Below, piece after piece: positions 1 to 64,000 of a stretch of DNA of 64,000 nt. Position numbers and translations under genes: made by a program. Each line of letters starts with the position of its first letter. Within the stretch, counting starts at the first letter, position 1. Below the pieces are notes generated by a model. It was not told where the DNA came from and ran no database searches. It saw only the letters and a program-made list of their open reading frames with translations. Source of the stretch: Candidatus Caenarcanales bacterium (lineage in GTDB: Bacteria > Cyanobacteriota > Vampirovibrionia > 2-02-FULL-35-15); the NCBI GenBank assembly GCA_020050435.1, contig JAGVKQ010000007.1:62001-126000 (forward strand), given 5' to 3'.

Positions 1-403
1 TTAAGTAAAGTAAAATTAAAAAAGAAAATATAAAGCACCCACAAATAAGATAAAATGTCGCTTCATTCTCAGGTAGATTTTTGTTGTGAATTAATTGATA
101 AGGAAGAAAAATAAATAATGGTGGAGTTAGCCCATATTGAGAGTAAAATTTGTTTTTGTATAGTGCCGCATCGTGTAGTCTGTAATGGTAATTAGTCGCT
201 GGATTGAATGGATCTTTTAATTCTAAAAGTTCTTTTGGAGGATTAATGCTAAAAGACAGCTTAAGTTTTGAAAATGATCTTGCTATGTCATTAAAAACAG
301 TAAAATAGGGCTCATTTTCTTCAAATGAAAAATTGCCATGAGTAGCAAAACAAAAATAGATTAATATTATTAAAATCAAAATCCAGTTTTGTATATTTTT
401 CAT
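1..403 (-). CDS. Partial multi-membrane protein, GT-C-like (truncated at window edge)
   Basis: Reading leftwards, an ATG at 403 opens a frame that stays open to base 1, about 134 residues. It starts with a hydrophobic helix rich in Ile/Leu (residues 8-20), followed by a polar stretch with an HDAALYKNKFYSQYG-type motif and more hydrophobic segments. The motif resembles the SYKGHVYINKQPGQ region of the large membrane protein at 3552, so I infer a paralog of that GT-C-like glycosyltransferase-type family. Its ATG overlaps the stop of the preceding glycosyltransferase gene by one base (TAATG), which suggests translational coupling. The C-terminus lies outside the window, so function is uncertain. 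Confidence 0.6.
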   Translation of the reverse strand, partial: MKNIQNWILILIILIYFCFATHGNFSFEENEPYFTVFNDIARSFSKLKLSFSINPPKELLELKDPFNPATNYHYRLHDAALYKNKFYSQYGLTPPLFIFLPYQLIHNKNLPENEATFYLICGCFIFSFLILLYL

Positions 404-1560
404 TAGTATTTCTTTAATAGAGTCATAAAAAGCTTATTATATTTATCTGTGCACTTCTCTGTACTCCAGTGTTCTTTTGCAAATTTTACTAAGTTAGAGC
501 TTTCAATTTTATTTGAGCTTTCTAGAATTTTATTTAACTCTTTTTCCCAGGAATCAATGTCGCTATTTTCTGTAGTATAAATTATTTCTTTTATTTGAGG
601 ATAAGCATCTATAATTTCTTTATTGGTAATAGCTGGTAATCCACAGGATAATGCCTCTTGAATAACTACTGGAAGTCCTTCCCCTTTGCTTGGTAGTACG
701 AGTAAATCAGAGGCTTTGTAAAAATCCGTAATTGTTTCTCTATTTACTTTTGAGAATACAACTACATTGTTTAATTTCCATAGTTTTGGGTTTATATTTC
801 CTTCTCCTACTAAAACCCAGCTAATATTACTGAAAACACTTGCCAACTCTTTTATTTTATCCAATCCTTTTTTTTCAATAAATCTGCCTGCAAAAAGAAA
901 AACAACTTTTTTTTCTTCTAGTCCTAGATTTTTTCTTTTTAGAACTTTCTCCTCTTTTGAACAAGGAGAAAAAACATTTGTATCTATTCCATTTTGTATA
1001 AAAAAGATAGAATTTTGAAATACTTTATTTTTTGTGAAATATGATTTTACTTCTTCGCTATAAAAAACTGTTGCATCTGAATGGGAAAGTATAAATAAAC
1101 CTATAGTTTTATTTATAAGATTTAGAAGTGATTTTAGTAAGGGGTTCTTATAAGGTACAAGTCCAATGTGTTGAGTAATTAATATTGGTTTTTTTAGCAA
1201 TTTTGCATAAATGAAAGCAATTATATTTCCACAGTATATAAAATCATGAATGTGAACAATATCACTTTCTTTAACTAAGTTAAATTGTTGAAAGAAGAAA
1301 AACGGATTCCATAATGGAAAAGGTATTCCAAAGTATTGTTCTAATAAATTTGAACAGGGAACGCTAATAAAGTTAACTTCATCAATGTCTTTTAAATTAA
1401 AAGAATCTAATTTACTTGCTACCCATGTGATTTTATAATTAGTTGCGAGGTTTTTTGCAATGTTAAAAGCTATAGTCTCAACTCCACCAACGTGATTATG
1501 AAAATAATGAGTTAGAAGCAGTATTCTTTTTTTATGACTTGAAGTGTTTATTGTGTTCAT
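403..1560 (-). CDS. Glycosyltransferase family 4
   Basis: GT-B fold sugar transferase, probably acting on a cell-surface polysaccharide or lipid-linked glycan at the cytoplasmic membrane face. Close to the N-terminus is the acceptor-domain motif HNHVGGVE. The C-terminal half has the donor-domain signature FAGRFIEKKG and the E-x7-E type motif in GEGLPVVIQEALSCGLP. I chose the ATG at 1560, just before the first beta strand. The longer frame from a TTG at 1659 would overlap the upstream methyltransferase by 85 bases. It forms an operon with the methyltransferase upstream (13-base gap) and the membrane protein downstream. The precise donor and acceptor cannot be read from sequence. Confidence 0.85.
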   Translation of the reverse strand: MNTINTSSHKKRILLLTHYFHNHVGGVETIAFNIAKNLATNYKITWVASKLDSFNLKDIDEVNFISVPCSNLLEQYFGIPFPLWNPFFFFQQFNLVKESDIVHIHDFIYCGNIIAFIYAKLLKKPILITQHIGLVPYKNPLLKSLLNLINKTIGLFILSHSDATVFYSEEVKSYFTKNKVFQNSIFFIQNGIDTNVFSPCSKEEKVLKRKNLGLEEKKVVFLFAGRFIEKKGLDKIKELASVFSNISWVLVGEGNINPKLWKLNNVVVFSKVNRETITDFYKASDLLVLPSKGEGLPVVIQEALSCGLPAITNKEIIDAYPQIKEIIYTTENSDIDSWEKELNKILESSNKIESSNLVKFAKEHWSTEKCTDKYNKLFMTLLKKY

Positions 1561-1573
1561 TGGATTGATATCT

Positions 1574-2341
1574 CTAAAACTGTTCTTCTTTTTTGCAAAC
1601 CGTAATATAAATGCAAGCATTCTTTTCTTTAAAGTCTTTAGGGGTAATAAAATCTTCAAAAATCATTATCAAATTAAAAAAGATAGCTAATGGGGGTAAA
1701 ATTAAATATTTAGTTAATGGATTCATTTTTAAGACTTCATATAATCCAAGAAGTCTGTATTGAGTAGTCAGTGCTAAAGGACCTACAATACTTATAATCT
1801 TTTCTACTTTAAATCCCCTGGACTCAATCTCTTTTACTAAGCCATCTCTTGTCCATCTCCTATAATCTGTCGGGTGTGGATGATAAGGCCAACTACCATG
1901 TGTAGATAAAACTAGCCAACCATCATTTTTTAAGAGTCTTTTGCAATTACTTAAATACCATTCTATATCCCATACATGCTCTAACACTTGAAATGAAACA
2001 ATGAAATCAGCTGAATAATCATCTAAAGGAATCTCTTTACCCTCTGATATTTTTATATTAGTATTTGTATCGATATCACATTTAATATAATTACAAGCTT
2101 TTTCATTGAAAATATATTCATAAGGTGAATCTCCACAGCCAATATCTATTACAGTTGATCCTTCTTTTAGCTCAAATTGATTAAAAATAAGTTCTATATT
2201 TTTTCTTAAACTCGTAGAGGGATACCAGGCATGATTCCAAAAAGCTATATTTTTTTTATTTAAGTCTTTATTCACTATTAAAATTATATATGAACTTGAG
2301 TAATAATTTGATGGACTATTTAATTTTGAAGCTAATATCAT
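1574..2341 (-). CDS. SAM-dependent methyltransferase (type 11)
   Basis: Class I Rossmann methyltransferase of 255 residues. Motif I is VIDIGCGDSPYEYIF at about residue 65. An acidic residue follows in KCDID, then the post-motif SFQVLEHVWD and LLKNDGWLVLSTHG strands typical of Methyltransf_11 proteins. The PHPTDYRRWTRDGL stretch is common in methyltransferases encoded within polysaccharide clusters. Together with the GT4 downstream and the divergent GT2, it likely methylates a glycan or glycolipid intermediate; this is inferred from context. The start at 2341 faces the GT2 start at 2358 with only 16 bases between, so the two promoters must overlap. Confidence 0.8.
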   Translation of the reverse strand: MILASKLNSPSNYYSSSYIILIVNKDLNKKNIAFWNHAWYPSTSLRKNIELIFNQFELKEGSTVIDIGCGDSPYEYIFNEKACNYIKCDIDTNTNIKISEGKEIPLDDYSADFIVSFQVLEHVWDIEWYLSNCKRLLKNDGWLVLSTHGSWPYHPHPTDYRRWTRDGLVKEIESRGFKVEKIISIVGPLALTTQYRLLGLYEVLKMNPLTKYLILPPLAIFFNLIMIFEDFITPKDFKEKNACIYITVCKKEEQF

Positions 2342-2349
2342 GTTTTAAT
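2341..2349 (+). promoter_or_regulatory. Extended -10 promoter for the GT2 gene, leaderless type
   Basis: TGTTTTAAT fits an extended -10 (TGnTANNNT-like) element. It ends eight bases before the GT2 ATG at 2358, and there is no Shine-Dalgarno between. The transcript would start at or within a base or two of the ATG. The assignment rests on the same arrangement recurring at other genes in this window. Confidence 0.4.
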
Positions 2350-2357
2350 AGATAAGA

Positions 2358-3527
2358 ATGTCTAATGAAAATAAAATAGAGTTTTCAATAGTAATCCCTT
2401 GCTTAAATGAAGCTGATACCATAGAAATCTGTATTAAAAAGGCAGAAGATTCTCTTTTAAAAAACAATATATCTGGAGAAGTTATAGTTGCTGATAATGG
2501 GAGCACTGACGGTTCTCAGGAAATAATTAAAAAAACAGGTGTTAAGTTAATCAATGTAAGTGAAAAAGGCTATGGAAGTGTATTAATTGCAGGAATTAAT
2601 TCTGCTCATGGCAAATATATCTTATTTGCAGATGGAGATGATAGCTATGATTTTAATGAAGTTCCTAATTTTTACAAGAAGCTAAAAGAAGGGTTTGACT
2701 TAGTGATGGGGTGTAGACTTCCTTCAGGTGGTGGAAAACTTATGCCTGGAGCCATGCCATTTCTTCATAAATGGGTTGGTAATCCATTTTTTTCTTATAT
2801 TTTAAGACTATGGTTTGAAAGTCCAATTCATGATGTTCACTGTGGAATGAGAGCATTTACTAAAGATTTTTATGAAATGTTAAAGCTAAGATGTACTGGT
2901 ATGGAATTTGCTTCGGAAATGCTTATAAAAGCATGTGTCTATAATTCTAAGATAACTGAAATACCCATAACTCTTCATAAAGATGGAAGAATAAATTCAA
3001 AAAGTCATCTAAAAACTTTTAAAGATGGCTGGAGACACTTACGCTTTTATTTATTATTTAGCCCTAAATGGCTTTTCTTAATACCAGGAATGATTATTTT
3101 TATTTTTGGTTTACTATCATCAGTGATCGTTGTATTAAAAATTAAATTTTTTAATTGTGAGCTTGGATTAAATGCAATGTTATTTAGTGCAGGGGCAATG
3201 TTTTGTGGATATCAATCAATTTTATTTGCAATGCTTGCAAAAGCATATGCTGTTAATCAGGGATTATTACCAGAAAATGTATCATTGAAAAAGTTCTGGA
3301 ATATTTTTAATTTAGAAAAAGGACTTTGTGTGGGATTTGGTTTAGGTCTTATGGGACTTTTGCTTTTTATATTTACTATATTTAAATGGCTAACTATAGA
3401 TCTTACTCTTTTAGAATATGACTACACCGTAAACATTTTAATTCCTGCTTTGATTCTCACTGTAATTGGATTTCAAACAATATTATTTAGCTTTTTTGCA
3501 AGTATTCTTGGATTGGAGAAAAAATAA
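2358..3527 (+). CDS. Membrane-anchored glycosyltransferase family 2 (dolichol-P-mannose synthase-like)
   Basis: 389 residues. The N-terminal GT-A domain begins FSIVIPCLNEADTIE and carries VADNGSTDGSQEII and the metal-binding FADGDDSYDF motif. LPSGGGKLMPGAMP and HDVHCGMRAF follow, as in polyprenyl-phosphate sugar transferases. From about residue 235 there are four membrane segments. The family makes polyprenyl-phosphate-linked sugars used by GT-C enzymes in the periplasm, which fits the large membrane protein encoded just downstream. Substrate sugar is not determinable. Confidence 0.85.
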   Translation: MSNENKIEFSIVIPCLNEADTIEICIKKAEDSLLKNNISGEVIVADNGSTDGSQEIIKKTGVKLINVSEKGYGSVLIAGINSAHGKYILFADGDDSYDFNEVPNFYKKLKEGFDLVMGCRLPSGGGKLMPGAMPFLHKWVGNPFFSYILRLWFESPIHDVHCGMRAFTKDFYEMLKLRCTGMEFASEMLIKACVYNSKITEIPITLHKDGRINSKSHLKTFKDGWRHLRFYLLFSPKWLFLIPGMIIFIFGLLSSVIVVLKIKFFNCELGLNAMLFSAGAMFCGYQSILFAMLAKAYAVNQGLLPENVSLKKFWNIFNLEKGLCVGFGLGLMGLLLFIFTIFKWLTIDLTLLEYDYTVNILIPALILTVIGFQTILFSFFASILGLEKK

Positions 3528-3551
3528 TATGGTATTAGGGGACTTTCTGAC

Positions 3552-5360
3552 ATGAGAAAATTCTCCTTTCAACTCATCCTTTTTGTTTTTTTTGTAGGAT
3601 GTTTATCTTTATTTATTAATACTAAAAATACTGTTGCCTTTGGACTACAGCCCAGATGCATAGAATCTATAGTAGAAGATGGAACCATTCACCTGGATAA
3701 TGCCTTTGATAAAATGGAGTATTTTACTTCGAACTATACGTGGGATTCATTCTCATATAAAGGTCATGTATACATAAATAAACAGCCAGGACAATTTTTC
3801 ATCGGGGCAATTCCATACTTTTTCCTGCAGTTGTTTGGGATAACTTATAAAAGCGATTTTAATCTTTGTTGTGGAGTGGTAACATTTTTCACTTCAGTCA
3901 TTATGACAGCTGTAATGATGATTCTTTTGTTTAATATTGCTTTTAATATTTTAAGAAATAAAGCAAAATCCTTTTTAATAGCTTGCTTCTCTGGATTTGG
4001 TACCTTGCTATTGCCGTATTCGGGCATTCTTCAACACGACATGTGTGCGACTTTTTTTCTACTTCTAGGATTCTATTTTTTATTTTATAGATATCACATT
4101 AATAATAAACATCCTATTTATATGGTCTTGCTATCGGGCTTCTTTACTGGTTTTTCTTTCTTTAGTTCTTATAATGCTGTTACTATAATTTCTCTTATTT
4201 GCTTATATGTTTTCTGTAAAAGAAAAACTAATGAAACAATTCTTTTTGCGGTCTCGCTTTTTATTGGAATCTCAACAGTTTTACTTTTTAATTTTTTGGT
4301 ATTTGGAAACCCTTTTAGTTTTGCTATAGTCATGTACTCCAACTTCTTTCACCAATCCAATGAATTCTCTATAAGTGAATATCTCCCTAGTATTTTAAAG
4401 AGAGTTGACTTGTATTTGCTGTCTCCCATTACAGCTATAGAATTTTATTCCCCTATATACATAGTTAGTTATTTTGGAATTTTATTTTTACCAAAAAAAT
4501 ACCTTATTGAGAAAATTATTTTACTTCTTGCATTTCCAATTCAATTTTTTCAACCTTGTTTGTTTGGGGTGGCTGGATATGGATGGTGCCAATACGGACC
4601 AAGATATTTATTAGAATCAATACCGTTTGTAATGATTGGTTTATGTGGATACTATACAAAAGAAAAAAAGCCAACAGTTTTTATTTTATTTGTAGGAATG
4701 GTGTCTATAGTGATTTCTGCAGTTGGGACCATAGGAGTAGTGTATTGCAACTTTTATGAAAATGGATTTGTAGATTATCTATTAAGAATAATCTTAAATG
4801 ATAATCTCCCTGTTTATTATTTTGTACCAGTAGGAATTTCTATTATTTTGATTTCTTTTCTTCTTTTCTTTTTGAAGAAGAGAAACCCCTTTATAAAAAA
4901 AGTTACTTTCAAGCAGTGCTTTTCATTGACAGGAATTACATTTTTTGTACTTATAGCTATTTATTTCTGGTTTTTATCTTATGGAACATGGAATCTTTTT
5001 CAAATTACTTATTTGGGTACAATATTTGATTCTTTAGGGGAAGGAATCTTAAATGGTACTTATGAAGTAAGTAAATTTGCTCTAGCCTGGGAGGCATTTG
5101 AAGTAAATGGAAAATATTATGCTTACTGGGGACCGTTTCCAGCACTACTTAGAATAATTTTTAACAGCATATTGAAAACTAATTATGGGCATTGGGCTAA
5201 TTTAAGTTGTTTGATTGCTATCTCTTTATCTTTATACGCTTATTTAAAATCTTTAAAGCTTGCCTTGGATTTAAACAATGAGCTTTCGCCTGTGTGGAAA
5301 GAAAGAATTATTTGTACAGCTCTTATATTTTTGGGGCTAGGTAGTCCTTTCCTTTTTTAG
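3552..5360 (+). CDS. Large polytopic membrane protein, GT-C-like, N-terminal two thirds (frameshifted)
   Basis: 602 residues with many hydrophobic helices, a signal-anchor at the start and a conserved periplasmic-loop motif (YINKQPGQFF) after helix 1. This resembles the dolichyl-phosphate-mannose protein mannosyltransferase/ArnT class that takes sugars from lipid carriers. The frame ends at TAG 5358-5360, directly after a run of six T (5353-5358). Reading one extra T continues smoothly as FLASMGQVYHES into the next frame, so this and the 5366-6262 frame are very likely one gene of about 900 residues. The C-terminal part (from about residue 460) begins a second copy of the same domain. Follows the GT2 gene by 24 bases. 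Confidence 0.75.
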   Translation: MRKFSFQLILFVFFVGCLSLFINTKNTVAFGLQPRCIESIVEDGTIHLDNAFDKMEYFTSNYTWDSFSYKGHVYINKQPGQFFIGAIPYFFLQLFGITYKSDFNLCCGVVTFFTSVIMTAVMMILLFNIAFNILRNKAKSFLIACFSGFGTLLLPYSGILQHDMCATFFLLLGFYFLFYRYHINNKHPIYMVLLSGFFTGFSFFSSYNAVTIISLICLYVFCKRKTNETILFAVSLFIGISTVLLFNFLVFGNPFSFAIVMYSNFFHQSNEFSISEYLPSILKRVDLYLLSPITAIEFYSPIYIVSYFGILFLPKKYLIEKIILLLAFPIQFFQPCLFGVAGYGWCQYGPRYLLESIPFVMIGLCGYYTKEKKPTVFILFVGMVSIVISAVGTIGVVYCNFYENGFVDYLLRIILNDNLPVYYFVPVGISIILISFLLFFLKKRNPFIKKVTFKQCFSLTGITFFVLIAIYFWFLSYGTWNLFQITYLGTIFDSLGEGILNGTYEVSKFALAWEAFEVNGKYYAYWGPFPALLRIIFNSILKTNYGHWANLSCLIAISLSLYAYLKSLKLALDLNNELSPVWKERIICTALIFLGLGSPFLF

Positions 5361-5365
5361 CTTCA

Positions 5366-6262
5366 ATGGGGCAGGTTTACCATGAGTCAAACCTATGGGG
5401 TTTTTGTTTTGGAATGTTTGGTATTTATTACTTTATGTCCTATTATTTTAATGGTAAGACTAATGCTTTATTGTTTTTGTCTTTAGTTTCAGGACTTGCA
5501 CTTATTACAAGAGTTACTTTTTTTATCTCAACTGGATTCTTGTTTTTAATTTGTATTATAAAATACTTGAAAGAAAATGTTTTGAATAAAGAGATAAGTA
5601 AACCTAAGTGTTTAGCAAGAACATTTCTGATTTTAATACCATTACTATTAGCAATGCTACTTCAAGGAGACTATAACTACAAAAGATTTGGCTCATATAC
5701 TAAGTTTGCAGATTACAATCATTATAATCTGATAGTAAATGAGGAGTTTAGAAGAGATATTTACTATAAATATGGCTTTTTAAGTTTTGCCAGACTTGGG
5801 TATACGATTAAAAGTTATTTTGCTTTTAACAAAAATTGTTTTGATTCGAAGTATCCATATGTTAGACAATCTATTAATAGAACTGAAAATACTAAGAATG
5901 TATTAATTTACGATACTTTGCCATTTTCTATTTCTGCTCCATGGCTATTGCTCATTGTGATTTTAGGACTATTCTTTTTAATTAAAAGTAAAAAATTGTT
6001 GTTGTATAAAATAGGCACCGTTGGGTTTTTGATTCAATTTCTTTCTTTCTTACTTTTATTTGAAGTGCATCAAAGATATTTTTTAGATTTGATGATTGGA
6101 ATGATTTATTTAAGTTTTATATTTTTTATTAATATTAGAAAATCTTTTAATAAAGTGTTTTGGCGATTGGTTTTTATTTGTATTCTTGTTTTGGGTATAT
6201 TTTCAATGTTTACAAATGTTCTTTCCACGTTAGATGGAGTTAGATTTTTTTGGAAAAGTTAA
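5366..6262 (+). CDS. C-terminal portion of the frameshifted GT-C-like membrane protein
   Basis: 298 residues, polytopic. No Shine-Dalgarno precedes the ATG at 5366, and homology-like continuity runs upstream through the preceding stop (GSPFLF then LASMGQ). The segment QVYHESNLWGFCFGMFG is the counterpart of LQHDMCATFFLLLGFYF in the first half of the upstream frame, so this is the end of a second tandem domain rather than an independent gene. It converges with the gene at 6259, their stop codons overlapping by four bases, with no terminator visible between. Confidence 0.65.
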   Translation: MGQVYHESNLWGFCFGMFGIYYFMSYYFNGKTNALLFLSLVSGLALITRVTFFISTGFLFLICIIKYLKENVLNKEISKPKCLARTFLILIPLLLAMLLQGDYNYKRFGSYTKFADYNHYNLIVNEEFRRDIYYKYGFLSFARLGYTIKSYFAFNKNCFDSKYPYVRQSINRTENTKNVLIYDTLPFSISAPWLLLIVILGLFFLIKSKKLLLYKIGTVGFLIQFLSFLLLFEVHQRYFLDLMIGMIYLSFIFFINIRKSFNKVFWRLVFICILVLGIFSMFTNVLSTLDGVRFFWKS

Positions 6263-7191
6263 GCAGACTTAAAAGAAAGTTCTAAATATTGAGATAGATT
6301 TGTTTTTTCTGCGACTTCCTTTAATCTCTTATTCCAATTTGCAAGTTCGCTTTTAATCAGAGTGTTTCCAAGGATTATCCATAAGAACTCCATAAAAAAT
6401 GCTACGTGCTCCATTTCTAGACTGTTTTCAATAATAAATTGTTTCTCTACTGGGAGTACAGACCATGTATTCTTTCCTTTGAAAAATAAATTTTCAAAGC
6501 TTATTTGGATTTTATTTTTTTCTTGATTTTCAAGAGTGCATACAATTGACGGGAAGAGTGGTGCTGCAAAGTTTAATAAAAATTTCTTTATGTTGTCTTC
6601 GGATTCAATTTTCTCAAACTTTAAATAAGGTGAAACCCAAAGAGCGAGCTTATTTAAGTCTTCAAAAAATGAATTTATACTTTCAAGATTTGCATCTACA
6701 ACAATATAACTTCTGATATTAGATAAGTCGTTTAATAATGGAATTTTTAAATCTTTATAAATAATGCTCTTTAATCTTATTTGCTTAATAGATGTATCTA
6801 GATGAAAAAATAAAGATAAAAGTAAGTCTATAGGCATTAAGTTAAATTCATTAAATAAAGAAACATCTATTTTCTCCCTTAAAACACAACTATTTTTTCC
6901 AGTACTTGCTAATTGAATATTGTGTGTTCCTTTAGTAAGTCCCTCAAAATCATATGAGATTTTTTCATTTTCAATAATCTCTTTAACTTTATAAAAAAGT
7001 TCATATGAAGTAAGAGGTGCAAACTTTTGAATAAAATAAGTATGTTCATCAATATTTAAGTTCTTACAATTGATTTTTTCTAAAGTAAAAAAAGGAGAAA
7101 TATACCTGGAAATATTGCTTGACTTAAGAAGAAAACTAAAAAGATCTTCTTTAGAAGTTTCAAATCTGGAAAATACTTCAATACTTGGCAT
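6259..7191 (-). CDS. Tandem SRPBCC-like (START-fold) protein, function unknown
   Basis: 310 residues without signal peptide. The protein falls into two similar halves. Residues 1-105 hold a strand/helix start (IEVFSRFETSKEDLFSFL), then FFTLEKI and FAPL. Residues about 155-260 hold SYIVVDANLESINSFFEDL, then YLKFEKI and FAAPL. This spacing (strand, two short helices, beta meander, long C-terminal helix) is typical of SRPBCC coenzyme/lipid-binding folds. The duplication is visible; the family call is inference. No adjacent gene suggests a ligand. A TATAAT-like box lies five bases upstream of the start on this strand. Confidence 0.5.
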   Translation of the reverse strand: MPSIEVFSRFETSKEDLFSFLLKSSNISRYISPFFTLEKINCKNLNIDEHTYFIQKFAPLTSYELFYKVKEIIENEKISYDFEGLTKGTHNIQLASTGKNSCVLREKIDVSLFNEFNLMPIDLLLSLFFHLDTSIKQIRLKSIIYKDLKIPLLNDLSNIRSYIVVDANLESINSFFEDLNKLALWVSPYLKFEKIESEDNIKKFLLNFAAPLFPSIVCTLENQEKNKIQISFENLFFKGKNTWSVLPVEKQFIIENSLEMEHVAFFMEFLWIILGNTLIKSELANWNKRLKEVAEKTNLSQYLELSFKSA

Positions 7192-7247
7192 AGTTCATTA
7201 TATTATTACATAACTCGACGTGAAATACCTCATGTAAATCATTATAC

Positions 7248-7293
7248 TTAAGCTGTTTATAAGGTGAAGATTAAATGAAATTAAGATATTAAG
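7248..7293 (+). promoter_or_regulatory. Candidate Pho-type direct repeats upstream of pstS
   Basis: TTAAG or close variants (ATAAG, TTAAA, TTAAG, TTAAG) recur at 7248, 7259, 7271, 7281 and 7289, at spacings of 11, 12, 10 and 8 bases. PhoB/PhoP-family regulators bind direct repeats at about 11-base spacing, so these may be phosphate-starvation sites. The pattern is irregular and the background is AT-rich. Confidence 0.35.
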
Positions 7294-7319
7294 AGGCATT
7301 TTTTTATTAATCTGAATAT

Positions 7320-8162
7320 ATGAAATTTTTAAGAATAAAAAATATTGTTTTGGTTTTTATTTTAGTTCTAATTTCTCTGCCATCTTTTGCTGGAAAAAAT
7401 CATATTACAATTGCAGGCTCTACTACCATTATGCCTGTTTCGGAAAAATGGGCAAAAGCATATAAGAAAAAAACAGGTATTGTTGTTAATGTACATGGTG
7501 GTGGGTCTACTAGTGGAATTAAAGCTACACAAACAGGGACTGCAGATATTGGCGCCAGTTCCAGAGAGCTAAACTACTCAGAAAAAGATCATCTTAAACA
7601 AATAATTATAGGTAAGGATGCCCTTGCCGTTATTGTAAATAAATCTAATCAAATTAAAGATTTGAACATTGATCAGGTCAGGGGTATTTTTAGTGGTCGG
7701 ATTAAAAAATGGAATGAAGTTGGTGGCCCAGATAAACCCATTCAAATAATAAATAGAGAAAGTGGTTCAGGTACAAGAGATTTATTTACTGAAGTGATAA
7801 TGCATATTATGCTTGCTGATAAAACAAATAAAGTTGTGCCAATGTGTCTGAGTTCAATTGTTAATAATTCAAATGCAGAAGTTAAGGAGTCTGTTAAGCT
7901 AATTCCTAATTCAGTTGGTTATATTTCAATTGGTTATGTAGATAATACCGTAAAACCATTAACTATTAACTCTATATCTCCAACACCTAAAAATGTATAT
8001 GATGGAAAATATTCTCTCGTAAGAAATCTTTACTATTTATTTAAAGAAGAAAATGATAAAAGTGTACAGAGCTTTCTTGCATATGTCTTAAGCAAAGAAG
8101 GACAATTATTTGTAACAAAAGAAGGCTTTTTACCAATTGTAGAAAATAATGCAAGAGACTAA
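7320..8162 (+). CDS. pstS: Phosphate ABC transporter substrate-binding protein
   Basis: 280 residues with an N-terminal signal peptide (hydrophobic residues 9-22, cleavage near SFAGK). The family core is clear: ITIAGSTTIMPVSEKWA, then GGGSTSGIKATQTGTADIGASSRE, then NRESGSGTRDLF, which together form the phosphate-binding loops of PstS-like periplasmic proteins. It is at the short end of the family, as in Gram-positive and deep-branching bacteria. pstC starts 14 bases before its stop, so the genes are translationally coupled. Confidence 0.92.
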   Translation: MKFLRIKNIVLVFILVLISLPSFAGKNHITIAGSTTIMPVSEKWAKAYKKKTGIVVNVHGGGSTSGIKATQTGTADIGASSRELNYSEKDHLKQIIIGKDALAVIVNKSNQIKDLNIDQVRGIFSGRIKKWNEVGGPDKPIQIINRESGSGTRDLFTEVIMHIMLADKTNKVVPMCLSSIVNNSNAEVKESVKLIPNSVGYISIGYVDNTVKPLTINSISPTPKNVYDGKYSLVRNLYYLFKEENDKSVQSFLAYVLSKEGQLFVTKEGFLPIVENNARD

Positions 8163-9090
8163 AATAAAAAAATACTTTGAGAAGAAAGAAAAAAGATTTT
8201 GGTCAAGTTTTGTGAATTTGTTCATGGAACAGCTTTTTTTTCTAAGTGCTTCTGTAGCGGTAATTTCTCTTTTTTTGATTACAGCTTATGTTTTTTATAA
8301 TGGGTTTAAATTATTTCAATTTGTCCCAGTTACAGATTTTTTATTTGGATTTGATTGGGATCCTGTTACACAAAAGCTTTTTGGTGTTTTTCCTATGATT
8401 ATTGCTTCTTGTTACGTAACAGTAGGAGCATTAGTTATTAGCGCTCCTCTTGGAATTGCATGTGCAATATTTCTTGCTGAAATTGCTTCACCAGCCACCC
8501 AGCAAGTTATAAGACCAGCAGTTCAGCTTTTATCAGGGATTCCTTCAGTTGTTTTTGGATTGTTTGGTCTTGCATTTATTGTCCCTCTTATTCAAGATGT
8601 TGGAGATGTTGCAGGACTTTCTATTCTTGCAGCGATTATTATTCTTTCTATTATGATTTTACCTACTATAATTAGCATTTCAGAAGATGCTATAAAAGCT
8701 GTTCCTAAAGAATTAAAAGAAAGCAGTATTGCTCTTGGTACTACTAAGTGGCAAACAATACTTGGTGTAGTTTTACCAGCTAGTTCTTCAGGTATTGTAA
8801 CGGCACTAATTCTTTCTGTTGGCAGAGCTTTTGGTGAGGCTATGGCAGTTAAAATGGTCATTGGAAATACTCAAACAATGCCAGACTTCTCCCCACAAAC
8901 AGGTTTTGGACTTTTAAGTTTAGCTAGAACTCTTACTACAAATATTGTTGGAGACATAGAATATGCCGAGCCAGGTCCTCACTTAAGTGCTTTATTTGCT
9001 ACGGGTGCTATTTTATTTCTTTTTATCATAATAATAAATGCCACTTCATATGTATGTTTAAGAAGGAATAGTGTGAAGAGTAATTCATGA
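8149..9090 (+). CDS. pstC: Phosphate ABC transporter permease PstC
   Basis: 313 residues, six predicted membrane helices, the first at about residues 26-48. LLSGIPSVVFGLFGLAFIVPLI is the periplasmic/channel segment conserved in PstC/PstA. ALGTTKWQTILGVVLPASSSGIVTALILSVGRAFGEAMAV is the EAA-type loop that contacts the ATPase. It overlaps pstS upstream and pstA downstream (ATGA). It imports phosphate together with PstA and an ATPase PstB, but pstB is not adjacent here. Confidence 0.93.
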   Translation: MQETKIKKYFEKKEKRFWSSFVNLFMEQLFFLSASVAVISLFLITAYVFYNGFKLFQFVPVTDFLFGFDWDPVTQKLFGVFPMIIASCYVTVGALVISAPLGIACAIFLAEIASPATQQVIRPAVQLLSGIPSVVFGLFGLAFIVPLIQDVGDVAGLSILAAIIILSIMILPTIISISEDAIKAVPKELKESSIALGTTKWQTILGVVLPASSSGIVTALILSVGRAFGEAMAVKMVIGNTQTMPDFSPQTGFGLLSLARTLTTNIVGDIEYAEPGPHLSALFATGAILFLFIIIINATSYVCLRRNSVKSNS

Positions 9091-9971
9091 AAACAGCAAT
9101 TTCAAAAATACAAGCAGAGGAAAATTTTGCACTTGGTGCTTTGAAAATCTCAGGTTGGCTAATTGTTTCAGTATTGATTTTTATTATTGGTTATATTTTT
9201 TACTATGGCTTACCAGAAGTTTTATCCTGGCATTATTTATTTACTCCTCCCGAAGGAGGTAGGCATGATAATGGTGGTATTTTATATCAAATCCTGGCAA
9301 CTATTTATCTGATAATCGGCTCATTGATTGTGGCTGCACCGATTGGTGTTTTTGCTGCTATTTATCTGACTGAATATGCTCCACAAAATTTTATTACAAC
9401 TTTAATTAGATTTGCTATTGAAAACTTAGCTGGTATACCTTCTATTATTTATGGACTTTTTGGACTTGCATTTTTTGTAATTTTTCTAAAGTTTGAATAC
9501 TCCCTCTTGGCAGGTGCACTTTCAGTTTCTATAATGGTTTTGCCTGTTATTATACGAACATCTGAAGAAGCTTTAAAATCTGTTCCTCAGGCATTCAGAC
9601 AAAGCAGCTTAGCTCTAGGTGTAAATAAATGGCAAACCATTTCTAAAGTGGTTTTACCTTCTGCATTTCCTGGAATCTTAACAGGCATTCTTTTAAGCAT
9701 AGGAAGAATAGTAGGAGAGTCAGCAGTTTTAATTCTAGCGGCAGGTGGAAGCATTACTGCTATTCCAAGGTTTGTTTCAACCACTTATCCTTATGTCCTT
9801 CCAGACTCAGCGAGAACTCTTGCAGTGCATCTTTATTATCAGGCTACGAGTTATGATGCTCGTGCAAAAGCATTTGCTACCGGTGTAGTTTTAATCTTTA
9901 TTGTTTTATTTTTAAATTGGTGTATAAATCAAATTTCTAAGGGATATAGGAAGAAATTAGCTGTTAGATAG
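9087..9971 (+). CDS. pstA: Phosphate ABC transporter permease PstA
   Basis: 294 residues, six membrane helices. The segment HYLFTPPEGGRHDNGGILYQILATIYLI is the usual PstA periplasmic loop and second helix (split here: PPEGGRHDNGGI is the hallmark). The EAA loop reads ALGVNKWQTISKVVLPSAFPGILTG. The ATG overlaps the pstC stop by four bases. It is the last gene of the operon: the next gene converges from the other strand and overlaps its end by eight bases. The missing pstB/phoU neighbours are unusual. Confidence 0.93.
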   Translation: MKTAISKIQAEENFALGALKISGWLIVSVLIFIIGYIFYYGLPEVLSWHYLFTPPEGGRHDNGGILYQILATIYLIIGSLIVAAPIGVFAAIYLTEYAPQNFITTLIRFAIENLAGIPSIIYGLFGLAFFVIFLKFEYSLLAGALSVSIMVLPVIIRTSEEALKSVPQAFRQSSLALGVNKWQTISKVVLPSAFPGILTGILLSIGRIVGESAVLILAAGGSITAIPRFVSTTYPYVLPDSARTLAVHLYYQATSYDARAKAFATGVVLIFIVLFLNWCINQISKGYRKKLAVR

Positions 9972-10476
9972 TTAAGTTAAGAACTACTTCAGCATGATTT
10001 TTGTTTTCTTTTGCTATAACTTCTGAACTGTCAACTTTAAAACCATTATCACCCGCTAAACCAAGGTTGCAGACAGTTCCAAACCGTGAGTGAGAAGGGC
10101 ATGCATAATCTAAAAATAATTGTAATTCACTGCCGCGTCCTTTTGGAACTAGGCTTAGACTTTTTGGTTTTAATAATGCTTGGGCAGCTCCTTCTGGTAA
10201 TTGTTCTAGTCTGATTTTTCCAACTTTAGTAAGAGGATTACCACCTATGCCATATACAGTTACATTGGAACTTAATCCACTAAATAAAAAACCAATTCTT
10301 TCTAATTCAATATCACTTACTTCTATTTTACCCGTTCCTAAAAATGGACTTTTTAGAAAAATTTTATCACCAGCTTTTAAGTTTTCAATTACAACTCCAT
10401 TAATAACTCTTACCCCCTGTAAAGTTGGTCTTCTGGAAAGAAGTGGTGTGACTATAGGAAGTGGGTCTGCTCTCAT
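9964..10476 (-). CDS. Hypothetical protein, beta-rich, no recognised family
   Basis: 170 residues, no signal peptide or membrane helix. Alternating hydrophobic/glycine residues (GVRVINGVVIENLKAGDKIFL, then VYGIGGNPLTKVGKIRL, both near the middle) suggest a beta-sandwich or barrel. Two cysteines occur in DYACPSHSRFGTVCNLG. The N-terminus is rich in Pro, Leu and Arg. It converges with pstA and is followed, on the same strand upstream, by atpG, whose stop lies 66 bases away from this gene's start. No function can be assigned. Confidence 0.6.
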   Translation of the reverse strand: MRADPLPIVTPLLSRRPTLQGVRVINGVVIENLKAGDKIFLKSPFLGTGKIEVSDIELERIGFLFSGLSSNVTVYGIGGNPLTKVGKIRLEQLPEGAAQALLKPKSLSLVPKGRGSELQLFLDYACPSHSRFGTVCNLGLAGDNGFKVDSSEVIAKENKNHAEVVLNLTI

Positions 10477-10542
10477 AATGAAAAAGTATACGAATATTGA
10501 CTAATAAAAATCAAATTAAATTTATTTAAGGTTAAAGAGCTC

Positions 10543-11469
10543 TTACTTCATTGCCTCTACACCACCAGCAATTTCTGCAAGTTCTTGGGTGATGGCTGCC
10601 TGACGGCCTTTGTTATAAACGATAGTTAATCTGTCTATTAAGTCTTTAGCGTTAGTAGTAGCACTAGACATAGCATTCATACGGCTAGCTAATTCACTAC
10701 AGCTGGCTTCAAATAAGCCATGGAAAATCATGTTGCTTAGGTATGAAGGAAGAATAACTTCTAAAACTTTTTCTAATGAAGGCTCAAAGAGAACAGTTTG
10801 TTGGTTAATGGTTGATGGTTGATGATTATTTTCTTTAGAAAAACTTTCGCCACCAAGTTCTGGATTGATAGGTTGTGTATTTTCTGAAATAGGTAAAAAG
10901 TTTTTAATATAGATTTCTGATCTGAGCATGGATATAAAATCAGTTCCAATGATTTCAACAGCGTCCACCTTCTTTTCTAAAAATGCTTTTTCAGCACTTT
11001 GAGCTATTAGGTTTGCAATTTCAATGGTGGGAATAGCTGGAATCTGTGTAAATCTGTCTATAATTTCTACACCAGTTCTTCTAAAAACATTTACACCTTT
11101 TGATCCAATAGCAATTAATTTAACTTCTATGTTGGCTTTCTTTAATTCTTGAATTCTAAGCACTACTTTTTTAATTATGTTTGTATTGTAGCTTCCACAA
11201 AGACCTCTATCTGATGTAATAGCTATTATTCCTATGGTCTTAACTTCTCTTTTTGCCATTAAAGGGACTTCTTCTCTTTCAGTTCCATCTAATGCCATTA
11301 CTGTTCTTAAGGTAAAGCTGTTTAATTTTTCTGTATAAGGTCTTGAGCTTAAAACTCTGGCTTGTGCTTTTCTAACCTTACTTGCAGCAACTAATTTCAT
11401 TGCTTGGGTAATCTTTTTTGTGCTCTTAATGGAGCTAATTCTACGTTTTAGAGTCTTTAAATTGGGCAT
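10543..11469 (-). CDS. atpG: F-type ATP synthase gamma subunit
   Basis: 308 residues. N-terminal helix PNLKTLKRRISSIKSTKKITQAMKLVAASK is diagnostic (central shaft of F1), as are TSDRGLCGSYNTNIIKK in the middle and the C-terminal helix SRMNAMSSATTNAKDLIDRLTIVYNKGRQAAITQELAEI. A Shine-Dalgarno AGAGGA precedes the ATG. Between the middle domain and LEKVLEVILPSYL there is an extra 25-30 residues encoded partly by heptanucleotide repeats (10803-10830). No other ATP synthase subunit is adjacent, so the operon appears dispersed. Confidence 0.95.
   Translation of the reverse strand: MPNLKTLKRRISSIKSTKKITQAMKLVAASKVRKAQARVLSSRPYTEKLNSFTLRTVMALDGTEREEVPLMAKREVKTIGIIAITSDRGLCGSYNTNIIKKVVLRIQELKKANIEVKLIAIGSKGVNVFRRTGVEIIDRFTQIPAIPTIEIANLIAQSAEKAFLEKKVDAVEIIGTDFISMLRSEIYIKNFLPISENTQPINPELGGESFSKENNHQPSTINQQTVLFEPSLEKVLEVILPSYLSNMIFHGLFEASCSELASRMNAMSSATTNAKDLIDRLTIVYNKGRQAAITQELAEIAGGVEAMK
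10803..10830. repeat. Heptanucleotide repeat inside atpG
   Basis: Four units GGTTAAT, GGTTGAT, GGTTGAT, GATTATT run without interruption. Read on the gene strand they are AACCATC-type units and encode NHQPSTIN-like residues. The same AACCATC repeat occurs within glmS at 21823-21850. Three units equal seven codons, so expansion by three keeps the frame. Confidence 0.75.
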
Positions 11470-11508
11470 TGAATTCCTCTTTCAAACAAAGAAAATATTA
11501 ACATATAC

Positions 11509-11517
11509 TGCTACAAT
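11509..11517 (+). promoter_or_regulatory. Extended -10 promoter, leaderless or very short leader
   Basis: TGCTACAAT is an extended -10 element ending 12 bases before the ATG at 11530. No Shine-Dalgarno is present. Transcription would start about five bases before the start codon. Confidence 0.45.
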
Positions 11518-11529
11518 AATTTTGTAATT

Positions 11530-12651
11530 ATGAGTTTAATAAGACTAATTCTTTCTTTAAGCATTCTAATCTGTACAAGTTATTTTTCTATTGGAAAATG
11601 TCAGGAAGCACCTCCTACAGAATACGATGCAGTTAAAAAATATGACGAATTGTTGAAAGCAACTCCAAGTAGTGAAATACCTACTTCAACACCAGTCTCT
11701 ACAGCGACACCATTACCTATAAATAATACAAATACTGAACTTTTTAAATTGTTACCAAATTTAACTGATGTCCTGTATCAAAACTGGAAAATTAGTGAAC
11801 CTTCTGTTTCCTGGATGGTTGGTGATGTTATACCTGAGGCTTCAAAGATAATAGAACCATACTTAAATGAAATTGGCTTGGAAGAAGTTATTGCTCAGGT
11901 TTATGAAAAAGACGGACATAAAGCCAAGGTTTTTATATATAGATTTAAAAATTCTACAGGTGCATATAGTGCATTTACTGTTCTAAAAAAAGGGAATAAG
12001 TCAAAGTTAAAAGTAGGAAAGAGTGCTACTGAAGCAGATACCTTGATTAATTTTTGGAAAGGAAATTATTTTGTTGATATAAACACACTTTCTTTAAATG
12101 ATGCAATAGCAAAAGAGTTTGTAGTTTTAAGTAGTCAGGATATTTCTAAAAATATTCAAAGCGATAAAATGCCACCTGTCGTAGCTATTCAATTGCCTTC
12201 ATTAAATCGTATTCAAGGCTCTGAAAAATATTGCATTGGGATTGTTTGTGCAATGCAGTTTCTACCTCAAATATTAGATATTGACTATTCAAATTTTAAT
12301 ATAAATGAATCAGGTGGAATAGCTAGTGCAAGGTATAAAATTTCTGAAAATCCAAAAGAGAAAAAAGAAGAAACTTTAATTCTTATTAGGTATGTGACAA
12401 AAGAAATAGCAGAGTCCATATTTCTACAACTTAAAAATTCCTTTGAGGAAAAATCAAAAAATAATAAAGATATTGTTTTAGATTTTGATGAAAGCGATTC
12501 AACTCTAAAAATAAAATATAAAAAAGAAGAATATATGGTTATTAAGCAAAAAGGAAATTTGTTAGGTATTTCAAGTGGTACATCTAACCTAAAGAGCAGT
12601 GAGAAAACATTAAGCTTAATTCCATGGCCTATAGAAGTAAAAAGCAAATAA
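11530..12651 (+). CDS. Exported protein, DUF6599-like, function unknown
   Basis: 373 residues. A signal peptide is present (LIRLILSLSILICTSYFSIG, cleavage or lipidation near residue 20-25; a Cys is at KCQEAPP but no clear lipobox). A Thr/Pro/Ser-rich linker spans about residues 50-75. The body has two repeating lobes: WKISEPSVSWMVGDVIPEAS with YRFKNSTGAYSAFTVLKKG, and a second half from about residue 215. The order (identity of position, Tyr/Phe before a GAYSAF helix, then WKGNYFVDI) recalls DUF6599 proteins. That resemblance is from memory. No informative neighbours. Confidence 0.6.
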   Translation: MSLIRLILSLSILICTSYFSIGKCQEAPPTEYDAVKKYDELLKATPSSEIPTSTPVSTATPLPINNTNTELFKLLPNLTDVLYQNWKISEPSVSWMVGDVIPEASKIIEPYLNEIGLEEVIAQVYEKDGHKAKVFIYRFKNSTGAYSAFTVLKKGNKSKLKVGKSATEADTLINFWKGNYFVDINTLSLNDAIAKEFVVLSSQDISKNIQSDKMPPVVAIQLPSLNRIQGSEKYCIGIVCAMQFLPQILDIDYSNFNINESGGIASARYKISENPKEKKEETLILIRYVTKEIAESIFLQLKNSFEEKSKNNKDIVLDFDESDSTLKIKYKKEEYMVIKQKGNLLGISSGTSNLKSSEKTLSLIPWPIEVKSK

Positions 12652-12776
12652 TCTGTCTATCAAGAAAAGAAGAGTGTAGATGGCAGATAGACATAATTTA
12701 CCAGTTCAAATACTCTGTAATTTGATAAAATATTCTAGCTTGATGAAAATAATACACAAATCGTAAAGGGTAAAAA

Positions 12777-14630
12777 ATGGCAGTTACTGAAGATAAGCAC
12801 AAAAATATTGAAGCACTAGAAGAAGCAACTATTAGATTTGCCGGAGATTCTGGTGATGGTATGCAGCTTACTGGTGGCCAATTTACAAATGCTACTGCTA
12901 TCGTTGGAAATGACTTAAGCACTTTGCCAGATTATCCTGCAGAGATTAGGGCACCGGCCGGTTCACTAGCTGGAGTTAGCGGTTTTCAAATACATTTTAG
13001 TTCAAAAGAAATTTATACACCAGGAGATATTTTAGATGTTTTGGTAGCTATGAACCCTGCTGCACTTAAAGCAAATTTAAAAGATTTAAAACCAGGTGGA
13101 ATGCTCATAGTAAACACTAATGCATTTAATGAAACAAACTTAAAAAAAGTAAACTACACTTCAAATCCATTAGAAGATGCTGCTTTGCAGTCTAAATATA
13201 AAGTTTTTGGAATTGAAATTTCCAGACTTACTCAATTAGCTCTTGAAGGTTCCAGTCTTTCTGCAAAACATGTAGATAGAACAAAAAATCTTTTTGCACT
13301 AGGACTAATGTGCTGGTTATATACAAGACCAATGGAAAAAACCATAGAATGGTTAAATCAAAAATTTAAAGATAAGCCAGATATCTTAGATGCAAACTTA
13401 AAAGTATTAAAAGCTGGATATCATTTTGGTGAAACCACAGAAGTTTTTATTTCAAGTTATAAAATAGATCAAGCTAAAATCAAACCAGGGAAATATAGAA
13501 ATATTACTGGAAATGAAGCTACTGTTTTAGGTTTAATAGCAGCGTCTAAAAAAGCTGGCATAACACCACTTCTAGGAAGTTATCCTATTACACCTGCTAG
13601 CGATATCTTACATGAACTTGCTAAATATAAACAATTTGGATTTAGAACATTTCAGGCAGAAGATGAAATAGCAGCTATTGGTGTGGCTCTTGGAGCTAGC
13701 TTTGCAGGCGGATTAGGAATCACTACTACTAGCGGTCCTGGTGTTTGCTTAAAGTCTGAGTTTATAAATCTTGCTATAAAAACAGAATTACCATTAGTCA
13801 TTTGTGACATCCAAAGAGGTGGACCTAGTACTGGTCTTCCTACTAAGACAGAGCAATCAGATTTACTTCAGGCTATGTTTGGAAGAAACGGTGATAGCCC
13901 AATTCCTATCGTATCTGCAAGTACTCCTGGTGATTGTTTTGAAGCAGTTTTTGAAGCAGTAAGAATTGCTATTAAATATATGACACCAGTATTTTTTCTT
14001 TCTGATGGTTATATAGCAAATGGTTCAGAGCCTTGGGAAATTCCTGATGCTAATAAGCTTCCTAATATTGAAGTTAAATTCAGAAAAGAAAAAGAAGGAT
14101 TCTCTTCATATCTAAGAGATGAAAAAACATTAGCCAGACCTTGGGCAATTCCAGGGACTCCAGGCTTAGAGCATGTTCTTACTGGTATTGAGACTGAAGT
14201 AACCACTGGGAAAATAAATTATGATCCTGCAAACCATGATGCTATGGTAAAAATCAGAGCAAAGAAAATTGAAAATATAGAAAATGATATTCCAGATATA
14301 AAACCTGTTTTTGGTGGAGAAAAAGGTGATCTTTTAATTTTAGGTTGGGGAAGTACATATGGTTCTATATGTGCGGCTACTGAATTATTGATTGCTAGTG
14401 GTCATAAGGTAGCAAATGCTCACTTAAGATATTTAAATCCATTCCCAAAAAATCTTGGTGCATTCTTGAAAAACTATAAAAAAGTTTTAATTCCAGAAAT
14501 TAATATGGGACAAATGAATATGTTAATTAGGGCAAAATATTTAGTTGATTCTCAAGGACTAAATATAGTTGCAGGAAAACCTTTAAAGGTTAACTCCATA
14601 ACTGAAGCGGCAGAAAGTTTATTAAAATAA
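12777..14630 (+). CDS. korA: 2-oxoacid:ferredoxin oxidoreductase alpha subunit (gamma-alpha fusion)
   Basis: 617 residues. Residues about 15-200 form the gamma domain (FAGDSGDGMQLTGGQFTNA, then DYPAEIRAPAGSLAGVSGFQIHF). The rest is the alpha domain with TPP-pyrimidine fold: GSYPITPASDILHELAKY, FQAEDEIAAIGVALGASFAG, TTSGPG, QRGGPSTGLPTKTEQSDLLQAMFGRNG. This gamma-alpha fused two-subunit form is known for 2-oxoglutarate and related oxidoreductases. With KorB it converts a 2-oxoacid plus CoA to acyl-CoA, CO2 and reduced ferredoxin. The substrate (2-oxoglutarate most likely) is inferred. Confidence 0.9.
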   Translation: MAVTEDKHKNIEALEEATIRFAGDSGDGMQLTGGQFTNATAIVGNDLSTLPDYPAEIRAPAGSLAGVSGFQIHFSSKEIYTPGDILDVLVAMNPAALKANLKDLKPGGMLIVNTNAFNETNLKKVNYTSNPLEDAALQSKYKVFGIEISRLTQLALEGSSLSAKHVDRTKNLFALGLMCWLYTRPMEKTIEWLNQKFKDKPDILDANLKVLKAGYHFGETTEVFISSYKIDQAKIKPGKYRNITGNEATVLGLIAASKKAGITPLLGSYPITPASDILHELAKYKQFGFRTFQAEDEIAAIGVALGASFAGGLGITTTSGPGVCLKSEFINLAIKTELPLVICDIQRGGPSTGLPTKTEQSDLLQAMFGRNGDSPIPIVSASTPGDCFEAVFEAVRIAIKYMTPVFFLSDGYIANGSEPWEIPDANKLPNIEVKFRKEKEGFSSYLRDEKTLARPWAIPGTPGLEHVLTGIETEVTTGKINYDPANHDAMVKIRAKKIENIENDIPDIKPVFGGEKGDLLILGWGSTYGSICAATELLIASGHKVANAHLRYLNPFPKNLGAFLKNYKKVLIPEINMGQMNMLIRAKYLVDSQGLNIVAGKPLKVNSITEAAESLLK

Positions 14631-14663
14631 GGAGAGACGCCCCATAGGGACGTCTATACAAAG
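14629..14663 (+). promoter_or_regulatory. korB ribosome-binding site split by a palindromic hairpin
   Basis: AAGGAG (14629-14634), a good Shine-Dalgarno, is followed immediately by an inverted repeat 14635-14655 (arms AGACG/CGTCT, then a C/A mismatch, then CCC/GGG, loop ATA). Eight bases (ATACAAAG) then lead to the korB ATG. Linear distance is 29 bases, too long for initiation; if the hairpin folds, the effective spacing is eight bases. The palindrome belongs to the GAGAC-type family seen elsewhere in the window. Confidence 0.6.
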
Positions 14664-15686
14664 ATGGCAACATTAGAACAACCAAAATATACAAAAGCAG
14701 ATTTTGAATCAGCAAATGATGTCAGATGGTGCCCAGGCTGCGGTGATTATGCCATTTTATCTGCAGTTCAGTCAGTAATGCCTACATTAGGAATCCCTAA
14801 AGAAAAATTTGTATTTGTATCTGGAATCGGCTGTTCCAGCAGGTTTCCTCACTATATGAACTGTTATGGTTTTCATACCATTCATGGAAGAGCTTTAACT
14901 GTAGCTAGTGGAGTTAAATCCATTAATCCAGATTTGTCTGTTTGGGTTGTTACTGGTGATGGTGATGGACTTAGTATCGGTGGAAACCATACTATGCATG
15001 CTATTCGTAGAAATCAAGATTTAAAAATCTTACTTTTTAATAATAAAATCTATGGTTTAACTAAAGGTCAATATTCACCTACATCAGAATTAGGGAAGAA
15101 AACAAAATCTACTCCAATGGGATCTATTGATAATCCTATTAATCCAGTTTCATTGGCGATAGCTTCTGGTGCTACTTTTGTAGCAAGAACTATCGATAAA
15201 AATGTTAAACACATGATGGAGATTTTCAAAGAAGCAGCAGCTCATAAAGGAACTGCATTTATTGAAATCTATCAAAACTGTTTAATTTTTAATGACAATG
15301 CATTTGTAGACTATACAGAAAAAGAAGTAAAAGATGACCATTCTGTTTATTTAACATCTGGAAAACCATTAGTTTATGGAAAAGAAAGTGATAAAGCTAT
15401 TAAATTAAATGGTTTTAGTGCACAATCAACCGGTGCAAAAAATGGTGATTTGAAAAATGCTTTAATTCATGATCCTACCGTAAAAGACAAAGCATTAGCT
15501 TATGTTTTAGGACAAATGGGAGTGGAAAATCCTGAATTACCAGTAGCTTTTGGGGTTTTAAGAAAAGTAGAAGAACCTACTTATCAAGACAGACTATTAG
15601 ATCAAGAAAAACAAGCTCTTAGTAAAAAACCAAATGCAAGTATAGAAGACATCTTAAATGCTGGCGATACATGGGTTGTAAGCTAG
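14664..15686 (+). CDS. korB: 2-oxoacid:ferredoxin oxidoreductase beta subunit
   Basis: 340 residues, TPP-binding subunit. RWCPGCGDYAILSAVQ carries the CxxC iron-sulfur ligands; GIGCSSRFPHYMNCYGFHTIHGRALTVASGVK follows (two stretches of the KorB core). VTGDGDGLSIGGNH is the GDG...N thiamine-diphosphate/Mg motif. KIYGLTKGQYSPTS is typical of the two-subunit enzymes. Its translation signal is interrupted by a hairpin. It converges with the HEAT-repeat gene at 15695, leaving only eight bases between stops. Confidence 0.93.
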   Translation: MATLEQPKYTKADFESANDVRWCPGCGDYAILSAVQSVMPTLGIPKEKFVFVSGIGCSSRFPHYMNCYGFHTIHGRALTVASGVKSINPDLSVWVVTGDGDGLSIGGNHTMHAIRRNQDLKILLFNNKIYGLTKGQYSPTSELGKKTKSTPMGSIDNPINPVSLAIASGATFVARTIDKNVKHMMEIFKEAAAHKGTAFIEIYQNCLIFNDNAFVDYTEKEVKDDHSVYLTSGKPLVYGKESDKAIKLNGFSAQSTGAKNGDLKNALIHDPTVKDKALAYVLGQMGVENPELPVAFGVLRKVEEPTYQDRLLDQEKQALSKKPNASIEDILNAGDTWVVS

Positions 15687-15694
15687 TTTATCAT

Positions 15695-17185
15695 TTAATT
15701 ATTTCTTGGCTCAGTGAATACTGGAACTTCATCTTTAGGGTTTTTAATTCTTGCTATGGCTATTTTTGCTTCTCTTTTCACAGTTTCATCTTTATCAGTT
15801 AATGAAACTGTTTCTAATGCTTCTAAAGCTTTATGATCACGAATATCACCAAGAGCTTTTGCTACAAGTAATCTAACTAATGATTCTTCATCCTTTAATG
15901 CATTAATAAGAGGATCAACAGCTTTAAAATCCCCAATATTACCAAGCGCTTCTGCTGCACTTGATCTTACAAAAAGGTATTCATCCTTTAATGCATCAAT
16001 AAGAGGGTCAATAGCTTTAAGATCCCCAATATTACCAAGTGCTCCTGCTGCACACGATCTTACAAAAAAATTCTCATCTTTATTTAGTATATTAATAAGA
16101 GGATTAACAGCTTTAGGATCACGAATTCTACCAAGTGCTTCTGCTGCAAACGATCTTGTAAACGAGTTACACTCTTTAGATTGTAGTTCAATAATAAGTG
16201 CTTCAACAGCAGGCTTACCAATTTCTATTATTCTGTCTAATGCTTTTCTATCATGGTCTTTAAATTTAAGTACAAGCTCTTTTATCTCAGTATCTAAATT
16301 ATTGTTTGAAAAATTAGTTGGTGAATTTGAATTTTCAGTAGCTATTTCTTGAACTGCTTTTCTACCTATTTCAGTATATTCATATGAATGGTAAGGTGGT
16401 TCTTTATCCGCTTTTGGTGGAGCTATTTCCCATCCAATCATTCTATATACTATCTCTTCTTGAAGCTGAGCATCTGTCAATGGATTAGCTAACCTGTACT
16501 TGCCTGAGCTTTCTGATTGATTCTCAAATAGATAAAGCTGCTTGCCAATATCCCATAGTGCCCAGGACTCACTTCTTCCACTCTCACCTGGTGTTTGACC
16601 AATTGATTCCATTTGTGCATTAAACTTAGCTCTTAATTCTTTAGAGACTCTTTCAATCTCATCTGCATTACCAGCATTTGCTGTTTTAGCTAATGCTTCA
16701 GCATATTTTCTTCCGTTATCTCCTATATCAGCATGTTGTCCATAAACATCACTATAGTCTAATCTACTATAAAAATCTTTTGCGGTAATTTGTTTTGCTG
16801 AACTAGAGTGTTCAGTAGTTTCTGTTTGAATGGTTTGATTACCATTTAAAGAATCACTTTTATTTAAATCAACAGCATTTAAAAGCCCTATAATAACTGC
16901 TCCTATTCCACCTAAAGAGACAGTTCCTGAAATCCATTTACCTACTTTAGTTTCTTTAACATAGCTAGCAATCCATGCAGCAATCCCACCTAATCCTAAA
17001 ACTGCACCAGCTACTTCTATAAAAGATCTTTCCTGAAACCAGTTAGGCTTTTTATTTTCTTTTACTCTTTTTGAATAGTCAGCCTGTAACCATTCTTTAG
17101 TGATTTTTCCATCACTAGGTTGATCTTTGGCCTGGAAAGCATAAATAGGCACAAAAGCATTGTTTGTAGAAGTAGTTGTAGTCAT
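15695..17185 (-). CDS. Membrane-anchored HEAT/PBS-lyase repeat protein, paralog 1
   Basis: 496 residues. Residues 1-105 are nearly identical in layout to the neighbouring gene: a polar start (NAFVPIYAFQAKDQPSDGKI), WLQADY, then two membrane helices at about 50-70 and 85-105. Residues 110-320 are a unique domain containing two glycine-poor helical stretches. Residues about 325-490 contain five HEAT units of the pattern AVDPLINALKDE..VRSSAAEALGNIGD, a protein-protein interaction scaffold. No lyase catalytic residues are expected in such repeats. It appears to be a tandem duplicate with its own promoter, sharing leader sequence with paralog 2. Confidence 0.75.
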   Translation of the reverse strand: MTTTTSTNNAFVPIYAFQAKDQPSDGKITKEWLQADYSKRVKENKKPNWFQERSFIEVAGAVLGLGGIAAWIASYVKETKVGKWISGTVSLGGIGAVIIGLLNAVDLNKSDSLNGNQTIQTETTEHSSSAKQITAKDFYSRLDYSDVYGQHADIGDNGRKYAEALAKTANAGNADEIERVSKELRAKFNAQMESIGQTPGESGRSESWALWDIGKQLYLFENQSESSGKYRLANPLTDAQLQEEIVYRMIGWEIAPPKADKEPPYHSYEYTEIGRKAVQEIATENSNSPTNFSNNNLDTEIKELVLKFKDHDRKALDRIIEIGKPAVEALIIELQSKECNSFTRSFAAEALGRIRDPKAVNPLINILNKDENFFVRSCAAGALGNIGDLKAIDPLIDALKDEYLFVRSSAAEALGNIGDFKAVDPLINALKDEESLVRLLVAKALGDIRDHKALEALETVSLTDKDETVKREAKIAIARIKNPKDEVPVFTEPRNN

Positions 17186-17208
17186 AAAAGTCTTAAATAA
17201 AAAAAGGT

Positions 17209-17254
17209 CTTATAGTTCTACTCTAAATGATTAAGGTTAAGAGGGAAAGGATTG
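17209..17254 (-). promoter_or_regulatory. Putative promoter of HEAT paralog 1 (TTAACC-N20-TATAAG)
   Basis: On the minus strand TTAACC (17235-17240) is followed after exactly 20 bases by TATAAG (17209-17214), 23 bases before the ATG. The 24 bases 17231-17254 are identical to 18586-18609 in front of paralog 2. The same TTAACC-N20-(-10) layout occurs before the genes at 24685 and 60982. TTAACC might be an activator site; this is inference. Confidence 0.35.
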
Positions 17255-18541
17255 CTAAACTGCCTGTATATTTGCAAGAGCTAAAGTTGCCCCTTCACTT
17301 ATTGCATTATCCAAACTTCTTGATGCAGTAGTAAGAGATTCAACTGCAGGCTGACCAATTCTTTCCAGAACTACAATTGCAAATGCTCTTAACTTGTCAT
17401 TATCATTATTTAATAGAGCAATAAGTGGGTCAACAGCAGGTTGACCAATTTTAACAAGAGCATCTGTAGTGGATCTCATTATCTCAGCATCGTTCTGGAA
17501 TATGGCAAGAAGTGGTGCGATAGCTCGTGGATCACGAATTTCTCCTAGAATATTTGCTGCATTCTTTTTTACATATATAGGATCTTCATTTAATAGAGGA
17601 ATAAGTGGTTCAACAGCAGGCTGACCAATTTTAACAAGAGCGTCCGCTGCTAATGATCTTACATCGATATTCTCATCACGTAAAAGAGCAATGAGAGAGT
17701 TGATAGCAGGCTCACCAATACTTCCAAGAGCCGTTGTTATATCTGGACCAATATTTTTTTGATTACCTTTTAGTTTTAATGCAGCAATAAGAGGTGGGAT
17801 AGCTTGAGGATCACCAATCACTCCCAGAGCAAGTGCAGCAGATCTTTTTACAGATACTGTTTTATCTTTTAATGCAGCAATAAGTGGTTCGACAGAATTA
17901 GCATCTTTAATTTTTCCAAGAGTAGTTGCAGCGCCCGCTCTTAATGTATAGTGTTTATCTTTATCTTTTAATGCAACGGTAAGTGGTTCAACAGTAGGTT
18001 GACCAAGTTCAACTAGCCTAGCAATGATTGCTTCATTTTTCTTTTCTCCTAACTTTAATATTAATTCATCAACAGAGAGTTTTAATAAATCTTCGTCTAT
18101 GGTGGGAGGGGCTTTCTCAGAAACTCTTAGACCTTTTTTTAATGCGTTATCATTTTTCTTTGAAGCTGGATCTGTTGCATTTTGATTTTGAGTAGATGTT
18201 TCTGGATTTGTAGAACCACCTCCTCTTAAATCAACACCTTGGAAAATTCCAACAATAAGAGCTGCTATTCCACCTAAAGAGGTCATTGCTGAAAATAATT
18301 TTATTGCTTGGTTCTTAGTGCTTATTATGCCTGTAAAAAATCCGCCTATTCCTAGTCCTGCACCAATTAGTTCTATAAGAGATCTTTCTTTAATCCAATC
18401 TGGCTTCTTATTTTCTTTTACTCTATTTGAATAGTCAGCCTGTAGCCATTCTTTAGTGATTTTTCCATCACTAGGTTTGTCTTTGGCCTGAAAAGCATAA
18501 ATAGGCACAAAAGCATTATTTATAGAAGAAGTTGTTGTCAT
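17255..18541 (-). CDS. Membrane-anchored HEAT/PBS-lyase repeat protein, paralog 2
   Basis: 428 residues. The N-terminus (about 105 residues, two membrane helices, DYSNRVKENKKPDW motif) matches paralog 1. A short Asn/Lys/Thr-rich linker follows at about 110-150. Residues 155-425 are continuous HEAT repeats, roughly eight units such as VEPLIAALKDKTVSVKRSAALALGVIGDP and VDPLIALLNNDNDKLRAFAIVVLERIGQP (two separate units). It lacks the unique middle domain of paralog 1. The stop lies directly next to the duplicated leader of paralog 1, so the pair arose by a duplication that included the promoter. Confidence 0.75.
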   Translation of the reverse strand: MTTTSSINNAFVPIYAFQAKDKPSDGKITKEWLQADYSNRVKENKKPDWIKERSLIELIGAGLGIGGFFTGIISTKNQAIKLFSAMTSLGGIAALIVGIFQGVDLRGGGSTNPETSTQNQNATDPASKKNDNALKKGLRVSEKAPPTIDEDLLKLSVDELILKLGEKKNEAIIARLVELGQPTVEPLTVALKDKDKHYTLRAGAATTLGKIKDANSVEPLIAALKDKTVSVKRSAALALGVIGDPQAIPPLIAALKLKGNQKNIGPDITTALGSIGEPAINSLIALLRDENIDVRSLAADALVKIGQPAVEPLIPLLNEDPIYVKKNAANILGEIRDPRAIAPLLAIFQNDAEIMRSTTDALVKIGQPAVDPLIALLNNDNDKLRAFAIVVLERIGQPAVESLTTASRSLDNAISEGATLALANIQAV

Positions 18542-18563
18542 AAAAGTCTTAAATAAAAAAGAT

Positions 18564-18609
18564 CCTATGTTTCTATCCTAAACAATTAAGGTTAAGAGGG
18601 AAAGGATTG
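18564..18609 (-). promoter_or_regulatory. Putative promoter of HEAT paralog 2 (duplicated leader)
   Basis: TTAACC (18590-18595, minus strand) and, 20 bases on, CATAGG (18564-18569) mirror the leader of paralog 1. Bases 18586-18609 are identical to 17231-17254. The -10 match is weak, so conservation of the leader is the main evidence. Confidence 0.3.
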
Positions 18610-18724
18610 ATTATTAATAAAAAATTAAGACTTGTATTTGATAATTAATGAGCTTGATTTGTAATTTTAGGCAAATCTTATGGTGTTTTGTATTAAGATT
18701 TTTTTAGGCAATTTGAGGAATCCA

Positions 18725-20491
18725 ATGAAAAACTATAAATCAATTATTTCTGGGGCATTAATTTTATTATTAATATTTTCTTTAAATGTAAAAGCAGCTT
18801 TTGATGTACAGGGTGTAGGTCTTTTTAGAGATAGTAATTTATGTGTTTTAGACTCATCTCAAAACCCATCAGCAGTAACTTTTGCTTCTATACAGACATC
18901 ACAGGATAGTGCCATAGCCAGAACCAATTCTAGTGGAGCATTTTGTAAACCATCAATTTTTACAGGTGGAGCTATTTTAAGTAACAGTAGCGGAAAAGTA
19001 ACCCAGGCTCAGCCAGTAGTCCAGGCAAATGGTAGGGGAATTTTAATCACTGAACCCTTTGGTCCATCCGGTGCAGTATCTAGCTCCGGTGACCCTACTG
19101 CTTTTAATTCTCTTTTGAATAAATATGGTGGATCTACGATGTTGGTTTTTGAAATAGCTCTTCCACAGGGCTGTGATGTTATAGATGATGATGATGATGG
19201 AGAAGGTACAGCATCTGTTCTTTCTGGAATAAATGATTTTAGTTTTCCTACATGCTCTGCTACAGGTGGTTTAAATGTTTTTTGTAATGATTTAAGTTCT
19301 TCTGGTTTGTTAACTGCTTCAAATGTTCTTGTTCCGGCATCTGGAAGTACTCCAGCAAAAGTTAGATTTGGAATTACCAGCGTAAATTTTTCAGCCGATA
19401 GTAACTTGATAGATTCTATACTTATAAAGTTTGATTCTCAGGACATTTTTTGTTCTAGCTCTGCTATTTCACCTCTAACAGCTACAATTACAGCTAAAAA
19501 TGCAATAGACTCACCTACCTTGAGTGAAACTATAGGTACTGCTGATTTTGGTGCACCAATAAAAGCATTAGATGTATCAGGTTCTGCTAGTTCTCTTTTA
19601 ATTTCAGAATTAGATAATGATAGTATTCCTGTAGGGAACACATCCTCACAATCATTGATAGATCCAATTTCTGGATTAACTACTGAAATAACCATGATAA
19701 ATCTGTGGATAGTTCCTTCAGCTACAAACATTTTTTCTACTGCCCCATCTTCTTCAGATGTAATATTTTCTGACACTTCATTAGCTTTATCTTCAGCACC
19801 TTTCATAGTAAGATCCAGTTCAGATGATAATTCTGCACCTACTGGAACAGTAGTTATTCCTATTAAGAAAAATGATATTAGTGGAGCATTAAGTCCTGCA
19901 AAAAATAAAACTACAATTACTATTAAGAATCTTGGATTAAGTTCTACATCGTCTTCTGGATCATCTTCTGGTTCGTCTTCTAGCGAGAGCTCTATTTCAG
20001 TTTTAATTTATGAACCAAATAGTCAGGCTGTAGTAAACACCCCAGGTGTGGCTTCTATAAATAATACGAGTAGTTCTACCAATCCTCAAAACTACTCTGC
20101 TTTTTCATATTTATCTACCAGAGCACAAAATCAAACAGCAGTTATAAGTAATGTAGTAAATGAAACTTCTATGCTTACTCAGCCTTTAACTGATGCTGAT
20201 TTAGCTTTAGTATTTGCCAGAAATACAATCTTAGGCTCACCACAAATTATTAACTTTACTAGTGGTATAGCGAGTTCATCTTCCGGATCTTCTGGATCTT
20301 CAAGTTCTTCGGGAGCCTCTGGATGTGAACAAACTGTTTGTGGCTGTTCAGATGTGAGCTGTACTCCTACATCCACACAGATTCAAACTTTTATAGATAG
20401 TAATGGTGGACTTTCTTCTATAATTTCTACTGGTGGTGCTCTTTTAAATGAGCTTATTTCTGCTGCGAAGAAACTGCTGGGTTTATCATAG
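18725..20491 (+). CDS. Secreted Ser/Gly-rich surface protein, function unknown
   Basis: About 588 residues. I chose the ATG at 18725, which has GAGGA five bases upstream and begins a clean signal peptide (KNYKSIISGALILLLIFSLN, cleavage near VKAAF). The longer frame from 18680 would bury the signal. The mature part is rich in Ser, Thr, Asn and Gly, with an acidic DDDDDGEG run near residue 155, suggestive of calcium binding. Two low-complexity Ser-Ser-Gly tracts lie at about 418-434 and 516-530. Next to the last tract are six cysteines within 20 residues (CEQTVCGCSDVSC). The C-terminus is hydrophobic. Likely exported or surface-attached; no family recognised. Confidence 0.7.
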   Translation: MKNYKSIISGALILLLIFSLNVKAAFDVQGVGLFRDSNLCVLDSSQNPSAVTFASIQTSQDSAIARTNSSGAFCKPSIFTGGAILSNSSGKVTQAQPVVQANGRGILITEPFGPSGAVSSSGDPTAFNSLLNKYGGSTMLVFEIALPQGCDVIDDDDDGEGTASVLSGINDFSFPTCSATGGLNVFCNDLSSSGLLTASNVLVPASGSTPAKVRFGITSVNFSADSNLIDSILIKFDSQDIFCSSSAISPLTATITAKNAIDSPTLSETIGTADFGAPIKALDVSGSASSLLISELDNDSIPVGNTSSQSLIDPISGLTTEITMINLWIVPSATNIFSTAPSSSDVIFSDTSLALSSAPFIVRSSSDDNSAPTGTVVIPIKKNDISGALSPAKNKTTITIKNLGLSSTSSSGSSSGSSSSESSISVLIYEPNSQAVVNTPGVASINNTSSSTNPQNYSAFSYLSTRAQNQTAVISNVVNETSMLTQPLTDADLALVFARNTILGSPQIINFTSGIASSSSGSSGSSSSSGASGCEQTVCGCSDVSCTPTSTQIQTFIDSNGGLSSIISTGGALLNELISAAKKLLGLS

Positions 20492-20516
20492 GGCGTCTGT
20501 ACAAATTTCTGTACGC

Positions 20517-20522
20517 TATAAT
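20517..20522 (+). promoter_or_regulatory. -10 box of glmS, leaderless type
   Basis: A perfect TATAAT ends eight bases before the glmS ATG and no Shine-Dalgarno intervenes, so transcription would begin at or next to the ATG. A degenerate GC-rich inverted repeat (GTACA/TGTAC arms) fills the space between the previous stop codon and this box. Confidence 0.45.
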
Positions 20523-20530
20523 AATTATAT

Positions 20531-22387
20531 ATGTGCGGCATCGTTGGGTATGTAGGAGAAAAGAAATTAGTCCCGATTTTACTGGAGGGATTACATTGCC
20601 TTGAATATAGAGGCTATGACAGTAGTGGAATTGCTATTCATGAAGGTCAAAGTTTAAATGTAATAAAAGCTGTAGGTAAGATATCTAAGCTTGAAGAAGT
20701 TCTGAATGTAAATGGAAATTCTACCAATGGAAAAAATGGAAGTGTTCATTGTGGGATAGGACATACCAGATGGGCTACACATGGTGAACCTACTGAAATC
20801 AATGCTCATCCGCATTTTGATACTGAAGAAAACATTGCAGTAGTCCATAATGGAATTATTAGAAATTATATAGAAGTAAAAGAGAAACTAATTAAAGAAG
20901 GAACAGTTTTTAAAAGTCAGACTGATACTGAAGTAGTTGTTCAGCTCATTGCATATAATTTCAAGCAAAGTAAATCCATTCTAAAAGCTATTTGTAAGTC
21001 AGTGAATGAATTGGAAGGCAGTTATGCTTTAGCTATTTTATTTAAAAGTGAACACAATAAAATCTATGCAGTTAGAAAAGAATCACCTCTTGTTATAGGA
21101 ATTGGTAAAAAAGAAAATTATTTAGCCAGTGATACTCCGACACTTAGCAGATTTGTAGATAAAGCAGCTCGCTTACTTGATAATGAAATAGCTGAATTGT
21201 CTAAAAAAGAAGTAGTTTTTTATAATTTTAAAGGAAAGAAAATAAAAAAGAAAATCCTCCGTATTTCAAAATCAAAAGACATTTTAGACAAGAGAGGATT
21301 TAAGCATTATTTGGCTAAAGAAATTAATGAGCAGTCAGAGGTTGTTTTGACTCTTCTTCAGGAATTGTTACCCAGTGCTGAAAAATCAGTTCAGCTTGAT
21401 TATTTAAAATTAGAACCTAAGTTTTTAAAAGAAGTAGACAGGATCTTAATTCTTGCTTGTGGGACAGCCTATCATGCTGGTCTTGTAGGAAAACATGTGA
21501 TTGAAAAATTGACTTCTATTCCTGTTGAAGTTCAGTTTGCCAGTGAATATTTAAACAGTGCTAGTTTGCTTACTAAGAAATCTTTGATTGTAGGAATTAG
21601 CCAATCTGGTGAAACTGCTGATACCATTGCAGCGATTAAAAAAGCTATTTCTTCAGGTGCCACTCTGATCGGAATTACAAACAGACCGGATTCAGCTCTT
21701 GCTGATATGGCTAAAAATCATTTAATAGTTAGTAGATCAGGTGTAGAAGTAAGTGTAGCTGCTACTAAAACATTTACTACGCAGATGCTAGTGTTATATT
21801 TGCTTGCTGTCTACATATCTGAAACCATCAACCATGAACCATCAACCATCAACCTCCTAAAGAAGGAACTTCGACAGCTTCCTCAGCTTATAGATCAGAC
21901 CCTAGCTAAGTCAGAGTTTTATCAGGAGCAAATCGTAAAATATGCCAGCAGTAAAGATTTTGTTTTTATTGGTAGAGGAATAAATTATCCGATAGCACTT
22001 GAAGCAGCATTGAAATTAAAAGAACTGAGCTATATTCATGCCAGTGGTTATGCATCTGGTGAAATGAAACATGGACCCATCGCTGTTCTTGATCGTGGCG
22101 TACCTGTAGTTTCTATTATCGTTCCAGGTGAAACTTATGAAAGAGTTATTCAAAATAGTTTAGAAGCCAAATCCCGCAAAGCACCAATGATAGCTGTGGC
22201 AGTGGATGGGGATAAAAAAGTAGATGGTATTTTCGATACAGTTTTGCACATTCCACCAGTTAGTGAAATACTGAGTCCATTTTTAACAGTAATCCCTATG
22301 CAGTTTTTATCTTATTACATAGCAGAACATTTAGGTAGAGATGTAGATCAGCCTAGAAATTTAGCAAAGTCTGTTACTGTGGAGTAG
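20531..22387 (+). CDS. glmS: Glutamine--fructose-6-phosphate aminotransferase (isomerizing)
   Basis: 618 residues, full length. The N-terminal glutaminase begins MCGIVGYVG with the catalytic Cys2 (Cys1 after Met removal), then HTRWATHGEPTEINAHPH. Two SIS sugar-isomerase domains follow: ILACGTAYHAGLVGKH, SQSGETADTIAAIKKA, and in the second GRGINYPIALEAALKLKELSYIHA (two motifs). The C-terminus DQPRNLAKSVTVE is the family hallmark. It makes glucosamine-6-phosphate for peptidoglycan and LPS. An in-frame heptanucleotide repeat encodes TINHEPSTIN between the SIS domains (about residues 431-440). No glmS ribozyme is visible upstream; the space is too short. Confidence 0.97.
   Translation: MCGIVGYVGEKKLVPILLEGLHCLEYRGYDSSGIAIHEGQSLNVIKAVGKISKLEEVLNVNGNSTNGKNGSVHCGIGHTRWATHGEPTEINAHPHFDTEENIAVVHNGIIRNYIEVKEKLIKEGTVFKSQTDTEVVVQLIAYNFKQSKSILKAICKSVNELEGSYALAILFKSEHNKIYAVRKESPLVIGIGKKENYLASDTPTLSRFVDKAARLLDNEIAELSKKEVVFYNFKGKKIKKKILRISKSKDILDKRGFKHYLAKEINEQSEVVLTLLQELLPSAEKSVQLDYLKLEPKFLKEVDRILILACGTAYHAGLVGKHVIEKLTSIPVEVQFASEYLNSASLLTKKSLIVGISQSGETADTIAAIKKAISSGATLIGITNRPDSALADMAKNHLIVSRSGVEVSVAATKTFTTQMLVLYLLAVYISETINHEPSTINLLKKELRQLPQLIDQTLAKSEFYQEQIVKYASSKDFVFIGRGINYPIALEAALKLKELSYIHASGYASGEMKHGPIAVLDRGVPVVSIIVPGETYERVIQNSLEAKSRKAPMIAVAVDGDKKVDGIFDTVLHIPPVSEILSPFLTVIPMQFLSYYIAEHLGRDVDQPRNLAKSVTVE
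21823..21850. repeat. Heptanucleotide repeat inside glmS
   Basis: AACCATC, AACCATG, AACCATC, AACCATC in tandem, then a degenerate AACCTCC. Encodes TINHEPSTIN in frame, at a surface linker between the two isomerase domains by family layout. The same repeat type, inverted, is inside atpG. Confidence 0.75.
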
Positions 22388-22389
22388 TT

Positions 22390-23112
22390 TTATTTTTTTA
22401 ACTTCTTGAGGAATTCTGCAAGTTCATTGGCACTTGGGTCAAGTTCTGCTGCAATATCTTTTACTGTTTTTAATACGGCATCAATGTCTTTTTCTAACAG
22501 TTTAATGTAAGTAAGGGTCAACTTTTTCTTACTTAAGGTTTCACCTTTAGTTCTTAATTCTTTAATAGGACCTTCTAATCTTTCTATAATTTTTACAATA
22601 TCAATGTTTTGAAACATTTTATTTTTGTCTATAGATTCTTTAGGCTCAAACTCTGTGTTGCTTGCAGGAATAATAATCTCATCACCCATGAAATACTCAG
22701 CAAAAAATAATTTTTCTTGACTTTCAGGTTTAAGACTTTCTATTACAGATAAGGAGTAGTCACACGCAGATAACCACACCTTTTTTACTTCACCTATAAT
22801 ATTTGGAGTTAACTCACCTCTTGATTTATAGTTTTCAAAAGTAGGTGGAACATTATTTAGTGCTCCAATGTTGTTATTTAATGTATGTTTTAATAAAGTG
22901 ACCAAAGCATCTTTATATCTTTTATCAGGATCAAAACTAATTCCAGAAGCCATGGCTTTAGCTGTAGGAGAAACTGCTAGAGTGCCAATAGGTCTTGGTC
23001 TTCTTGTTCTCTCAGTGCTTCCGGGAGATGCTGTTTTTTTAGCAGCAGTTTTTTTTACAGGTCTTCCTGTAGGTTGATTACTGTTTGCTCCACTGGCTCT
23101 TTTTGCATTCAT
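22390..23112 (-). CDS. Hypothetical protein with basic Lys/Arg/Pro-rich N-terminus
   Basis: 240 residues. The first 55 residues are basic and low-complexity (Ala, Lys, Arg, Pro, Thr), perhaps a nucleic-acid or membrane-surface binding tail. The rest is predominantly helical and ends in a long charged helix (about 185-240). No signal peptide, no motif I recognise. Convergent with glmS (two bases between stops). A 23-base sequence at 23194-23216 upstream is almost identical to one upstream of the next gene, so the two may be co-regulated. Confidence 0.6.
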   Translation of the reverse strand: MNAKRASGANSNQPTGRPVKKTAAKKTASPGSTERTRRPRPIGTLAVSPTAKAMASGISFDPDKRYKDALVTLLKHTLNNNIGALNNVPPTFENYKSRGELTPNIIGEVKKVWLSACDYSLSVIESLKPESQEKLFFAEYFMGDEIIIPASNTEFEPKESIDKNKMFQNIDIVKIIERLEGPIKELRTKGETLSKKKLTLTYIKLLEKDIDAVLKTVKDIAAELDPSANELAEFLKKLKK

Positions 23113-23232
23113 GTTTTTATATACTCAGACTAATTCTAAACAAAGAGACTTAGCAAATGTAAAACATTAGAGAAATTTAATCTAATTTAAAACATCTTTA
23201 TTTTTACTTAAGAATTAATAAGTGAATTGATA

Positions 23233-23805
23233 TTAATTTACTTCTTCTTTAGCAGGAAAAGGAGTAGCAGGATCGTCAGTTGTTGGTCTGCTTGCTTGGC
23301 TAGTAGGAGTTTCTCCTACCCAGCTGGTAAAAATTCCATCTACAAATGGTTTCATTTCTTTATATTGAAGTTTTGGTGATGGTATTATTCCATGTTGAAT
23401 GCATGACGCTCTTAAGCCAGGATCTTGATCTAGTGTAGGGTCTTTTTCTAGTTCAGAAGAATTTAAAGCAAATTTTGTATTAGGATGATTAGGCTTAATT
23501 CTAATTAAAAAATCAATACCTTTTTCACCACCCATAGTGTTATCACATACAACAAGATCGAAACCAGCAGCCAATTTACTTTCTGCATCAATAGCGTTAG
23601 CAGCCAGCGTTACATCATAATCTTTACGTAGTGCTATGTTGAAAAGTCCTGTAATCCCAGGATCATCATCTACTACAAGAACTTTCTTTTTGGCTGGTTC
23701 AGCTACTGGAGGATTTAAATTAGCTCCTGATGCAGCTCCTATGTCACTAGTTCCTGTTACTGAATTTCCTTGTCCTGCTCCGCCTGTTCCTAATACTGTT
23801 GTCAT
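23233..23805 (-). CDS. Response regulator receiver-domain protein
   Basis: 190 residues: a Gly/Ala-rich start (residues 1-38), a CheY-like receiver domain, and a Pro/Thr-rich tail. KKVLVVDDDPGITGLFNIAL holds the acidic pocket, FDLVVCDNTMGG the phosphoacceptor Asp (about residue 87), and the conserved Ser/Thr and Lys are in ALNSSE and SPKLQ. There is no output domain, so it may act as a phospho-relay or by protein contact. AAGGGG precedes the ATG at a proper distance. No histidine kinase is adjacent. Neighbouring genes on the same strand are unknown. Confidence 0.85.
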   Translation of the reverse strand: MTTVLGTGGAGQGNSVTGTSDIGAASGANLNPPVAEPAKKKVLVVDDDPGITGLFNIALRKDYDVTLAANAIDAESKLAAGFDLVVCDNTMGGEKGIDFLIRIKPNHPNTKFALNSSELEKDPTLDQDPGLRASCIQHGIIPSPKLQYKEMKPFVDGIFTSWVGETPTSQASRPTTDDPATPFPAKEEVN

Positions 23806-23921
23806 ATTTACCCCTTAAATAAAATCTTTAAATAATTTCATTTTCTATTTTAACTATAAATGATTTTCTACTTCTAAGTATTAGAAAAAATTAATGTGGT
23901 TTTTAAGATCTTTATCTTTGC

Positions 23922-24668
23922 TTAAGAATTGATATACATAGGATTTATTTTTAATTTCTCAATGCCTGCTTTACCAAGGGCATGCATTATTATTTTAGAT
24001 GTAAATTCTTGCATATCTAATGCTTCTTCTCCTGAAAAGGCGTGGAGCCCTTTCTTCCTAAGCTCTTCAACAATTCTATTGTCATTCTCATTATCCCTAG
24101 TGTATTGCATTATTAATACTGGGAAATCTGGATTGGTTTTTTTTACAGCACTTATTATTTTTTCAAAATTATGCTCACCGTCATATGGAATGACTAAAAC
24201 ATCAATTGATTTAAGATTTTTTAAGATATGAGAAATAGTAGATTCTATTGTGGCGGCAGGCTTAATTGATCTTGGTTTAGCAATACCTCTGTCATAGCAA
24301 AATTTAATACATAAGCAATCAAATAAAGCACCAAATCCCCAAGCAATATCATTTTGATTAAGAATTAGATAGTTAGGTGGTCTGTAATATTCTTGAAATA
24401 ATAAAGTCTCATGTACAGTTTTAGAGGTACAAGTCTGATTTTCAAAAGACTTTATTGGTATTGGTACATTGAATTCTCTAGCTAAATCTAAATCAGCTTT
24501 TGCTGCCCTTACAGCAACTCCCATTCTATGAAGGTCACTACGTAAACCACAGGTTCCATCACTTATAAATCTTCTATCAATATTTGTCTGAAAGGATATT
24601 TCACCTGAGTCTTGAGGAGGATATGACCAAGGTAATGGAAGAGATCTTCTTGTAGGAGTAATAAACAT
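23922..24668 (-). CDS. Hypothetical protein, possible degenerate receiver-like C-terminal domain
   Basis: 248 residues. The N-terminal half has a Pro-rich start and no recognisable motif. The C-terminal part (about 130-235) alternates strands and helices: VLVIPYDGEHNFEKIISAV, FPVLIMQYTRDN, and KKGLHAFSGEEALD. That order resembles a CheY-like fold in which the phosphoacceptor site would be YDGEHN. It lies between the receiver-domain gene and a small unknown gene, 16 bases downstream of the latter. The receiver interpretation is inference. Confidence 0.55.
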   Translation of the reverse strand: MFITPTRRSLPLPWSYPPQDSGEISFQTNIDRRFISDGTCGLRSDLHRMGVAVRAAKADLDLAREFNVPIPIKSFENQTCTSKTVHETLLFQEYYRPPNYLILNQNDIAWGFGALFDCLCIKFCYDRGIAKPRSIKPAATIESTISHILKNLKSIDVLVIPYDGEHNFEKIISAVKKTNPDFPVLIMQYTRDNENDNRIVEELRKKGLHAFSGEEALDMQEFTSKIIMHALGKAGIEKLKINPMYINS

Positions 24669-24684
24669 ATAAAATAAAAATTAA

Positions 24685-24918
24685 TTATATCCCAACAAAT
24701 CTAAGAGCCCTAATAAATAGGCTATATAAAAATGGTCTTATAGGTTTAAAATAATGATCCGCTTCAATATCTAAGGGACCTACTCTTGCAAAATCAGTAG
24801 GATCTTCAGGCATATCGACTTCCACTTCTGTCAGAGCATCAGGTTCTTGTATTGAAGCTCTCCTTACAGGCGTATTCAAATGTTCTGAATTAGAACGTAT
24901 TGCCATTGATAAAATCAT
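24685..24918 (-). CDS. Small hypothetical protein
   Basis: 77 residues, acidic middle (EVEVDMPEDPTDF), hydrophobic/aromatic C-terminus (PFLYSLFIRALRFVGI), no cysteines. A second ATG occurs at codon 5. Upstream on the minus strand TTAACC (24956-24961) and, 20 bases on, TACGAT (24930-24935) form a promoter-like pair. It is followed after 16 bases by the gene ending at 23922, so the two are probably cotranscribed. No function can be assigned. Confidence 0.45.
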   Translation of the reverse strand: MILSMAIRSNSEHLNTPVRRASIQEPDALTEVEVDMPEDPTDFARVGPLDIEADHYFKPIRPFLYSLFIRALRFVGI

Positions 24919-24966
24919 AATTGTTTAGAATCGTATCACTAGTCTTAAGGAAAAGGGTTAAGAAGG

Positions 24967-25863
24967 TTACATAGTCTTAAATTCTAATAGTTCTTTTACA
25001 GCATTTGGGTATCCAGCAAAATATTCACCGCTAATGACTGGTCTTGTTATTTGTCCTTTTAACTTAAGAGCTTCTCTACCTTCTTCAAGTGGAAAAATAT
25101 TTTTAAAGTCTTTATCTACACAAATACCACCAGCTTTTTCTACTAAATAATTTCCTGGTGCTACATCCCAGATAGCAGCATTTCCATTAGAAAAAACTAC
25201 TACTGAGTTCTCATGACCTGATGCTAAAAGGGATAAGCTGAGAGTTGCTGACCTGGATTTAAACTCAGCTTTGAAATCTTTTATATTTAACTTTTCTGAA
25301 TTTACTTTATCTAAAATTATTCTTCTTTCTTTAAAACTTGTTTCATTATTATTTATAAAACTGCTTTTTTCATTTACTAATATTCCTTTACTAAGCTCCG
25401 ATGCTTCAAATAAAATACCACTCCATTTATTTGTTTTAAACTTTTCTATTTCATGTTCTGGAGCATAAAATGCCGAGAAGATAACCTTGTTCTTATATAA
25501 AAGTGCGATAGCATGCCCAAAAAATGTTTCATTTGGCTGGACAAACATGCTAGTGCCGTCTATGGGATCTATAATCCACCTAAAATCTGAATCCATGTTC
25601 TCATGGTTAATTGAGGAGTATTTACCATCTAAAATTTCTTCTGCTGTAATTCTGAAATTGGGATATTTTGATGTAAGTTTATCCAGAACAAACTTCTGAA
25701 CAGCAAGATCTGCTTTAGTTACTTTTGTACCATCAGCTTTTAACTCGAAGTCTATTCCATTTTTTCGAAAATCCTTTGCCATAGAGCCACATTCAAGAAG
25801 CATTTCTCTGATAAATGGGGTGACTTCTTGTAAGATGTTTTCTGTTTGTAAACTGTTATTCAT
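24967..25863 (-). CDS. Inositol monophosphatase-family phosphatase (CysQ/HisN-like)
   Basis: 298 residues. The lithium-sensitive phosphatase fold shows in its metal-binding motifs: EEIL (Glu of the first metal site), DPIDGTSMFVQ, and near the end AAIWDVAPGNYLVEKAGG. The sequence could be inositol-1-phosphatase, 3'(2'),5'-bisphosphate nucleotidase or histidinol phosphatase; the motif set does not separate these. A TACAAT box ends ten bases before the start codon, with no Shine-Dalgarno. Divergent from hemE, with about 100 bases between. Confidence 0.85.
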   Translation of the reverse strand: MNNSLQTENILQEVTPFIREMLLECGSMAKDFRKNGIDFELKADGTKVTKADLAVQKFVLDKLTSKYPNFRITAEEILDGKYSSINHENMDSDFRWIIDPIDGTSMFVQPNETFFGHAIALLYKNKVIFSAFYAPEHEIEKFKTNKWSGILFEASELSKGILVNEKSSFINNNETSFKERRIILDKVNSEKLNIKDFKAEFKSRSATLSLSLLASGHENSVVVFSNGNAAIWDVAPGNYLVEKAGGICVDKDFKNIFPLEEGREALKLKGQITRPVISGEYFAGYPNAVKELLEFKTM

Positions 25864-25950
25864 CAGTATTACTATTGTACTGATAATCTAATGAAATATT
25901 TGAATTAAATTTGTATTTCCGTACATACGGGCTTTTGTGCTTGCATTGAT

Positions 25951-25959
25951 TGGTACAAT
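25951..25959 (+). promoter_or_regulatory. Extended -10 promoter of hemE, leaderless type
   Basis: TGGTACAAT ends seven bases before the ATG at 25967. No Shine-Dalgarno is present, which supports a leaderless heme operon transcript and the choice of that ATG over the in-frame GTG at 25937. Confidence 0.45.
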
Positions 25960-25966
25960 TATTTCT

Positions 25967-27016
25967 ATGTTTAACGATCTACTTCTCAAAGCTTTAAATA
26001 AAGAAATTGTACCTCGCCCACCGGTTTGGCTTATGAGGCAAGCTGGAAGATATCTTCCTGAATATCAAAAAATTAGATCAAAGGTTAGCTTTTTAGAATT
26101 ATGTGACGATCCAGAACTTTCTGTAGAAGTAAGTATCCAACCATACACCAGATTTAATACAGATGCAGTAATTGTCTTTAGTGACATTTTACTTCCTGCA
26201 CAGAAGATGGGTTTAGATCTAGAGTTTACTGAAGATGGACCTAAAATAAATAATTTAATTACTCATGAGCATCAGATTAAAGCTTTAAAAATTCCAATGG
26301 CAAATGAAGAAACTTATCCTACTTTAACCGCTATTAAAATGTTAAAAAAAGAAGTTGGCAGTAAGGTTCCTATTGTTGGTTTTAGCGGGGCACCTTGGAC
26401 ATTATTTTGTTATATGACTGAAGGATATAGTTCACCAAACTTTCATAAAGCTAAAAAGTTCTTACATGGAAATCCAGAAGCAGCACATCAGCTGCTCTCT
26501 AAAATTACAAACACTACTTTTTTATATCTCACCATGCAAGCAAATGCTGGAGCCAGTGTTCTTCAGATATTTGATACTTGGGCAGGTCTTTTATCTCTGG
26601 AAGATTACAGAACTTATGCTCTTCCATATTTAAAACAATTATTGAGTGATCTTCTTCCTCTTAAAGTCCCCATTATTTTGTATACGAACAACTCTCATCA
26701 TTTACTTCCTAAAATCTCAATGTTAAAAGTAAATGCTTTAAGTTTAGACTGGAGATGTAATTTACAAGAGGTAAGAGATACCTATGGTAGTAGTCTTGGT
26801 TTGCAGGGAAACTTAGATCCTACGATTTTACTTACTAATGAAACAGTAGTTCGTGAAAAAACAAAAAATATGATTTCAGGAATTAAAGACTGGAATAAAG
26901 GTTATGTTTGTAATTTAGGACATGGTATTTTGCCGACTACACCTATTGAAAATGTTAATGCTTTTCTTGAGACAGTACATGAATTCGTAAGTAATCCTGT
27001 GGCTTTGTCCTCGTAA
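25967..27016 (+). CDS. hemE: Uroporphyrinogen decarboxylase
   Basis: 349 residues from the ATG at 25967, where the family's usual start (MFNDLLLKAL) begins. It decarboxylates the four acetate side chains of uroporphyrinogen III to give coproporphyrinogen III. RPPVWLMRQAGRYLPEYQ is the N-terminal signature with substrate-binding Arg residues; FSDILLPAQ and IFDTWAGLLS follow, then GLQGNLDP near the C-terminus. First gene of a hemE-hemN-hemH-hemY operon. A palindrome begins at the base after its stop codon. Confidence 0.96.
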   Translation: MFNDLLLKALNKEIVPRPPVWLMRQAGRYLPEYQKIRSKVSFLELCDDPELSVEVSIQPYTRFNTDAVIVFSDILLPAQKMGLDLEFTEDGPKINNLITHEHQIKALKIPMANEETYPTLTAIKMLKKEVGSKVPIVGFSGAPWTLFCYMTEGYSSPNFHKAKKFLHGNPEAAHQLLSKITNTTFLYLTMQANAGASVLQIFDTWAGLLSLEDYRTYALPYLKQLLSDLLPLKVPIILYTNNSHHLLPKISMLKVNALSLDWRCNLQEVRDTYGSSLGLQGNLDPTILLTNETVVREKTKNMISGIKDWNKGYVCNLGHGILPTTPIENVNAFLETVHEFVSNPVALSS

Positions 27017-27037
27017 AGACGCCCCGACGGGGCGTCT
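27017..27037. repeat. GAGAC-family palindrome between hemE and hemN
   Basis: Nine-base arms AGACGCCCC and GGGGCGTCT with a GAC loop, starting on the first base after the hemE stop. No T-run follows, so it is not a normal terminator. It shares the AGACG...CGTCT ends with the copies at 14635 and 63933. Confidence 0.75.
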
Positions 27038-27050
27038 CCTCTAATGCTTT

Positions 27051-28445
27051 ATGAAAACACAAACACAGATTTGCCCATCTCCTGAATTGTTAGAAAAGTA
27101 TGCTGTAAGCGTACCTAGATATACTAGCTATCCTACTGCTCCAGAGTGGAAAGATACATTTACTAAAGATGACTTTTTAACTGCCTGTGAAAATGGAAAT
27201 AAAAATAAGTCTCCTATTTCTCTTTATTTTCATTTGCCTTTTTGTGAAAGCCAGTGTTATTTTTGTGCTTGTAATATCGTAATTAGTAAAAAAAGAGATG
27301 TTGTAGAGCCTTATATAAAACACATAAAAAAAGAAATTGTAAGAACCAGTAAACTTATAGGTAAAAATAGAATAGTAGAACAAGTGCATTTGGGTGGTGG
27401 AACTCCTACTTATTTTACTCCTGATGAAATGAAAGACTTTTTTTCTACCGTTAAAGAAAACTTTTCTTTTTCAGAACATTTAGAAGCTGGTGTAGAGGTC
27501 GACCCTCGTGTTACCAGTTTTGAACACTTAAAAGTTTTATCAGAGCTTGGGTTTAACAGAATGAGTATGGGTATTCAGGATTTTGATTCTAAAGTTCAAG
27601 AAGCTGTTAATAGGGTTCAGCCATATGAACAGACCAAAGCTCTTTTTGATAGAGCTAGAGAGCTTGGATTTAATTCTATAAATGTAGATTTAATTTATGG
27701 ATTGCCATATCAAAGTGAAGAGAGTTTTAAAAAAACCATTGAACAAATCATTACTTTAAATCCCGATAGAATTGCACTTTTTCACTATGCTCACTTGCCT
27801 AATATGGTTCCTCATCAGGGGAAATATATTGATTCTTCTACATTGCCCGCTTCTGATGAAAAAATAAAAATCTTTTGTTATGCTTTAAAAACTCTTACAG
27901 AAAACGGCTATGTCTTTATTGGTTTGGATCATTTTGCTAAACCAAATGATGAGTTAGCCATAGCTAGAAAAAATAAAACTTTGCATAGAAACTTTCAGGG
28001 TTACACGACTAAATCTGATTGTGATTTATTTGGCTTTGGTATAACTTCTATCAGTAATATTCAAAATACTTTTTCCCAAAACATAAAAAAAATTAATCCT
28101 TACTATGAAAGTGTAGAAAAAGATGAAACTCCTCTTTTCAGGGGTTTTGTTTTAAATCAAGATGATATTTTAAGAAAAGAAGTAATAATGAGAATCTTAT
28201 GCCATGGAGAGGTAAATAAAAAAGAAATTGAAAAAGAGTTTAATATTAATTTTGATGATTATTTTGCTTATGAAATTGATAAATTGAAAGAATATGAAGA
28301 TGAAGGCTTAATTGATAGAGCTAATATAAGAATTACTCCTTTAGGTCAGCTCTTTCTAAGAAACATAGCATCTACCTTTGATTATTACTTGCAAGAAACA
28401 AAAAGAAAAAATGAGAGGGAGAAAGTCTATTCTAAATCAGTCTAA
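27051..28445 (+). CDS. hemN: Oxygen-independent coproporphyrinogen III oxidase (radical SAM)
   Basis: 464 residues. The N-terminal YTSYPTAPEW and FHLPFCESQCYFCAC contain the Cx3CxxC cluster motif in the HemN form (with the extra Cys). HLGGGTPTYF binds SAM; the C-terminal HemN domain (about 360-450) is present, which separates true HemN from HemW. It oxidises coproporphyrinogen III to protoporphyrinogen IX without oxygen. 34 bases after hemE with no evident Shine-Dalgarno. The tail codons overlap the start of hemH. Confidence 0.95.
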   Translation: MKTQTQICPSPELLEKYAVSVPRYTSYPTAPEWKDTFTKDDFLTACENGNKNKSPISLYFHLPFCESQCYFCACNIVISKKRDVVEPYIKHIKKEIVRTSKLIGKNRIVEQVHLGGGTPTYFTPDEMKDFFSTVKENFSFSEHLEAGVEVDPRVTSFEHLKVLSELGFNRMSMGIQDFDSKVQEAVNRVQPYEQTKALFDRARELGFNSINVDLIYGLPYQSEESFKKTIEQIITLNPDRIALFHYAHLPNMVPHQGKYIDSSTLPASDEKIKIFCYALKTLTENGYVFIGLDHFAKPNDELAIARKNKTLHRNFQGYTTKSDCDLFGFGITSISNIQNTFSQNIKKINPYYESVEKDETPLFRGFVLNQDDILRKEVIMRILCHGEVNKKEIEKEFNINFDDYFAYEIDKLKEYEDEGLIDRANIRITPLGQLFLRNIASTFDYYLQETKRKNEREKVYSKSV

Positions 28446-29445
28446 AACCGCTGTCCTATTAGTGAATTTCGGTGGACCTGATAGCCTTCGTTCTGTAAAA
28501 CCATTTTTATATAATCTTTTTTCTGATTCGAAAATTATAGGACTTCCTGCACCACTTAGACAGTTTCTAGCATGGATAATTTCCACATCGAGAGAAAAAG
28601 CTTCGGGTGAAATGTATAAAAAAATAGGATCTAAAAGTCCTCTTATTCCTATAACCTACCTTCAGTCACAGAAGCTTCAACAACTTTTTAGAAAAAATAA
28701 AATTGACATAGATGTTTTTCTTGGTTTTAGGTACTGTAAACCCTATATTGAAGATTCTTTGGATTTAATTAAATCTAAAGGCTATGAAAAGATAGTAGTT
28801 TTATCACTTTATCCTCAGTATTCTTTTACGACTACAGGATCTACTGAAATGGTAGTGGAGAATTGGAAGAAGAAAAATAATGTACAACGTCAACCTGTTA
28901 TATTCTCTATCAAAGATTGGTACAAAGATGAAGACTACATTCAGTCATATGCAAATCAGATAAATAATGCTCTTGAAAACCTTGATTTAAGAAGTACAGA
29001 AATTTTGTTTAGTGCTCATAGCATACCCATAAAAAACATTTTAAATGGTGATCCTTATGAAAAGCATATAAATGAAACAGCAAAATTGATAATTGAAAAG
29101 CTAAAATGGAAGAAAAAGTGGCACATTGCTTATCAAAGTAAATTAGGACCAGTTAAGTGGCTTGAACCTTCATGCGAGGTAGTCATAGAAGAAATAGCTA
29201 AAAGAAATCAAAATGCAAGTATTTTAGTCGTGCCTATAAGTTTTGTCTGTGAACATGTAGAAACTATTTATGAAATTGGTATGTTATATAAAGAATTTGC
29301 TAGGAAAGCTGGAATTAAAACATTTCGTAGGGTGCCAGCATTAAACACAGATAAATTTTTAATACAAGCACTGTATAATCAGGTGTTGAATGCTTTAGAA
29401 AGCAATAAAATAAATATTAAAGAACTTCTGATAACGTATAAATGA
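28411..29445 (+). CDS. hemH: Ferrochelatase
   Basis: About 344 residues from the ATG at 28411, overlapping the end of hemN by 35 bases; a TTG at 28378 is less likely. Inserts Fe(II) into protoporphyrin IX. The N-terminal LLVNFGGPDSLRSVKPFLYNLFSD is the family signature (shown here in part), FSAHSIPI contains the catalytic His, and PISFVCEHVETIYEI the conserved Glu. No C-terminal membrane or [2Fe-2S] extension. The hemY ATG overlaps its stop by four bases. Confidence 0.95.
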   Translation: MRGRKSILNQSKTAVLLVNFGGPDSLRSVKPFLYNLFSDSKIIGLPAPLRQFLAWIISTSREKASGEMYKKIGSKSPLIPITYLQSQKLQQLFRKNKIDIDVFLGFRYCKPYIEDSLDLIKSKGYEKIVVLSLYPQYSFTTTGSTEMVVENWKKKNNVQRQPVIFSIKDWYKDEDYIQSYANQINNALENLDLRSTEILFSAHSIPIKNILNGDPYEKHINETAKLIIEKLKWKKKWHIAYQSKLGPVKWLEPSCEVVIEEIAKRNQNASILVVPISFVCEHVETIYEIGMLYKEFARKAGIKTFRRVPALNTDKFLIQALYNQVLNALESNKINIKELLITYK

Positions 29446-30833
29446 AAGACGTAATTATTATAGGAGCAGGCATAGCAGGGTTAACAGCTGCTCATGAATT
29501 GCATAAAGAAAAATTAGATTTTCAATTACTTGAACCATCTTATAGAGTTGGTGGAGTGATCGAGACTTTAGAATTAAATGGAAACCTTATAGAAGCAGGG
29601 CCACATACTTTTAGCTCTTTTAGTGCTGATGTTTTAGGTATTGTTAAAGATTTGGGTATTCAGGATGAACTCATTGAAGCTAATCCCACTGCTAAAAAAC
29701 GGTATGTTTGTTTAAATGGAAACTTAATGCCTGTTCCAGCTAATCCACAAGAATTTTTAAAATCAGAATTACTAACTAAGGATGCTAAGTGGACTTTACT
29801 GGAAGAATTTGTTCTTCCACCTGTTAGTAGGGAAGAATCTGTAGAAGACTTTATTTCCAGAAGATTTGGCAGGGAAGTATTAAAAGGTTTAGTACAGCCT
29901 TATTTGAATGGTGTTTTTGCTGGTGATGTTAAAAAACTCTCAGCAAATGCAGTTTTTCCAAAGTTGAAAGAACTTGAATCAAAGCATAAAAGCGTTGGTC
30001 TAGGACTTTTACTTTCTTCAATTGAAAATATTCTTAAAGCAAGGAAACCTCTTACCTTACATTCTTTTAAAAAAGGAATGGAATTTTTACCTAATTCTAT
30101 TTATGAAGAAGTGAAAAATAAAGTAACTTTATCAGTGAAAGATATTGAAATTACAAGAGCAAAAGATTTTTTTATAGTTACATTTAAAGCAAATAATAAA
30201 ACAATAAATTACACCACAAACTCTATTTTATTTGCTATTCCTGCTAATAGAATGAATGAATATGGTTATTTATTCCCTGATGAATATTTGTCTGATTTTA
30301 AGAGCATAGAATATGCTCCCGTTGCTACTGTTACACAATTAGTAGATAAATCAAATATAAAAACAAGTTTAGATGGCTTTGGATTTTTATGTACTTATGA
30401 AGTTCAGAAAAAGCTTTTAGGGACTATTTGGACATCAAGTATTTTTCCAGATAGAGGCAAAGATGATAAGGCTATATTAACTTCATTTATAGGTGGTGCT
30501 CACTTTAAAAAAATATCAGAGCTTAAAGAAGAAGAAATATCAAATATAGTTTCTAGGGAGCTTGCTGATGTTTTAAACATTAGTAATCCAGAATTATTGA
30601 AAACAATTTATATTAGAGTGTATGAACATGCTATTCCCCAGTACAATATGGGACATTTAGATACAGTAAAAAGAATTGAAAAACTGATGGATACAAAATA
30701 CGGTGTTTTTTTTGCTGGTAATTATCTTAGAGGAATATCTATCAATGATACTGTCAAGTCATCTAAATCTGCTGTAGGGAGAATTAAAGATTTTTTAAAA
30801 ACAGTGATAAAAGAAGAAGCGCTTGTTAAATAA
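29442..30833 (+). CDS. hemY: Protoporphyrinogen oxidase, HemY type
   Basis: 463 residues. N-terminal FAD motif VIIIGAGIAGLTAAHEL, followed by EPSYRVGGVIETL, and the C-terminal FAD-contacting GVFFAGNYLRGISINDTVKS. This type is oxygen-dependent (oxidises protoporphyrinogen IX to protoporphyrin IX) and can also use related substrates in coproporphyrin pathways. In an operon with anaerobic HemN it implies a mixed or facultative lifestyle. Its stop is 51 bases before the start of the cobalamin riboswitch aptamer. Confidence 0.93.
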   Translation: MKDVIIIGAGIAGLTAAHELHKEKLDFQLLEPSYRVGGVIETLELNGNLIEAGPHTFSSFSADVLGIVKDLGIQDELIEANPTAKKRYVCLNGNLMPVPANPQEFLKSELLTKDAKWTLLEEFVLPPVSREESVEDFISRRFGREVLKGLVQPYLNGVFAGDVKKLSANAVFPKLKELESKHKSVGLGLLLSSIENILKARKPLTLHSFKKGMEFLPNSIYEEVKNKVTLSVKDIEITRAKDFFIVTFKANNKTINYTTNSILFAIPANRMNEYGYLFPDEYLSDFKSIEYAPVATVTQLVDKSNIKTSLDGFGFLCTYEVQKKLLGTIWTSSIFPDRGKDDKAILTSFIGGAHFKKISELKEEEISNIVSRELADVLNISNPELLKTIYIRVYEHAIPQYNMGHLDTVKRIEKLMDTKYGVFFAGNYLRGISINDTVKSSKSAVGRIKDFLKTVIKEEALVK

Positions 30834-30884
30834 ACACCTCATGCATACATAATTAAGAAAGAAATTTATAGTATTATTTTTATG

Positions 30885-30958
30885 ATTATTATTTGGGGAA
30901 GAAGGGTGAAAATCCTACGCTGACCCGCAACTGTAAAGCCAGAATGCCAAATAATAAT
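30885..30958 (+). ncRNA. Cobalamin (B12) riboswitch aptamer, compact class-II-like
   Basis: A perfect 12-base closing stem P1 is formed by 30885-30896 and 30947-30958 (arms ATTATTATTTGG and CCAAATAATAAT). Inside lie the conserved core pieces in the expected order: GGGGAAG, GGGTGAAAATCC, GACCCGCAACTGTAA and the B12-box GCCAGAATGCC. These match the cobalamin riboswitch consensus. At 74 bases it is compact, without the large peripheral P3-P6 extensions, as in class II riboswitches. Lies between hemY and the repeat-protein gene at 31048. Confidence 0.88.
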
Positions 30959-30968
30959 TTTTCTAAAA

Positions 30969-31048
30969 CTCTTGCGAGGCTCAAGAGGGTAAGTAAAATT
31001 TTAATTTTTCTTTCCCCTCTTTTTGTTAACAATTAGAGGGATTTTTTT
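30969..31048 (+). promoter_or_regulatory. Riboswitch expression platform with competing hairpins
   Basis: CTCTTG (30969-30974) can pair with CAAGAG (30982-30987). CCCTCT (31015-31020) can pair with AGAGGG (31035-31040), which is also the Shine-Dalgarno of the gene at 31048; a second inner stem TTG/CAA (with TTAA loop) lies within it. An identical AGAGGG at 30984-30989 can pair with the same CCCTCT. The downstream hairpin is followed by eight T, so it looks like both an intrinsic terminator and a ribosome-site sequestor. The two alternatives are mutually exclusive. Confidence 0.65.
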
Positions 31049-32754
31049 TGAAGTTATCTTTTCAAAATGCACTTTCATTTTACTTAACCGGAAGGTTGGA
31101 GCATAAATCTTCCAGTGAAAAAGCCAATCTTGATTATACAAATCAAGAGCTTGATGATTTTGAAATGAATAGAAAAGAGTTTGAGAATTATGAAAATGAA
31201 TGTGTAACTTATAAAAATCCTCTTTTAAATGATAGAGCTGATTTAAATACTTTAGATGGTCAATTTAGATTAGGTGGACTTGGTGTCGTTAATTCTTTAT
31301 TTTCAGGAATTGGGGTAAAGCTAGCCAGTAAATTAAGTTTTGCTTCCGGTTTACTTGCAGCAGCAGGCTCTCTGGGATTTTCTTTCATAAAAAACAATGG
31401 AATCTTAGATTCGAAACATTCACTTTTTAGTGTAGGTGGAAATCTTATTAGAGGACCACTTCATATGTTGGATTCGGTCTTTTCTAGTGTTGGTGAACAG
31501 GGTTCAAAATTTACTTTACCTAGCATTTTAGCTGGTGGAGTAAGTGTTTTTAGTCTTGGTAGAACATTGAAAGGAACTGATAATAAATCTTTCGAACTTC
31601 CAAACAACACTATTTCAGGGACATTAGGTAGAACAGCAGTTCATCATATGGATTCTATGTTAGCTAGTAAGGGTACTGAGATATTTTCAAATAGTCAGGG
31701 GCTAGGTTCTTTTCTGGCTTCATCACTTACGACTTTTGGACTTTTAATGCCAGAAAATCTTAGAAAAAAGGAAATACCATGGAAAACATTGGAGGGTTTT
31801 GTAGCTCAAGGAGGAACACATTTTGTAGACTCTTTATTTTCAAGTTTAGGAAATGGACTTACTTCATCTTTTGGTGATGGTAAAAAAATGCTCTTAGGAG
31901 GAGCAGGACTTGCAGCTTCTATTCCTTTAGCTAGTAGTTTACTTTCTAACCTAAGCTATAAAATCCCATTTGGTACTTTTGAAGGAAGAATAGTAAGAGG
32001 AATATTTCATGCTCCTGAAAGTCTTGTATTTAATTTAGGTAGTATGGTTGGATCAGGTGGTTTAGGCTTGCCTTTAACAATGGGTTTTGCTGGTCTGACT
32101 TATCTTACTTGTGTATCTAAAAAAGGAAAAAATCTCTTCAAGAACTTTTCTATTTCTAGGGATAGTTTAAGTGGGCTTGTTCAAAGACTTCCATTTGACT
32201 TTATTTATTCAATGATTTCTTCTTCAGCAAGAAAAATAGGCGCTCTTGTTCCAGCACCCGTTCTTACATTGATAGGACCAGCTCTTTCATTTCAGATTGG
32301 TGAGAAGTTGAAAAATGTAGAAACTAAGTTTGATGATTTAAAAGGTTTAATGCTTAGAAACTCTGTGCACTTGTGGGAAAGTGTTTTATCTCAGTCAGCA
32401 TATAGAACAGGAAGAATGGTAACAGGTACTTTGGATGAAGATATCTCCAGCGGTTCTCTTCTTTCTGATGGCAGATGGCTTTCTGATGATGGAAGAATTG
32501 TTTCTACTATGGCGATCGGTAAGCAGCTTAAAGAACATTCAGAAATCAATTTTAAAAATCTTCTCCTAACCACTTTAGGTGGAATAGGATTTGCTTTTGC
32601 TTCTAGTAAAGTCTTTAAACATGTAATAGGTCAGGAATCACAAAAAACAAATGTACCCGATGTGAAACCACCAGAAGAGCAGAAAATATCTTTGGCATCA
32701 CTGCCAAGAGAAAATATTTTATTAGAACGAAATTTTTTATTAGAGGCAGGGTAA
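31048..32754 (+). CDS. Riboswitch-controlled protein of seven ~60-residue repeats, family unknown
   Basis: 568 residues from a TTG start with AGAGGG seven bases upstream. No signal peptide. After a charged N-terminal 70 residues come seven repeats with anchors near residues 82, 142, 202, 261, 324, 387 and 444. The anchors include PLHMLDSVFSSVG, AVHHMDSMLASKG, THFVDSLFSSLG, FHAPESLVFNLG and SVHLWESVLSQSA. Each repeat ends in a Gly/Ser/Leu-rich amphipathic stretch, so membrane or oligomer contacts are plausible. A hydrophilic C-terminus (about 530-568) follows. It is not a known B12 transporter, synthesis enzyme or B12-independent isozyme that I recognise. Confidence 0.7.
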   Translation: MKLSFQNALSFYLTGRLEHKSSSEKANLDYTNQELDDFEMNRKEFENYENECVTYKNPLLNDRADLNTLDGQFRLGGLGVVNSLFSGIGVKLASKLSFASGLLAAAGSLGFSFIKNNGILDSKHSLFSVGGNLIRGPLHMLDSVFSSVGEQGSKFTLPSILAGGVSVFSLGRTLKGTDNKSFELPNNTISGTLGRTAVHHMDSMLASKGTEIFSNSQGLGSFLASSLTTFGLLMPENLRKKEIPWKTLEGFVAQGGTHFVDSLFSSLGNGLTSSFGDGKKMLLGGAGLAASIPLASSLLSNLSYKIPFGTFEGRIVRGIFHAPESLVFNLGSMVGSGGLGLPLTMGFAGLTYLTCVSKKGKNLFKNFSISRDSLSGLVQRLPFDFIYSMISSSARKIGALVPAPVLTLIGPALSFQIGEKLKNVETKFDDLKGLMLRNSVHLWESVLSQSAYRTGRMVTGTLDEDISSGSLLSDGRWLSDDGRIVSTMAIGKQLKEHSEINFKNLLLTTLGGIGFAFASSKVFKHVIGQESQKTNVPDVKPPEEQKISLASLPRENILLERNFLLEAG

Positions 32755-32774
32755 AGGCTTGATTTATCAAGTCT
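32755..32774. repeat. Palindrome after the repeat-protein gene
   Basis: Arms AGGCTTGAT and ATCAAGTCT around TT (one G-T pair), beginning on the base after the stop codon. The GATTTATC centre and GTCTCT end match the copy within the arginase gene at 63933. Confidence 0.65.
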
Positions 32775-32796
32775 CTTTAAATGAAAGGAAAAATAA

Positions 32797-33531
32797 ATGG
32801 CAATTCAATTAACGAAAATTCCAATGGCAGTATATAAACCAATTACGGTTAATCAAACTCGTACTCGCACTTATAGTGGAAATGTTGTTGCTTTTGATAG
32901 ATCGAGAGAATCTGCGTCGAAGGTAGCATTTAAAGCCACGCTTGATAAAGCTCAAATAAGTCAAAAGTTTTGGGATGATCTATTAGAGAAACTTAGAAAA
33001 GCTGGAGGCGGTGGCGGAGGTGGAAGTTTCGACAGAATTAAAGTAAGCATGCAGCTTATGGATTTTATAAGCAATAAAATGATTAGAGCCTTATTAGAAA
33101 ATATGAAGATGGGCATCCCTCTTCCAGAAAACATTTCTCAAAATCAAGTAAAAAATCAAAATCCTGTTTCTGTATTTCTTCAGGTTGTGACTAATAATCT
33201 CATGAAAATGGTTACCTTATTTGCGTCGGGTAAAGACTTGCCGCTGGCAAGCCTTTACAATCGCCTAACCCAAAATCTTACGAAAGGCGTTGAAAGTCTT
33301 TTTATTGCATTTTCACTCCAGATGAATAAATTGAAAGAAACCTTGAAGAAAGCAAATATAAAGGCGAAATTAAAAGCCGCGATTAATCGCGGCTTTACAG
33401 TTTTGTTTGATTTCTTTGTAGAAATGAAAGAAGAGGTAAAAAATATAATTTACTTTGTAAAGAATTTCTTAAATTTAGAGGTTTCAGATTTTGCGAATAA
33501 TGATGCTAAAATATACGTTGTAAAGAGGTAA
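32797..33531 (+). CDS. Hypothetical protein with poly-glycine hinge and two embedded palindromes
   Basis: 244 residues, no signal peptide. Residues 1-68 form a basic/polar domain, then seven glycines (69-75) and a mostly helical C-terminal region. Residues about 145-154 (GKDLPLASLY) and 193-200 (AAINRGFT) are encoded by palindromes 33230-33258 and 33373-33396. AAAGGA gives a good Shine-Dalgarno. Probably cotranscribed with the riboswitch-controlled gene 42 bases upstream, and lemA follows after six bases. Function unknown. Confidence 0.6.
   Translation: MAIQLTKIPMAVYKPITVNQTRTRTYSGNVVAFDRSRESASKVAFKATLDKAQISQKFWDDLLEKLRKAGGGGGGGSFDRIKVSMQLMDFISNKMIRALLENMKMGIPLPENISQNQVKNQNPVSVFLQVVTNNLMKMVTLFASGKDLPLASLYNRLTQNLTKGVESLFIAFSLQMNKLKETLKKANIKAKLKAAINRGFTVLFDFFVEMKEEVKNIIYFVKNFLNLEVSDFANNDAKIYVVKR
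33230..33258. repeat. Intragenic palindrome (first copy in the gene at 32797)
   Basis: Arms GTAAAG-A-CTTGCC and GGCAAG-C-CTTTAC around a GCT loop, all in frame. GC-rich against AT-rich surroundings. Confidence 0.75.
33373..33396. repeat. Intragenic perfect 24-base palindrome (second copy in the gene at 32797)
   Basis: Arms AAAGCCGCGATT and AATCGCGGCTTT with no loop. In frame, encoding part of a helix-rich region. Confidence 0.8.
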
Positions 33532-33537
33532 ACACTT

Positions 33538-34128
33538 ATGAAAACAGGTCAAATAATTGGATTGTCAGTTTTAGGTTTTATTTTATTATTAGTTTTTTAC
33601 GTTGTTGGATCTTTTAACGGCTTGGTTGGCTTAGATGAACAAGTAAAAAGTTCATGGTCACAGGTAGAAAATGTTTACCAAAGAAGATTAGATTTAATTC
33701 CTAATCTTGTTGAAACTGTTAAAGGTTATGCAGCACATGAAAAAGATACATTTATTCAGGTTACGGAAGCTCGCTCAAGAGCAGCTGGAAGTGCTTCTCC
33801 TGATGTTATAAATGATCCTATAAAGTTTAAAGCATTCCAGGATTCACAGGCTCAGCTTTCTTCATCATTAAGCAGGCTTTTAGTGGTGGTAGAAAAATAT
33901 CCAGACTTAAAAGCAAATGAGAATTTCCTTTCACTTCAGTCTCAGTTAGAAGGTACTGAAAATAGAATTACTGTGGAACGTGGTCGCTATAATGAAGTGG
34001 CACAAATGTTCAATACAAAATTAAGAACATTTCCTAATAATGTAATTGCAGGTATGTTTGGATTCACTTCTAAAGAATATTTCAAGGCTGATACAGGGGC
34101 AGAAAAAGCTCCTAGTGTGATGTTCTAA
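33538..34128 (+). CDS. lemA: LemA family protein
   Basis: 196 residues. One N-terminal membrane helix (residues 7-25) then a coiled helical domain. GLDEQVKSSWSQVENVYQRR and DLIPNLVETVKGYAAHEKDTF are the LemA signatures; ENRITVERGRYNEVAQMFNTKLRTFPNNVIA (two motifs, Nx2 and the C-terminal FPNN) completes the family pattern. LemA genes often sit next to TPM-domain genes such as those at 35443 and 36311; here an aminotransferase gene intervenes. Role in envelope/stress is poorly known. Confidence 0.93.
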   Translation: MKTGQIIGLSVLGFILLLVFYVVGSFNGLVGLDEQVKSSWSQVENVYQRRLDLIPNLVETVKGYAAHEKDTFIQVTEARSRAAGSASPDVINDPIKFKAFQDSQAQLSSSLSRLLVVVEKYPDLKANENFLSLQSQLEGTENRITVERGRYNEVAQMFNTKLRTFPNNVIAGMFGFTSKEYFKADTGAEKAPSVMF

Positions 34129-34150
34129 CATTAAAAATATTTAATGAAGT

Positions 34151-34177
34151 TTGACAAAAAACACTATAGAATAGATT
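34151..34177 (+). promoter_or_regulatory. Possible sigma-70 promoter of the aminotransferase gene
   Basis: TTGACA at 34151-34156 is a perfect -35, with TAGATT at 34172-34177 as a -10 after a short 15-base spacer. AGGA five bases before the ATG at 34196 serves as Shine-Dalgarno. Confidence 0.35.
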
Positions 34178-34195
34178 TCTATTCATAGGAATTTT

Positions 34196-35428
34196 ATGTC
34201 AATTGAAAGAGTATTAAACCAAAAACCAACACCTGTTTTTTTTACAGATGCCATTAGGCAAAAGTTAGCCACGGCTTTGCCATCTTTAACAGAGAGAAGT
34301 TTATTACCCATTAGATTAGATAGAGGTGCACCAAGGGAAGAGAGATTTTTAGATATTACTGAGAAATTAAAAGAAGGGGTTGATCTTCCTCAGGCAAATA
34401 TTTATTCAGAGCCATCTGGTGAACTGTTTTATAGACAAGCCATTTCTCATTTTATGAATAGTCGATATGGTGTTTCTCTTAATGTAGATTCAGAAGTAAT
34501 GGCTATTCCTGGGTCAAACAGTGCAATATTTAGAGTAATTGAAAAAGTATTAAAACCAGGAAAAATATTACTTCCAGTTCCAGGCTATCCAGCATATTTT
34601 GATGCTGCCAAATCAGCTGGTCATGAAATAATTCCTTTAAATCTAAATGCTAGTAATAATTATCAACCTGATTTGGATCTTGCTATAAGATCTTTAACTG
34701 ATGCAGAAAGAAATCAATTAATTGCCATTGTAATAAACTATCCAAATAATCCTACAGGGAGAGGTGCCAGTAAACAATATTTAGAACACGTAGCAGATTT
34801 TGCTAAAAAAAATGATATTTTAATTCTTAGTGACATGGCATATGCTGATATTTATAAACCAGGGAGCGAAAAACCTCATAGCATTTTAGAGATTTCTGGG
34901 GCTAAAGATTTTGCAGTGGAGTATCATAGTTTAAGCAAGTCGTATTCTATAACTGGAGATAGAGCTGGCTTTCTAGTAGGTAATGAATTGATTTTAGGTA
35001 GATTAAGAAATCTTATAGCTCGTATGGATATCTCAAATATGCCTGTAGCTGTTCAGCATGCTGCTGCATTTGCATTAACAGATCAATCATCCTTAGATTG
35101 GGTAAGAGATAAAAATGCAGAATATGATAGTAGAAGAGTAGCATTGGTGGATGGATTAGCTAGGCTTGGGTGGAATGTAGATATGAAGACTCAGCCTGAG
35201 TCTGGATTTTATGTTTGGGTGGAAAATCCCAAGGGTGAAAATAGTGAAATCTTTACAGATGGTTTAATGGATAATACAGGAGTAATTACTGTACCAGCAA
35301 ATCCATTCTTTGATGAGTTTGCTGGACCTGAGAAAGGATTTGTTAGACTCTCTTTAATGGAAGCAGAAGAAAAAATTGTAGAAGCGTGTGAAAGACTGAG
35401 TAGACTTGGTTATAACTTTTCTAAATAA
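34196..35428 (+). CDS. Class I/II pyridoxal-phosphate aminotransferase
   Basis: 410 residues. PLP-binding fold type I: NYPNNPTGRGAS, then ILSDMAYADIYKP (Asp and Tyr contact PLP), and HSLSKSYSITGDRAGF with the Schiff-base Lys and following Arg. The C-terminal FVRLSLMEAEEKI supplies the substrate-carboxylate Arg. The layout recalls LL-diaminopimelate aminotransferase-like and aspartate/alanine aminotransferases; the exact substrate is open. It has its own promoter-like sequence and lies between lemA and TPM genes. Confidence 0.85.
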   Translation: MSIERVLNQKPTPVFFTDAIRQKLATALPSLTERSLLPIRLDRGAPREERFLDITEKLKEGVDLPQANIYSEPSGELFYRQAISHFMNSRYGVSLNVDSEVMAIPGSNSAIFRVIEKVLKPGKILLPVPGYPAYFDAAKSAGHEIIPLNLNASNNYQPDLDLAIRSLTDAERNQLIAIVINYPNNPTGRGASKQYLEHVADFAKKNDILILSDMAYADIYKPGSEKPHSILEISGAKDFAVEYHSLSKSYSITGDRAGFLVGNELILGRLRNLIARMDISNMPVAVQHAAAFALTDQSSLDWVRDKNAEYDSRRVALVDGLARLGWNVDMKTQPESGFYVWVENPKGENSEIFTDGLMDNTGVITVPANPFFDEFAGPEKGFVRLSLMEAEEKIVEACERLSRLGYNFSK

Positions 35429-35442
35429 AGTAAAATTAATAT

Positions 35443-36291
35443 ATGGACTTTAAGAAAAAAATCTTATTAATTTCATTTTTCTCAATATTTTTACCATTAA
35501 ATGGTTTTGCACTTACTATTCCTGCTAAACCTGGTGGTTATGTAAATGATTATGCTGGACTTCTAAGCAAAGAAGCTACTTATCAAATTGCTGGAAATCT
35601 AAGAGCTTATGAAAATGAAACATCTAATCAAATAATTGTTGCTATTTTTAAAAGTTTAGAAGGTGAAAGTTTGGAAGATTTTTCTGTAAAGCTAGCCACT
35701 AAATGGAAAGTCGGTACTAAAAATAAAGACAATGGTGTACTTTTAATAATTTTTAAGGATGAGAAAAAAGTAAGAATAGAAGTAGGCTATGGATTAGAAG
35801 GAGCTTTAACAGATGCTACTTCTAGTGAGATTATTAGAAATCAAATCGTCCCGAACTTTAAAACTGGAAACTTTGATAAAGGTATTTCTGATGGAGTAAG
35901 TGCCATTATTAATGTTACAAAGAGTGAGTATAAAGCAAGCGCTAAAAAAACAACTACTCAAGCTTCTGATACACAAGGGATGTTAGCTTTTCTATTACTC
36001 TTATTTTTTATTCTTCCCATAATTGCATATATAGCTTTAATTGTTATTGGTATAAGCTTCTTGGGTTTTCCAGTTGGATTAATTGCTGCTCTTGGAATAA
36101 TTGCTGTTCTTGAGTTTGTTAGAAGAATACTTTCAAAATCTCTTTTTGGAGAAACATTTTTTAACAGTGGACGTGGTGGTTGGTATGGCGGCAGTGGTTT
36201 TGGTGGAGGCAGTTTTGGCGGTGGTGGTTTTAGTGGATTTTCTGGTGGTGGCGGCTCATTTGGCGGTGGCGGATCTTCTGGCAACTGGTAA
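35443..36291 (+). CDS. TPM-domain (YgcG-type) membrane protein with Gly-rich tail
   Basis: 282 residues. Signal peptide (residues 1-23, ending NGFAL), then a TPM domain (about 30-160) with YVNDYAGLLSK and EVGYGLEGALTDATSSEI. Two membrane helices lie at about 180-225. The C-terminus is a Gly/Ser/Phe tail ending GGGSFGGGGSSGNW, as in YgcG/Psb32-like proteins. It pairs with lemA (33538) and the second TPM gene downstream. The antisense Pro-rich frame through the tail is a composition artefact. Confidence 0.9.
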   Translation: MDFKKKILLISFFSIFLPLNGFALTIPAKPGGYVNDYAGLLSKEATYQIAGNLRAYENETSNQIIVAIFKSLEGESLEDFSVKLATKWKVGTKNKDNGVLLIIFKDEKKVRIEVGYGLEGALTDATSSEIIRNQIVPNFKTGNFDKGISDGVSAIINVTKSEYKASAKKTTTQASDTQGMLAFLLLLFFILPIIAYIALIVIGISFLGFPVGLIAALGIIAVLEFVRRILSKSLFGETFFNSGRGGWYGGSGFGGGSFGGGGFSGFSGGGGSFGGGGSSGNW

Positions 36292-36310
36292 ATTTGATAG
36301 TTAATAGTTG

Positions 36311-36739
36311 ATGGTAAAAGGAATGGATAAAGAAATAAAAAAAGAAATTATAAAAGCCATAACAGAAGCTGAAAAAATGACTTCTGGCGAAATCCGTGTT
36401 CATATCCAGAATAAATGTACAGGAGATGCATTTGAATATGGAAAGAAAATATTTCATAAGTTGAAAATGGATAAAACTAAGGATAAAAATGGAGTTTTAA
36501 TTGTCGTTGCTAAAGATAGTAAAAAGTTTGCAATTTTAGGTGATAAAGGAATTCATGAAAAAGTAGGAGATGATTTCTGGAATGAAACCAGAGATAAAAT
36601 GCTAGAACACTTTAAAAAAGATGAGCTTAAAGAAGGCATCATTACTGGTGTTTTAAGTGTTGGCGAGAAATTAACAACCCATTTCCCTTGTCAAAAAGGT
36701 GATAAAAATGAGCTTTCTAATAATGTAAGTGAAGATTAA
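36311..36739 (+). CDS. Soluble TPM-domain protein
   Basis: About 142 residues from the ATG at 36311; an ATG at 36323 is also possible and has AAAGGA just before it, though too close. A bare TPM domain: MTSGEIRVHIQNKC, DKNGVLIVVAKDSKKFAILGD and KDELKEGIITGVLSVGEKL. No signal or membrane segment, unlike the larger paralog 20 bases upstream. Such pairs (secreted and short TPM protein with LemA) are common; biochemical role uncertain. Degenerate AGTTGAT/AGTTAAT heptamers lie across the start. Confidence 0.85.
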   Translation: MVKGMDKEIKKEIIKAITEAEKMTSGEIRVHIQNKCTGDAFEYGKKIFHKLKMDKTKDKNGVLIVVAKDSKKFAILGDKGIHEKVGDDFWNETRDKMLEHFKKDELKEGIITGVLSVGEKLTTHFPCQKGDKNELSNNVSED

Positions 36740-36764
36740 CTAAAAAGAAACAGCATGGATTCCT

Positions 36765-37835
36765 TTAAACATTAGCTCTTTCATAATCTCTTTGTGCCCC
36801 CATTAAAACGTCAAGCATAGAATCGTATTTTAGATCTTCTATTAAAGAATGTTTACGAGTTATTAAATACTTGTATTCTCTAACTGTTTCTCTAGCTTTT
36901 GTTTCTTGAATCTTCACTCTCAAATCATAAAAATCATCAGGATTACTATTTAAACCATTAAATTTTCTTTCAAGATCTTTCAATGCTTTAACTAAAGGTT
37001 TTGCATCTTTAAATTCCTTTTTTACTTTAACGCCAACTTTGTTTAGATTTCTTAAAGCTTTAATTCTAAATTTTTCCATATCTACTAAATCTATAGATGT
37101 ACTTGTTTCCTCTAATAAATTGATTTTTTCTTCTTTATTTAAAAATTCTACGATATCTATCCATCTGTTTAATTTATTCTCAAAGCGTCTGATTGCGATA
37201 TAAGTATCATCAAGAAATCCTGTGTCGGAGTCATAACTTTCTATTATTTCCTCATTAACCATAGATGTAATAAATTGTTTTTCTAGTTCTTCTTTGTTTG
37301 TTTGATTTGAATGTTTTGCATAAAATGCTTGAAATCTTTCACCATTGTTTTGTATCTCTTCTAGTGCATCCCAATAACTGCATTGATATGGAAATTCAAA
37401 AAGATCAAAATTAGTTGTCTCTTTTATTTGTTCACATAAAGCCTTAAAATCATTTTTTAAAAATCCGCCTTCAAAATCAAATATCATAGAATGTAATTTT
37501 TTATCACTTCTGGATCCGTGGAATGGATTTTTTACTTCTTTGACTTTTCCCCATTTATATTCGAAAAAATCGTTTACTCTTTCAAGAACATATTGAGGAG
37601 TAAGCTTTGGTACTTCTGCTATTTGGGGGATTGGTATTAGTTCTGTTTCAGTAGTAGTGGCTAATTCTGTAGGGCTAGGATTCTTTGTAGGGAATAAGCT
37701 TGCTGCTAATAATGAAAAGTTAAATTGTCTTCTAGAAACAGTTATAGGTGCAGGGTTGTTTTCTCTAGGACTAGAATTAAATGCTTCAATAGCAAGTCTA
37801 ACTGGATTTAAAATTTCTCTTCTTGAAATTCTCAT
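36765..37835 (-). CDS. Putative Tat-exported helical protein, function unknown
   Basis: 356 residues. Residues 33-50 read VSRRQFNFSLLAASLFP, a twin-arginine motif (SRRxF) and a short hydrophobic stretch, so export in folded form by Tat is likely. An additional SRRE at residues 4-7 is not followed by a hydrophobic region. After a Pro/Thr linker, the body (about 80-356) is highly helical and charged with many Glu/Lys, without cofactor motifs I recognise. TGTTATAAT ends 11 bases before the start. Convergent with the TPM gene. Confidence 0.6.
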   Translation of the reverse strand: MRISRREILNPVRLAIEAFNSSPRENNPAPITVSRRQFNFSLLAASLFPTKNPSPTELATTTETELIPIPQIAEVPKLTPQYVLERVNDFFEYKWGKVKEVKNPFHGSRSDKKLHSMIFDFEGGFLKNDFKALCEQIKETTNFDLFEFPYQCSYWDALEEIQNNGERFQAFYAKHSNQTNKEELEKQFITSMVNEEIIESYDSDTGFLDDTYIAIRRFENKLNRWIDIVEFLNKEEKINLLEETSTSIDLVDMEKFRIKALRNLNKVGVKVKKEFKDAKPLVKALKDLERKFNGLNSNPDDFYDLRVKIQETKARETVREYKYLITRKHSLIEDLKYDSMLDVLMGAQRDYERANV

Positions 37836-37846
37836 TAATTAAGAGA

Positions 37847-37855
37847 ATTATAACA
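37847..37855 (-). promoter_or_regulatory. Extended -10 promoter for the Tat-type protein, leaderless type
   Basis: On the minus strand TGTTATAAT ends 11 bases before the ATG at 37835, without a Shine-Dalgarno. The expected start point is within about five bases of the ATG. Confidence 0.45.
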
Positions 37856-37868
37856 TTGGAATATGGTC

Positions 37869-38462
37869 TTAACTAAAAAACCTTCTACCCTCTATAATCA
37901 CTGGTACTCCACGAAGTACACATAAAAATGTAGCCAGGTAAATTAAAAACATTTCTGGTCCTTGTAAAAAGGAAAAAACTTTCATCTGACTTATAAACAT
38001 AAATGCAAATGCAAGAAGTTTTACACCACCATAAGTAAATCTCATAAATCTTGAGCTAGTTAAAAATAATCCAAGTTTACTTTCCATCATGGACTTCTCA
38101 CCAAAAGCTGTTTTTCCTTCTTTGGAGGCAAAGCCTCTAATTCCATCTACGATAATTCCACGAACCAGAAAAACTATTAGTACCCAGAATGGAATCCAAT
38201 GTAATGTAGCAAAAAGAGCTAAGAAAATTAATTCAGTAGCTCTATCGCAAGCTATATCAAAAAATGCTCCGAAGTCAGAAGTAATGTTTAATTTACGAGC
38301 TACTATTCCATCTACCCCATCGAGAATGATAATTACCCATGTAAGAAAAAAACCTAAATATAAAACTTTTACATTATGAGGATCATTTAAAACAACTATA
38401 GAAAGCCAGATGGTTAAAGCTGTACGGAAGATGCAAATTAGGTTGGGGATTTGTTTTATCAT
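37869..38462 (-). CDS. CDP-alcohol phosphatidyltransferase family membrane protein
   Basis: 197 residues from the ATG at 38462. The complete signature D-G-x2-A-R-x8-G-x3-D-x3-D is present (DGIVARKLNITSDFGAFFDIACD split over the active site), with about six membrane helices. The family joins CDP-diacylglycerol (or similar) to an alcohol; phosphatidylglycerophosphate synthase (PgsA) is the most likely member. A longer frame to 38516 would take its first 18 residues from the inverted repeat element upstream, so I reject that start. Confidence 0.88.
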   Translation of the reverse strand: MIKQIPNLICIFRTALTIWLSIVVLNDPHNVKVLYLGFFLTWVIIILDGVDGIVARKLNITSDFGAFFDIACDRATELIFLALFATLHWIPFWVLIVFLVRGIIVDGIRGFASKEGKTAFGEKSMMESKLGLFLTSSRFMRFTYGGVKLLAFAFMFISQMKVFSFLQGPEMFLIYLATFLCVLRGVPVIIEGRRFFS

Positions 38463-38473
38463 AGTAAGCAACA

Positions 38474-38601
38474 CGTCATTGCGAGGAAGCTGAGCCTGTC
38501 GAAGCTGACGAAGCAATCTCCCTTTCGTAACACGTCAGTAGATTGCCACGCCTCATGGAATTTACCCTGAGCCCAGCGAATGGGTTCGGCTCGCAATGAC
38601 G
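38474..38601. repeat. Composite inverted-repeat element (CGTCATTGCGAG family)
   Basis: Outer arms CGTCATTGCGAG (38474-38485) and CTCGCAATGACG (38590-38601) are perfect. Inner arms GCAATCT (38513-38519) and AGATTGC (38540-38546) form a second stem. Internal segments CTGAGCCTGTCGAAG and CCCTGAGCCCAGCGAA resemble dispersed repeats in many bacteria. GC-rich against background. No coding content. Sits between aroH and the CDP-alcohol gene. Confidence 0.85.
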
Positions 38602-38620
38602 ACTAACGCTTGAATTGGTT

Positions 38621-38992
38621 TTATACATCAGTTAAATCAGGTCTTAACGTGGCAGCTTCTCCCAGATAAATGTGTTTAACATTTTCTTTTGTAGAATTTG
38701 AATAAGCCTGCATCATAACTCTTATGCACTTTTTAAGTCCATTTTTTACTTTCATTTCCTGCACACAAAGAAGAGGAGTATTTTGAATCCTTAAATCTTC
38801 TCTGGTTATCGTAGCTGGATTAATAGCATCAATATCATCTGTTACGGTGAAAATAATGTTAATAATTTCTGACTCATTCAAGTGGTTATCTTTAAATATA
38901 TTGTTAAGGAGTTGAAGCGTGGCTTCCTTAATATCAGCAATAGTATTCTCCTTAACAGTAATTGCTCCTCTAACGCTGATTATTCTTTTCAT
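38621..38992 (-). CDS. aroH: Chorismate mutase, AroH class
   Basis: 123 residues, the trimeric AroH fold rather than the helical AroQ. ISVRGAITVKENT carries the substrate-binding Arg, IIFTVTDDIDAINPA the core strand, TPLLCVQEMKV the conserved Cys, and CIRVMMQAYS the second Arg. Converts chorismate to prephenate for Phe/Tyr synthesis. MqnA, encoded at 53827, uses the same substrate. A TATAAA-like box lies directly before the ATG. Divergent from gap. Confidence 0.95.
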   Translation of the reverse strand: MKRIISVRGAITVKENTIADIKEATLQLLNNIFKDNHLNESEIINIIFTVTDDIDAINPATITREDLRIQNTPLLCVQEMKVKNGLKKCIRVMMQAYSNSTKENVKHIYLGEAATLRPDLTDV

Positions 38993-39110
38993 AATATTTA
39001 TATTTTAAACTACAGATAAACTGTCTTAATTCCTCTCTATAAGTATATCTTTATTTCCATTGTATGTTTTCTATGGTATCGTAATAAGGCAATTTTTGGA
39101 GGTTACATCA

Positions 39111-40136
39111 ATGGCAAGAATTAGTATTAATGGTTTTGGAAGAATTGGAAGAAATGCGATCCGCGCAATTATTGATAAGGGTTTGCTTAAAGACTTAATA
39201 GCAGTTAACGATCCTTTTTGTAGTATTGAAACAGCACTTCACTTATTTAAATATGATTCAATATTTGGAAGATTTAAAGGTGAAGCAAGTATAGATGGTG
39301 ATAGCCTTGTAGTAAATGGACATAAAATTAAATATGTTCAAGGTAAAGATCCAGCTCAATTACCATGGAAAGATTTAAAGATTGATATCGTTCTTGAATG
39401 TTCAGGTGCATTTACAGATGCAGCAAAAGCAAAAGGTCACATTGACGGTGGTGCTAAGAAAGTTATTATTTCTGCTCCAGCTACAAATGAAGATGCTACT
39501 TTTGTACTTGGCGTAAATGAAAAAACATATGATGCAGCAAAACATAACATTATTTCAAATGCTAGCTGTACCACTAACTGTTTAGGTCCAGTTATGAAAG
39601 TTCTTAATGACACATTCGGTGTTGAAAAAGGCTTGATGACTACCATTCACGCTTATACAAATGATCAAAGTCTCCAGGATGCTCCACACAAAGATCCACG
39701 TAGAGCAAGAGCAGCAGCAGTATCTATGATTCCTACAACTACAGGAGCAGCAAAAGCAATCAGCTTAGTAATCCCTGAATTAAAAGGAAAATTAAATGGT
39801 TTTGCAATGCGTGTTCCTACGATAGATGTTTCAGTTGTAGACATTGTTTGTACTACTAAAAAACCAGTTACAGCAGAGTCAGTAAACAAAGCTTTAAAGG
39901 ATGCAGCAAATGGCCCTTTAAAAAATATTCTTGGCTACACTGATGAACCACTTGTTAGTATTGATTTCTTAGGTGATCCTCACTCAAGTTATGTCGATTC
40001 ACAAATGACAATGGTTACTGGTGAAAACATGGTTAAAGTAATTTCATGGTATGACAATGAATGGGGTTACAGTAATCGTTTAATTGAATTAGCTCAAATG
40101 GTGGCTAGTAAAATGCCAGCAACTTGCGCAGTTTAA
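39111..40136 (+). CDS. gap: Glyceraldehyde-3-phosphate dehydrogenase
   Basis: 341 residues. I chose the ATG at 39111, with TTGGAGG eight bases upstream, because the Rossmann start (ARISINGFGRIGRNAIRA) must be near the N-terminus. Catalytic SNASCTTNCLGPV contains the nucleophilic Cys, and HAYTNDQSLQDAPHKDPRRARAA (in parts) the phosphate-binding segment. C-terminal WYDNEWGYSNRLIELA is diagnostic. Glycolysis/gluconeogenesis. A strong terminator follows at 40198-40227. Confidence 0.97.
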   Translation: MARISINGFGRIGRNAIRAIIDKGLLKDLIAVNDPFCSIETALHLFKYDSIFGRFKGEASIDGDSLVVNGHKIKYVQGKDPAQLPWKDLKIDIVLECSGAFTDAAKAKGHIDGGAKKVIISAPATNEDATFVLGVNEKTYDAAKHNIISNASCTTNCLGPVMKVLNDTFGVEKGLMTTIHAYTNDQSLQDAPHKDPRRARAAAVSMIPTTTGAAKAISLVIPELKGKLNGFAMRVPTIDVSVVDIVCTTKKPVTAESVNKALKDAANGPLKNILGYTDEPLVSIDFLGDPHSSYVDSQMTMVTGENMVKVISWYDNEWGYSNRLIELAQMVASKMPATCAV

Positions 40137-40139
40137 TGT

Positions 40140-40185
40140 CACCCTTCGTCGACTTCGACAAGCTCAGCCGACGAGCAATCTCGCA
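40140..40185. repeat. Dispersed repeat downstream of gap, related to the 38474 element
   Basis: Read on the minus strand it contains GCTGAGCTTGTCGAAG and GACGAAGG, matching GCTGAGCCTGTCGAAG and GACGAAGC at 38489-38512. Also carries CGTCG/CGACG inverted arms and GCAATCTCGC. High GC, non-coding. Confidence 0.65.
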
Positions 40186-40197
40186 GTAAAATTAATG

Positions 40198-40227
40198 GAC
40201 CAGGATTTAAACCCTGGTCTTTTTTTC
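40198..40227 (+). terminator. Rho-independent terminator after gap
   Basis: GACCAGG (40198-40204) pairs with CCTGGTC (40213-40219) around an ATTTAAAC loop, followed by eight T. Confidence 0.9.
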
Positions 40228-40284
40228 TAGGAATAAAAAGTAAAAGTTTACGTCAGATATAATGAAGTAAAACCCGGAGGATTC

Positions 40285-40749
40285 ATGTTTAACTTAAAAA
40301 GTTTATTTTTAGCTATTGTTATTATTTCATTTCCATTAAATTCTTTCGCTCAATGCCAAAGACGAGTAGCTCCACCAGAACCTCAGCCAGAACCACAAGT
40401 ACAAGCTAGAACTGTAGAAGAAGAAGTAGCTGCATATCCAGAAGTGGCTTATGAAGAATTAACTACACTTATTAAAGAAAAAAAAGTTTTCTTAGTAGAT
40501 GCAAATAAAAAAGAAACTTATAAAAATGGACACATCCCAACTGCTATTAGTTATGCAAAAGTAGGTGATAAATTAGAGAAAAAATTACCTAAAGATAAAA
40601 CTGCATTAGTAGTAGCTTATTGTGGATCACCAGAATGTACTGGATGGTTAAAACCAGCAAAAGCTGCTACAGAACTAGGCTATACAAATGTTAAACACTT
40701 CTCTGGTGGAATTAAGGGTTGGAAAGAAGCTGGCGGAGCTACTAAATAA
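40285..40749 (+). CDS. Exported rhodanese-like domain protein
   Basis: 154 residues with a signal peptide (residues 4-22, cleavage near SFAQC; Cys nearby might be lipidated but the lipobox is imperfect). A Pro/Glu/Gln-rich linker follows. The rhodanese fold spans residues 50-150: KVFLVDANKKETYKNGHIPTA, then the active-site loop VAYCGSPECTGW, and FSGGIKGWKEAGG at the end. The loop Cys suggests sulfur-transfer or thiol chemistry in the periplasm. GGAGG gives a good Shine-Dalgarno. TATAAT at 40258-40263 may be the -10 box. Confidence 0.88.
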   Translation: MFNLKSLFLAIVIISFPLNSFAQCQRRVAPPEPQPEPQVQARTVEEEVAAYPEVAYEELTTLIKEKKVFLVDANKKETYKNGHIPTAISYAKVGDKLEKKLPKDKTALVVAYCGSPECTGWLKPAKAATELGYTNVKHFSGGIKGWKEAGGATK

Positions 40750-40868
40750 TTTAATCTTTTTTTCTAAGAAATCAATCCAATCTTAAATCTTTTTAATGTT
40801 ATTTACATATTGATTTTCTCTTACTCGATGTAGACTAAATTTAGTTTAAATCTACTTAGGAGAAATAA

Positions 40869-41837
40869 ATGACAGTAGCAGCAGTTAGACAAGGTTATAA
40901 CCTTGTAAGGTTTAGTCCAAAAACAGAGCCAAAAACAAAATTAGTTGGTATCTCACAAAAAGGGAAAATTATAAACCTATCCTCGCAGCCAAATAGACTA
41001 AGAACAGAAGATATTTTATTTGATGGAGATCCAGTACAAAACATCTCAAGATTAATTGTTGACGGTGGACAAAGCTTAGTTGATTTTGAAAGAGAACAAG
41101 TTAGAATCTTAAGACCTATGACAAGACCAGTTGTTTGGGGTGCTGGTGTTACTTATGAAAATAGTATGTTTATGAGAGAAGTAGAATCTGGGCAGCCAGG
41201 ATTCTATGGAAAAGTTTATGTTGCTCCTAGACCCGAGCTTTTTGAAAAGGGAAGAACTGGAGATGTTACTTCTGTCGGTCCAAATGGGAAACTTTATATA
41301 CCTGGAAAATCAAAAATTACATTAACTGAAGCAGAGTTAGTTTTTGTTATTGGTCCTGATAAACAAATTGTTGGATATACCATAGGAAATGATTTCACTG
41401 CTACAGATATAGAAGCTGAAAATCCGCTCTATCTTCCCCAGGCAAAGATTTTTAAAGGTTGTTTTAGTTTTGGACCTACAATATTAGTAGGTATGACTGA
41501 AGAACAAATTAGAAATGAAAATATTAAAGTTACTGTGGTTCGGGAAAATGGAGAGACTGCATTCTCAGCTAATACAAGTATAGGAAAAATGAAAAGAACA
41601 TTTACTGAACTTGTAGATTGGCTATTCGATGATGGAAGAGGAGAGCTATTCACTAATGGTGTTCTTTTATCATCAGGAACTGGTGTAGTTATGAAAAATC
41701 CAGATATTGACGGTGATCCTGTAATAAGGGGAGAAAAAATACCTCATATGGATAGAGATAGAGTAGATATTCATGTTCCTGCAATAGGCACATTAAAAAA
41801 TAGAGTGGCAAAGTTTACAGGAAGTGCTAGTGTCTAA
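40869..41837 (+). CDS. Fumarylacetoacetate hydrolase-family protein
   Basis: 322 residues. The C-terminal catalytic domain shows VWGAGVTYENS, then EAELVFVIGPDK (metal-binding Glu), GYTIGNDFTATDIEAENPLYLPQ (Asp ligand, in part) and KIFKGCFSFGPTILVG. It differs from typical isomerase/decarboxylase members by a long PGFYGKVYVAPRPELF insertion, as in the subgroup near 2-keto-3-deoxy sugar acid dehydratases. The substrate cannot be told. AGGAGA four to five bases upstream is the ribosome site. Confidence 0.8.
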   Translation: MTVAAVRQGYNLVRFSPKTEPKTKLVGISQKGKIINLSSQPNRLRTEDILFDGDPVQNISRLIVDGGQSLVDFEREQVRILRPMTRPVVWGAGVTYENSMFMREVESGQPGFYGKVYVAPRPELFEKGRTGDVTSVGPNGKLYIPGKSKITLTEAELVFVIGPDKQIVGYTIGNDFTATDIEAENPLYLPQAKIFKGCFSFGPTILVGMTEEQIRNENIKVTVVRENGETAFSANTSIGKMKRTFTELVDWLFDDGRGELFTNGVLLSSGTGVVMKNPDIDGDPVIRGEKIPHMDRDRVDIHVPAIGTLKNRVAKFTGSASV

Positions 41838-41846
41838 AAGGATTTT

Positions 41847-42058
41847 ATGACAGGAATATTACCCATATCAGTAACTAAAGCATATCCAAATGCTGGAGCA
41901 GTTTATCCACCAGGAGATCCTGGAGCTGGAGAAAATAACCTGGTGTAAATCCTCCTATAATTTTATCTGCTCCAAGACCACCTCAACCACCTATTAGATT
42001 TCAGGTAGGTTATTTTGCATTTATGGATGCTAGCGGTAATCTAGTAAATAGTAAGTAA
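41847..42058 (+). pseudogene. Small Pro-rich ORF with probable single-base frameshift
   Basis: An ATG at 41847 (AAGGA upstream) opens 33 codons ending at TAA 41946-41948 (TGILPISVTKAYPNAGAVYP...). Directly at the end, the +1-shifted frame continues as PGVNPPIILSAPRPPQPP and on to DASGNLVNSK, stopping at 42058. Same composition and codon style suggest one gene of about 70 codons with a lost base near 41939. It may instead be two coding fragments or a sequencing error. Unknown function. Confidence 0.35.
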
Positions 42059-42165
42059 TTAAAAAATACTTACTGAAAAGCATATACGCATTTCTGTAAA
42101 GATTAGTAACTTACCTTTTGTTGGTTATTTTAATAATGGCCTTAAAATAAGCCTAGAGGTGATTT

Positions 42166-42708
42166 ATGAAAAATAAAGTTATTTTAATTTGTTCTTTTGT
42201 TTTATTTGCTTTGACATTTTTAGGAGCATTTGCTCAGATAGAGTTAAATCAAACACAGACTATTAATGTAGACCATACTGGATTTTATCCATTTTCTTCA
42301 AGTGCAAATGCACAGTTTATGGAACTATTACCTGAAAGTGCAAACTTTAACGTTAATATATCTGGCTTTGAAGGCAGTCCATTTAGAATGGCTCCTGCAG
42401 CAGACAATAGAGAAATTGGAATGCTACAAAGAGTTAAAAGTAATGGTGACTATGCTGTAATGTTTAAAGCAGCAAAAAATAAAAACTTAGCAGGATTATC
42501 TTTTAGAAAAGGTAAAAATCCTACAACTATTACTGTAAGTGTCACACAAATTGAAGCCGGTATGGGTAATTGTCCTTCACCAGTATCATGTGATGTTGAC
42601 TGTACTTCAAAGTTTGATAAATGCTGTGAAGCTGATGCAATGGGTAATGTAAAGAAAGTCTGTAATCCTACAGGAGTTGGAAATGCCTGTGGTTGTATTA
42701 AGAGGTAG
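42166..42708 (+). CDS. Exported protein with Cys-rich C-terminus
   Basis: 180 residues. Signal peptide (residues 5-23, ending GAFAQ). The middle is a beta-type domain with FYPFSSSANAQFMELLPES and NAKNLAGLSFRKGKNPTTI-like stretches. The last 45 residues hold eight cysteines in CPSPVSCDVDCTSKFDKCCEAD and CNPTGVGNACGC, a knot-like pattern probably disulfide-bonded outside the cytoplasm. AGAGGTG is the ribosome site. Overlaps the end of the convergent methyltransferase gene by 11 bases. No family recognised. Confidence 0.6.
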   Translation: MKNKVILICSFVLFALTFLGAFAQIELNQTQTINVDHTGFYPFSSSANAQFMELLPESANFNVNISGFEGSPFRMAPAADNREIGMLQRVKSNGDYAVMFKAAKNKNLAGLSFRKGKNPTTITVSVTQIEAGMGNCPSPVSCDVDCTSKFDKCCEADAMGNVKKVCNPTGVGNACGCIKR

Positions 42709-43375
42709 TTTCAAACACTCCAAACCATTCCTCACCATTTAAATTAGAATGCAAACAAGACTCAGGATGTAGTTCTACTATTTCTTTAAAGTCTTTCTTA
42801 AAATGATCTTTTATTATTTTTGGTGTACTTCCATAAGGTGGTCCACCCAATTCTTTATCTCTCATGAAGAATAGTCCGACTAATTTCCCATTGGGTTTTA
42901 AAAGATATTTTACGAGTTCTATATACTCACTTCTTTTATTTGGATCAATGGCACAAAAACAAGTATGTTCTATTACTAAATCAAAATAACCTTTCCATTT
43001 TTTGTCTTTAACTAATTCAAAAATATTTGCTTGGTGAAAGTGAATATTTTTAACATTATTTTCTTCTTTAACCTTATTACAGTAATTTATTGCACTTTCT
43101 GAGAAGTCAAAAGCATGAACCTGAACTACGTCCTGCGAACTGCGTGATGCGAACCCTTCCTTTCCAGCTCGCGGCTCGCAGCTCGCAATATAAAAAGCAT
43201 CATGTCCTCTTCCACAGCCGAGTACAGCCACATTCTGCAGGCGAGGTTTGCAAACCTCGCCTGTACGCGAGAAATATTTAACAAAAGCTGGAGCAACTTC
43301 ACCTATATCCCAATGAGCTGTTTCTTCTTTATATCTTTGCTCCCAGAAATCTGAGTTATTTACTTTTGAAGTCAT
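42698..43375 (-). CDS. SAM methyltransferase (thiopurine-methyltransferase-like) carrying repeat-derived inserts
   Basis: 225 residues from the ATG at 43375, preceded by AAGGGA; the longer frame to 43531 has no support. The core is typical: FWEQRYKEETAHWDIGEVAPAF, VAVLGCGRGHDAFYIA, HAFDFSESAI, IEHTCFCAI, LKPNGKLVGLFF (separate motifs). Two segments have no place in the family. TGEVCKPRL (residues 38-46) comes from a perfect palindrome. About 18 residues between YIA and VHAFDFSE (residues 64-81) come from a GC-rich repeat (43131-43186). Whether the protein still folds is unknown. Confidence 0.75.
   Translation of the reverse strand: MTSKVNNSDFWEQRYKEETAHWDIGEVAPAFVKYFSRTGEVCKPRLQNVAVLGCGRGHDAFYIASCEPRAGKEGFASRSSQDVVQVHAFDFSESAINYCNKVKEENNVKNIHFHQANIFELVKDKKWKGYFDLVIEHTCFCAIDPNKRSEYIELVKYLLKPNGKLVGLFFMRDKELGGPPYGSTPKIIKDHFKKDFKEIVELHPESCLHSNLNGEEWFGVFETTS
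43131..43186. repeat. GC-rich repeat insert inside the methyltransferase gene
   Basis: Repeated GCTCGCGG/GCTCGCAG/GCTCGCAA units and CTGCGAACTGCG stand out from AT-rich surroundings. Interrupts the gene between the SAM-binding glycine motif and the following strand, in frame. Confidence 0.5.
43238..43263. repeat. Perfect 26-base intragenic palindrome
   Basis: Arms CAGGCGAGGTTTG and CAAACCTCGCCTG with no loop. In frame within the methyltransferase gene. Confidence 0.85.
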
Positions 43376-43457
43376 TAATCCCTTTATGTATTGCAATTTA
43401 AACTTATATTCTTTATAATATAGCCAATAACTTAAATTTAAATAAAGAGGTATCTGT

Positions 43458-43559
43458 ATGCTTATACAAAGAATATATCTTCCTATTCCGCCAGTTGAGA
43501 GACCAGAAGGAAGAATTAAACCAATCCCCAAACCAAGACCAAAACCTGAAGATAATTAA
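43458..43559 (+). CDS. 33-residue proline-rich small protein
   Basis: ATG with AAAGAGG seven bases upstream, encoding 33 codons. The product is Pro/Lys/Arg-rich (LPIPPVERPEGRIKPIPKP...) after a short hydrophobic start. The strong ribosome site argues for translation, but there is no conserved motif. Composition resembles the broken Pro-rich ORF at 41847. Confidence 0.4.
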   Translation: MLIQRIYLPIPPVERPEGRIKPIPKPRPKPEDN

Positions 43560-43660
43560 TAAATACATCAGTTTTAATGAAAAATACTAAGGCTATATAA
43601 TTTAGACTTTCCACTTTTGAAACTATTAACTATTGAAAATAAAGATAATCGTATTACGGA

Positions 43661-43708
43661 ACACTAAAAATATGGTCACGTCTCATACCACAACACTATA
43701 TATGGTAG
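43661..43708 (+). promoter_or_regulatory. Tandem NrdR boxes upstream of nrdJ
   Basis: Box 1 (43661-43676, ACACTAAAAATATGGT) and box 2 (43693-43708, ACACTATATATGGTAG) match the NrdR consensus ACACwATATATwGTGT at roughly 12 and 13 of 16 positions. They start exactly 32 bases apart, the spacing known for NrdR pairs (three helical turns). Box 2 contains a TATATA -10-like core, so binding would block the promoter. Confidence 0.65.
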
Positions 43709-43743
43709 ATAGACAGATAATAGATAGTAATAAGTAAATGCAA

Positions 43744-43927
43744 CTTTCCTGGTGAGGAAAAATTCAATACTAAAAATATCAAATAAATATATTGTTTTTG
43801 ATTAAAAGAAATTAACTAGTAAATTTCTGCTATGAAATGAAATAATATATATGTCTACAAGGCGCATCAGAACTGTATTCCAAGTGTTTTGTAAACAAAC
43901 AAACGAAACGTAATGGAAAGGTAACAA
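43744..43927 (+). other. Leader region of nrdJ without clear gene
   Basis: Between the NrdR boxes and the ORF at 43928 there is a short hairpin (TTTCCT/AGGAAA, 43745-43760) and a 20-codon ORF at 43851-43913 without ribosome site. Otherwise AT-rich and featureless; I see no aptamer-like structure. Confidence 0.4.
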
Positions 43928-44068
43928 ATGGTCGACAAACAAAATAATCGGAGTAGTATATTACCGTACCACCGTTTATACGGAAGTAATATTGACGATT
44001 ATCTTAATAATTTTTTTATAATTGACGACACTAAATATAGTGAAGAGCTATTTGATAAGAAAAAATAA
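43928..44068 (+). CDS. 46-residue small protein preceding nrdJ
   Basis: ATG with GGAAAGG seven bases upstream, 46 codons. The product starts polar/basic (VDKQNNRSSILPYHRLYGSN) and ends acidic and aromatic (IDDYLNNFFIIDDTKYSEEL). Located downstream of the NrdR boxes, 29 bases before nrdJ, so probably in its operon. No similarity that I recognise; it may be an accessory or regulatory peptide for the reductase, or a leader ORF. Confidence 0.45.
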   Translation: MVDKQNNRSSILPYHRLYGSNIDDYLNNFFIIDDTKYSEELFDKKK

Positions 44069-44097
44069 GAAATAAAAATAATAGAGGCTACAAATCA

Positions 44098-47000
44098 ATG
44101 GTAATAAGCATGCAATCAGGGTATCAAAATCAAGTAAATGAGAAAAATAGACTTGCAAACAAAGCCGTCCTTCCAAAGGACCAGGCTAGAGCTATTTTGG
44201 AGACTGATTTTGGTTCAAACTTTCCTGAAAATGTACATGATGTTGTCAAGAAACTTTATTCAAGAAGAAATGAAAAAGGCGAGTTAATTGAAAGCCTAAC
44301 TCAGGTATGGAAGAGAGTTGCTCTTTCCGTAGCCGTAGCTCAGTTAAAGTATGTCCTTAAACCACATGAACTCATTCAGTTAACCATTGATAAGGCTCTT
44401 GATAATGAATATGTTCTTTCTGCTGCTGCTAAATACTACAAAGCTATGGGTGAAAGAAAAATGTTTGCAAATACACCTGCAAATATAAATGCAAGGGAAG
44501 ATTTCTCACTTTATGTTTTACAGTATGAAGCTCATGGTGAAATCCTTGGTTGGAGCACACATAAAATCTGGATGTCTGAAAATGAATTGAGACAAAAATA
44601 TGAAAAAGCTCATAAAGTTGAAAAAGAAAAAGTTAGAAAGTGGATTTCTGACTTAAAAGGAACAAGCCAAAGTAACTCTTATGGTGGTCAACAACAAAAA
44701 CTTTTCTATCCTAATGTAATTGAAACCTTAAAGCATGAATTAGCTATGGGATATTATGCCACTCGCATTAAAAGAAGAGGTGGTTTAGCTGCATGTGGAG
44801 TTACAAATGCAGGAGACAGTCTGGAAGAAATTGAAAAAGCAGCAGCAGAAATAATGGATGCTACTAAAGGCTCAATGGGAATGGGAATAAATACCAGTTC
44901 TCTTCGCCCATGGCAAACACCAAACAGTGATGGAAGTACAGCTTCAGGTCCAGATCGTTTTGTAGAAAAACTTTTTTGTCCTGCTGGTCAGTCTATTGCT
45001 CAGGGTGGAAGACGTGGTGGTGCATTTATAGAACTTAGAGATAGTGATCATCCAGATATCACACTTTTTATTGATAAAAAGCAATTACCAAAACAACCTA
45101 GCTTTCCTGAAATTTATTCAAAAATTAATTCGACTACAAAACCTGTAGAAGAATCGCATTATCAGGATAAAAAAGAGTTTGAAATTGCGCAAAAACAAAG
45201 AGAATTGACAGTCATGCAAAAATCTCTTGAGAAGTTTAGCAAAGCATCTTTTGAATATTACTCAAAACAACAATATTTAAAAAACTACAATGTTTCTGTG
45301 AGAGCTGTTCGTGGCTTTATGAAAAATGTAGAAAACAAAGAGTGGTATCCAGCAACTTTTGAGGATTCTTATTGGAAAGGAAGTCTCTACGACTTTACAA
45401 AACCAGTTTTAGATTCTAAAGGAAATCAGAAATTAAATCCTTTAAATAAAGAGCCACTTTATGAACTTTATTCTATAGACCTTGAAGAATTTCCAGATGC
45501 AGAAGAAATAGCTAAAAATCAAGGTTTAGTTATTCTAAAATCAGATGATGGGAAACTGCTCCAGGTTAAAAAAGATGGCGCTTACTGTTTTTATGCACCA
45601 GATATATTTAAAAGAATAGCTATTGGCATGGTAAATGGTGGTGAACCAGGCATTCAGTTTGCAGATTTAGTAGAAGCAGCAAATGCAAATAAGCATATAT
45701 ATGAACTTCACACTTGTAATCCATGTGGCGAACAAAATCTGCCAGCTCAAATAGGCAAAGATGGGATTGAATATAGAGGAATTTGTAATTTAACTACAAT
45801 TCATTGTGCACATCCAGACTTTTTTGATGAGAATGGAATGTATCAGTTTGAAAGAATGGAAGAGATTGCAGATCTTTCCACAGAATTTATGGATGACGTA
45901 ACTACCGTAACTCATTTCCCTATACCTGCTCAGAATTCTACAGCTCGTCGTGAAAGAAGAAATGGTGGTGGTTTTGCAGGAGTTGCAGAATTGATAGCCA
46001 GATATGAAGTTGAGTTTGGTTCAGATGAGTCTAATAAACTTGTTTCAGAACTTTATGATCATTTTGCTAAAGCTTGTATCAGAGCTAGTGAAAGACTTGC
46101 TCATGAAAGAGGAGTTTATGAAATCTGGTCAGGTAGTACATTTTCAGAAAAAGGTTTAAGAGTAAGAAACTCTTGCATGGTAAACCAACAACCTACAGGT
46201 ACTATGGCACAGCTTTGTGGCACTTCTTGGGGACCAGAACCATTTAATGGAATTGTTTTCTCTAGAAAAGTTAGAGATAATTGGGTAAGTTTTACAGCTC
46301 CAGGCTTTGAAGAAGCTATGAAAAAAGCAAATGCATGGCCTTCTACAGAAGAAGAAATTAAAGCACTTTTGGATAAAATTAGAAAAAATGGAAAGAAAGT
46401 TACAGGACTTTCTGAAATTCCAGAACAAGTTCAAAAAATCTTCAAGATAAATACTGAAATTGATCCATATGACTATATTAATCATCTTGCAGCTATTCAG
46501 AAAGCAAATGCTGGTTTCCCAGAATGCTTTAATGCTCTCTCAAATACATGCATGATTAAAGGTGATATGTCTTATGAATATGCTGGTGAAGCTGCAATGC
46601 TTGGTTATAAATTAGGTGTTAAATCTATTACCTTCTATCCAGATGGTACAAGACTTAGTCAGCCAGTAGAAGCACAAGATAAAAAGCTTGAAGAGCTTTC
46701 AATGCTTGAAAAATTCTTGCCAATATTTAAAACTAGCGTATCAATTACAGAAAATGATAATGAGGGAAGTTCTGCAATTCCTTCAGAGACTAAAGAGATC
46801 CAAGTTCAAAAAGTAATCATTGAACAAACTTTAAAACCAAGAACAAGACCAAAAAGAATGTTTGGTTTTAATGAAGAAGTTATGACACCAGAGGGTCCAC
46901 TTCATGTTCATGTTTATTTTGATGAAAGGGGGCCAAGACAAGTTTTTGCTCATTTAATGAGAGGTGGCGGAGTTGCTTCTGGAATGATTGAAGCTATTTG

Positions 47001-47457
47001 CCGAATGGCTACTAAAGCTCTCAAATGGGGCTGCTCTCCTGAAGATGTTGCTAAAGGCCTTGTAAATATTCAAGGGGGACAAAAGATAGTTGGAATTGAA
47101 GCAAATTCAATTCCTGATGCAATTGGACGAGTGTTAAGGGATGCATGTAAAGGACAATACCAAATGTCACTTTTTGCGGAAGCGCCAGAAGTAAAAGATG
47201 ATGTTGATACTGTTCAGACGACTTTTCAAAAGAAGCATGAGATCAAGTTCGATGAATCTATTATCAATGAAGATAGTAGTGAGATGAAAATGCAGATGTT
47301 AGATGAAGCAGTAAAAGCCAGGATGGATTGGATAGCACAAGGACATGAGACACAATGCCCATGTTGTCATTCAGAATTTATATCTGAGTCATTTGGTAAT
47401 GCTGCATGTAAAGTAGGACCAGTTTGTTTAAGTTGTGGATGGAGTCATTGCGGATGA
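44098..47457 (+). CDS. nrdJ: Ribonucleoside-diphosphate reductase, class II (B12-dependent)
   Basis: 1119 residues. Uses adenosylcobalamin to make the thiyl radical, independent of oxygen. RGGLAACGVTNAGD carries the first active-site Cys; NTSSLRPWQTPNSDG and FCPAGQSIAQGGRRGGAFIEL (in parts) are class II markers; HTCNPCGEQNLPA and RGICNLTTIH contain the radical Cys region. MFGFNEEVMTPEGPLHV and the C-terminal CPCC...CLSCGW pairs form the re-reducing/zinc tail. No N-terminal ATP-cone is present. Within the tail, CHSEFISES (residues 1090-1098) looks repeat-derived. AGAGG ten bases before the ATG. Confidence 0.95.
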   Translation: MVISMQSGYQNQVNEKNRLANKAVLPKDQARAILETDFGSNFPENVHDVVKKLYSRRNEKGELIESLTQVWKRVALSVAVAQLKYVLKPHELIQLTIDKALDNEYVLSAAAKYYKAMGERKMFANTPANINAREDFSLYVLQYEAHGEILGWSTHKIWMSENELRQKYEKAHKVEKEKVRKWISDLKGTSQSNSYGGQQQKLFYPNVIETLKHELAMGYYATRIKRRGGLAACGVTNAGDSLEEIEKAAAEIMDATKGSMGMGINTSSLRPWQTPNSDGSTASGPDRFVEKLFCPAGQSIAQGGRRGGAFIELRDSDHPDITLFIDKKQLPKQPSFPEIYSKINSTTKPVEESHYQDKKEFEIAQKQRELTVMQKSLEKFSKASFEYYSKQQYLKNYNVSVRAVRGFMKNVENKEWYPATFEDSYWKGSLYDFTKPVLDSKGNQKLNPLNKEPLYELYSIDLEEFPDAEEIAKNQGLVILKSDDGKLLQVKKDGAYCFYAPDIFKRIAIGMVNGGEPGIQFADLVEAANANKHIYELHTCNPCGEQNLPAQIGKDGIEYRGICNLTTIHCAHPDFFDENGMYQFERMEEIADLSTEFMDDVTTVTHFPIPAQNSTARRERRNGGGFAGVAELIARYEVEFGSDESNKLVSELYDHFAKACIRASERLAHERGVYEIWSGSTFSEKGLRVRNSCMVNQQPTGTMAQLCGTSWGPEPFNGIVFSRKVRDNWVSFTAPGFEEAMKKANAWPSTEEEIKALLDKIRKNGKKVTGLSEIPEQVQKIFKINTEIDPYDYINHLAAIQKANAGFPECFNALSNTCMIKGDMSYEYAGEAAMLGYKLGVKSITFYPDGTRLSQPVEAQDKKLEELSMLEKFLPIFKTSVSITENDNEGSSAIPSETKEIQVQKVIIEQTLKPRTRPKRMFGFNEEVMTPEGPLHVHVYFDERGPRQVFAHLMRGGGVASGMIEAICRMATKALKWGCSPEDVAKGLVNIQGGQKIVGIEANSIPDAIGRVLRDACKGQYQMSLFAEAPEVKDDVDTVQTTFQKKHEIKFDESIINEDSSEMKMQMLDEAVKARMDWIAQGHETQCPCCHSEFISESFGNAACKVGPVCLSCGWSHCG

Positions 47458-47571
47458 TTTTGTCAAGAATAATTACGTCTTGATTACATAAAAAAATGTT
47501 TCTGCAAAATTTGAATTTTTCAAAGATAAGAGTAAAATTAGAACAATCAAAAAATCGAGGGAGAAAATAAA

Positions 47572-48618
47572 GTGGCAATAGCAACACCTAATTCAAGTAA
47601 AAATTTAAATTCAATTGAACAAATTCCAAATAATGTAATTGATATAAATGAAGAACCAATTTTAAGATCAAACAAAGATAGATTTGTTTTATTCCCTATT
47701 AAATATGATGAAATTTGGCAAATGTATAAAAATGCAGAAGCCAGTTTTTGGACTGCTGAAGAAATTGATTTATCCCCAGATTTAAAAGATTGGGAAAAGT
47801 TAAATGACAATGAAAAATATTTTATAAGTCATGTTCTTGCATTTTTTGCAGCAAGTGATGGAATTGTAAATGAAAATCTTGCAGTGAATTTCATGAGAGA
47901 AGTTCAACTTCCAGAAGCAAGAGCATTTTATGGTTTTCAAATAATGGTTGAAAATATTCATGCTGAAACATATTCACTTCTTATTGACACATATATAAAA
48001 GACCCAGCAGAAAAACAAAGGCTTTTTAATGCAATGGAAACAATTCCTTGTGTTAAGAAAAAGGCAGATTGGGCATTTGAATGGATTGATAGTGATAATT
48101 TTGCAGAAAGATTGGTTGCTTTTGCAGCAGTAGAAGGTATTTTCTTCTCAGGAAGTTTTTGTTCTATTTTCTGGTTGAAAAAACGTGGTTTAATGCCAGG
48201 ACTCAGTTTTTCTAATGAGCTAATCTCAAGAGATGAAGGATTACACTGTGACTTTGCTTGTTTATTGTATAAAATGCTTAGACATAAATTAAGTAAAGAA
48301 AAAATTTACGAGATAATTGGTGATGCTGTAAAAATTGAAAAAGAGTTCGTGACCAGTGCATTACCAGTTGACTTGATAGGTATGAACTCAAAATTGATGA
48401 CTAAATATATTGAGTTTGTTGCTGATAGGTTGCTTGTAGAATTAGGATATCCTAAATTATTCAATGCAACGAATCCATTTGATTTCATGGAGTTAATTTC
48501 TCTTCAGGGAAAAACAAACTTCTTTGAAAAAAGAGTTGGAGAATATCAAAAAGCTGGTGTGATGAATAGTTGTAAAACAAAAGCAGCATATTCATTTACC
48601 TTAAATGCAGACTTCTAG
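47572..48618 (+). CDS. nrdB: Ribonucleoside-diphosphate reductase class Ia, small subunit
   Basis: 348 residues. Diiron/tyrosyl-radical subunit: [13 protein letters not shown] (first Asp ligand), [18 protein letters not shown] with Glu, His and the radical Tyr, [25 protein letters not shown] (in part), and [12 protein letters not shown] with Glu/His. The Tyr is kept, so this is class Ia rather than the Mn/Fe Ic form. The sequence is unusually like the eukaryotic R2 type ([19 protein letters not shown]-terminal FTLNADF). GAGGGAG is the ribosome site, start GTG. 114 bases after nrdJ; no NrdR box seen in that gap. Confidence 0.96.
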
Positions 48619-48692
48619 GTCGGGCATTTTAAAGCTGATGTTTTTGAGAAGTTAGGGGATCTTTTTCTTAAAAAGTAATAAAGGAAATATCT

Positions 48693-51080
48693 ATGTTCGT
48701 TTTAAAAAGAGATAATAGACGTGAAGCCGTCAAATTCGATAAAGTAACTGCAAGAATTGAAAAGCTTTGCTATTCATTGGACCCAAACCACGTGAATGCT
48801 GTTGAAGTTGCAAAGAAAGTTATTTTAGGAATTTATGATGGTGTTACTACTTCTGAATTAGATAGTTTAGCTGCTGAAACGGCAGCATCACTTACTGCAA
48901 AACACCCTGACTATGCACGTTTGGCATCTAGAATAGCTATTTCTAACTTGCATAAAAATACTAAGAAATCTTTTTCAGCTACGATGACTGATTTGTATAA
49001 TTATATAGATTCAAAAACAGGTAAAAAAGCACCCTTAATTTCTGAAGATGTTTTTCAGGTCATATTAAAACATTCTGAGCTTTTAGATTCCACTATTATT
49101 TATGATAGAGATTTTGGCTATGACTATTTTGGATTTAAGACACTTGAAAAATCTTATCTCTTAAAAATTGATGGACAAGTAGTAGAACGTCCTCAGCATA
49201 TGCTTATGCGTGTAGCAGTTGGTATGCATAAGGATGATATTGAATCTGCTATTGAAACTTATAATCTTATGTCAGAGCGTTGGTTTACACATGCTACGCC
49301 TACATTATTTAATGCAGGTACTCCAAAACCTCAGCTTTCATCATGCTTTTTATTGACAGTAAAAGACGACAGTATAGAAGGCATTTACGATACATTGAAA
49401 CAATGTGCAAAAATCTCACAATCAGCAGGTGGAATTGGGCTTAGTATTACTGACATTAGAGCGACTGGATCATATATCAGAGGTACGAACGGTACTTCAA
49501 ACGGTATTATTCCTATGTTGAAAGTTTATAACGATACTGCTCGCTATGTAGATCAAGGTGGTGGTAAGAGAAAAGGTTCATTTGCTATTTATATTGAGCC
49601 ATGGCATGCTGACATTTTTGAATTTTTAGAACTTAAGAAAAACCATGGAAAAGAAGAACTTAGAGCACGTGATCTTTTCTATGCTCTTTGGGTTTCAGAT
49701 CTTTTCATGAGACGTGTAGAAGAAAATGGAAATTGGTCACTTTTCTGTCCAAATGAAGCACCTGGTTTAAGTACTAGTTGGGGTGAAGAGTTTGAAAAGC
49801 TCTATGAAAAATATGAAAATGAAGGTAAAGCTAGAAAGACAGTAAAAGCACAGGAATTATGGTTTGCAATTCTTGAGTCACAGATTGAAACTGGTACTCC
49901 ATACATGCTCTACAAAGATGCATGTAATAAAAAATCCAACCAACAAAATCTTGGCACTATTAAAAGCTCAAATCTCTGTACTGAAATAGTAGAATACACT
50001 GCACCTGATGAAGTGGCTGTATGTAATTTGGCTTCTATTGCACTTCCTAGGTTTGTTATAGATGGAAAGTTTGATCATGAAAAACTCTATGAAGTAACAA
50101 AAGTAGTAACTAAAAATTTAAATAAAATTATTGATGTTAACTATTATCCTGTAGAGGAAGCAAAACGTTCAAACATGAGACATCGACCTATAGGAATAGG
50201 TATTCAAGGACTTGCCGATGCATTTATTCTTCTTAGAATGCCATTTGATAGTGATGAAGCTACACAATTAAATAAAGAAATCTTTGAAACACTTTACTTT
50301 GCGGCGATGACAGCATCAATGGAATTAGCTAAAGAACAAGGTCCATATGAGACATATGAAGGATCACCTGTATCAAAAGGTATCTTCCAATATGACATGT
50401 GGGATGTTACACCATCTACTAGATGGAATTGGGAAGAATTAAAAGAAAAAGTAAAAGAACATGGTGTAAGAAATTCTCTTTTACTTGCTCCAATGCCTAC
50501 AGCGTCTACATCTCAAATCTTGGGAAATAATGAATGTTTTGAGCCCTATACATCAAACATTTACACAAGGCGTGTTTTATCAGGGGAATTTATTGTAGTA
50601 AATAAATATCTTTTGAAAGATCTTGTAAGTCTTGGGCTTTGGTCACCGGAATTAAAGAATAAGATTATTAAAAATAATGGATCAATTCAAAACATCCCTG
50701 AAATCCCACAGCCTATAAAAGATCTCTATAAAACAGTTTGGGAAATTAAGCAAAGAACGGTTATAGATATGGCAGCAGATCGCGGTGCATATATCTGTCA
50801 GTCACAGTCATTAAATCTTTTCTTACAGGATGTAGACTTTGCAAAACTTACTTCAATGCACTTCTACACTTGGAATAAGGGCTTAAAGACAGGAATGTAT
50901 TATCTCCGTACGAAGTCAGCTGTTGATGCTATTAAATTTACTGTAGAAACTCAGGCTGAAGTGCCTCTTGAGCCAGTTGTTGAAATGGAAGAATTAAAAG
51001 CCATTGATAAAGAAAAAGAAATGGCGGCAGTGGCATGTTCATTGGAGAACAAAGAAGACTGCGTAATGTGTAGTGGGTAG
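48693..51080 (+). CDS. nrdA: Ribonucleoside-diphosphate reductase class Ia, large subunit
   Basis: 795 residues. Residues 1-90 are an ATP-cone ([25 protein letters not shown]) that gives dATP feedback. The catalytic barrel has [49 protein letters not shown] (in parts), [12 protein letters not shown] and [10 protein letters not shown]. The C-terminus ends CVMCSG, the mobile Cys pair. Like NrdB it resembles the eukaryotic type. Needs oxygen for its partner's radical, complementing NrdJ. Order B-A is unusual. AAAGGAA precedes the ATG. Confidence 0.96.
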
Positions 51081-51082
51081 GA

Positions 51083-51628
51083 TTAATTAAATCTGTTCCT
51101 ATCAAATTCCCATTTAATTGGATTGTTAATAATATATTCCCTGGTTCTATTTAATTCATTTTCATTACGAATAATCCGTTCATAAAAACGCGGTTGCCAG
51201 GTGAATTGTCGGAAATTGGATTTATTGCATTCACGTTTTACCGCCGATTTATATTGATTAACAATCATGGATAATGATCCAGATATTGGTTTTGAAAAGC
51301 GGTTGTATTTTGCCCGTAGAGACATGCCTAGGCATGTCTCTACAAACGGCGGTATCATATCGATAATAAAAATTATATGCACATGATTTGGCATTATTAC
51401 CCATTCGTCCAATAAAACGTTATTGCGTAACATTGGGATTTTCAATAATTCATTTTTTGTAATTCCCCCAATTTCCGACAATTCCATTTTTCCATTTATA
51501 ATTTCCCCCAAATAATTTATCCGATTTTTTGTACATATGGTTACAAAATATGCACCATTTGATGAATAATCCCAATGTTCTAATCTTATTGATTTAATTC
51601 TATATTTATTTTTGAACAATTCATACAT
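51083..51628 (-). CDS. REP-associated tyrosine transposase (RAYT, IS200/IS605-like)
   Basis: 181 residues. YFVTICTKNR is the usual start of the fold; VIMPNHVHIIFII carries the HUH metal-binding motif (His 82 and 84); NQYKSAVKREC holds the catalytic Tyr (about 126); WQPRFYERIIRNENELNRTREYIINNPIKW (in two parts) is the C-terminal RAYT signature. These enzymes process palindromic REP DNA. Residues 96-105 (VETCLGMSLR) are encoded by a 28-base perfect palindrome of the GAGAC family, between the HUH motif and catalytic Tyr. Convergent with nrdA (two bases apart). Confidence 0.93.
   Translation of the reverse strand: MYELFKNKYRIKSIRLEHWDYSSNGAYFVTICTKNRINYLGEIINGKMELSEIGGITKNELLKIPMLRNNVLLDEWVIMPNHVHIIFIIDMIPPFVETCLGMSLRAKYNRFSKPISGSLSMIVNQYKSAVKRECNKSNFRQFTWQPRFYERIIRNENELNRTREYIINNPIKWEFDRNRFN
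51316..51343. repeat. Perfect 28-base palindrome inside the RAYT gene
   Basis: Arms GTAGAGACATGCCT and AGGCATGTCTCTAC, no loop, in frame. The GTAGAGAC...GTCTCTAC ends are the same as those of the other family members in the window and of abundant cyanobacterial repeats. Confidence 0.9.
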
Positions 51629-51658
51629 GGATGCATTATCTTATAAATGCCAAAAATG

Positions 51659-51681
51659 CTTTGTAACCCTGGGTTACAAAG
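51659..51681. repeat. Palindrome upstream of the RAYT gene
   Basis: Arms CTTTGTAACCC and GGGTTACAAAG around a single T, 30 bases upstream of the RAYT start. AAATGCC occurs on both sides (51645-51651 and near 51688). Flanking palindromes are a hallmark of RAYT loci. Confidence 0.8.
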
Positions 51682-51741
51682 GTATGAAAATGCCATAAAT
51701 ACCCTTGAATTTTTAATTAATAATACTTAATTAAACCCTCT

Positions 51742-51750
51742 TGCTAAAAT
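51742..51750 (+). promoter_or_regulatory. Extended -10 promoter of the MRJP-like lipoprotein gene
   Basis: TGCTAAAAT ends six bases before the ATG at 51757; no Shine-Dalgarno. Leaderless arrangement as at yqeG and hemE. Confidence 0.45.
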
Positions 51751-51756
51751 ATAACC

Positions 51757-52872
51757 ATGCAAAAAGCAATCCTCTTAATATTTACTGCTTTTCTCTTAAA
51801 TGGTTGCACACCTTCCCCTAAAGATCGCAAACTAACTGAAGTCTTTAAAGATGACTATCAATTCACTGGTGTGGCTATATCTAAGACTGGAAGAATGTTT
51901 GTAAATTACCCCAGATGGTCAGATCATTATGAATATGGTGTAGCAGAGATAAAAAAGGGGAAGAAAATCCCTTTTCCTGATATGAAATGGAATGCATATT
52001 CTGGTTTACCCATTGATTATTTTTTATGTGTTCAGAGTGTTTATGTTGATAAAAATGACAATTTATGGATTCTAGATACTGGAAATCCTGAATTTAAGGG
52101 TGTTGTATATGGCGGGGCGAAGCTTGTAAGGATTGATTTAAGAACAAATAAAATCTTACTTAAATATTTCTTCAATGAACCTAATATTTCAAAAAACAGT
52201 TATTTAAATGATGTAAGAATAGATGAAAATAATAATAAAGCTTATATAACTGATTCTGGTGCTGGTGGAATTATTGTTTTAGATACAGATAGTGGAAAGC
52301 AAAGAAAATTACTTTCTAATCACGTTTCTACTATGGCTGAACCAGGTTATGTGATTAAAGTAAATGGAAAAGAGTGTTTGAATACTGATGGCAAATCTTT
52401 TGAAGTTCAGTCAGATGGTTTAACGCTGGATGCTGAAAATAAATACTTATATTTTCATGCTTTATCTGGAAAGGCTTTATATAAAGTACCTACAAAGCTT
52501 TTAAATGATGAGAATGTATCTGATGTGGAACGCGAGAAGTCTGTAGAAAAAGTGGCTGATACGGGGGCTGTAGACGGCATTCTTTCTAGCGATGCTGGAA
52601 ATGTTTTCTTAACAGCCTTAGAGGAAAACTCTATTAAATATTTAACACCTAAAAATGAAATTAAAACCTTAGTAAAGGATAAAAACCTCTGGTGGCCTGA
52701 TACCTTGAGCATTGGACCTGATAAGTATTTGTATGTTACAGATTCTATGATTAATGAAATGCCATTTTTTAATAGTGGAAAAGATGAGAGAAAAGGACCA
52801 TATAAGATTTATAAAATCAATGTAAGTGATTTATGCAAAGGGACTTTTTTTGATAAGCTTAAATTTTTCTAA
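51757..52872 (+). CDS. Lipoprotein of the major royal jelly protein (Yellow)-like family
   Basis: 371 residues. Lipobox at residues 14-17 (LLNGC), so exported and lipid-anchored. The beta-propeller family signatures are visible: FTGVAISKTGRMFVNYPRW, the middle CVQSVYVDKNDNLWILDTG, LNDVRIDENNNKAYITDSGAGGIIVLD (in parts), SDGLTLDAENKYLYFHALSG and, near the end, WWPDTLSIGPDKYLYVTDS. Bacterial members are sometimes annotated as L-dopachrome-tautomerase-related; enzymatic activity is unproven. Confidence 0.85.
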   Translation: MQKAILLIFTAFLLNGCTPSPKDRKLTEVFKDDYQFTGVAISKTGRMFVNYPRWSDHYEYGVAEIKKGKKIPFPDMKWNAYSGLPIDYFLCVQSVYVDKNDNLWILDTGNPEFKGVVYGGAKLVRIDLRTNKILLKYFFNEPNISKNSYLNDVRIDENNNKAYITDSGAGGIIVLDTDSGKQRKLLSNHVSTMAEPGYVIKVNGKECLNTDGKSFEVQSDGLTLDAENKYLYFHALSGKALYKVPTKLLNDENVSDVEREKSVEKVADTGAVDGILSSDAGNVFLTALEENSIKYLTPKNEIKTLVKDKNLWWPDTLSIGPDKYLYVTDSMINEMPFFNSGKDERKGPYKIYKINVSDLCKGTFFDKLKFF

Positions 52873-52939
52873 TAATACTTTTTAGATTGCTAGCTTTGTA
52901 ATACCATATAGAAGTTTTCTAATAAAGAATGGATTTAAA

Positions 52940-53344
52940 GTGAGAGTACATAGAACAGATATTTGGGATTGGGATCCGACTCCTTCCCCTGCACATATAA
53001 GAGATCCAATTCGTGATTTAATATCTCTTTCTCATGGTTATAAAGTAACTGTGAACGGAAGTCCTAATTATTTATTCGAAGCACATGGTCAGAAATTTTC
53101 AATTTTACGAAGAGATCAAGATACTCTACAAGCCCATTCCAGTGGAAATAATAATATAGCTATAACTGGCTATTTTAAAGAAAAAGTGGATTTCACTAGA
53201 TTGTTTATAACTCTTACATCTGTAGAAGATGGAAAACCATTTATTTCAAAGTTTAAAAGAATTAGTGAGAAATACTATCAATCAACATTTAGCAATATTC
53301 CAAATGGAAGCTATAAATTACTATATGGATTTAGTAGAATGTAA
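52940..53344 (+). CDS. Hypothetical protein, 134 residues
   Basis: Starts at GTG 52940 without a good ribosome site. The N-terminus is polar (VHRTDIWDWDPTPSPAH), and the rest is beta-type with YKVTVNGSPNYLFEAHGQKFSIL near the middle. No signal peptide, membrane helix or cysteine. The GNAT gene starts two bases after its stop, so they are coupled. Function unknown. Confidence 0.55.
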   Translation: MRVHRTDIWDWDPTPSPAHIRDPIRDLISLSHGYKVTVNGSPNYLFEAHGQKFSILRRDQDTLQAHSSGNNNIAITGYFKEKVDFTRLFITLTSVEDGKPFISKFKRISEKYYQSTFSNIPNGSYKLLYGFSRM

Positions 53345-53346
53345 TC

Positions 53347-53841
53347 ATGGAAACATCAACTGAAAAAATAAATATTAGAAAAGCTACCTTAGAAGATGGA
53401 GATGTTCTCTGTAATCTTATTGATGCACTAGCACACTATGAAAAACTTACACCACCTGATTCTGAAGCAAAAGAAAGATTAAAATTAGATGCTTGTGGTC
53501 CATTCCCTAGAATTACAGCATGGCTAGGTGAATATGAAGGAAAAGTAGTATCTTATGCAATTACTTGTTTTACTTACTCTAGCTTTTTAGCAAAACCTAC
53601 ACTTTATATAGAAGATATTTTTGTTTTACCTGAGTTTAGAAAAAAAGGAATAGGAAAAGCTTTGTTTGATTACTGTGCACTAGTAGCTCTTCAGGAAGAT
53701 TGTGGAAGAATGGAGTTTCAGGTATTAGATTGGAATAAACCTTCTATAGATTTTTATGAAAAACTTGGTGCTAAACATATGAAAGAATGGTTTCCATTTA
53801 GGATGGAGAAAAAAGACTTGTTCAAACTAGTGAATAATTAA
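53347..53841 (+). CDS. GNAT-family N-acetyltransferase (diamine acetyltransferase-like)
   Basis: 164 residues. Acetyl-CoA binding motif A reads YIEDIFVLPEFRKKGIGKALFDY, with R-x-x-G-I-G/A. FQVLDWNKPSIDFYEKLGA is the motif B typical of spermidine/spermine acetyltransferases, and WLGEYEGKVVSYAITCFTYSSFLAKPTL (in part) also matches that subgroup. A polyamine or thialysine substrate is likely but unproven. Converges with mqnA, overlapping by 15 bases. Confidence 0.88.
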   Translation: METSTEKINIRKATLEDGDVLCNLIDALAHYEKLTPPDSEAKERLKLDACGPFPRITAWLGEYEGKVVSYAITCFTYSSFLAKPTLYIEDIFVLPEFRKKGIGKALFDYCALVALQEDCGRMEFQVLDWNKPSIDFYEKLGAKHMKEWFPFRMEKKDLFKLVNN

Positions 53842-54648
53842 AGCATCTTTTTTACAATAACTCTCAAAAAGTTCTAGTCCTTCTTTGCATTCAGAATTAA
53901 AATCATAAGATAAATGTTTAAAATAATTAGAATAAAACTCTCTTGAGATCAATACTTTCTCCTGTGCTTTTTTAATCACTTTGTCTATAGAGGTAGAAAG
54001 CCCAATTTCTTTTGCTTCATTTAGTTTCTTTGAAATCATATTTATTTCCATAGGATATTTGGCAGCTATATCTTTTCTAACTACCCAAAGCCCAAATACC
54101 ATGGGTAAGCCAGTATATTTTTTCCAAAGTGAACCCAGGTCATAAATAAAAACATCTCTTTGCTTTTTAGAAAATTCTAAAAGAGCATCATCACCAATTA
54201 ATAAAATGGCAGAAGGCTTAATGCATTCTTTTTCAAAAGAAGCGTTGATCTTTAAAAATTCTTTAAATATAATTTGAATAAGTTTATTTGATGTGGCTGA
54301 AGCTTTTGAAAGTAAAATATCTGCACCATCTAACTCTTCTATTGGAAATTTGGAAAACAGTAAAACGCTGTCTGCTTGACCATGTGATGCTATACAAAGA
54401 TTGCCAAAAAGATCTAAATTACCTTTATTTTCTAAATAAGCAATAGAAGATATAGGAGCAATATCAATTTCACTATTTAAGATCATTCTATTTAACTCTG
54501 AAGGGACAGCAGAAATTATATCTGCATCTAAGCTAATTTCTCCTAGCTCGATAGGAAGATTTATAGGTAAGCAGTTTATGAAGTCTACTTGACCGAGTCT
54601 AATTTTCTTTATATCGTTTTGCAATTGGCATTCTCCATCCAAAACCAA
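53827..54648 (-). CDS. mqnA: Chorismate dehydratase MqnA (futalosine menaquinone pathway)
   Basis: 273 residues. Periplasmic-binding-like fold: RLGQVDFINCLPINLPIEL at the start, then SAVPSELNRMILNSEIDIAPISSIAYL (in parts), and IYDLGSLWKKYTGLPMVFGLWVVRK. Dehydrates chorismate to 3-enolpyruvylbenzoate, first step toward menaquinone by the futalosine route. The frame starts at 54648, overlapping nadE by 50 bases; an internal TTG near 54624 is an alternative start. No other mqn genes are in the window. Confidence 0.9.
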   Translation of the reverse strand: MVLDGECQLQNDIKKIRLGQVDFINCLPINLPIELGEISLDADIISAVPSELNRMILNSEIDIAPISSIAYLENKGNLDLFGNLCIASHGQADSVLLFSKFPIEELDGADILLSKASATSNKLIQIIFKEFLKINASFEKECIKPSAILLIGDDALLEFSKKQRDVFIYDLGSLWKKYTGLPMVFGLWVVRKDIAAKYPMEINMISKKLNEAKEIGLSTSIDKVIKKAQEKVLISREFYSNYFKHLSYDFNSECKEGLELFESYCKKDALIIH

Positions 54649-56239
54649 AAGCTCTACTGGTTAACTTTAACCCTGGAGCCGCTTGCTGCCTTTTATACTC
54701 ATTAACATCAATCATATTACAAACTTTTTTAATTGTCTCAATCGGTATATTATTGTTAACAATTTCTTTTGCTGGAATATGATCTTCTACATAAAGTTCC
54801 AAAATCTTGTCTAAAACATCATATGGTGGAAGGGTATCTTGGTCTTTTTGATTTGGTCTTAATTCAGCTGTAGGCTCTTTTCTGATAGTGTTCTCAGGTA
54901 TTATTTCTTTACCTTCTTTTTTATTTATATATTTAGATAAATTATAAACATTGTTTTTAGAAAGATCAGAAATAACAGCTAATGCCCCACACATGTCACC
55001 ATACAGTGTGCAATATCCAGTAGCAATTTCACTTTTATTCCCTGTAGTTAACACCAATGAACCAGTTTCATTTGAAAGTGACATCAGGATGGAGCCTCTA
55101 ATTCTGGATTGTATATTTTCAATCCCAACACCTTTTTCGCTTAAAGTTGGGGACAGTAACTGTGTAAATGCTTTAAAAGGTTCTTCTATTGAAAAGGTCT
55201 TAAGTTCAATTCTTAAGTTATTAGCTAAATCTTTAGCGTCTTTTTCACTCTCTGATGATGTAAACCTGGATGGCATAAAAATGCCTAAAACATTTTCTTT
55301 TCCAAGTGCTCTTGCTGCAAGTGTAGCCACCAGGGCTGAATCAATTCCCCCTGATACTCCTATGATTACTTTTTTGAAACCACATTTATTTACGTAATCA
55401 TGTAGTCCACAGGTAATGGCTTGTAGTAATTCCTCTTCTGGATTATGGGGGGATGGTGAGATGGTGGGATGAGGAACATCAAGGTCAAAAAACTGTAAAT
55501 CTTCTTCAAACGATTTCAATTTTAAAATAACCTCACCATTTTTATCGATAATGCATGAGTTGCCATCAAAGATCAAATCATCATTTCCACCCACTTGATT
55601 TACATAGATAATAGGGAGTTTATGTTTTTTAGCACAGTTAATAAGAACCTTTTCTCTTAGTTGAGGCTTGCCCATGAAATAGGGTGAAGCTGAACAATTG
55701 ATAATTAAATCTAAGTTTGTTTTACATAGCTCAGTAATAGGATCAATTTTATATCTTGGTCTTGCCCATGAAATATCATCATGCCAGATATCTTCGCATA
55801 TGGATAATCCAAAATTCTTCCCAAATAACTTTGCTGGTGTAATAGTTTTCCCGGATTCAAAATATCTATCCTCATCAAAAACATCATATGTAGGAAGTAG
55901 TGTTTTTTGTCTGGTGTAAACAATCTTATTTTCTTTAATAACTGCTACAGAGTTAAATAAAGGCTTGCCTTCTCCATAATTCTCTTCTATAATTCCTAAA
56001 ATCACTGTAATTTGCTTATTTGCTTTTTCAGCTAAAAGATTTAAATATTTTTTATTGTCTTCGATAAATTGTCTTTTTAGTAAAAGATCTTTTGGAGGAT
56101 AACCAGAAAGAGCAAGTTCAGGAAAAATTATCACTTCTACATTTTCTTTAGCTGCCAAATCAATATTTTTTAAAATCTTGTTTAGGTTATTTTCAAGATC
56201 ACCTATTGTTGGATTAGTTTGTGCAAGGGCGAATTTCAT
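54599..56239 (-). CDS. nadE: Glutamine-dependent NAD+ synthetase
   Basis: 546 residues. N-terminal nitrilase-type glutaminase: FPELALSGYPPKDLL (Glu), KTLLPTYDVFDEDRYF (Lys), GLSICEDIW (Cys). The C-terminal synthetase has GVSGGIDSALVATLAARALG (ATP P-loop) and GYCTLYGDMCGALAVI, plus RKEPTAELRPNQKDQD. Converts nicotinate adenine dinucleotide to NAD+ using glutamine. Its ATG overlaps the permease gene by four bases; mqnA starts within its 3' end. Confidence 0.96.
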   Translation of the reverse strand: MKFALAQTNPTIGDLENNLNKILKNIDLAAKENVEVIIFPELALSGYPPKDLLLKRQFIEDNKKYLNLLAEKANKQITVILGIIEENYGEGKPLFNSVAVIKENKIVYTRQKTLLPTYDVFDEDRYFESGKTITPAKLFGKNFGLSICEDIWHDDISWARPRYKIDPITELCKTNLDLIINCSASPYFMGKPQLREKVLINCAKKHKLPIIYVNQVGGNDDLIFDGNSCIIDKNGEVILKLKSFEEDLQFFDLDVPHPTISPSPHNPEEELLQAITCGLHDYVNKCGFKKVIIGVSGGIDSALVATLAARALGKENVLGIFMPSRFTSSESEKDAKDLANNLRIELKTFSIEEPFKAFTQLLSPTLSEKGVGIENIQSRIRGSILMSLSNETGSLVLTTGNKSEIATGYCTLYGDMCGALAVISDLSKNNVYNLSKYINKKEGKEIIPENTIRKEPTAELRPNQKDQDTLPPYDVLDKILELYVEDHIPAKEIVNNNIPIETIKKVCNMIDVNEYKRQQAAPGLKLTSRAFGFGWRMPIAKRYKEN

Positions 56240-57075
56240 ATCAAGCTTTTCTTTGGTTGGTTTAAATCTGCTAAAAAATCTCCAAGTATGTTTAAGCTAA
56301 GTACAGTTAACATAATCATTATACTGGGATATAAAATAAGGTTTGTATGTGTATTTAGGAATTGCCAACCATCACTAGCTAGTGTTCCCCAGCTGCATCT
56401 GGGAGGAGAAATACCAAGACCTAAGAAGCTTAAAGTAGATTCAGCAATTATGGCGCGTGGCATCGTGAATGTTATAGCTACAAGAATAATATTTAAAATA
56501 TTTGGCAAAATATGTTTAAAAACGATTTGTGCATTTGTAAGACCAATGGCTCTTGCAGAGACAATAAAATCATGATTTTTAAACTTTAGAATCTCAGCTC
56601 TGGTAAGTCTGGCTACGTCCATCCAGCTAATTAAACCAATAGCAATTAATATTCCTGTAGTAGATCTGCTAAAAATCATACCAATGATGCTTAAAACAAG
56701 TAAGTCTGGCAATGAATAAATAATATCAATTGCTCTTGTAATAATAAAATCAATTTTTCCTTCGAATAGTCCTGCTATCGTGCCTAGTGAAACACCAATA
56801 AAAAATGAAATTATAGCAGTAACGATAGCTACAAAAAGAGATAGTCGTGAGCCATAAATTAATCTTGCTAATAAATCTCTTCCAAGCTGATCTGTTCCTA
56901 ATATATGATCTTTTGATGGTGGAATTAAAATCTTATTTTGATCCTGAGAATAAAAAGAATTCCCATCAAATCCAAATCCAAAAATAGATAAAATAACTAA
57001 AAATAGTAAAGCAATGAAGAAAATGAAAGCAATGAGTGCCAATTTGTTTTTAAGTAATTCTGAAAGAAATTTCAC
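56236..57075 (-). CDS. Peptide/nickel-type ABC transporter permease (DppC/OppC family)
   Basis: 279 residues, six membrane helices, first at about residues 12-33. HILGTDQLGRDLLARLIYGSRLSL is the family signature, ARAIGLTNAQIVFKHILPNIL the EAA loop, and ESTLSFLGLGISPPRCSWG the C-terminal marker. Partner permease, ATPases and binding protein are not adjacent, so its substrate (oligopeptide, dipeptide or metal) cannot be read. Precedes nadE (four-base overlap) and follows a lipoprotein gene. Confidence 0.9.
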   Translation of the reverse strand: MKFLSELLKNKLALIAFIFFIALLFLVILSIFGFGFDGNSFYSQDQNKILIPPSKDHILGTDQLGRDLLARLIYGSRLSLFVAIVTAIISFFIGVSLGTIAGLFEGKIDFIITRAIDIIYSLPDLLVLSIIGMIFSRSTTGILIAIGLISWMDVARLTRAEILKFKNHDFIVSARAIGLTNAQIVFKHILPNILNIILVAITFTMPRAIIAESTLSFLGLGISPPRCSWGTLASDGWQFLNTHTNLILYPSIMIMLTVLSLNILGDFLADLNQPKKSLI

Positions 57076-57086
57076 TGGGAAATATA

Positions 57087-57455
57087 TTATTCCATTTTAT
57101 TTTCACGAAATGACTCTTGGATTTTTTCAATCATTTCATACATTTCTTTAGCATCTTGTTGGTAAGGATTTAATTCTAAAGCCATAGCAAACTGTTCTTT
57201 TGCCATAGGGTATTTTACTCTAGGAGGTTTATTTACATCCTGACAAAGTGCTAAGCCATAGTCAGAATATGCTTGAGCTAATAGAGATTTAACTGGAACA
57301 GAACCAGAATTTTTCTTTAACTCATCTTGAAGGACTTTTATAGCTTCTGGGAATTTACCCTTTTTTGAAAGCTCTTGTGATCTTGTTATGGGATCTTGTA
57401 GGCTACAACCACTAAGTAATATTAAAAGAAACAGTAATACAAAAGCGTTTTTCAT
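57087..57455 (-). CDS. Small lipoprotein with TPR-like helices
   Basis: 122 residues. Signal peptide II: LFLLILLSGC, Cys at residue 17. Three helix pairs follow (SQELSKKGKFPEAIKVLQDEL; VKSLLAQAYSDYGLALCQDV; AKEQFAMALELNPYQQDAKEMYEMI, with the typical NP turn), i.e. one to two tetratricopeptide repeats. Likely faces the periplasm. Eleven bases upstream of the permease gene, same strand; divergent from serS. Confidence 0.75.
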   Translation of the reverse strand: MKNAFVLLFLLILLSGCSLQDPITRSQELSKKGKFPEAIKVLQDELKKNSGSVPVKSLLAQAYSDYGLALCQDVNKPPRVKYPMAKEQFAMALELNPYQQDAKEMYEMIEKIQESFRENKME

Positions 57456-57478
57456 AGCTTATATTATAAACTAATCTT

Positions 57479-58750
57479 ATGCATGATTTGAAAGAAATAC
57501 GAATAAATCCTGATCTTTATAAAGAAAAGTTAGCAAAAAGAAATAAAGAGCTTATTACATCAATTGATGAATTGCTTGTTTTGGATGAAAAGAAAAGGAA
57601 TTTTCAATCAAGAGCTGATGAATTAAGAAAAAGAAAAAATGAAATTGCTGGATTAATTCCACGTTCTAAAGATGACCCTTCAAAAATTGAAGAATTAAAA
57701 AAAGAAAGCATTGAAGTCGGCAAGCAGTTGTCTAATATAGAAGCAGAAGAAGGAAATCTTACAGAAGAAACTAATACTAAATTAATGTGGCTTCCAAATG
57801 CTCCAGCTGATGATGTTCCTCTTGGAAAAGATGAGACAGAAAATCAAGAGATTCTAAAATGGGGAAATCCAAAAACTGAAAAGTGGATAAAGCCTCATGA
57901 TGAAATAGGAGTAAAATTAAATATTTTTGATTTTGAGCGTGGAGTAAAAATAGCCCAATCCAGGTTTACTGTTTTAACAGGAGTCGGAGCAAAGCTAGAG
58001 CGTGCCATTATGAACTTTATGCTAGATCATGCTAGTGAACGTGGCTACAGAGAAACATTTCCTCCTATTTTAATAAATAAAACATCTATGATTGGAACTG
58101 GTCAATTACCTAAGTTTGATGGGGATTTTTATAAATGTGAAGGAGAAGATTTATACTTAGCTCCTACAGCTGAAGTTCCTATAACTAATCTTCATAGAGA
58201 TGAAGTCTTAAATCTAGAACAATTGCCTATTAAATACTGTGCTTATACACCATGTTTTAGAAGAGAAGCAGGATCGGCTGGAAAAGATACTAGAGGAATT
58301 ATTAGGCAGCATCAGTTTAATAAAGTAGAGTTAGTGAAAATCACTACTTCTGAAAACAGTGCTCTTGAACATGAAGCACTTACTAATGATGCTGAAGAAA
58401 TATTAAAAAAACTAGAGCTTCCTTATAGAAAAATTTTATTGTGTAGTGGAGATATGGGTTTTTCTGCTATGAAATGCTATGACTTAGAAGTTTGGTTTCC
58501 TTCACAGAATACATATCGTGAAATTAGTAGCTGTTCTAATTTTGGGTCATTCCAGGCAAGAAGAATGAACATAAAATACAAAGTAAATCCAAAAGATAAA
58601 GCTATTTTTGCACATACTGTAAATGGTTCAGGATTAGCTATAGGAAGAACCCTTGCAGCAATTTTAGAAAACTATCAAACTGAAAAAGGTACGATTTTAG
58701 TTCCTGCTGTTTTACAGCCTTATTTAGGTGGTTTGAAAGAAATAAATTAG
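57479..58750 (+). CDS. serS: Seryl-tRNA synthetase
   Basis: 423 residues. An N-terminal long coiled-coil arm (about 30-100) binds the tRNA-Ser extra arm. Class II catalytic motifs: TGQLPKFDGDFYKC, FRREAGSAGKDTRGIIRQHQF (motif 2, shown in part), ETNSC-type region SCSNFGSFQARRM, and GLAIGRTLAAILENYQ (motif 3). The C-terminus is QPYLGGLKEIN. TATAAA ends eight bases before the ATG. A second copy of the last ten codons lies at 59470-59502. Confidence 0.97.
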   Translation: MHDLKEIRINPDLYKEKLAKRNKELITSIDELLVLDEKKRNFQSRADELRKRKNEIAGLIPRSKDDPSKIEELKKESIEVGKQLSNIEAEEGNLTEETNTKLMWLPNAPADDVPLGKDETENQEILKWGNPKTEKWIKPHDEIGVKLNIFDFERGVKIAQSRFTVLTGVGAKLERAIMNFMLDHASERGYRETFPPILINKTSMIGTGQLPKFDGDFYKCEGEDLYLAPTAEVPITNLHRDEVLNLEQLPIKYCAYTPCFRREAGSAGKDTRGIIRQHQFNKVELVKITTSENSALEHEALTNDAEEILKKLELPYRKILLCSGDMGFSAMKCYDLEVWFPSQNTYREISSCSNFGSFQARRMNIKYKVNPKDKAIFAHTVNGSGLAIGRTLAAILENYQTEKGTILVPAVLQPYLGGLKEIN

Positions 58751-58864
58751 CGCTATCCCCCATTTGACTAATCTTTAAAGTTGATATTTTATTCTCTTTA
58801 GTGATTATTATTTCTTTAAATGGTATGAAAATGTTAATTATTAATCTAGAAGAAGGGGTGGTTT

Positions 58865-59419
58865 ATGTTTTTATTTGATGTAGGTGGAGTAAGTGGTAAA
58901 GGTCCTATTCCTGGACAAAAGCAAGTGGCCCAAGCAGGTCAAAATCAGCCTAAACAAGTTGAACCAAAAAAAGCTGAAAAAGATACATTTGTAATAAGAA
59001 GTACGCAAAAAGTAGATGATGCTCTTATAAAAGGAATTACTTCTAAAGATCCTAAAGTAATTATAGAATCTGCAAAAATTCTTAGAGAGGCAGCAAAAGC
59101 TGATCCAAAGATTCAACAATATTTAGATTCGTTAGAAAAAAATCCCTTAGTTGTTGAAACAAAATTTCCTGTTGATAAACTCATTGCGGATACTGAAAAG
59201 AAATTAGTTGATTTAGCAACGAACAACAAAGAAAATTCTTCAGATCTTGTATTATTACTTGCAGCATTAAGAGCTGCTAAAGGGGCAGGTGTATCAACTA
59301 TTACCAACAAAGATGAGTTTAAACCATCAGACCTATTTAAAAAATCTGAAATAATTCTTCAACCATTTCAACCTGGAAATTCAGGTAAAATAACATATCC
59401 ATTGGTTGATCCAGCATAG
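58865..59419 (+). CDS. Hypothetical helical protein lying between serS and a copy of its 3' end
   Basis: 184 residues. The first 45 are Gly/Pro/Gln/Lys-rich; the rest is helical, HEAT-like in feel (ALIKGITSKDPKVIIESAK, LVDLATNNKENSSDLVLLLAALRAA). Start MFLFDVGGVS resembles MFILDSSVGN at 60982. AAGGGG supports the start. It lies between the real serS terminus and the displaced one at 59470, so it may have arrived as a cassette. Function unknown. Confidence 0.6.
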   Translation: MFLFDVGGVSGKGPIPGQKQVAQAGQNQPKQVEPKKAEKDTFVIRSTQKVDDALIKGITSKDPKVIIESAKILREAAKADPKIQQYLDSLEKNPLVVETKFPVDKLIADTEKKLVDLATNNKENSSDLVLLLAALRAAKGAGVSTITNKDEFKPSDLFKKSEIILQPFQPGNSGKITYPLVDPA

Positions 59420-59469
59420 CTTATTTGCCTATTTAATTCTTTTCCCAATCTCACTAAAAACCTTTTTAT

Positions 59470-59502
59470 CCTTATTTAGGTGGTTTACAAGAAGTTACTT
59501 AA
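59470..59502 (+). pseudogene. Displaced serS 3'-terminal fragment
   Basis: CCTTATTTAGGTGGTTT (59470-59486) is identical to 58718-58734 in serS. The frame continues to PYLGGLQEVT and a TAA, the same peptide as the serS end (PYLGGLKEIN) with conservative changes. No homology upstream of it. This looks like the original serS terminus displaced by insertion of about 750 bases. Confidence 0.55.
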
Positions 59503-59558
59503 GTTTCTTAATATTTAGAAGACAAGAAAGATTGGTCAAGTTACAATCTTAGTAATTT

Positions 59559-60860
59559 ATGATTATTACTCAAAGAGCGACCTCAAGGGGATATTTCTAC
59601 CCTATGAGAAACTTTGTAAGAAGAGCTACTGTAGCTAGTGCTTTAGCTGCTAGTCAAATTTATGGAACTCAAATAACAAATGCTCAAGATCAAGTTCCTA
59701 CCGTTGAAATTAACCAGCCTGTTGTAACTCCAAAATTTAAACATGGAATGTTTTTTTCGGGGGTTGAAGAAGTTTTAAATGAAGCAAAAAAAGGAAATGT
59801 AAAAGCAGTTGCTTTTGATGAAAGAGTGTATCTCTATCAAATCAAATTAAAAGATGATTCTATTTTATATCTTCATCTACCTAAAGATGAAAAGAATGAA
59901 TTGCTCATAAAGGAATTAAGAGATATTCCAGATCATCCTATACAAGTTTATAAATTGTCGATTATGGAAAAGATAAATAATGAAGCACCAGAAGCTGTTG
60001 GAAGTTTTCTTTTCATGATAGTAACAGTAGGCACAGCTATGGGTGCTTTAGTCTTTGTAATTGATAGAAGCCTTAACAATAAGTTTAAACCAATAAAATC
60101 TGATGCAACATTTGATGATTTTAGAGGAAATAAAGAAGTTTTAGAAAGAATAAAGAAGTTAGTGAAACACATTACTGATAGAGATAAAAATAAAGTAGGA
60201 GCAGTTTTACCCAGAGGGATTTTACTTATAGGTCCTCCAGGAAATGGAAAAACTCTTTTAGCTAGGATCGTTGCGGGAGAATCAAAATCTAGCTTTTTTC
60301 TTGCCTCTGCTTCGGATATTATGAATTCATTTTTAGGAGCTAGTCCTAAGAATGTAAAAAGATTATTTAAAGCAGCAAGAGCAAATGCACCTTCTATAAT
60401 TTATTTAGATGAGCTTGAGTCTTTGGGTGCTCAAAGATCCCATAACTCTGATGCTGTTAGTAGAGAATTAAATAAAGTGCTAACTCAGATTCTAATTGAA
60501 ATGGATGGATTTGATAAAAATGCAAATGTAATGGTTTTAGCATCCACTAATATTCCTGAAATTTTAGACTCTGCTTTAGTAAGGGCTGGTAGATTTGATA
60601 TGAAAATAAATATAGGTCCACCATCGACTTTAGAGGATAGATTAGATGTTTTAAGTAAATATGCAGGCAAAAAAGTAGATGTATTGGCAGAAGATGTAGA
60701 CTTAAATTTAATAGCTACTAGCATAGATGGTTTAAGTGCTGCAGATATAGAAAACTTGGTTCACAGGGCTACTTTATGTGCTTTTGAATTAGGACAAGAT
60801 AAAATCAATATGGCTAATTTTGATCAAGCTTTAAAAGAAATAAAAGCAGAGGCTGTTTAA
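59559..60860 (+). CDS. FtsH-like AAA+ ATPase lacking the protease domain
   Basis: 433 residues. A basic N-terminus with a weak signal-like stretch (about 18-40), a periplasmic-type segment and a membrane helix at about 147-168. The AAA domain follows: GPPGNGKTLLARIVAGES (Walker A, near residue 225), PSIIYLDELESLGAQR (Walker B, near 282), VLASTNIPEILDSALVRAGRFD (sensor/arginine finger region). The lid helices end at the C-terminus and the HEXXH metalloprotease domain is absent, so it could be an unfoldase or chaperone analogous to FtsHi. TACAAT ends 11 bases before the ATG. Confidence 0.85.
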   Translation: MIITQRATSRGYFYPMRNFVRRATVASALAASQIYGTQITNAQDQVPTVEINQPVVTPKFKHGMFFSGVEEVLNEAKKGNVKAVAFDERVYLYQIKLKDDSILYLHLPKDEKNELLIKELRDIPDHPIQVYKLSIMEKINNEAPEAVGSFLFMIVTVGTAMGALVFVIDRSLNNKFKPIKSDATFDDFRGNKEVLERIKKLVKHITDRDKNKVGAVLPRGILLIGPPGNGKTLLARIVAGESKSSFFLASASDIMNSFLGASPKNVKRLFKAARANAPSIIYLDELESLGAQRSHNSDAVSRELNKVLTQILIEMDGFDKNANVMVLASTNIPEILDSALVRAGRFDMKINIGPPSTLEDRLDVLSKYAGKKVDVLAEDVDLNLIATSIDGLSAADIENLVHRATLCAFELGQDKINMANFDQALKEIKAEAV

Positions 60861-60932
60861 CAATTAAAAAGAAATAGTTTAGGGTTTCCCTACTTTCTTA
60901 CGGTTTTTAACCTTCTTTTAACTAATATAGGA

Positions 60933-60938
60933 TATTTA
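60933..60938 (+). promoter_or_regulatory. Putative promoter for the coiled-coil gene
   Basis: TATTTA is 20 bases downstream of TTAACC (60907-60912), the layout also seen at 17209, 18564 and 24930. A second TTAAC follows the first at 11 bases (60918). Confidence 0.3.
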
Positions 60939-60981
60939 TACAAAAGCCAGACCTTTATTAATTGATTTAAGGAGTAAAAAA

Positions 60982-61635
60982 ATGTTTATATTAGATTCAA
61001 GTGTAGGAAATGTTACTGCTAAAGTAACCCCAGAAACGGCCCCAAAAATTGATGATAGTCCTGAGGGCAGAGAAAAATTTCAAAAAACACAAAATAAGCT
61101 AAATGAAAAAGCAAAAGGACTTGAACTCTTGAAAGCAAGTTTAGTAGAAAAAAAGGAAGAAGCAAAAGAAACTGAAAAAGCTGAAGCAAAAGCTCAAGCG
61201 GAAGAAGCTGAAGAGTTAAAAAAAGAAGAAGAGGCTAAAGAAGCTGAAGAAGCAGAAAAAGCAAAAGAAGCTAAAGAAAAAGAAGAAATTGAAGCAAAAA
61301 AAGCAGAAGCCGAAAAAGCTAAAGCAAAAGCTGAAGAAGATAAAAAAGTAAAAGAAAAACAAGATGAGCTAAAAGAACTAGGAAATAAATTGGCTGCAAA
61401 AGCAAGACAAGATAAAATAGATAAAACAGCAAAAGAGGTCAAACAAGCATTAGCTAAAACCACTGGGACAGCTAAAAGTTTAGGTATACAAGTGCTAAAT
61501 GGATTTAAAGACTTGTTGGTGCCTAAAGAAAATACCGTAGCATTTTATAGTAAATCAGAAGACAAACTTGCAGAATATAAAGAAAATGATAAGAAAGAAG
61601 GTATAGGTGCTAATTCTAGTGGTGCAGAGGCTTAA
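60982..61635 (+). CDS. Lys/Glu/Ala-rich coiled-coil protein
   Basis: 217 residues. After a short N-terminus (MFILDSSVGNVTAKVTPETA) residues about 35-150 are an almost pure Glu-Lys-Ala coiled coil or single alpha helix (KEAEEAEKAKEAKEKEEIEA). The C-terminal 65 residues are mixed, with TAKSLGIQVLNGFKDLLVP. AAGGAG is the ribosome site. Possibly structural or envelope-spanning; no specific family. Overlaps the murJ end by 20 bases on the opposite strand. Confidence 0.65.
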   Translation: MFILDSSVGNVTAKVTPETAPKIDDSPEGREKFQKTQNKLNEKAKGLELLKASLVEKKEEAKETEKAEAKAQAEEAEELKKEEEAKEAEEAEKAKEAKEKEEIEAKKAEAEKAKAKAEEDKKVKEKQDELKELGNKLAAKARQDKIDKTAKEVKQALAKTTGTAKSLGIQVLNGFKDLLVPKENTVAFYSKSEDKLAEYKENDKKEGIGANSSGAEA

Positions 61636-63217
61636 TTTTTTTTCTTATCTCAATAAAAACTTTCTCAGCCTCTTCTATCTTTAGTCTCAGTGAAAGACTA
61701 AAGTAAATTAGGAAACACATCATTGAGCTTCCCAGGATGAAGATAAACTTTGATATGGTGTCATGTCTTTCTATGCTGCTAGGGAAATATTCTATAAATA
61801 AATAACCGAAAATGTACATAATGGCTGTGGCTATTAGCATCTTCATTAAGCTGCCTAGGTTTTTAGACCAGCCCAATGATCCAATATCTTTTCTAAGCAT
61901 ATACCAAAGAAATAAAAAATTGAAAACAGTAACAATGGATGTAGCAAATGCTATTCCTGGAGCTTCAAATTCTTTTACTAAGATAGAGTTTAAAATTATT
62001 TTTAACATTATTGAACAAATGGCTACAATAAGCGGAAGTCTTGAATTTCCCAGAGAGTAAAAAACTCTAGTTAAGGTGTCCCTTGCTACATATGCAATCA
62101 TTGAAAGAAGAAGAGCTATAAGAATACTACTAGTGAGCTCTGAAGATCTGGCATTAAATGCTCCTCTTTCAAATACCAACTCTACAATGGGTCTTGCAAA
62201 AAGATATAAATAAACTGCTACTGGCAGTGTTAAAAACCAAAGTGATCTTATAACCATTATGGAAGACTCTTTTAACTTTTCAAAGTTTTTCTCATGTGCT
62301 AATTCTGAAAACCTAGGAAAAAATGGAACTAAAAATGAAGTAAGTAAAACTCCCAGAGGTAATTGAATTAATCTATTTGCTAAAATGGTGGCTGTCCAGC
62401 TACCTTCATCCAGACCTGAACAGAAAAAACTATCTATATAAACAGTTATTTGCCCGATAGTGGTACTTAGTAATGCTGGTCCAAGGAAATAAGTAAAATC
62501 ACTTATCGCTTCTTTGTTTTTTACTACAGCCAATTCAAGGTATTTCTTTTTAGTGGCATTAAATAAATCAGGTAATTGAAATAAGAGCTGAAAAAATGCA
62601 CCAATTAAAGTCCCAATTCCAAGAGCTACTCCTGCCTGTAGGGGCTCTCCTCTATTGGGATCAAAAAAGAAAACGCAAATAATAATAGCAATGCTAGGAA
62701 AAACAGGACTAAATGAAGGCCAAAAATAACCCCCAAAAACATTTCCAACCCCACATAAAATACCCAACAATCCTGAAATAACTATGAGTGGAGACATAAT
62801 TTGAAGCTGCATTTCAGTTAACTGCCAAAGCTTTTCTCTGTAAGCCATGTCATGTCCGCTAGCTGGTGCGATAAACTGAACAATTTGAGTTTTGTAGTAA
62901 AGAACAAATATCGTAATGATGCTAAGAATTAAAAAAGTAAAAGAAAAAATCTTTATTAAAAAACTCCCTGCTTCTTTAGGATCATTTTTTAGTTTAGTAA
63001 GAGTAGCTATGGTAGCAGAGTGAAATGGTCCACCTAATCCACCTAACAATATAAGTGCATTACCCGTTAATAAATAAGCAAAGTTGTAAGCATCTGCAGT
63101 TATCGTAGTTCCAAATGCTCTGGCTATGACAAGATCACGAACAAGTCCAAATACTTTACTTACGATCGTAATTAATCCAACAAGCCCAGCAATTTTAAAC
63201 AACTTTCTATTTGACAT
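61616..63217 (-). CDS. murJ: Lipid II flippase MurJ (MviN)
   Basis: 533 residues, about 14 membrane helices. VGLITIVSKVFGLVRDLVIARAFG at the start and QLPLGVLLTSFLVPFFPRFSELA in the middle are MurJ signatures, with Arg residues in the central cavity (KVFGLVRD, FYSLGNSRLPL). The C-terminal two extra helices are present. It flips lipid II across the cytoplasmic membrane for peptidoglycan synthesis. Divergent from yqeG. Confidence 0.95.
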   Translation of the reverse strand: MSNRKLFKIAGLVGLITIVSKVFGLVRDLVIARAFGTTITADAYNFAYLLTGNALILLGGLGGPFHSATIATLTKLKNDPKEAGSFLIKIFSFTFLILSIITIFVLYYKTQIVQFIAPASGHDMAYREKLWQLTEMQLQIMSPLIVISGLLGILCGVGNVFGGYFWPSFSPVFPSIAIIICVFFFDPNRGEPLQAGVALGIGTLIGAFFQLLFQLPDLFNATKKKYLELAVVKNKEAISDFTYFLGPALLSTTIGQITVYIDSFFCSGLDEGSWTATILANRLIQLPLGVLLTSFLVPFFPRFSELAHEKNFEKLKESSIMVIRSLWFLTLPVAVYLYLFARPIVELVFERGAFNARSSELTSSILIALLLSMIAYVARDTLTRVFYSLGNSRLPLIVAICSIMLKIILNSILVKEFEAPGIAFATSIVTVFNFLFLWYMLRKDIGSLGWSKNLGSLMKMLIATAIMYIFGYLFIEYFPSSIERHDTISKFIFILGSSMMCFLIYFSLSLRLKIEEAEKVFIEIRKKIKPLHH

Positions 63218-63233
63218 ATATCAATTACTATTA

Positions 63234-63242
63234 TGCTATAAA
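63234..63242 (+). promoter_or_regulatory. Extended -10 promoter of yqeG, leaderless type
   Basis: TGCTATAAA ends eight bases before the ATG at 63251; no Shine-Dalgarno. The same short interval must also hold the murJ promoter on the other strand. Confidence 0.5.
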
Positions 63243-63250
63243 ATAGGTAT

Positions 63251-63742
63251 ATGATTCCATTTTTGAAACCAGATATTATTTATGAAAAAGATGATGTGAC
63301 TGTAATTACTGTACAAGACCTGAAATCTTTAAATGTAAATGCCTTAATTCTTGATCTTGATAACACAATTATGGCTCCGAAAGCAGCGAAATTAGACCCG
63401 CACATAGAAGAATGGCTTATTGAAATGAAAAAGCACTTCAAGTTAATTGTTCTTAGTAACAATAGAAAAAAACACTATATTGATAAAGTTCAAAAGGTAC
63501 TTGATTTTCCAATTCTGGGTTCAGCTGAAAAACCATGGCCTGTTGGTATAAAAAAGGCTATGGAAATCTTAAATGAGTCTCATGAAAAAATAGCAGTAAT
63601 TGGAGACAGACCACTTACAGATATTTGGTTAGCTCATATGTATGGTTTTAAATCTGTTTTAGTTAGAGCGCTTACAGCTCATACAGAGCCTAGGTGGAAA
63701 TTTTATTTAAGAAAAGTGGAGTGGAGTTTTATAAGAAGATGA
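63251..63742 (+). CDS. YqeG-family HAD IIIA-type phosphatase
   Basis: 163 residues. HAD motif I is LILDLDNTI (DxDxT), motif II LIVLSNNRKKH, motif III lysine in SAEKPWPVG, and motif IV IAVIGDRPLTDIWLAHMYG. YqeG members are small soluble phosphatases; in cyanobacteria/plants a relative makes phosphatidylglycerol (PGP phosphatase), matching a PgsA-like enzyme elsewhere in this window. The arginase gene ATG overlaps its stop (ATGA). Confidence 0.93.
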   Translation: MIPFLKPDIIYEKDDVTVITVQDLKSLNVNALILDLDNTIMAPKAAKLDPHIEEWLIEMKKHFKLIVLSNNRKKHYIDKVQKVLDFPILGSAEKPWPVGIKKAMEILNESHEKIAVIGDRPLTDIWLAHMYGFKSVLVRALTAHTEPRWKFYLRKVEWSFIRR

Positions 63743-64000
63743 AAAAACAAAAAATCTCTATAATAAAAGCCCCTTTTTCTGCTGGAGGTCCGAACTCAGC
63801 AGCTATCGATGGTCCTGATGCTTTGATGAAAGCTGGATTAAAAGAAGATCTCCTAGGTATAGGTTTTGATGTAAGTGTGATCAGTCCTCCAAAAGCTCTT
63901 TTGCTAGAAACCAGAAAAGCAATGCATCGTAAAGACGCGATTTATCGCGTCTCTCATAAAGGCATAAAAAATATCGATCTTATAATTAAAATAAATCAAT
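63739..64000 (+). CDS. Arginase/agmatinase family protein, N-terminal part (runs off window)
   Basis: 87 residues in the window, open to the end. The start KQKISIIKAPFSAGGPNSAAIDGPDALMKAGL has the typical arginase first strand followed by GP-x-x-L helix (family G[PV]..GP..L). The metal-binding His/Asp motifs lie beyond the window, so arginase, agmatinase or formimidoylglutamase cannot be separated. Residues 65-72 (KDAIYRVS) are encoded by a palindrome. Coupled to yqeG by an ATGA overlap. Confidence 0.75.
   Translation, partial: MKKQKISIIKAPFSAGGPNSAAIDGPDALMKAGLKEDLLGIGFDVSVISPPKALLLETRKAMHRKDAIYRVSHKGIKNIDLIIKINQ
63933..63952. repeat. Palindrome inside the arginase-family gene
   Basis: Arms AGACGCGAT and ATCGCGTCT around TT, followed by CTCAT. 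In frame. Same family as 14635, 27017, 32755 and 51316. Confidence 0.8.

Follow-up and report, generated by a model that had tools for sequence, protein, structure and literature searches.

What does a vitamin B12 riboswitch control when the gene behind it encodes no recognisable B12 protein? This question is raised by a locus of Candidatus Caenarcanales bacterium (assembly GCA_020050435.1; 96.6% complete, 2.49 Mb), which we analysed within a stretch of 64,000 nucleotides, hereafter the window (contig JAGVKQ010000007.1, positions 62,001-126,000 of the forward strand). A cobalamin aptamer is followed here by the gene for a 568-residue, seven-repeat protein, which we call W1, and directly downstream by the gene for a 244-residue protein, W2. 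It has been reported that 86% of bacteria use B12 and 37% make it (PMC6461909); because most bacteria use the vitamin and many cannot make it, B12 importers are central to community ecology.

On its covariance-model match, the riboswitch is of a known class, AdoCbl-II (class II cobalamin; Rfam RF01689). The aptamer occupies positions 30877-30957 on the plus strand and aligns to the full model (positions 1-81 of 81) with 48.8 bits (E about 9e-9) at a gathering score of 36.5. It is the single above-threshold match in an Rfam scan of the whole window and the only AdoCbl-II match found in the genome. The initial annotation, made from the letters alone, had described a clear B12 aptamer with a 12-base P1 and had proposed a covariance-model scan; both the scan and the P1 letters, 30885-30896 (ATTATTATTTGG) pairing with 30947-30958 (CCAAATAATAAT), bear this description out. 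The aptamer is preceded by a conserved promoter-like element, TATAGTATTAT (window 30846-30884; also L045, L046, L049, L051 and L052). Six relatives carry a short hairpin with compensating changes between this element and the aptamer (CCAAC/GTTGG, CCAGC/GCTGG, CTGAC/GTCAG), which is absent from the window.

Downstream of the aptamer, the leader contains the parts expected of a regulatory platform. A P13 hairpin (CTCTTG-CGAGGCT-CAAGAG) lies at 30969-30987 on the plus strand, and its loop L13 (CGAGG) is complementary to the aptamer loop L5 (CCCG) with one bulged A. By analogy with known cobalamin riboswitches (PMC10653944), the two loops probably form a kissing interaction, for which a bulge has precedents in env8HyCbl and the A. 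halodurans cobT switch (PMC10653944). L5 (GACCCGCAAC) and L13 (TTGCGAGGCTC) are invariant in all nine aligned leaders of the window's family. In three of these nine, the 3' arm of P13 is itself the ribosome-binding region, and P13 begins 24-34 nt before the start codon. The window and five other leaders have a second hairpin instead, which buries the ribosome-binding sequence and whose T-run stops at the TTG codon or next to it; in the window, this hairpin (31014-31041, plus strand; CCCTCT/AGAGGG, seen in the sequence and in ViennaRNA folds) covers the ribosome-binding AGAGGG at 31035-31040, and the T-run after it extends into the W1 start codon. It is a candidate sequestor, terminator or both. 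Every family member whose W1 gene has an intact 5' end starts it with TTG, which in most of them lies close to or at the point where the leader T-run stops (L003-L011).

Three strands compete in the window: the AGAGGG of P13 (30984-30989), the CCCTCT at 31015-31020, which forms the 5' arm of the second hairpin and can alternatively pair with P13, and the ribosome-binding AGAGGG. When B12 is plentiful, the aptamer would bind it and the kissing loop would keep P13 closed; the ribosome-binding site would then be buried, either in P13 itself or in the second hairpin against the TTG start, and W1-W2 would be off. Under B12 scarcity, the 5' arm of the second hairpin could be captured by the 3' arm of P13, and expression would rise. 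Forcing P13 in ViennaRNA folds keeps the ribosome-binding site paired in all leaders with a second hairpin, including that of the window. Since the alternative ON fold is seen in only some of the computed ViennaRNA minima, we infer the polarity from the architecture, which looks like that of a repressing platform (OFF with B12). This logic matches a repressing corrinoid riboswitch dissected previously, and an activating one exists as well (PMC10653944). With its full-length aptamer, L5-L13 pair, P13 and a platform of the ribosome-binding-site or terminator type, the element resembles other AdoCbl-II riboswitches; it differs from them in that the controlled gene encodes no known transporter, synthesis enzyme or isozyme.

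Switch and gene belong together. A profile search of 194 genomes of the class recovered W1 in every one of the 11 window-family genomes and in two genomes of another family. When 84,980 species were scanned by pattern and tblastn, the only relatives came from Candidatus Melainabacteria genomes, several of which carry groundwater names, and from one uncultured-bacterium bin. It had been suggested that the 5' regions of homologs be inspected for B12 switches: an AdoCbl-II aptamer precedes W1 in each of the 12 loci that have upstream DNA, at 35-195 nt from the gene in the 11 loci measured; several of these aptamers score slightly under the Rfam threshold yet align over the full model. In window-family loci that extend beyond W1, the next same-strand gene is W2. 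In most relatives, the first long gene beyond W2 has the opposite orientation, and W1-W2 is therefore the minimal unit. The two homologs from outside the window's family lack both W2 and the C-terminal hydrophobic helix of W1.

The W1 gene (31048-32754, plus strand) is an open reading frame with a TTG start, 90 nt after the aptamer. A frame of 568 residues with seven units at a period near 60 had been claimed for it, and the frame is present; when the profile of the homologs is compared with itself, some 16 pairs of 32-residue windows outscore every one of 50 shuffles (maximum 18.9), the best pair reaching 36.8. The units are anchored at residues 82, 139, 199, 258, 321, 384 and 441 (offsets of 57-63), and identity over 12 homologs is 33-58%. 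The proposed H-x-x-[DE]-S-hydrophobic core holds for five of the seven units of the window's W1 and fails in unit 1 (N-x-x-F-S) and unit 6 (D-x-x-Y-S); the motif histidine is thus kept in five units and the serine in all seven. More fully, the motif reads T-[LIVF]-x-G-x3-R-x3-H-x2-[DE]-S and is followed by a short, mildly hydrophobic helix. W1 further contains a hydrophobic helix at 502-527 and a conserved C-terminal motif, G-x4-DGRW-x3-DGRIV-x2-MA-x-GKQ. We considered the five histidines of H-x-x-[DE]-S as strict cobalt ligands and rejected this idea: two units lack the residue, and only H199 and H441 are invariant over the 12 homologs, with H139 nearly so.

The structure prediction proposed in the initial annotation gave an AlphaFold2 model (12 sequences; mean pLDDT 80.5, pTM 0.80) of seven strand-helix-helix units, each with a tight turn bearing short strand contacts and a long helix, and six of them with a short helix as well. 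The long helices present a conserved polar face, with R, H, D/E and S at positions -4, 0, +3 and +4 (conservation moment p about 0.014). Such a face would be compatible with a ligand site or a lined cavity, and also with helix packing. The helices are mildly hydrophobic (Kyte-Doolittle means of about 0 to 1.4), the sequence shows neither an obvious signal peptide nor a recognised signal for secretion or surface location, and a polytopic membrane importer is not evident. As had been stated, the gene corresponds to no known B12 protein: W1 has no family match in Pfam, NCBIfam or PHROGs, and neither W1 nor W2 matches the Pfam or NCBIfam domains of FecCD permeases, ATPases, binding proteins or TonB receptors. 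A Foldseek comparison of the model with the PDB and with viral models returned nothing at E <= 1e-3, and nothing significant among ARM/HEAT repeats, alpha/alpha toroids, MFS or MATE proteins (best NarK, E 1.7e-3, TM 0.15). A lone weak similarity to a diterpene cyclase in a profile search of PDB sequences (E 0.045) was judged to be chance, and no viral relatives of W1-W2 were found. W1 is a new protein family without a known fold so far.

W2 is a helical protein encoded by the second gene of the unit (32797-33531, plus strand), an open reading frame 42 nt behind W1. It carries a conserved oligo-glycine stretch and an FDR-x2-VSM motif; its AlphaFold2 model (pLDDT 47.5) is too weak for use. Matches to the gas-vesicle protein GvpN (E 0.004) and to SpoIIM (E 0.05) lie far below the cut-offs and were discarded. 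Within the W2 gene, a perfect 10-bp palindrome, AAAGCCGCGATTAATCGCGGCTTT, occupies 33373-33396, near the point where the W2 of the window diverges from its relatives.

What might such a unit do for its host? Family-by-family searches of genomes, on which our inventory of B12 genes rests, place the window's family among organisms that need B12. The B12-dependent methionine synthase of the window's genome is unmistakable (MetH, 1363 bits at an NCBIfam cut-off of 1011), and the genomes of the family encode MetH and/or a divergent NrdJ, plus an adenosyltransferase. B12-binding domains and class II-like ribonucleotide reductases were each found in eight of eight family genomes tested; G002 and G003 showed no MetH-sized B12-binding frames. 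All 11 family genomes carry a CobA-type adenosyltransferase, the window's copy scoring below the NCBIfam cut-offs. The window itself holds a candidate B12 consumer, a divergent class II ribonucleotide reductase of the B12-dependent type (44098-47457, plus strand), whose best NCBIfam matches are vitamin B12-dependent models, below their cut-offs; it has no riboswitch of its own, and its counterpart sits 4-6 kb behind W1-W2 in five relatives.

Markers of synthesis and of the main known import routes are missing from the same genomes. CbiC (corrin-ring synthesis), the FecCD/BtuC permease and the TonB-receptor plug were found in none of the 11 family genomes, and CbiQ/EcfT (the ECF T component) and ABC_membrane_2 (the domain of the Rv1819c-type ABC B12 importer) in none of 17 genomes that include these 11. 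Ten of the family genomes are at least 86% complete and one is 79% complete, and the same searches recovered all five markers in control genomes. The tested types are the main known ones, with BtuM and unknown types outside this set, and the family genomes may hold an importer of such an unlisted type.

Given that the organism is a B12 auxotroph, that no importer is recognised and that its single B12 switch controls W1-W2, this unit is the prime candidate for acquisition. We therefore tentatively favour, at close to an even chance, the reading that W1-W2 is a B12-repressed two-gene unit by which B12 auxotrophs obtain or retain the vitamin. The case is an argument by elimination. It gains from G057, a genome of the same class, in which a TonB receptor and a BtuC-type permease are also switch-controlled. 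It loses from the fact that the riboswitch is the only direct tie of W1 and W2 to B12, and importers need not be riboswitch-controlled. In such a unit, the polar helix face of W1 (R, H, D/E and S over seven units) might bind the corrinoid or form its path at the inner membrane, and W2 might be an accessory helical subunit; these two assignments are the least certain parts of the scheme. The initial annotation had inferred a B12-related role from riboswitch control, listing uptake, storage, transfer or replacement. The checks it had proposed came out in its favour wherever we ran them, and the B12 requirement, the missing CbiC and the missing import markers add to this support and favour acquisition from the list; the biochemical function and exact role are, as was said then, what we infer from this context.

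A comparison with BtuB-BtuCDF, a TonB receptor with an ABC transporter, illustrates the position of the new unit. Both are riboswitch-controlled in B12-dependent organisms, whereas W1-W2 has no FecCD, TonB-plug or ATPase feature and no sequence or fold similarity to the Btu proteins. A whole family of auxotrophs is without the tested known importers, and a conserved, switch-controlled W1 stands at the place where an importer would be expected. W1-W2 is a concrete candidate for B12 acquisition in uncultured groundwater Melainabacteria as well as for a new repeat fold, and B12 switches can flag functional gaps that homology searches overlook. Our search of the open-licence literature found no paper on a comparable B12 switch in Melainabacteria.

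B12 switches of this class repeatedly have undescribed targets. In a second family with small genomes, f5, an AdoCbl-II aptamer precedes a three-gene unit in more than 40 examined loci, and the unit is found in nearly all genomes sampled (for example L058:4382-7035). It encodes a CPHGLP-x-G-x-CPIC protein of ~230 residues followed by proteins of about 490 and about 155 residues, all undescribed; the second (L058:5073-6551) contains an internal duplication with an offset of 246 residues (score 61 vs a shuffled maximum of 28). The f5 unit resembles W1-W2 as an undescribed multigene unit directly behind an AdoCbl-II aptamer. It differs in its Cys-rich N-terminal motif and in its place beside btu-like genes in G057, and homology to W1-W2 was rejected (profile-profile hhalign, E 0.34 and 0.12). 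As G057 carries both the f5 unit and a btu-like locus, with the TonB receptor and BtuC-type permease behind an AdoCbl-II aptamer, a unit of the f5 type is not simply a substitute for Btu. W1-W2 could be a new class of corrinoid uptake machinery built on an unseen seven-repeat helical fold and serving B12-auxotrophic Melainabacteria that lack TonB, BtuCDF and ECF transporters, with the f5 unit as a second such invention, a more specific proposal that we consider somewhat unlikely.

The alternative that survives best keeps the tie to B12 and moves the site of action inside the cell: W1-W2 might handle B12 that has already entered by an unrecognised route, in storage, in delivery to adenosyltransferase, NrdJ or MetH, or in recycling under B12 scarcity. 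A W1 of mild hydrophobicity and without a signal peptide would fit such a role, as would the outside homologs that do without both W2 and the hydrophobic C-terminal helix, the class II-like reductase close to W1-W2 in several relatives, and the adenosyltransferase shared by all family genomes. This account leaves B12 entry unexplained in cells without the tested importer markers, and no similarity to known B12 chaperones is detected in Pfam or NCBIfam; we regard it as unlikely.

B12 might instead serve as a signal of the surroundings, and W1-W2 as a component of the cell surface, of adhesion or of cell contact, produced at low B12 without touching the vitamin, for example for reaching B12-producing neighbours. 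The ppe2 operon of Mycobacterium tuberculosis offers a parallel, in which a class II-type switch, OFF with B12, precedes a gene whose function is uncertain (PMC11260477), and unrelated, undescribed proteins behind the f5 aptamer are what one would expect of a lineage-specific output. The parallel is imperfect: PPE2 is a member of a large and known family of proteins, whereas W1 has none, and ppe2 is co-transcribed with cobQ, adjoins cob genes and has a suspected role in cobalt (PMC11260477). The missing secretion or surface signal in W1 and the B12-related nature of the known aptamer targets elsewhere in the class (ribonucleotide reductases, TonB receptor) also speak against the signal, which we consider rather improbable.

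A further alternative is that W1-W2 takes over a B12-dependent function under B12 shortage, in the way that MetE and NrdAB stand in for MetH and NrdJ; such stand-ins are the second classical kind of B12-switch target. In other families of this class, the AdoCbl-II aptamer does stand before ribonucleotide reductase genes of class I or class III. In W1 and W2, however, we see neither an enzyme-like domain nor a catalytic motif, nor any fold match, and the class I reductase of the window (nrdB then nrdA, 47572-51080, directly after the class II-like reductase) is outside switch control, which makes this explanation very improbable. One might also suppose that the switch serves the haem operon upstream, or is a relic, and controls W1 by chance, which is hardly credible: the hemE-hemN-hemH-hemY run does end, with the hemY stop codon, 43 nt before the aptamer, but the aptamer lies downstream of these genes in the same orientation, conservation of the leader and P13 reaches as far as the W1 start, and the aptamer-W1 pair is retained beside different upstream genes, without haem neighbours, in G003, G013 and G046, which contradicts the idea.

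The reductase region of the window (44098-51080) deserves a remark of its own. We looked for a B12 switch on nrdAB, as other families of the class have it, and the Rfam scan placed no aptamer there, so that the class I genes differ in this respect from those of the other families. Immediately beyond them, an open reading frame on the minus strand (51083-51628) has an N-terminal sequence that we take to resemble REP-associated tyrosine transposases.
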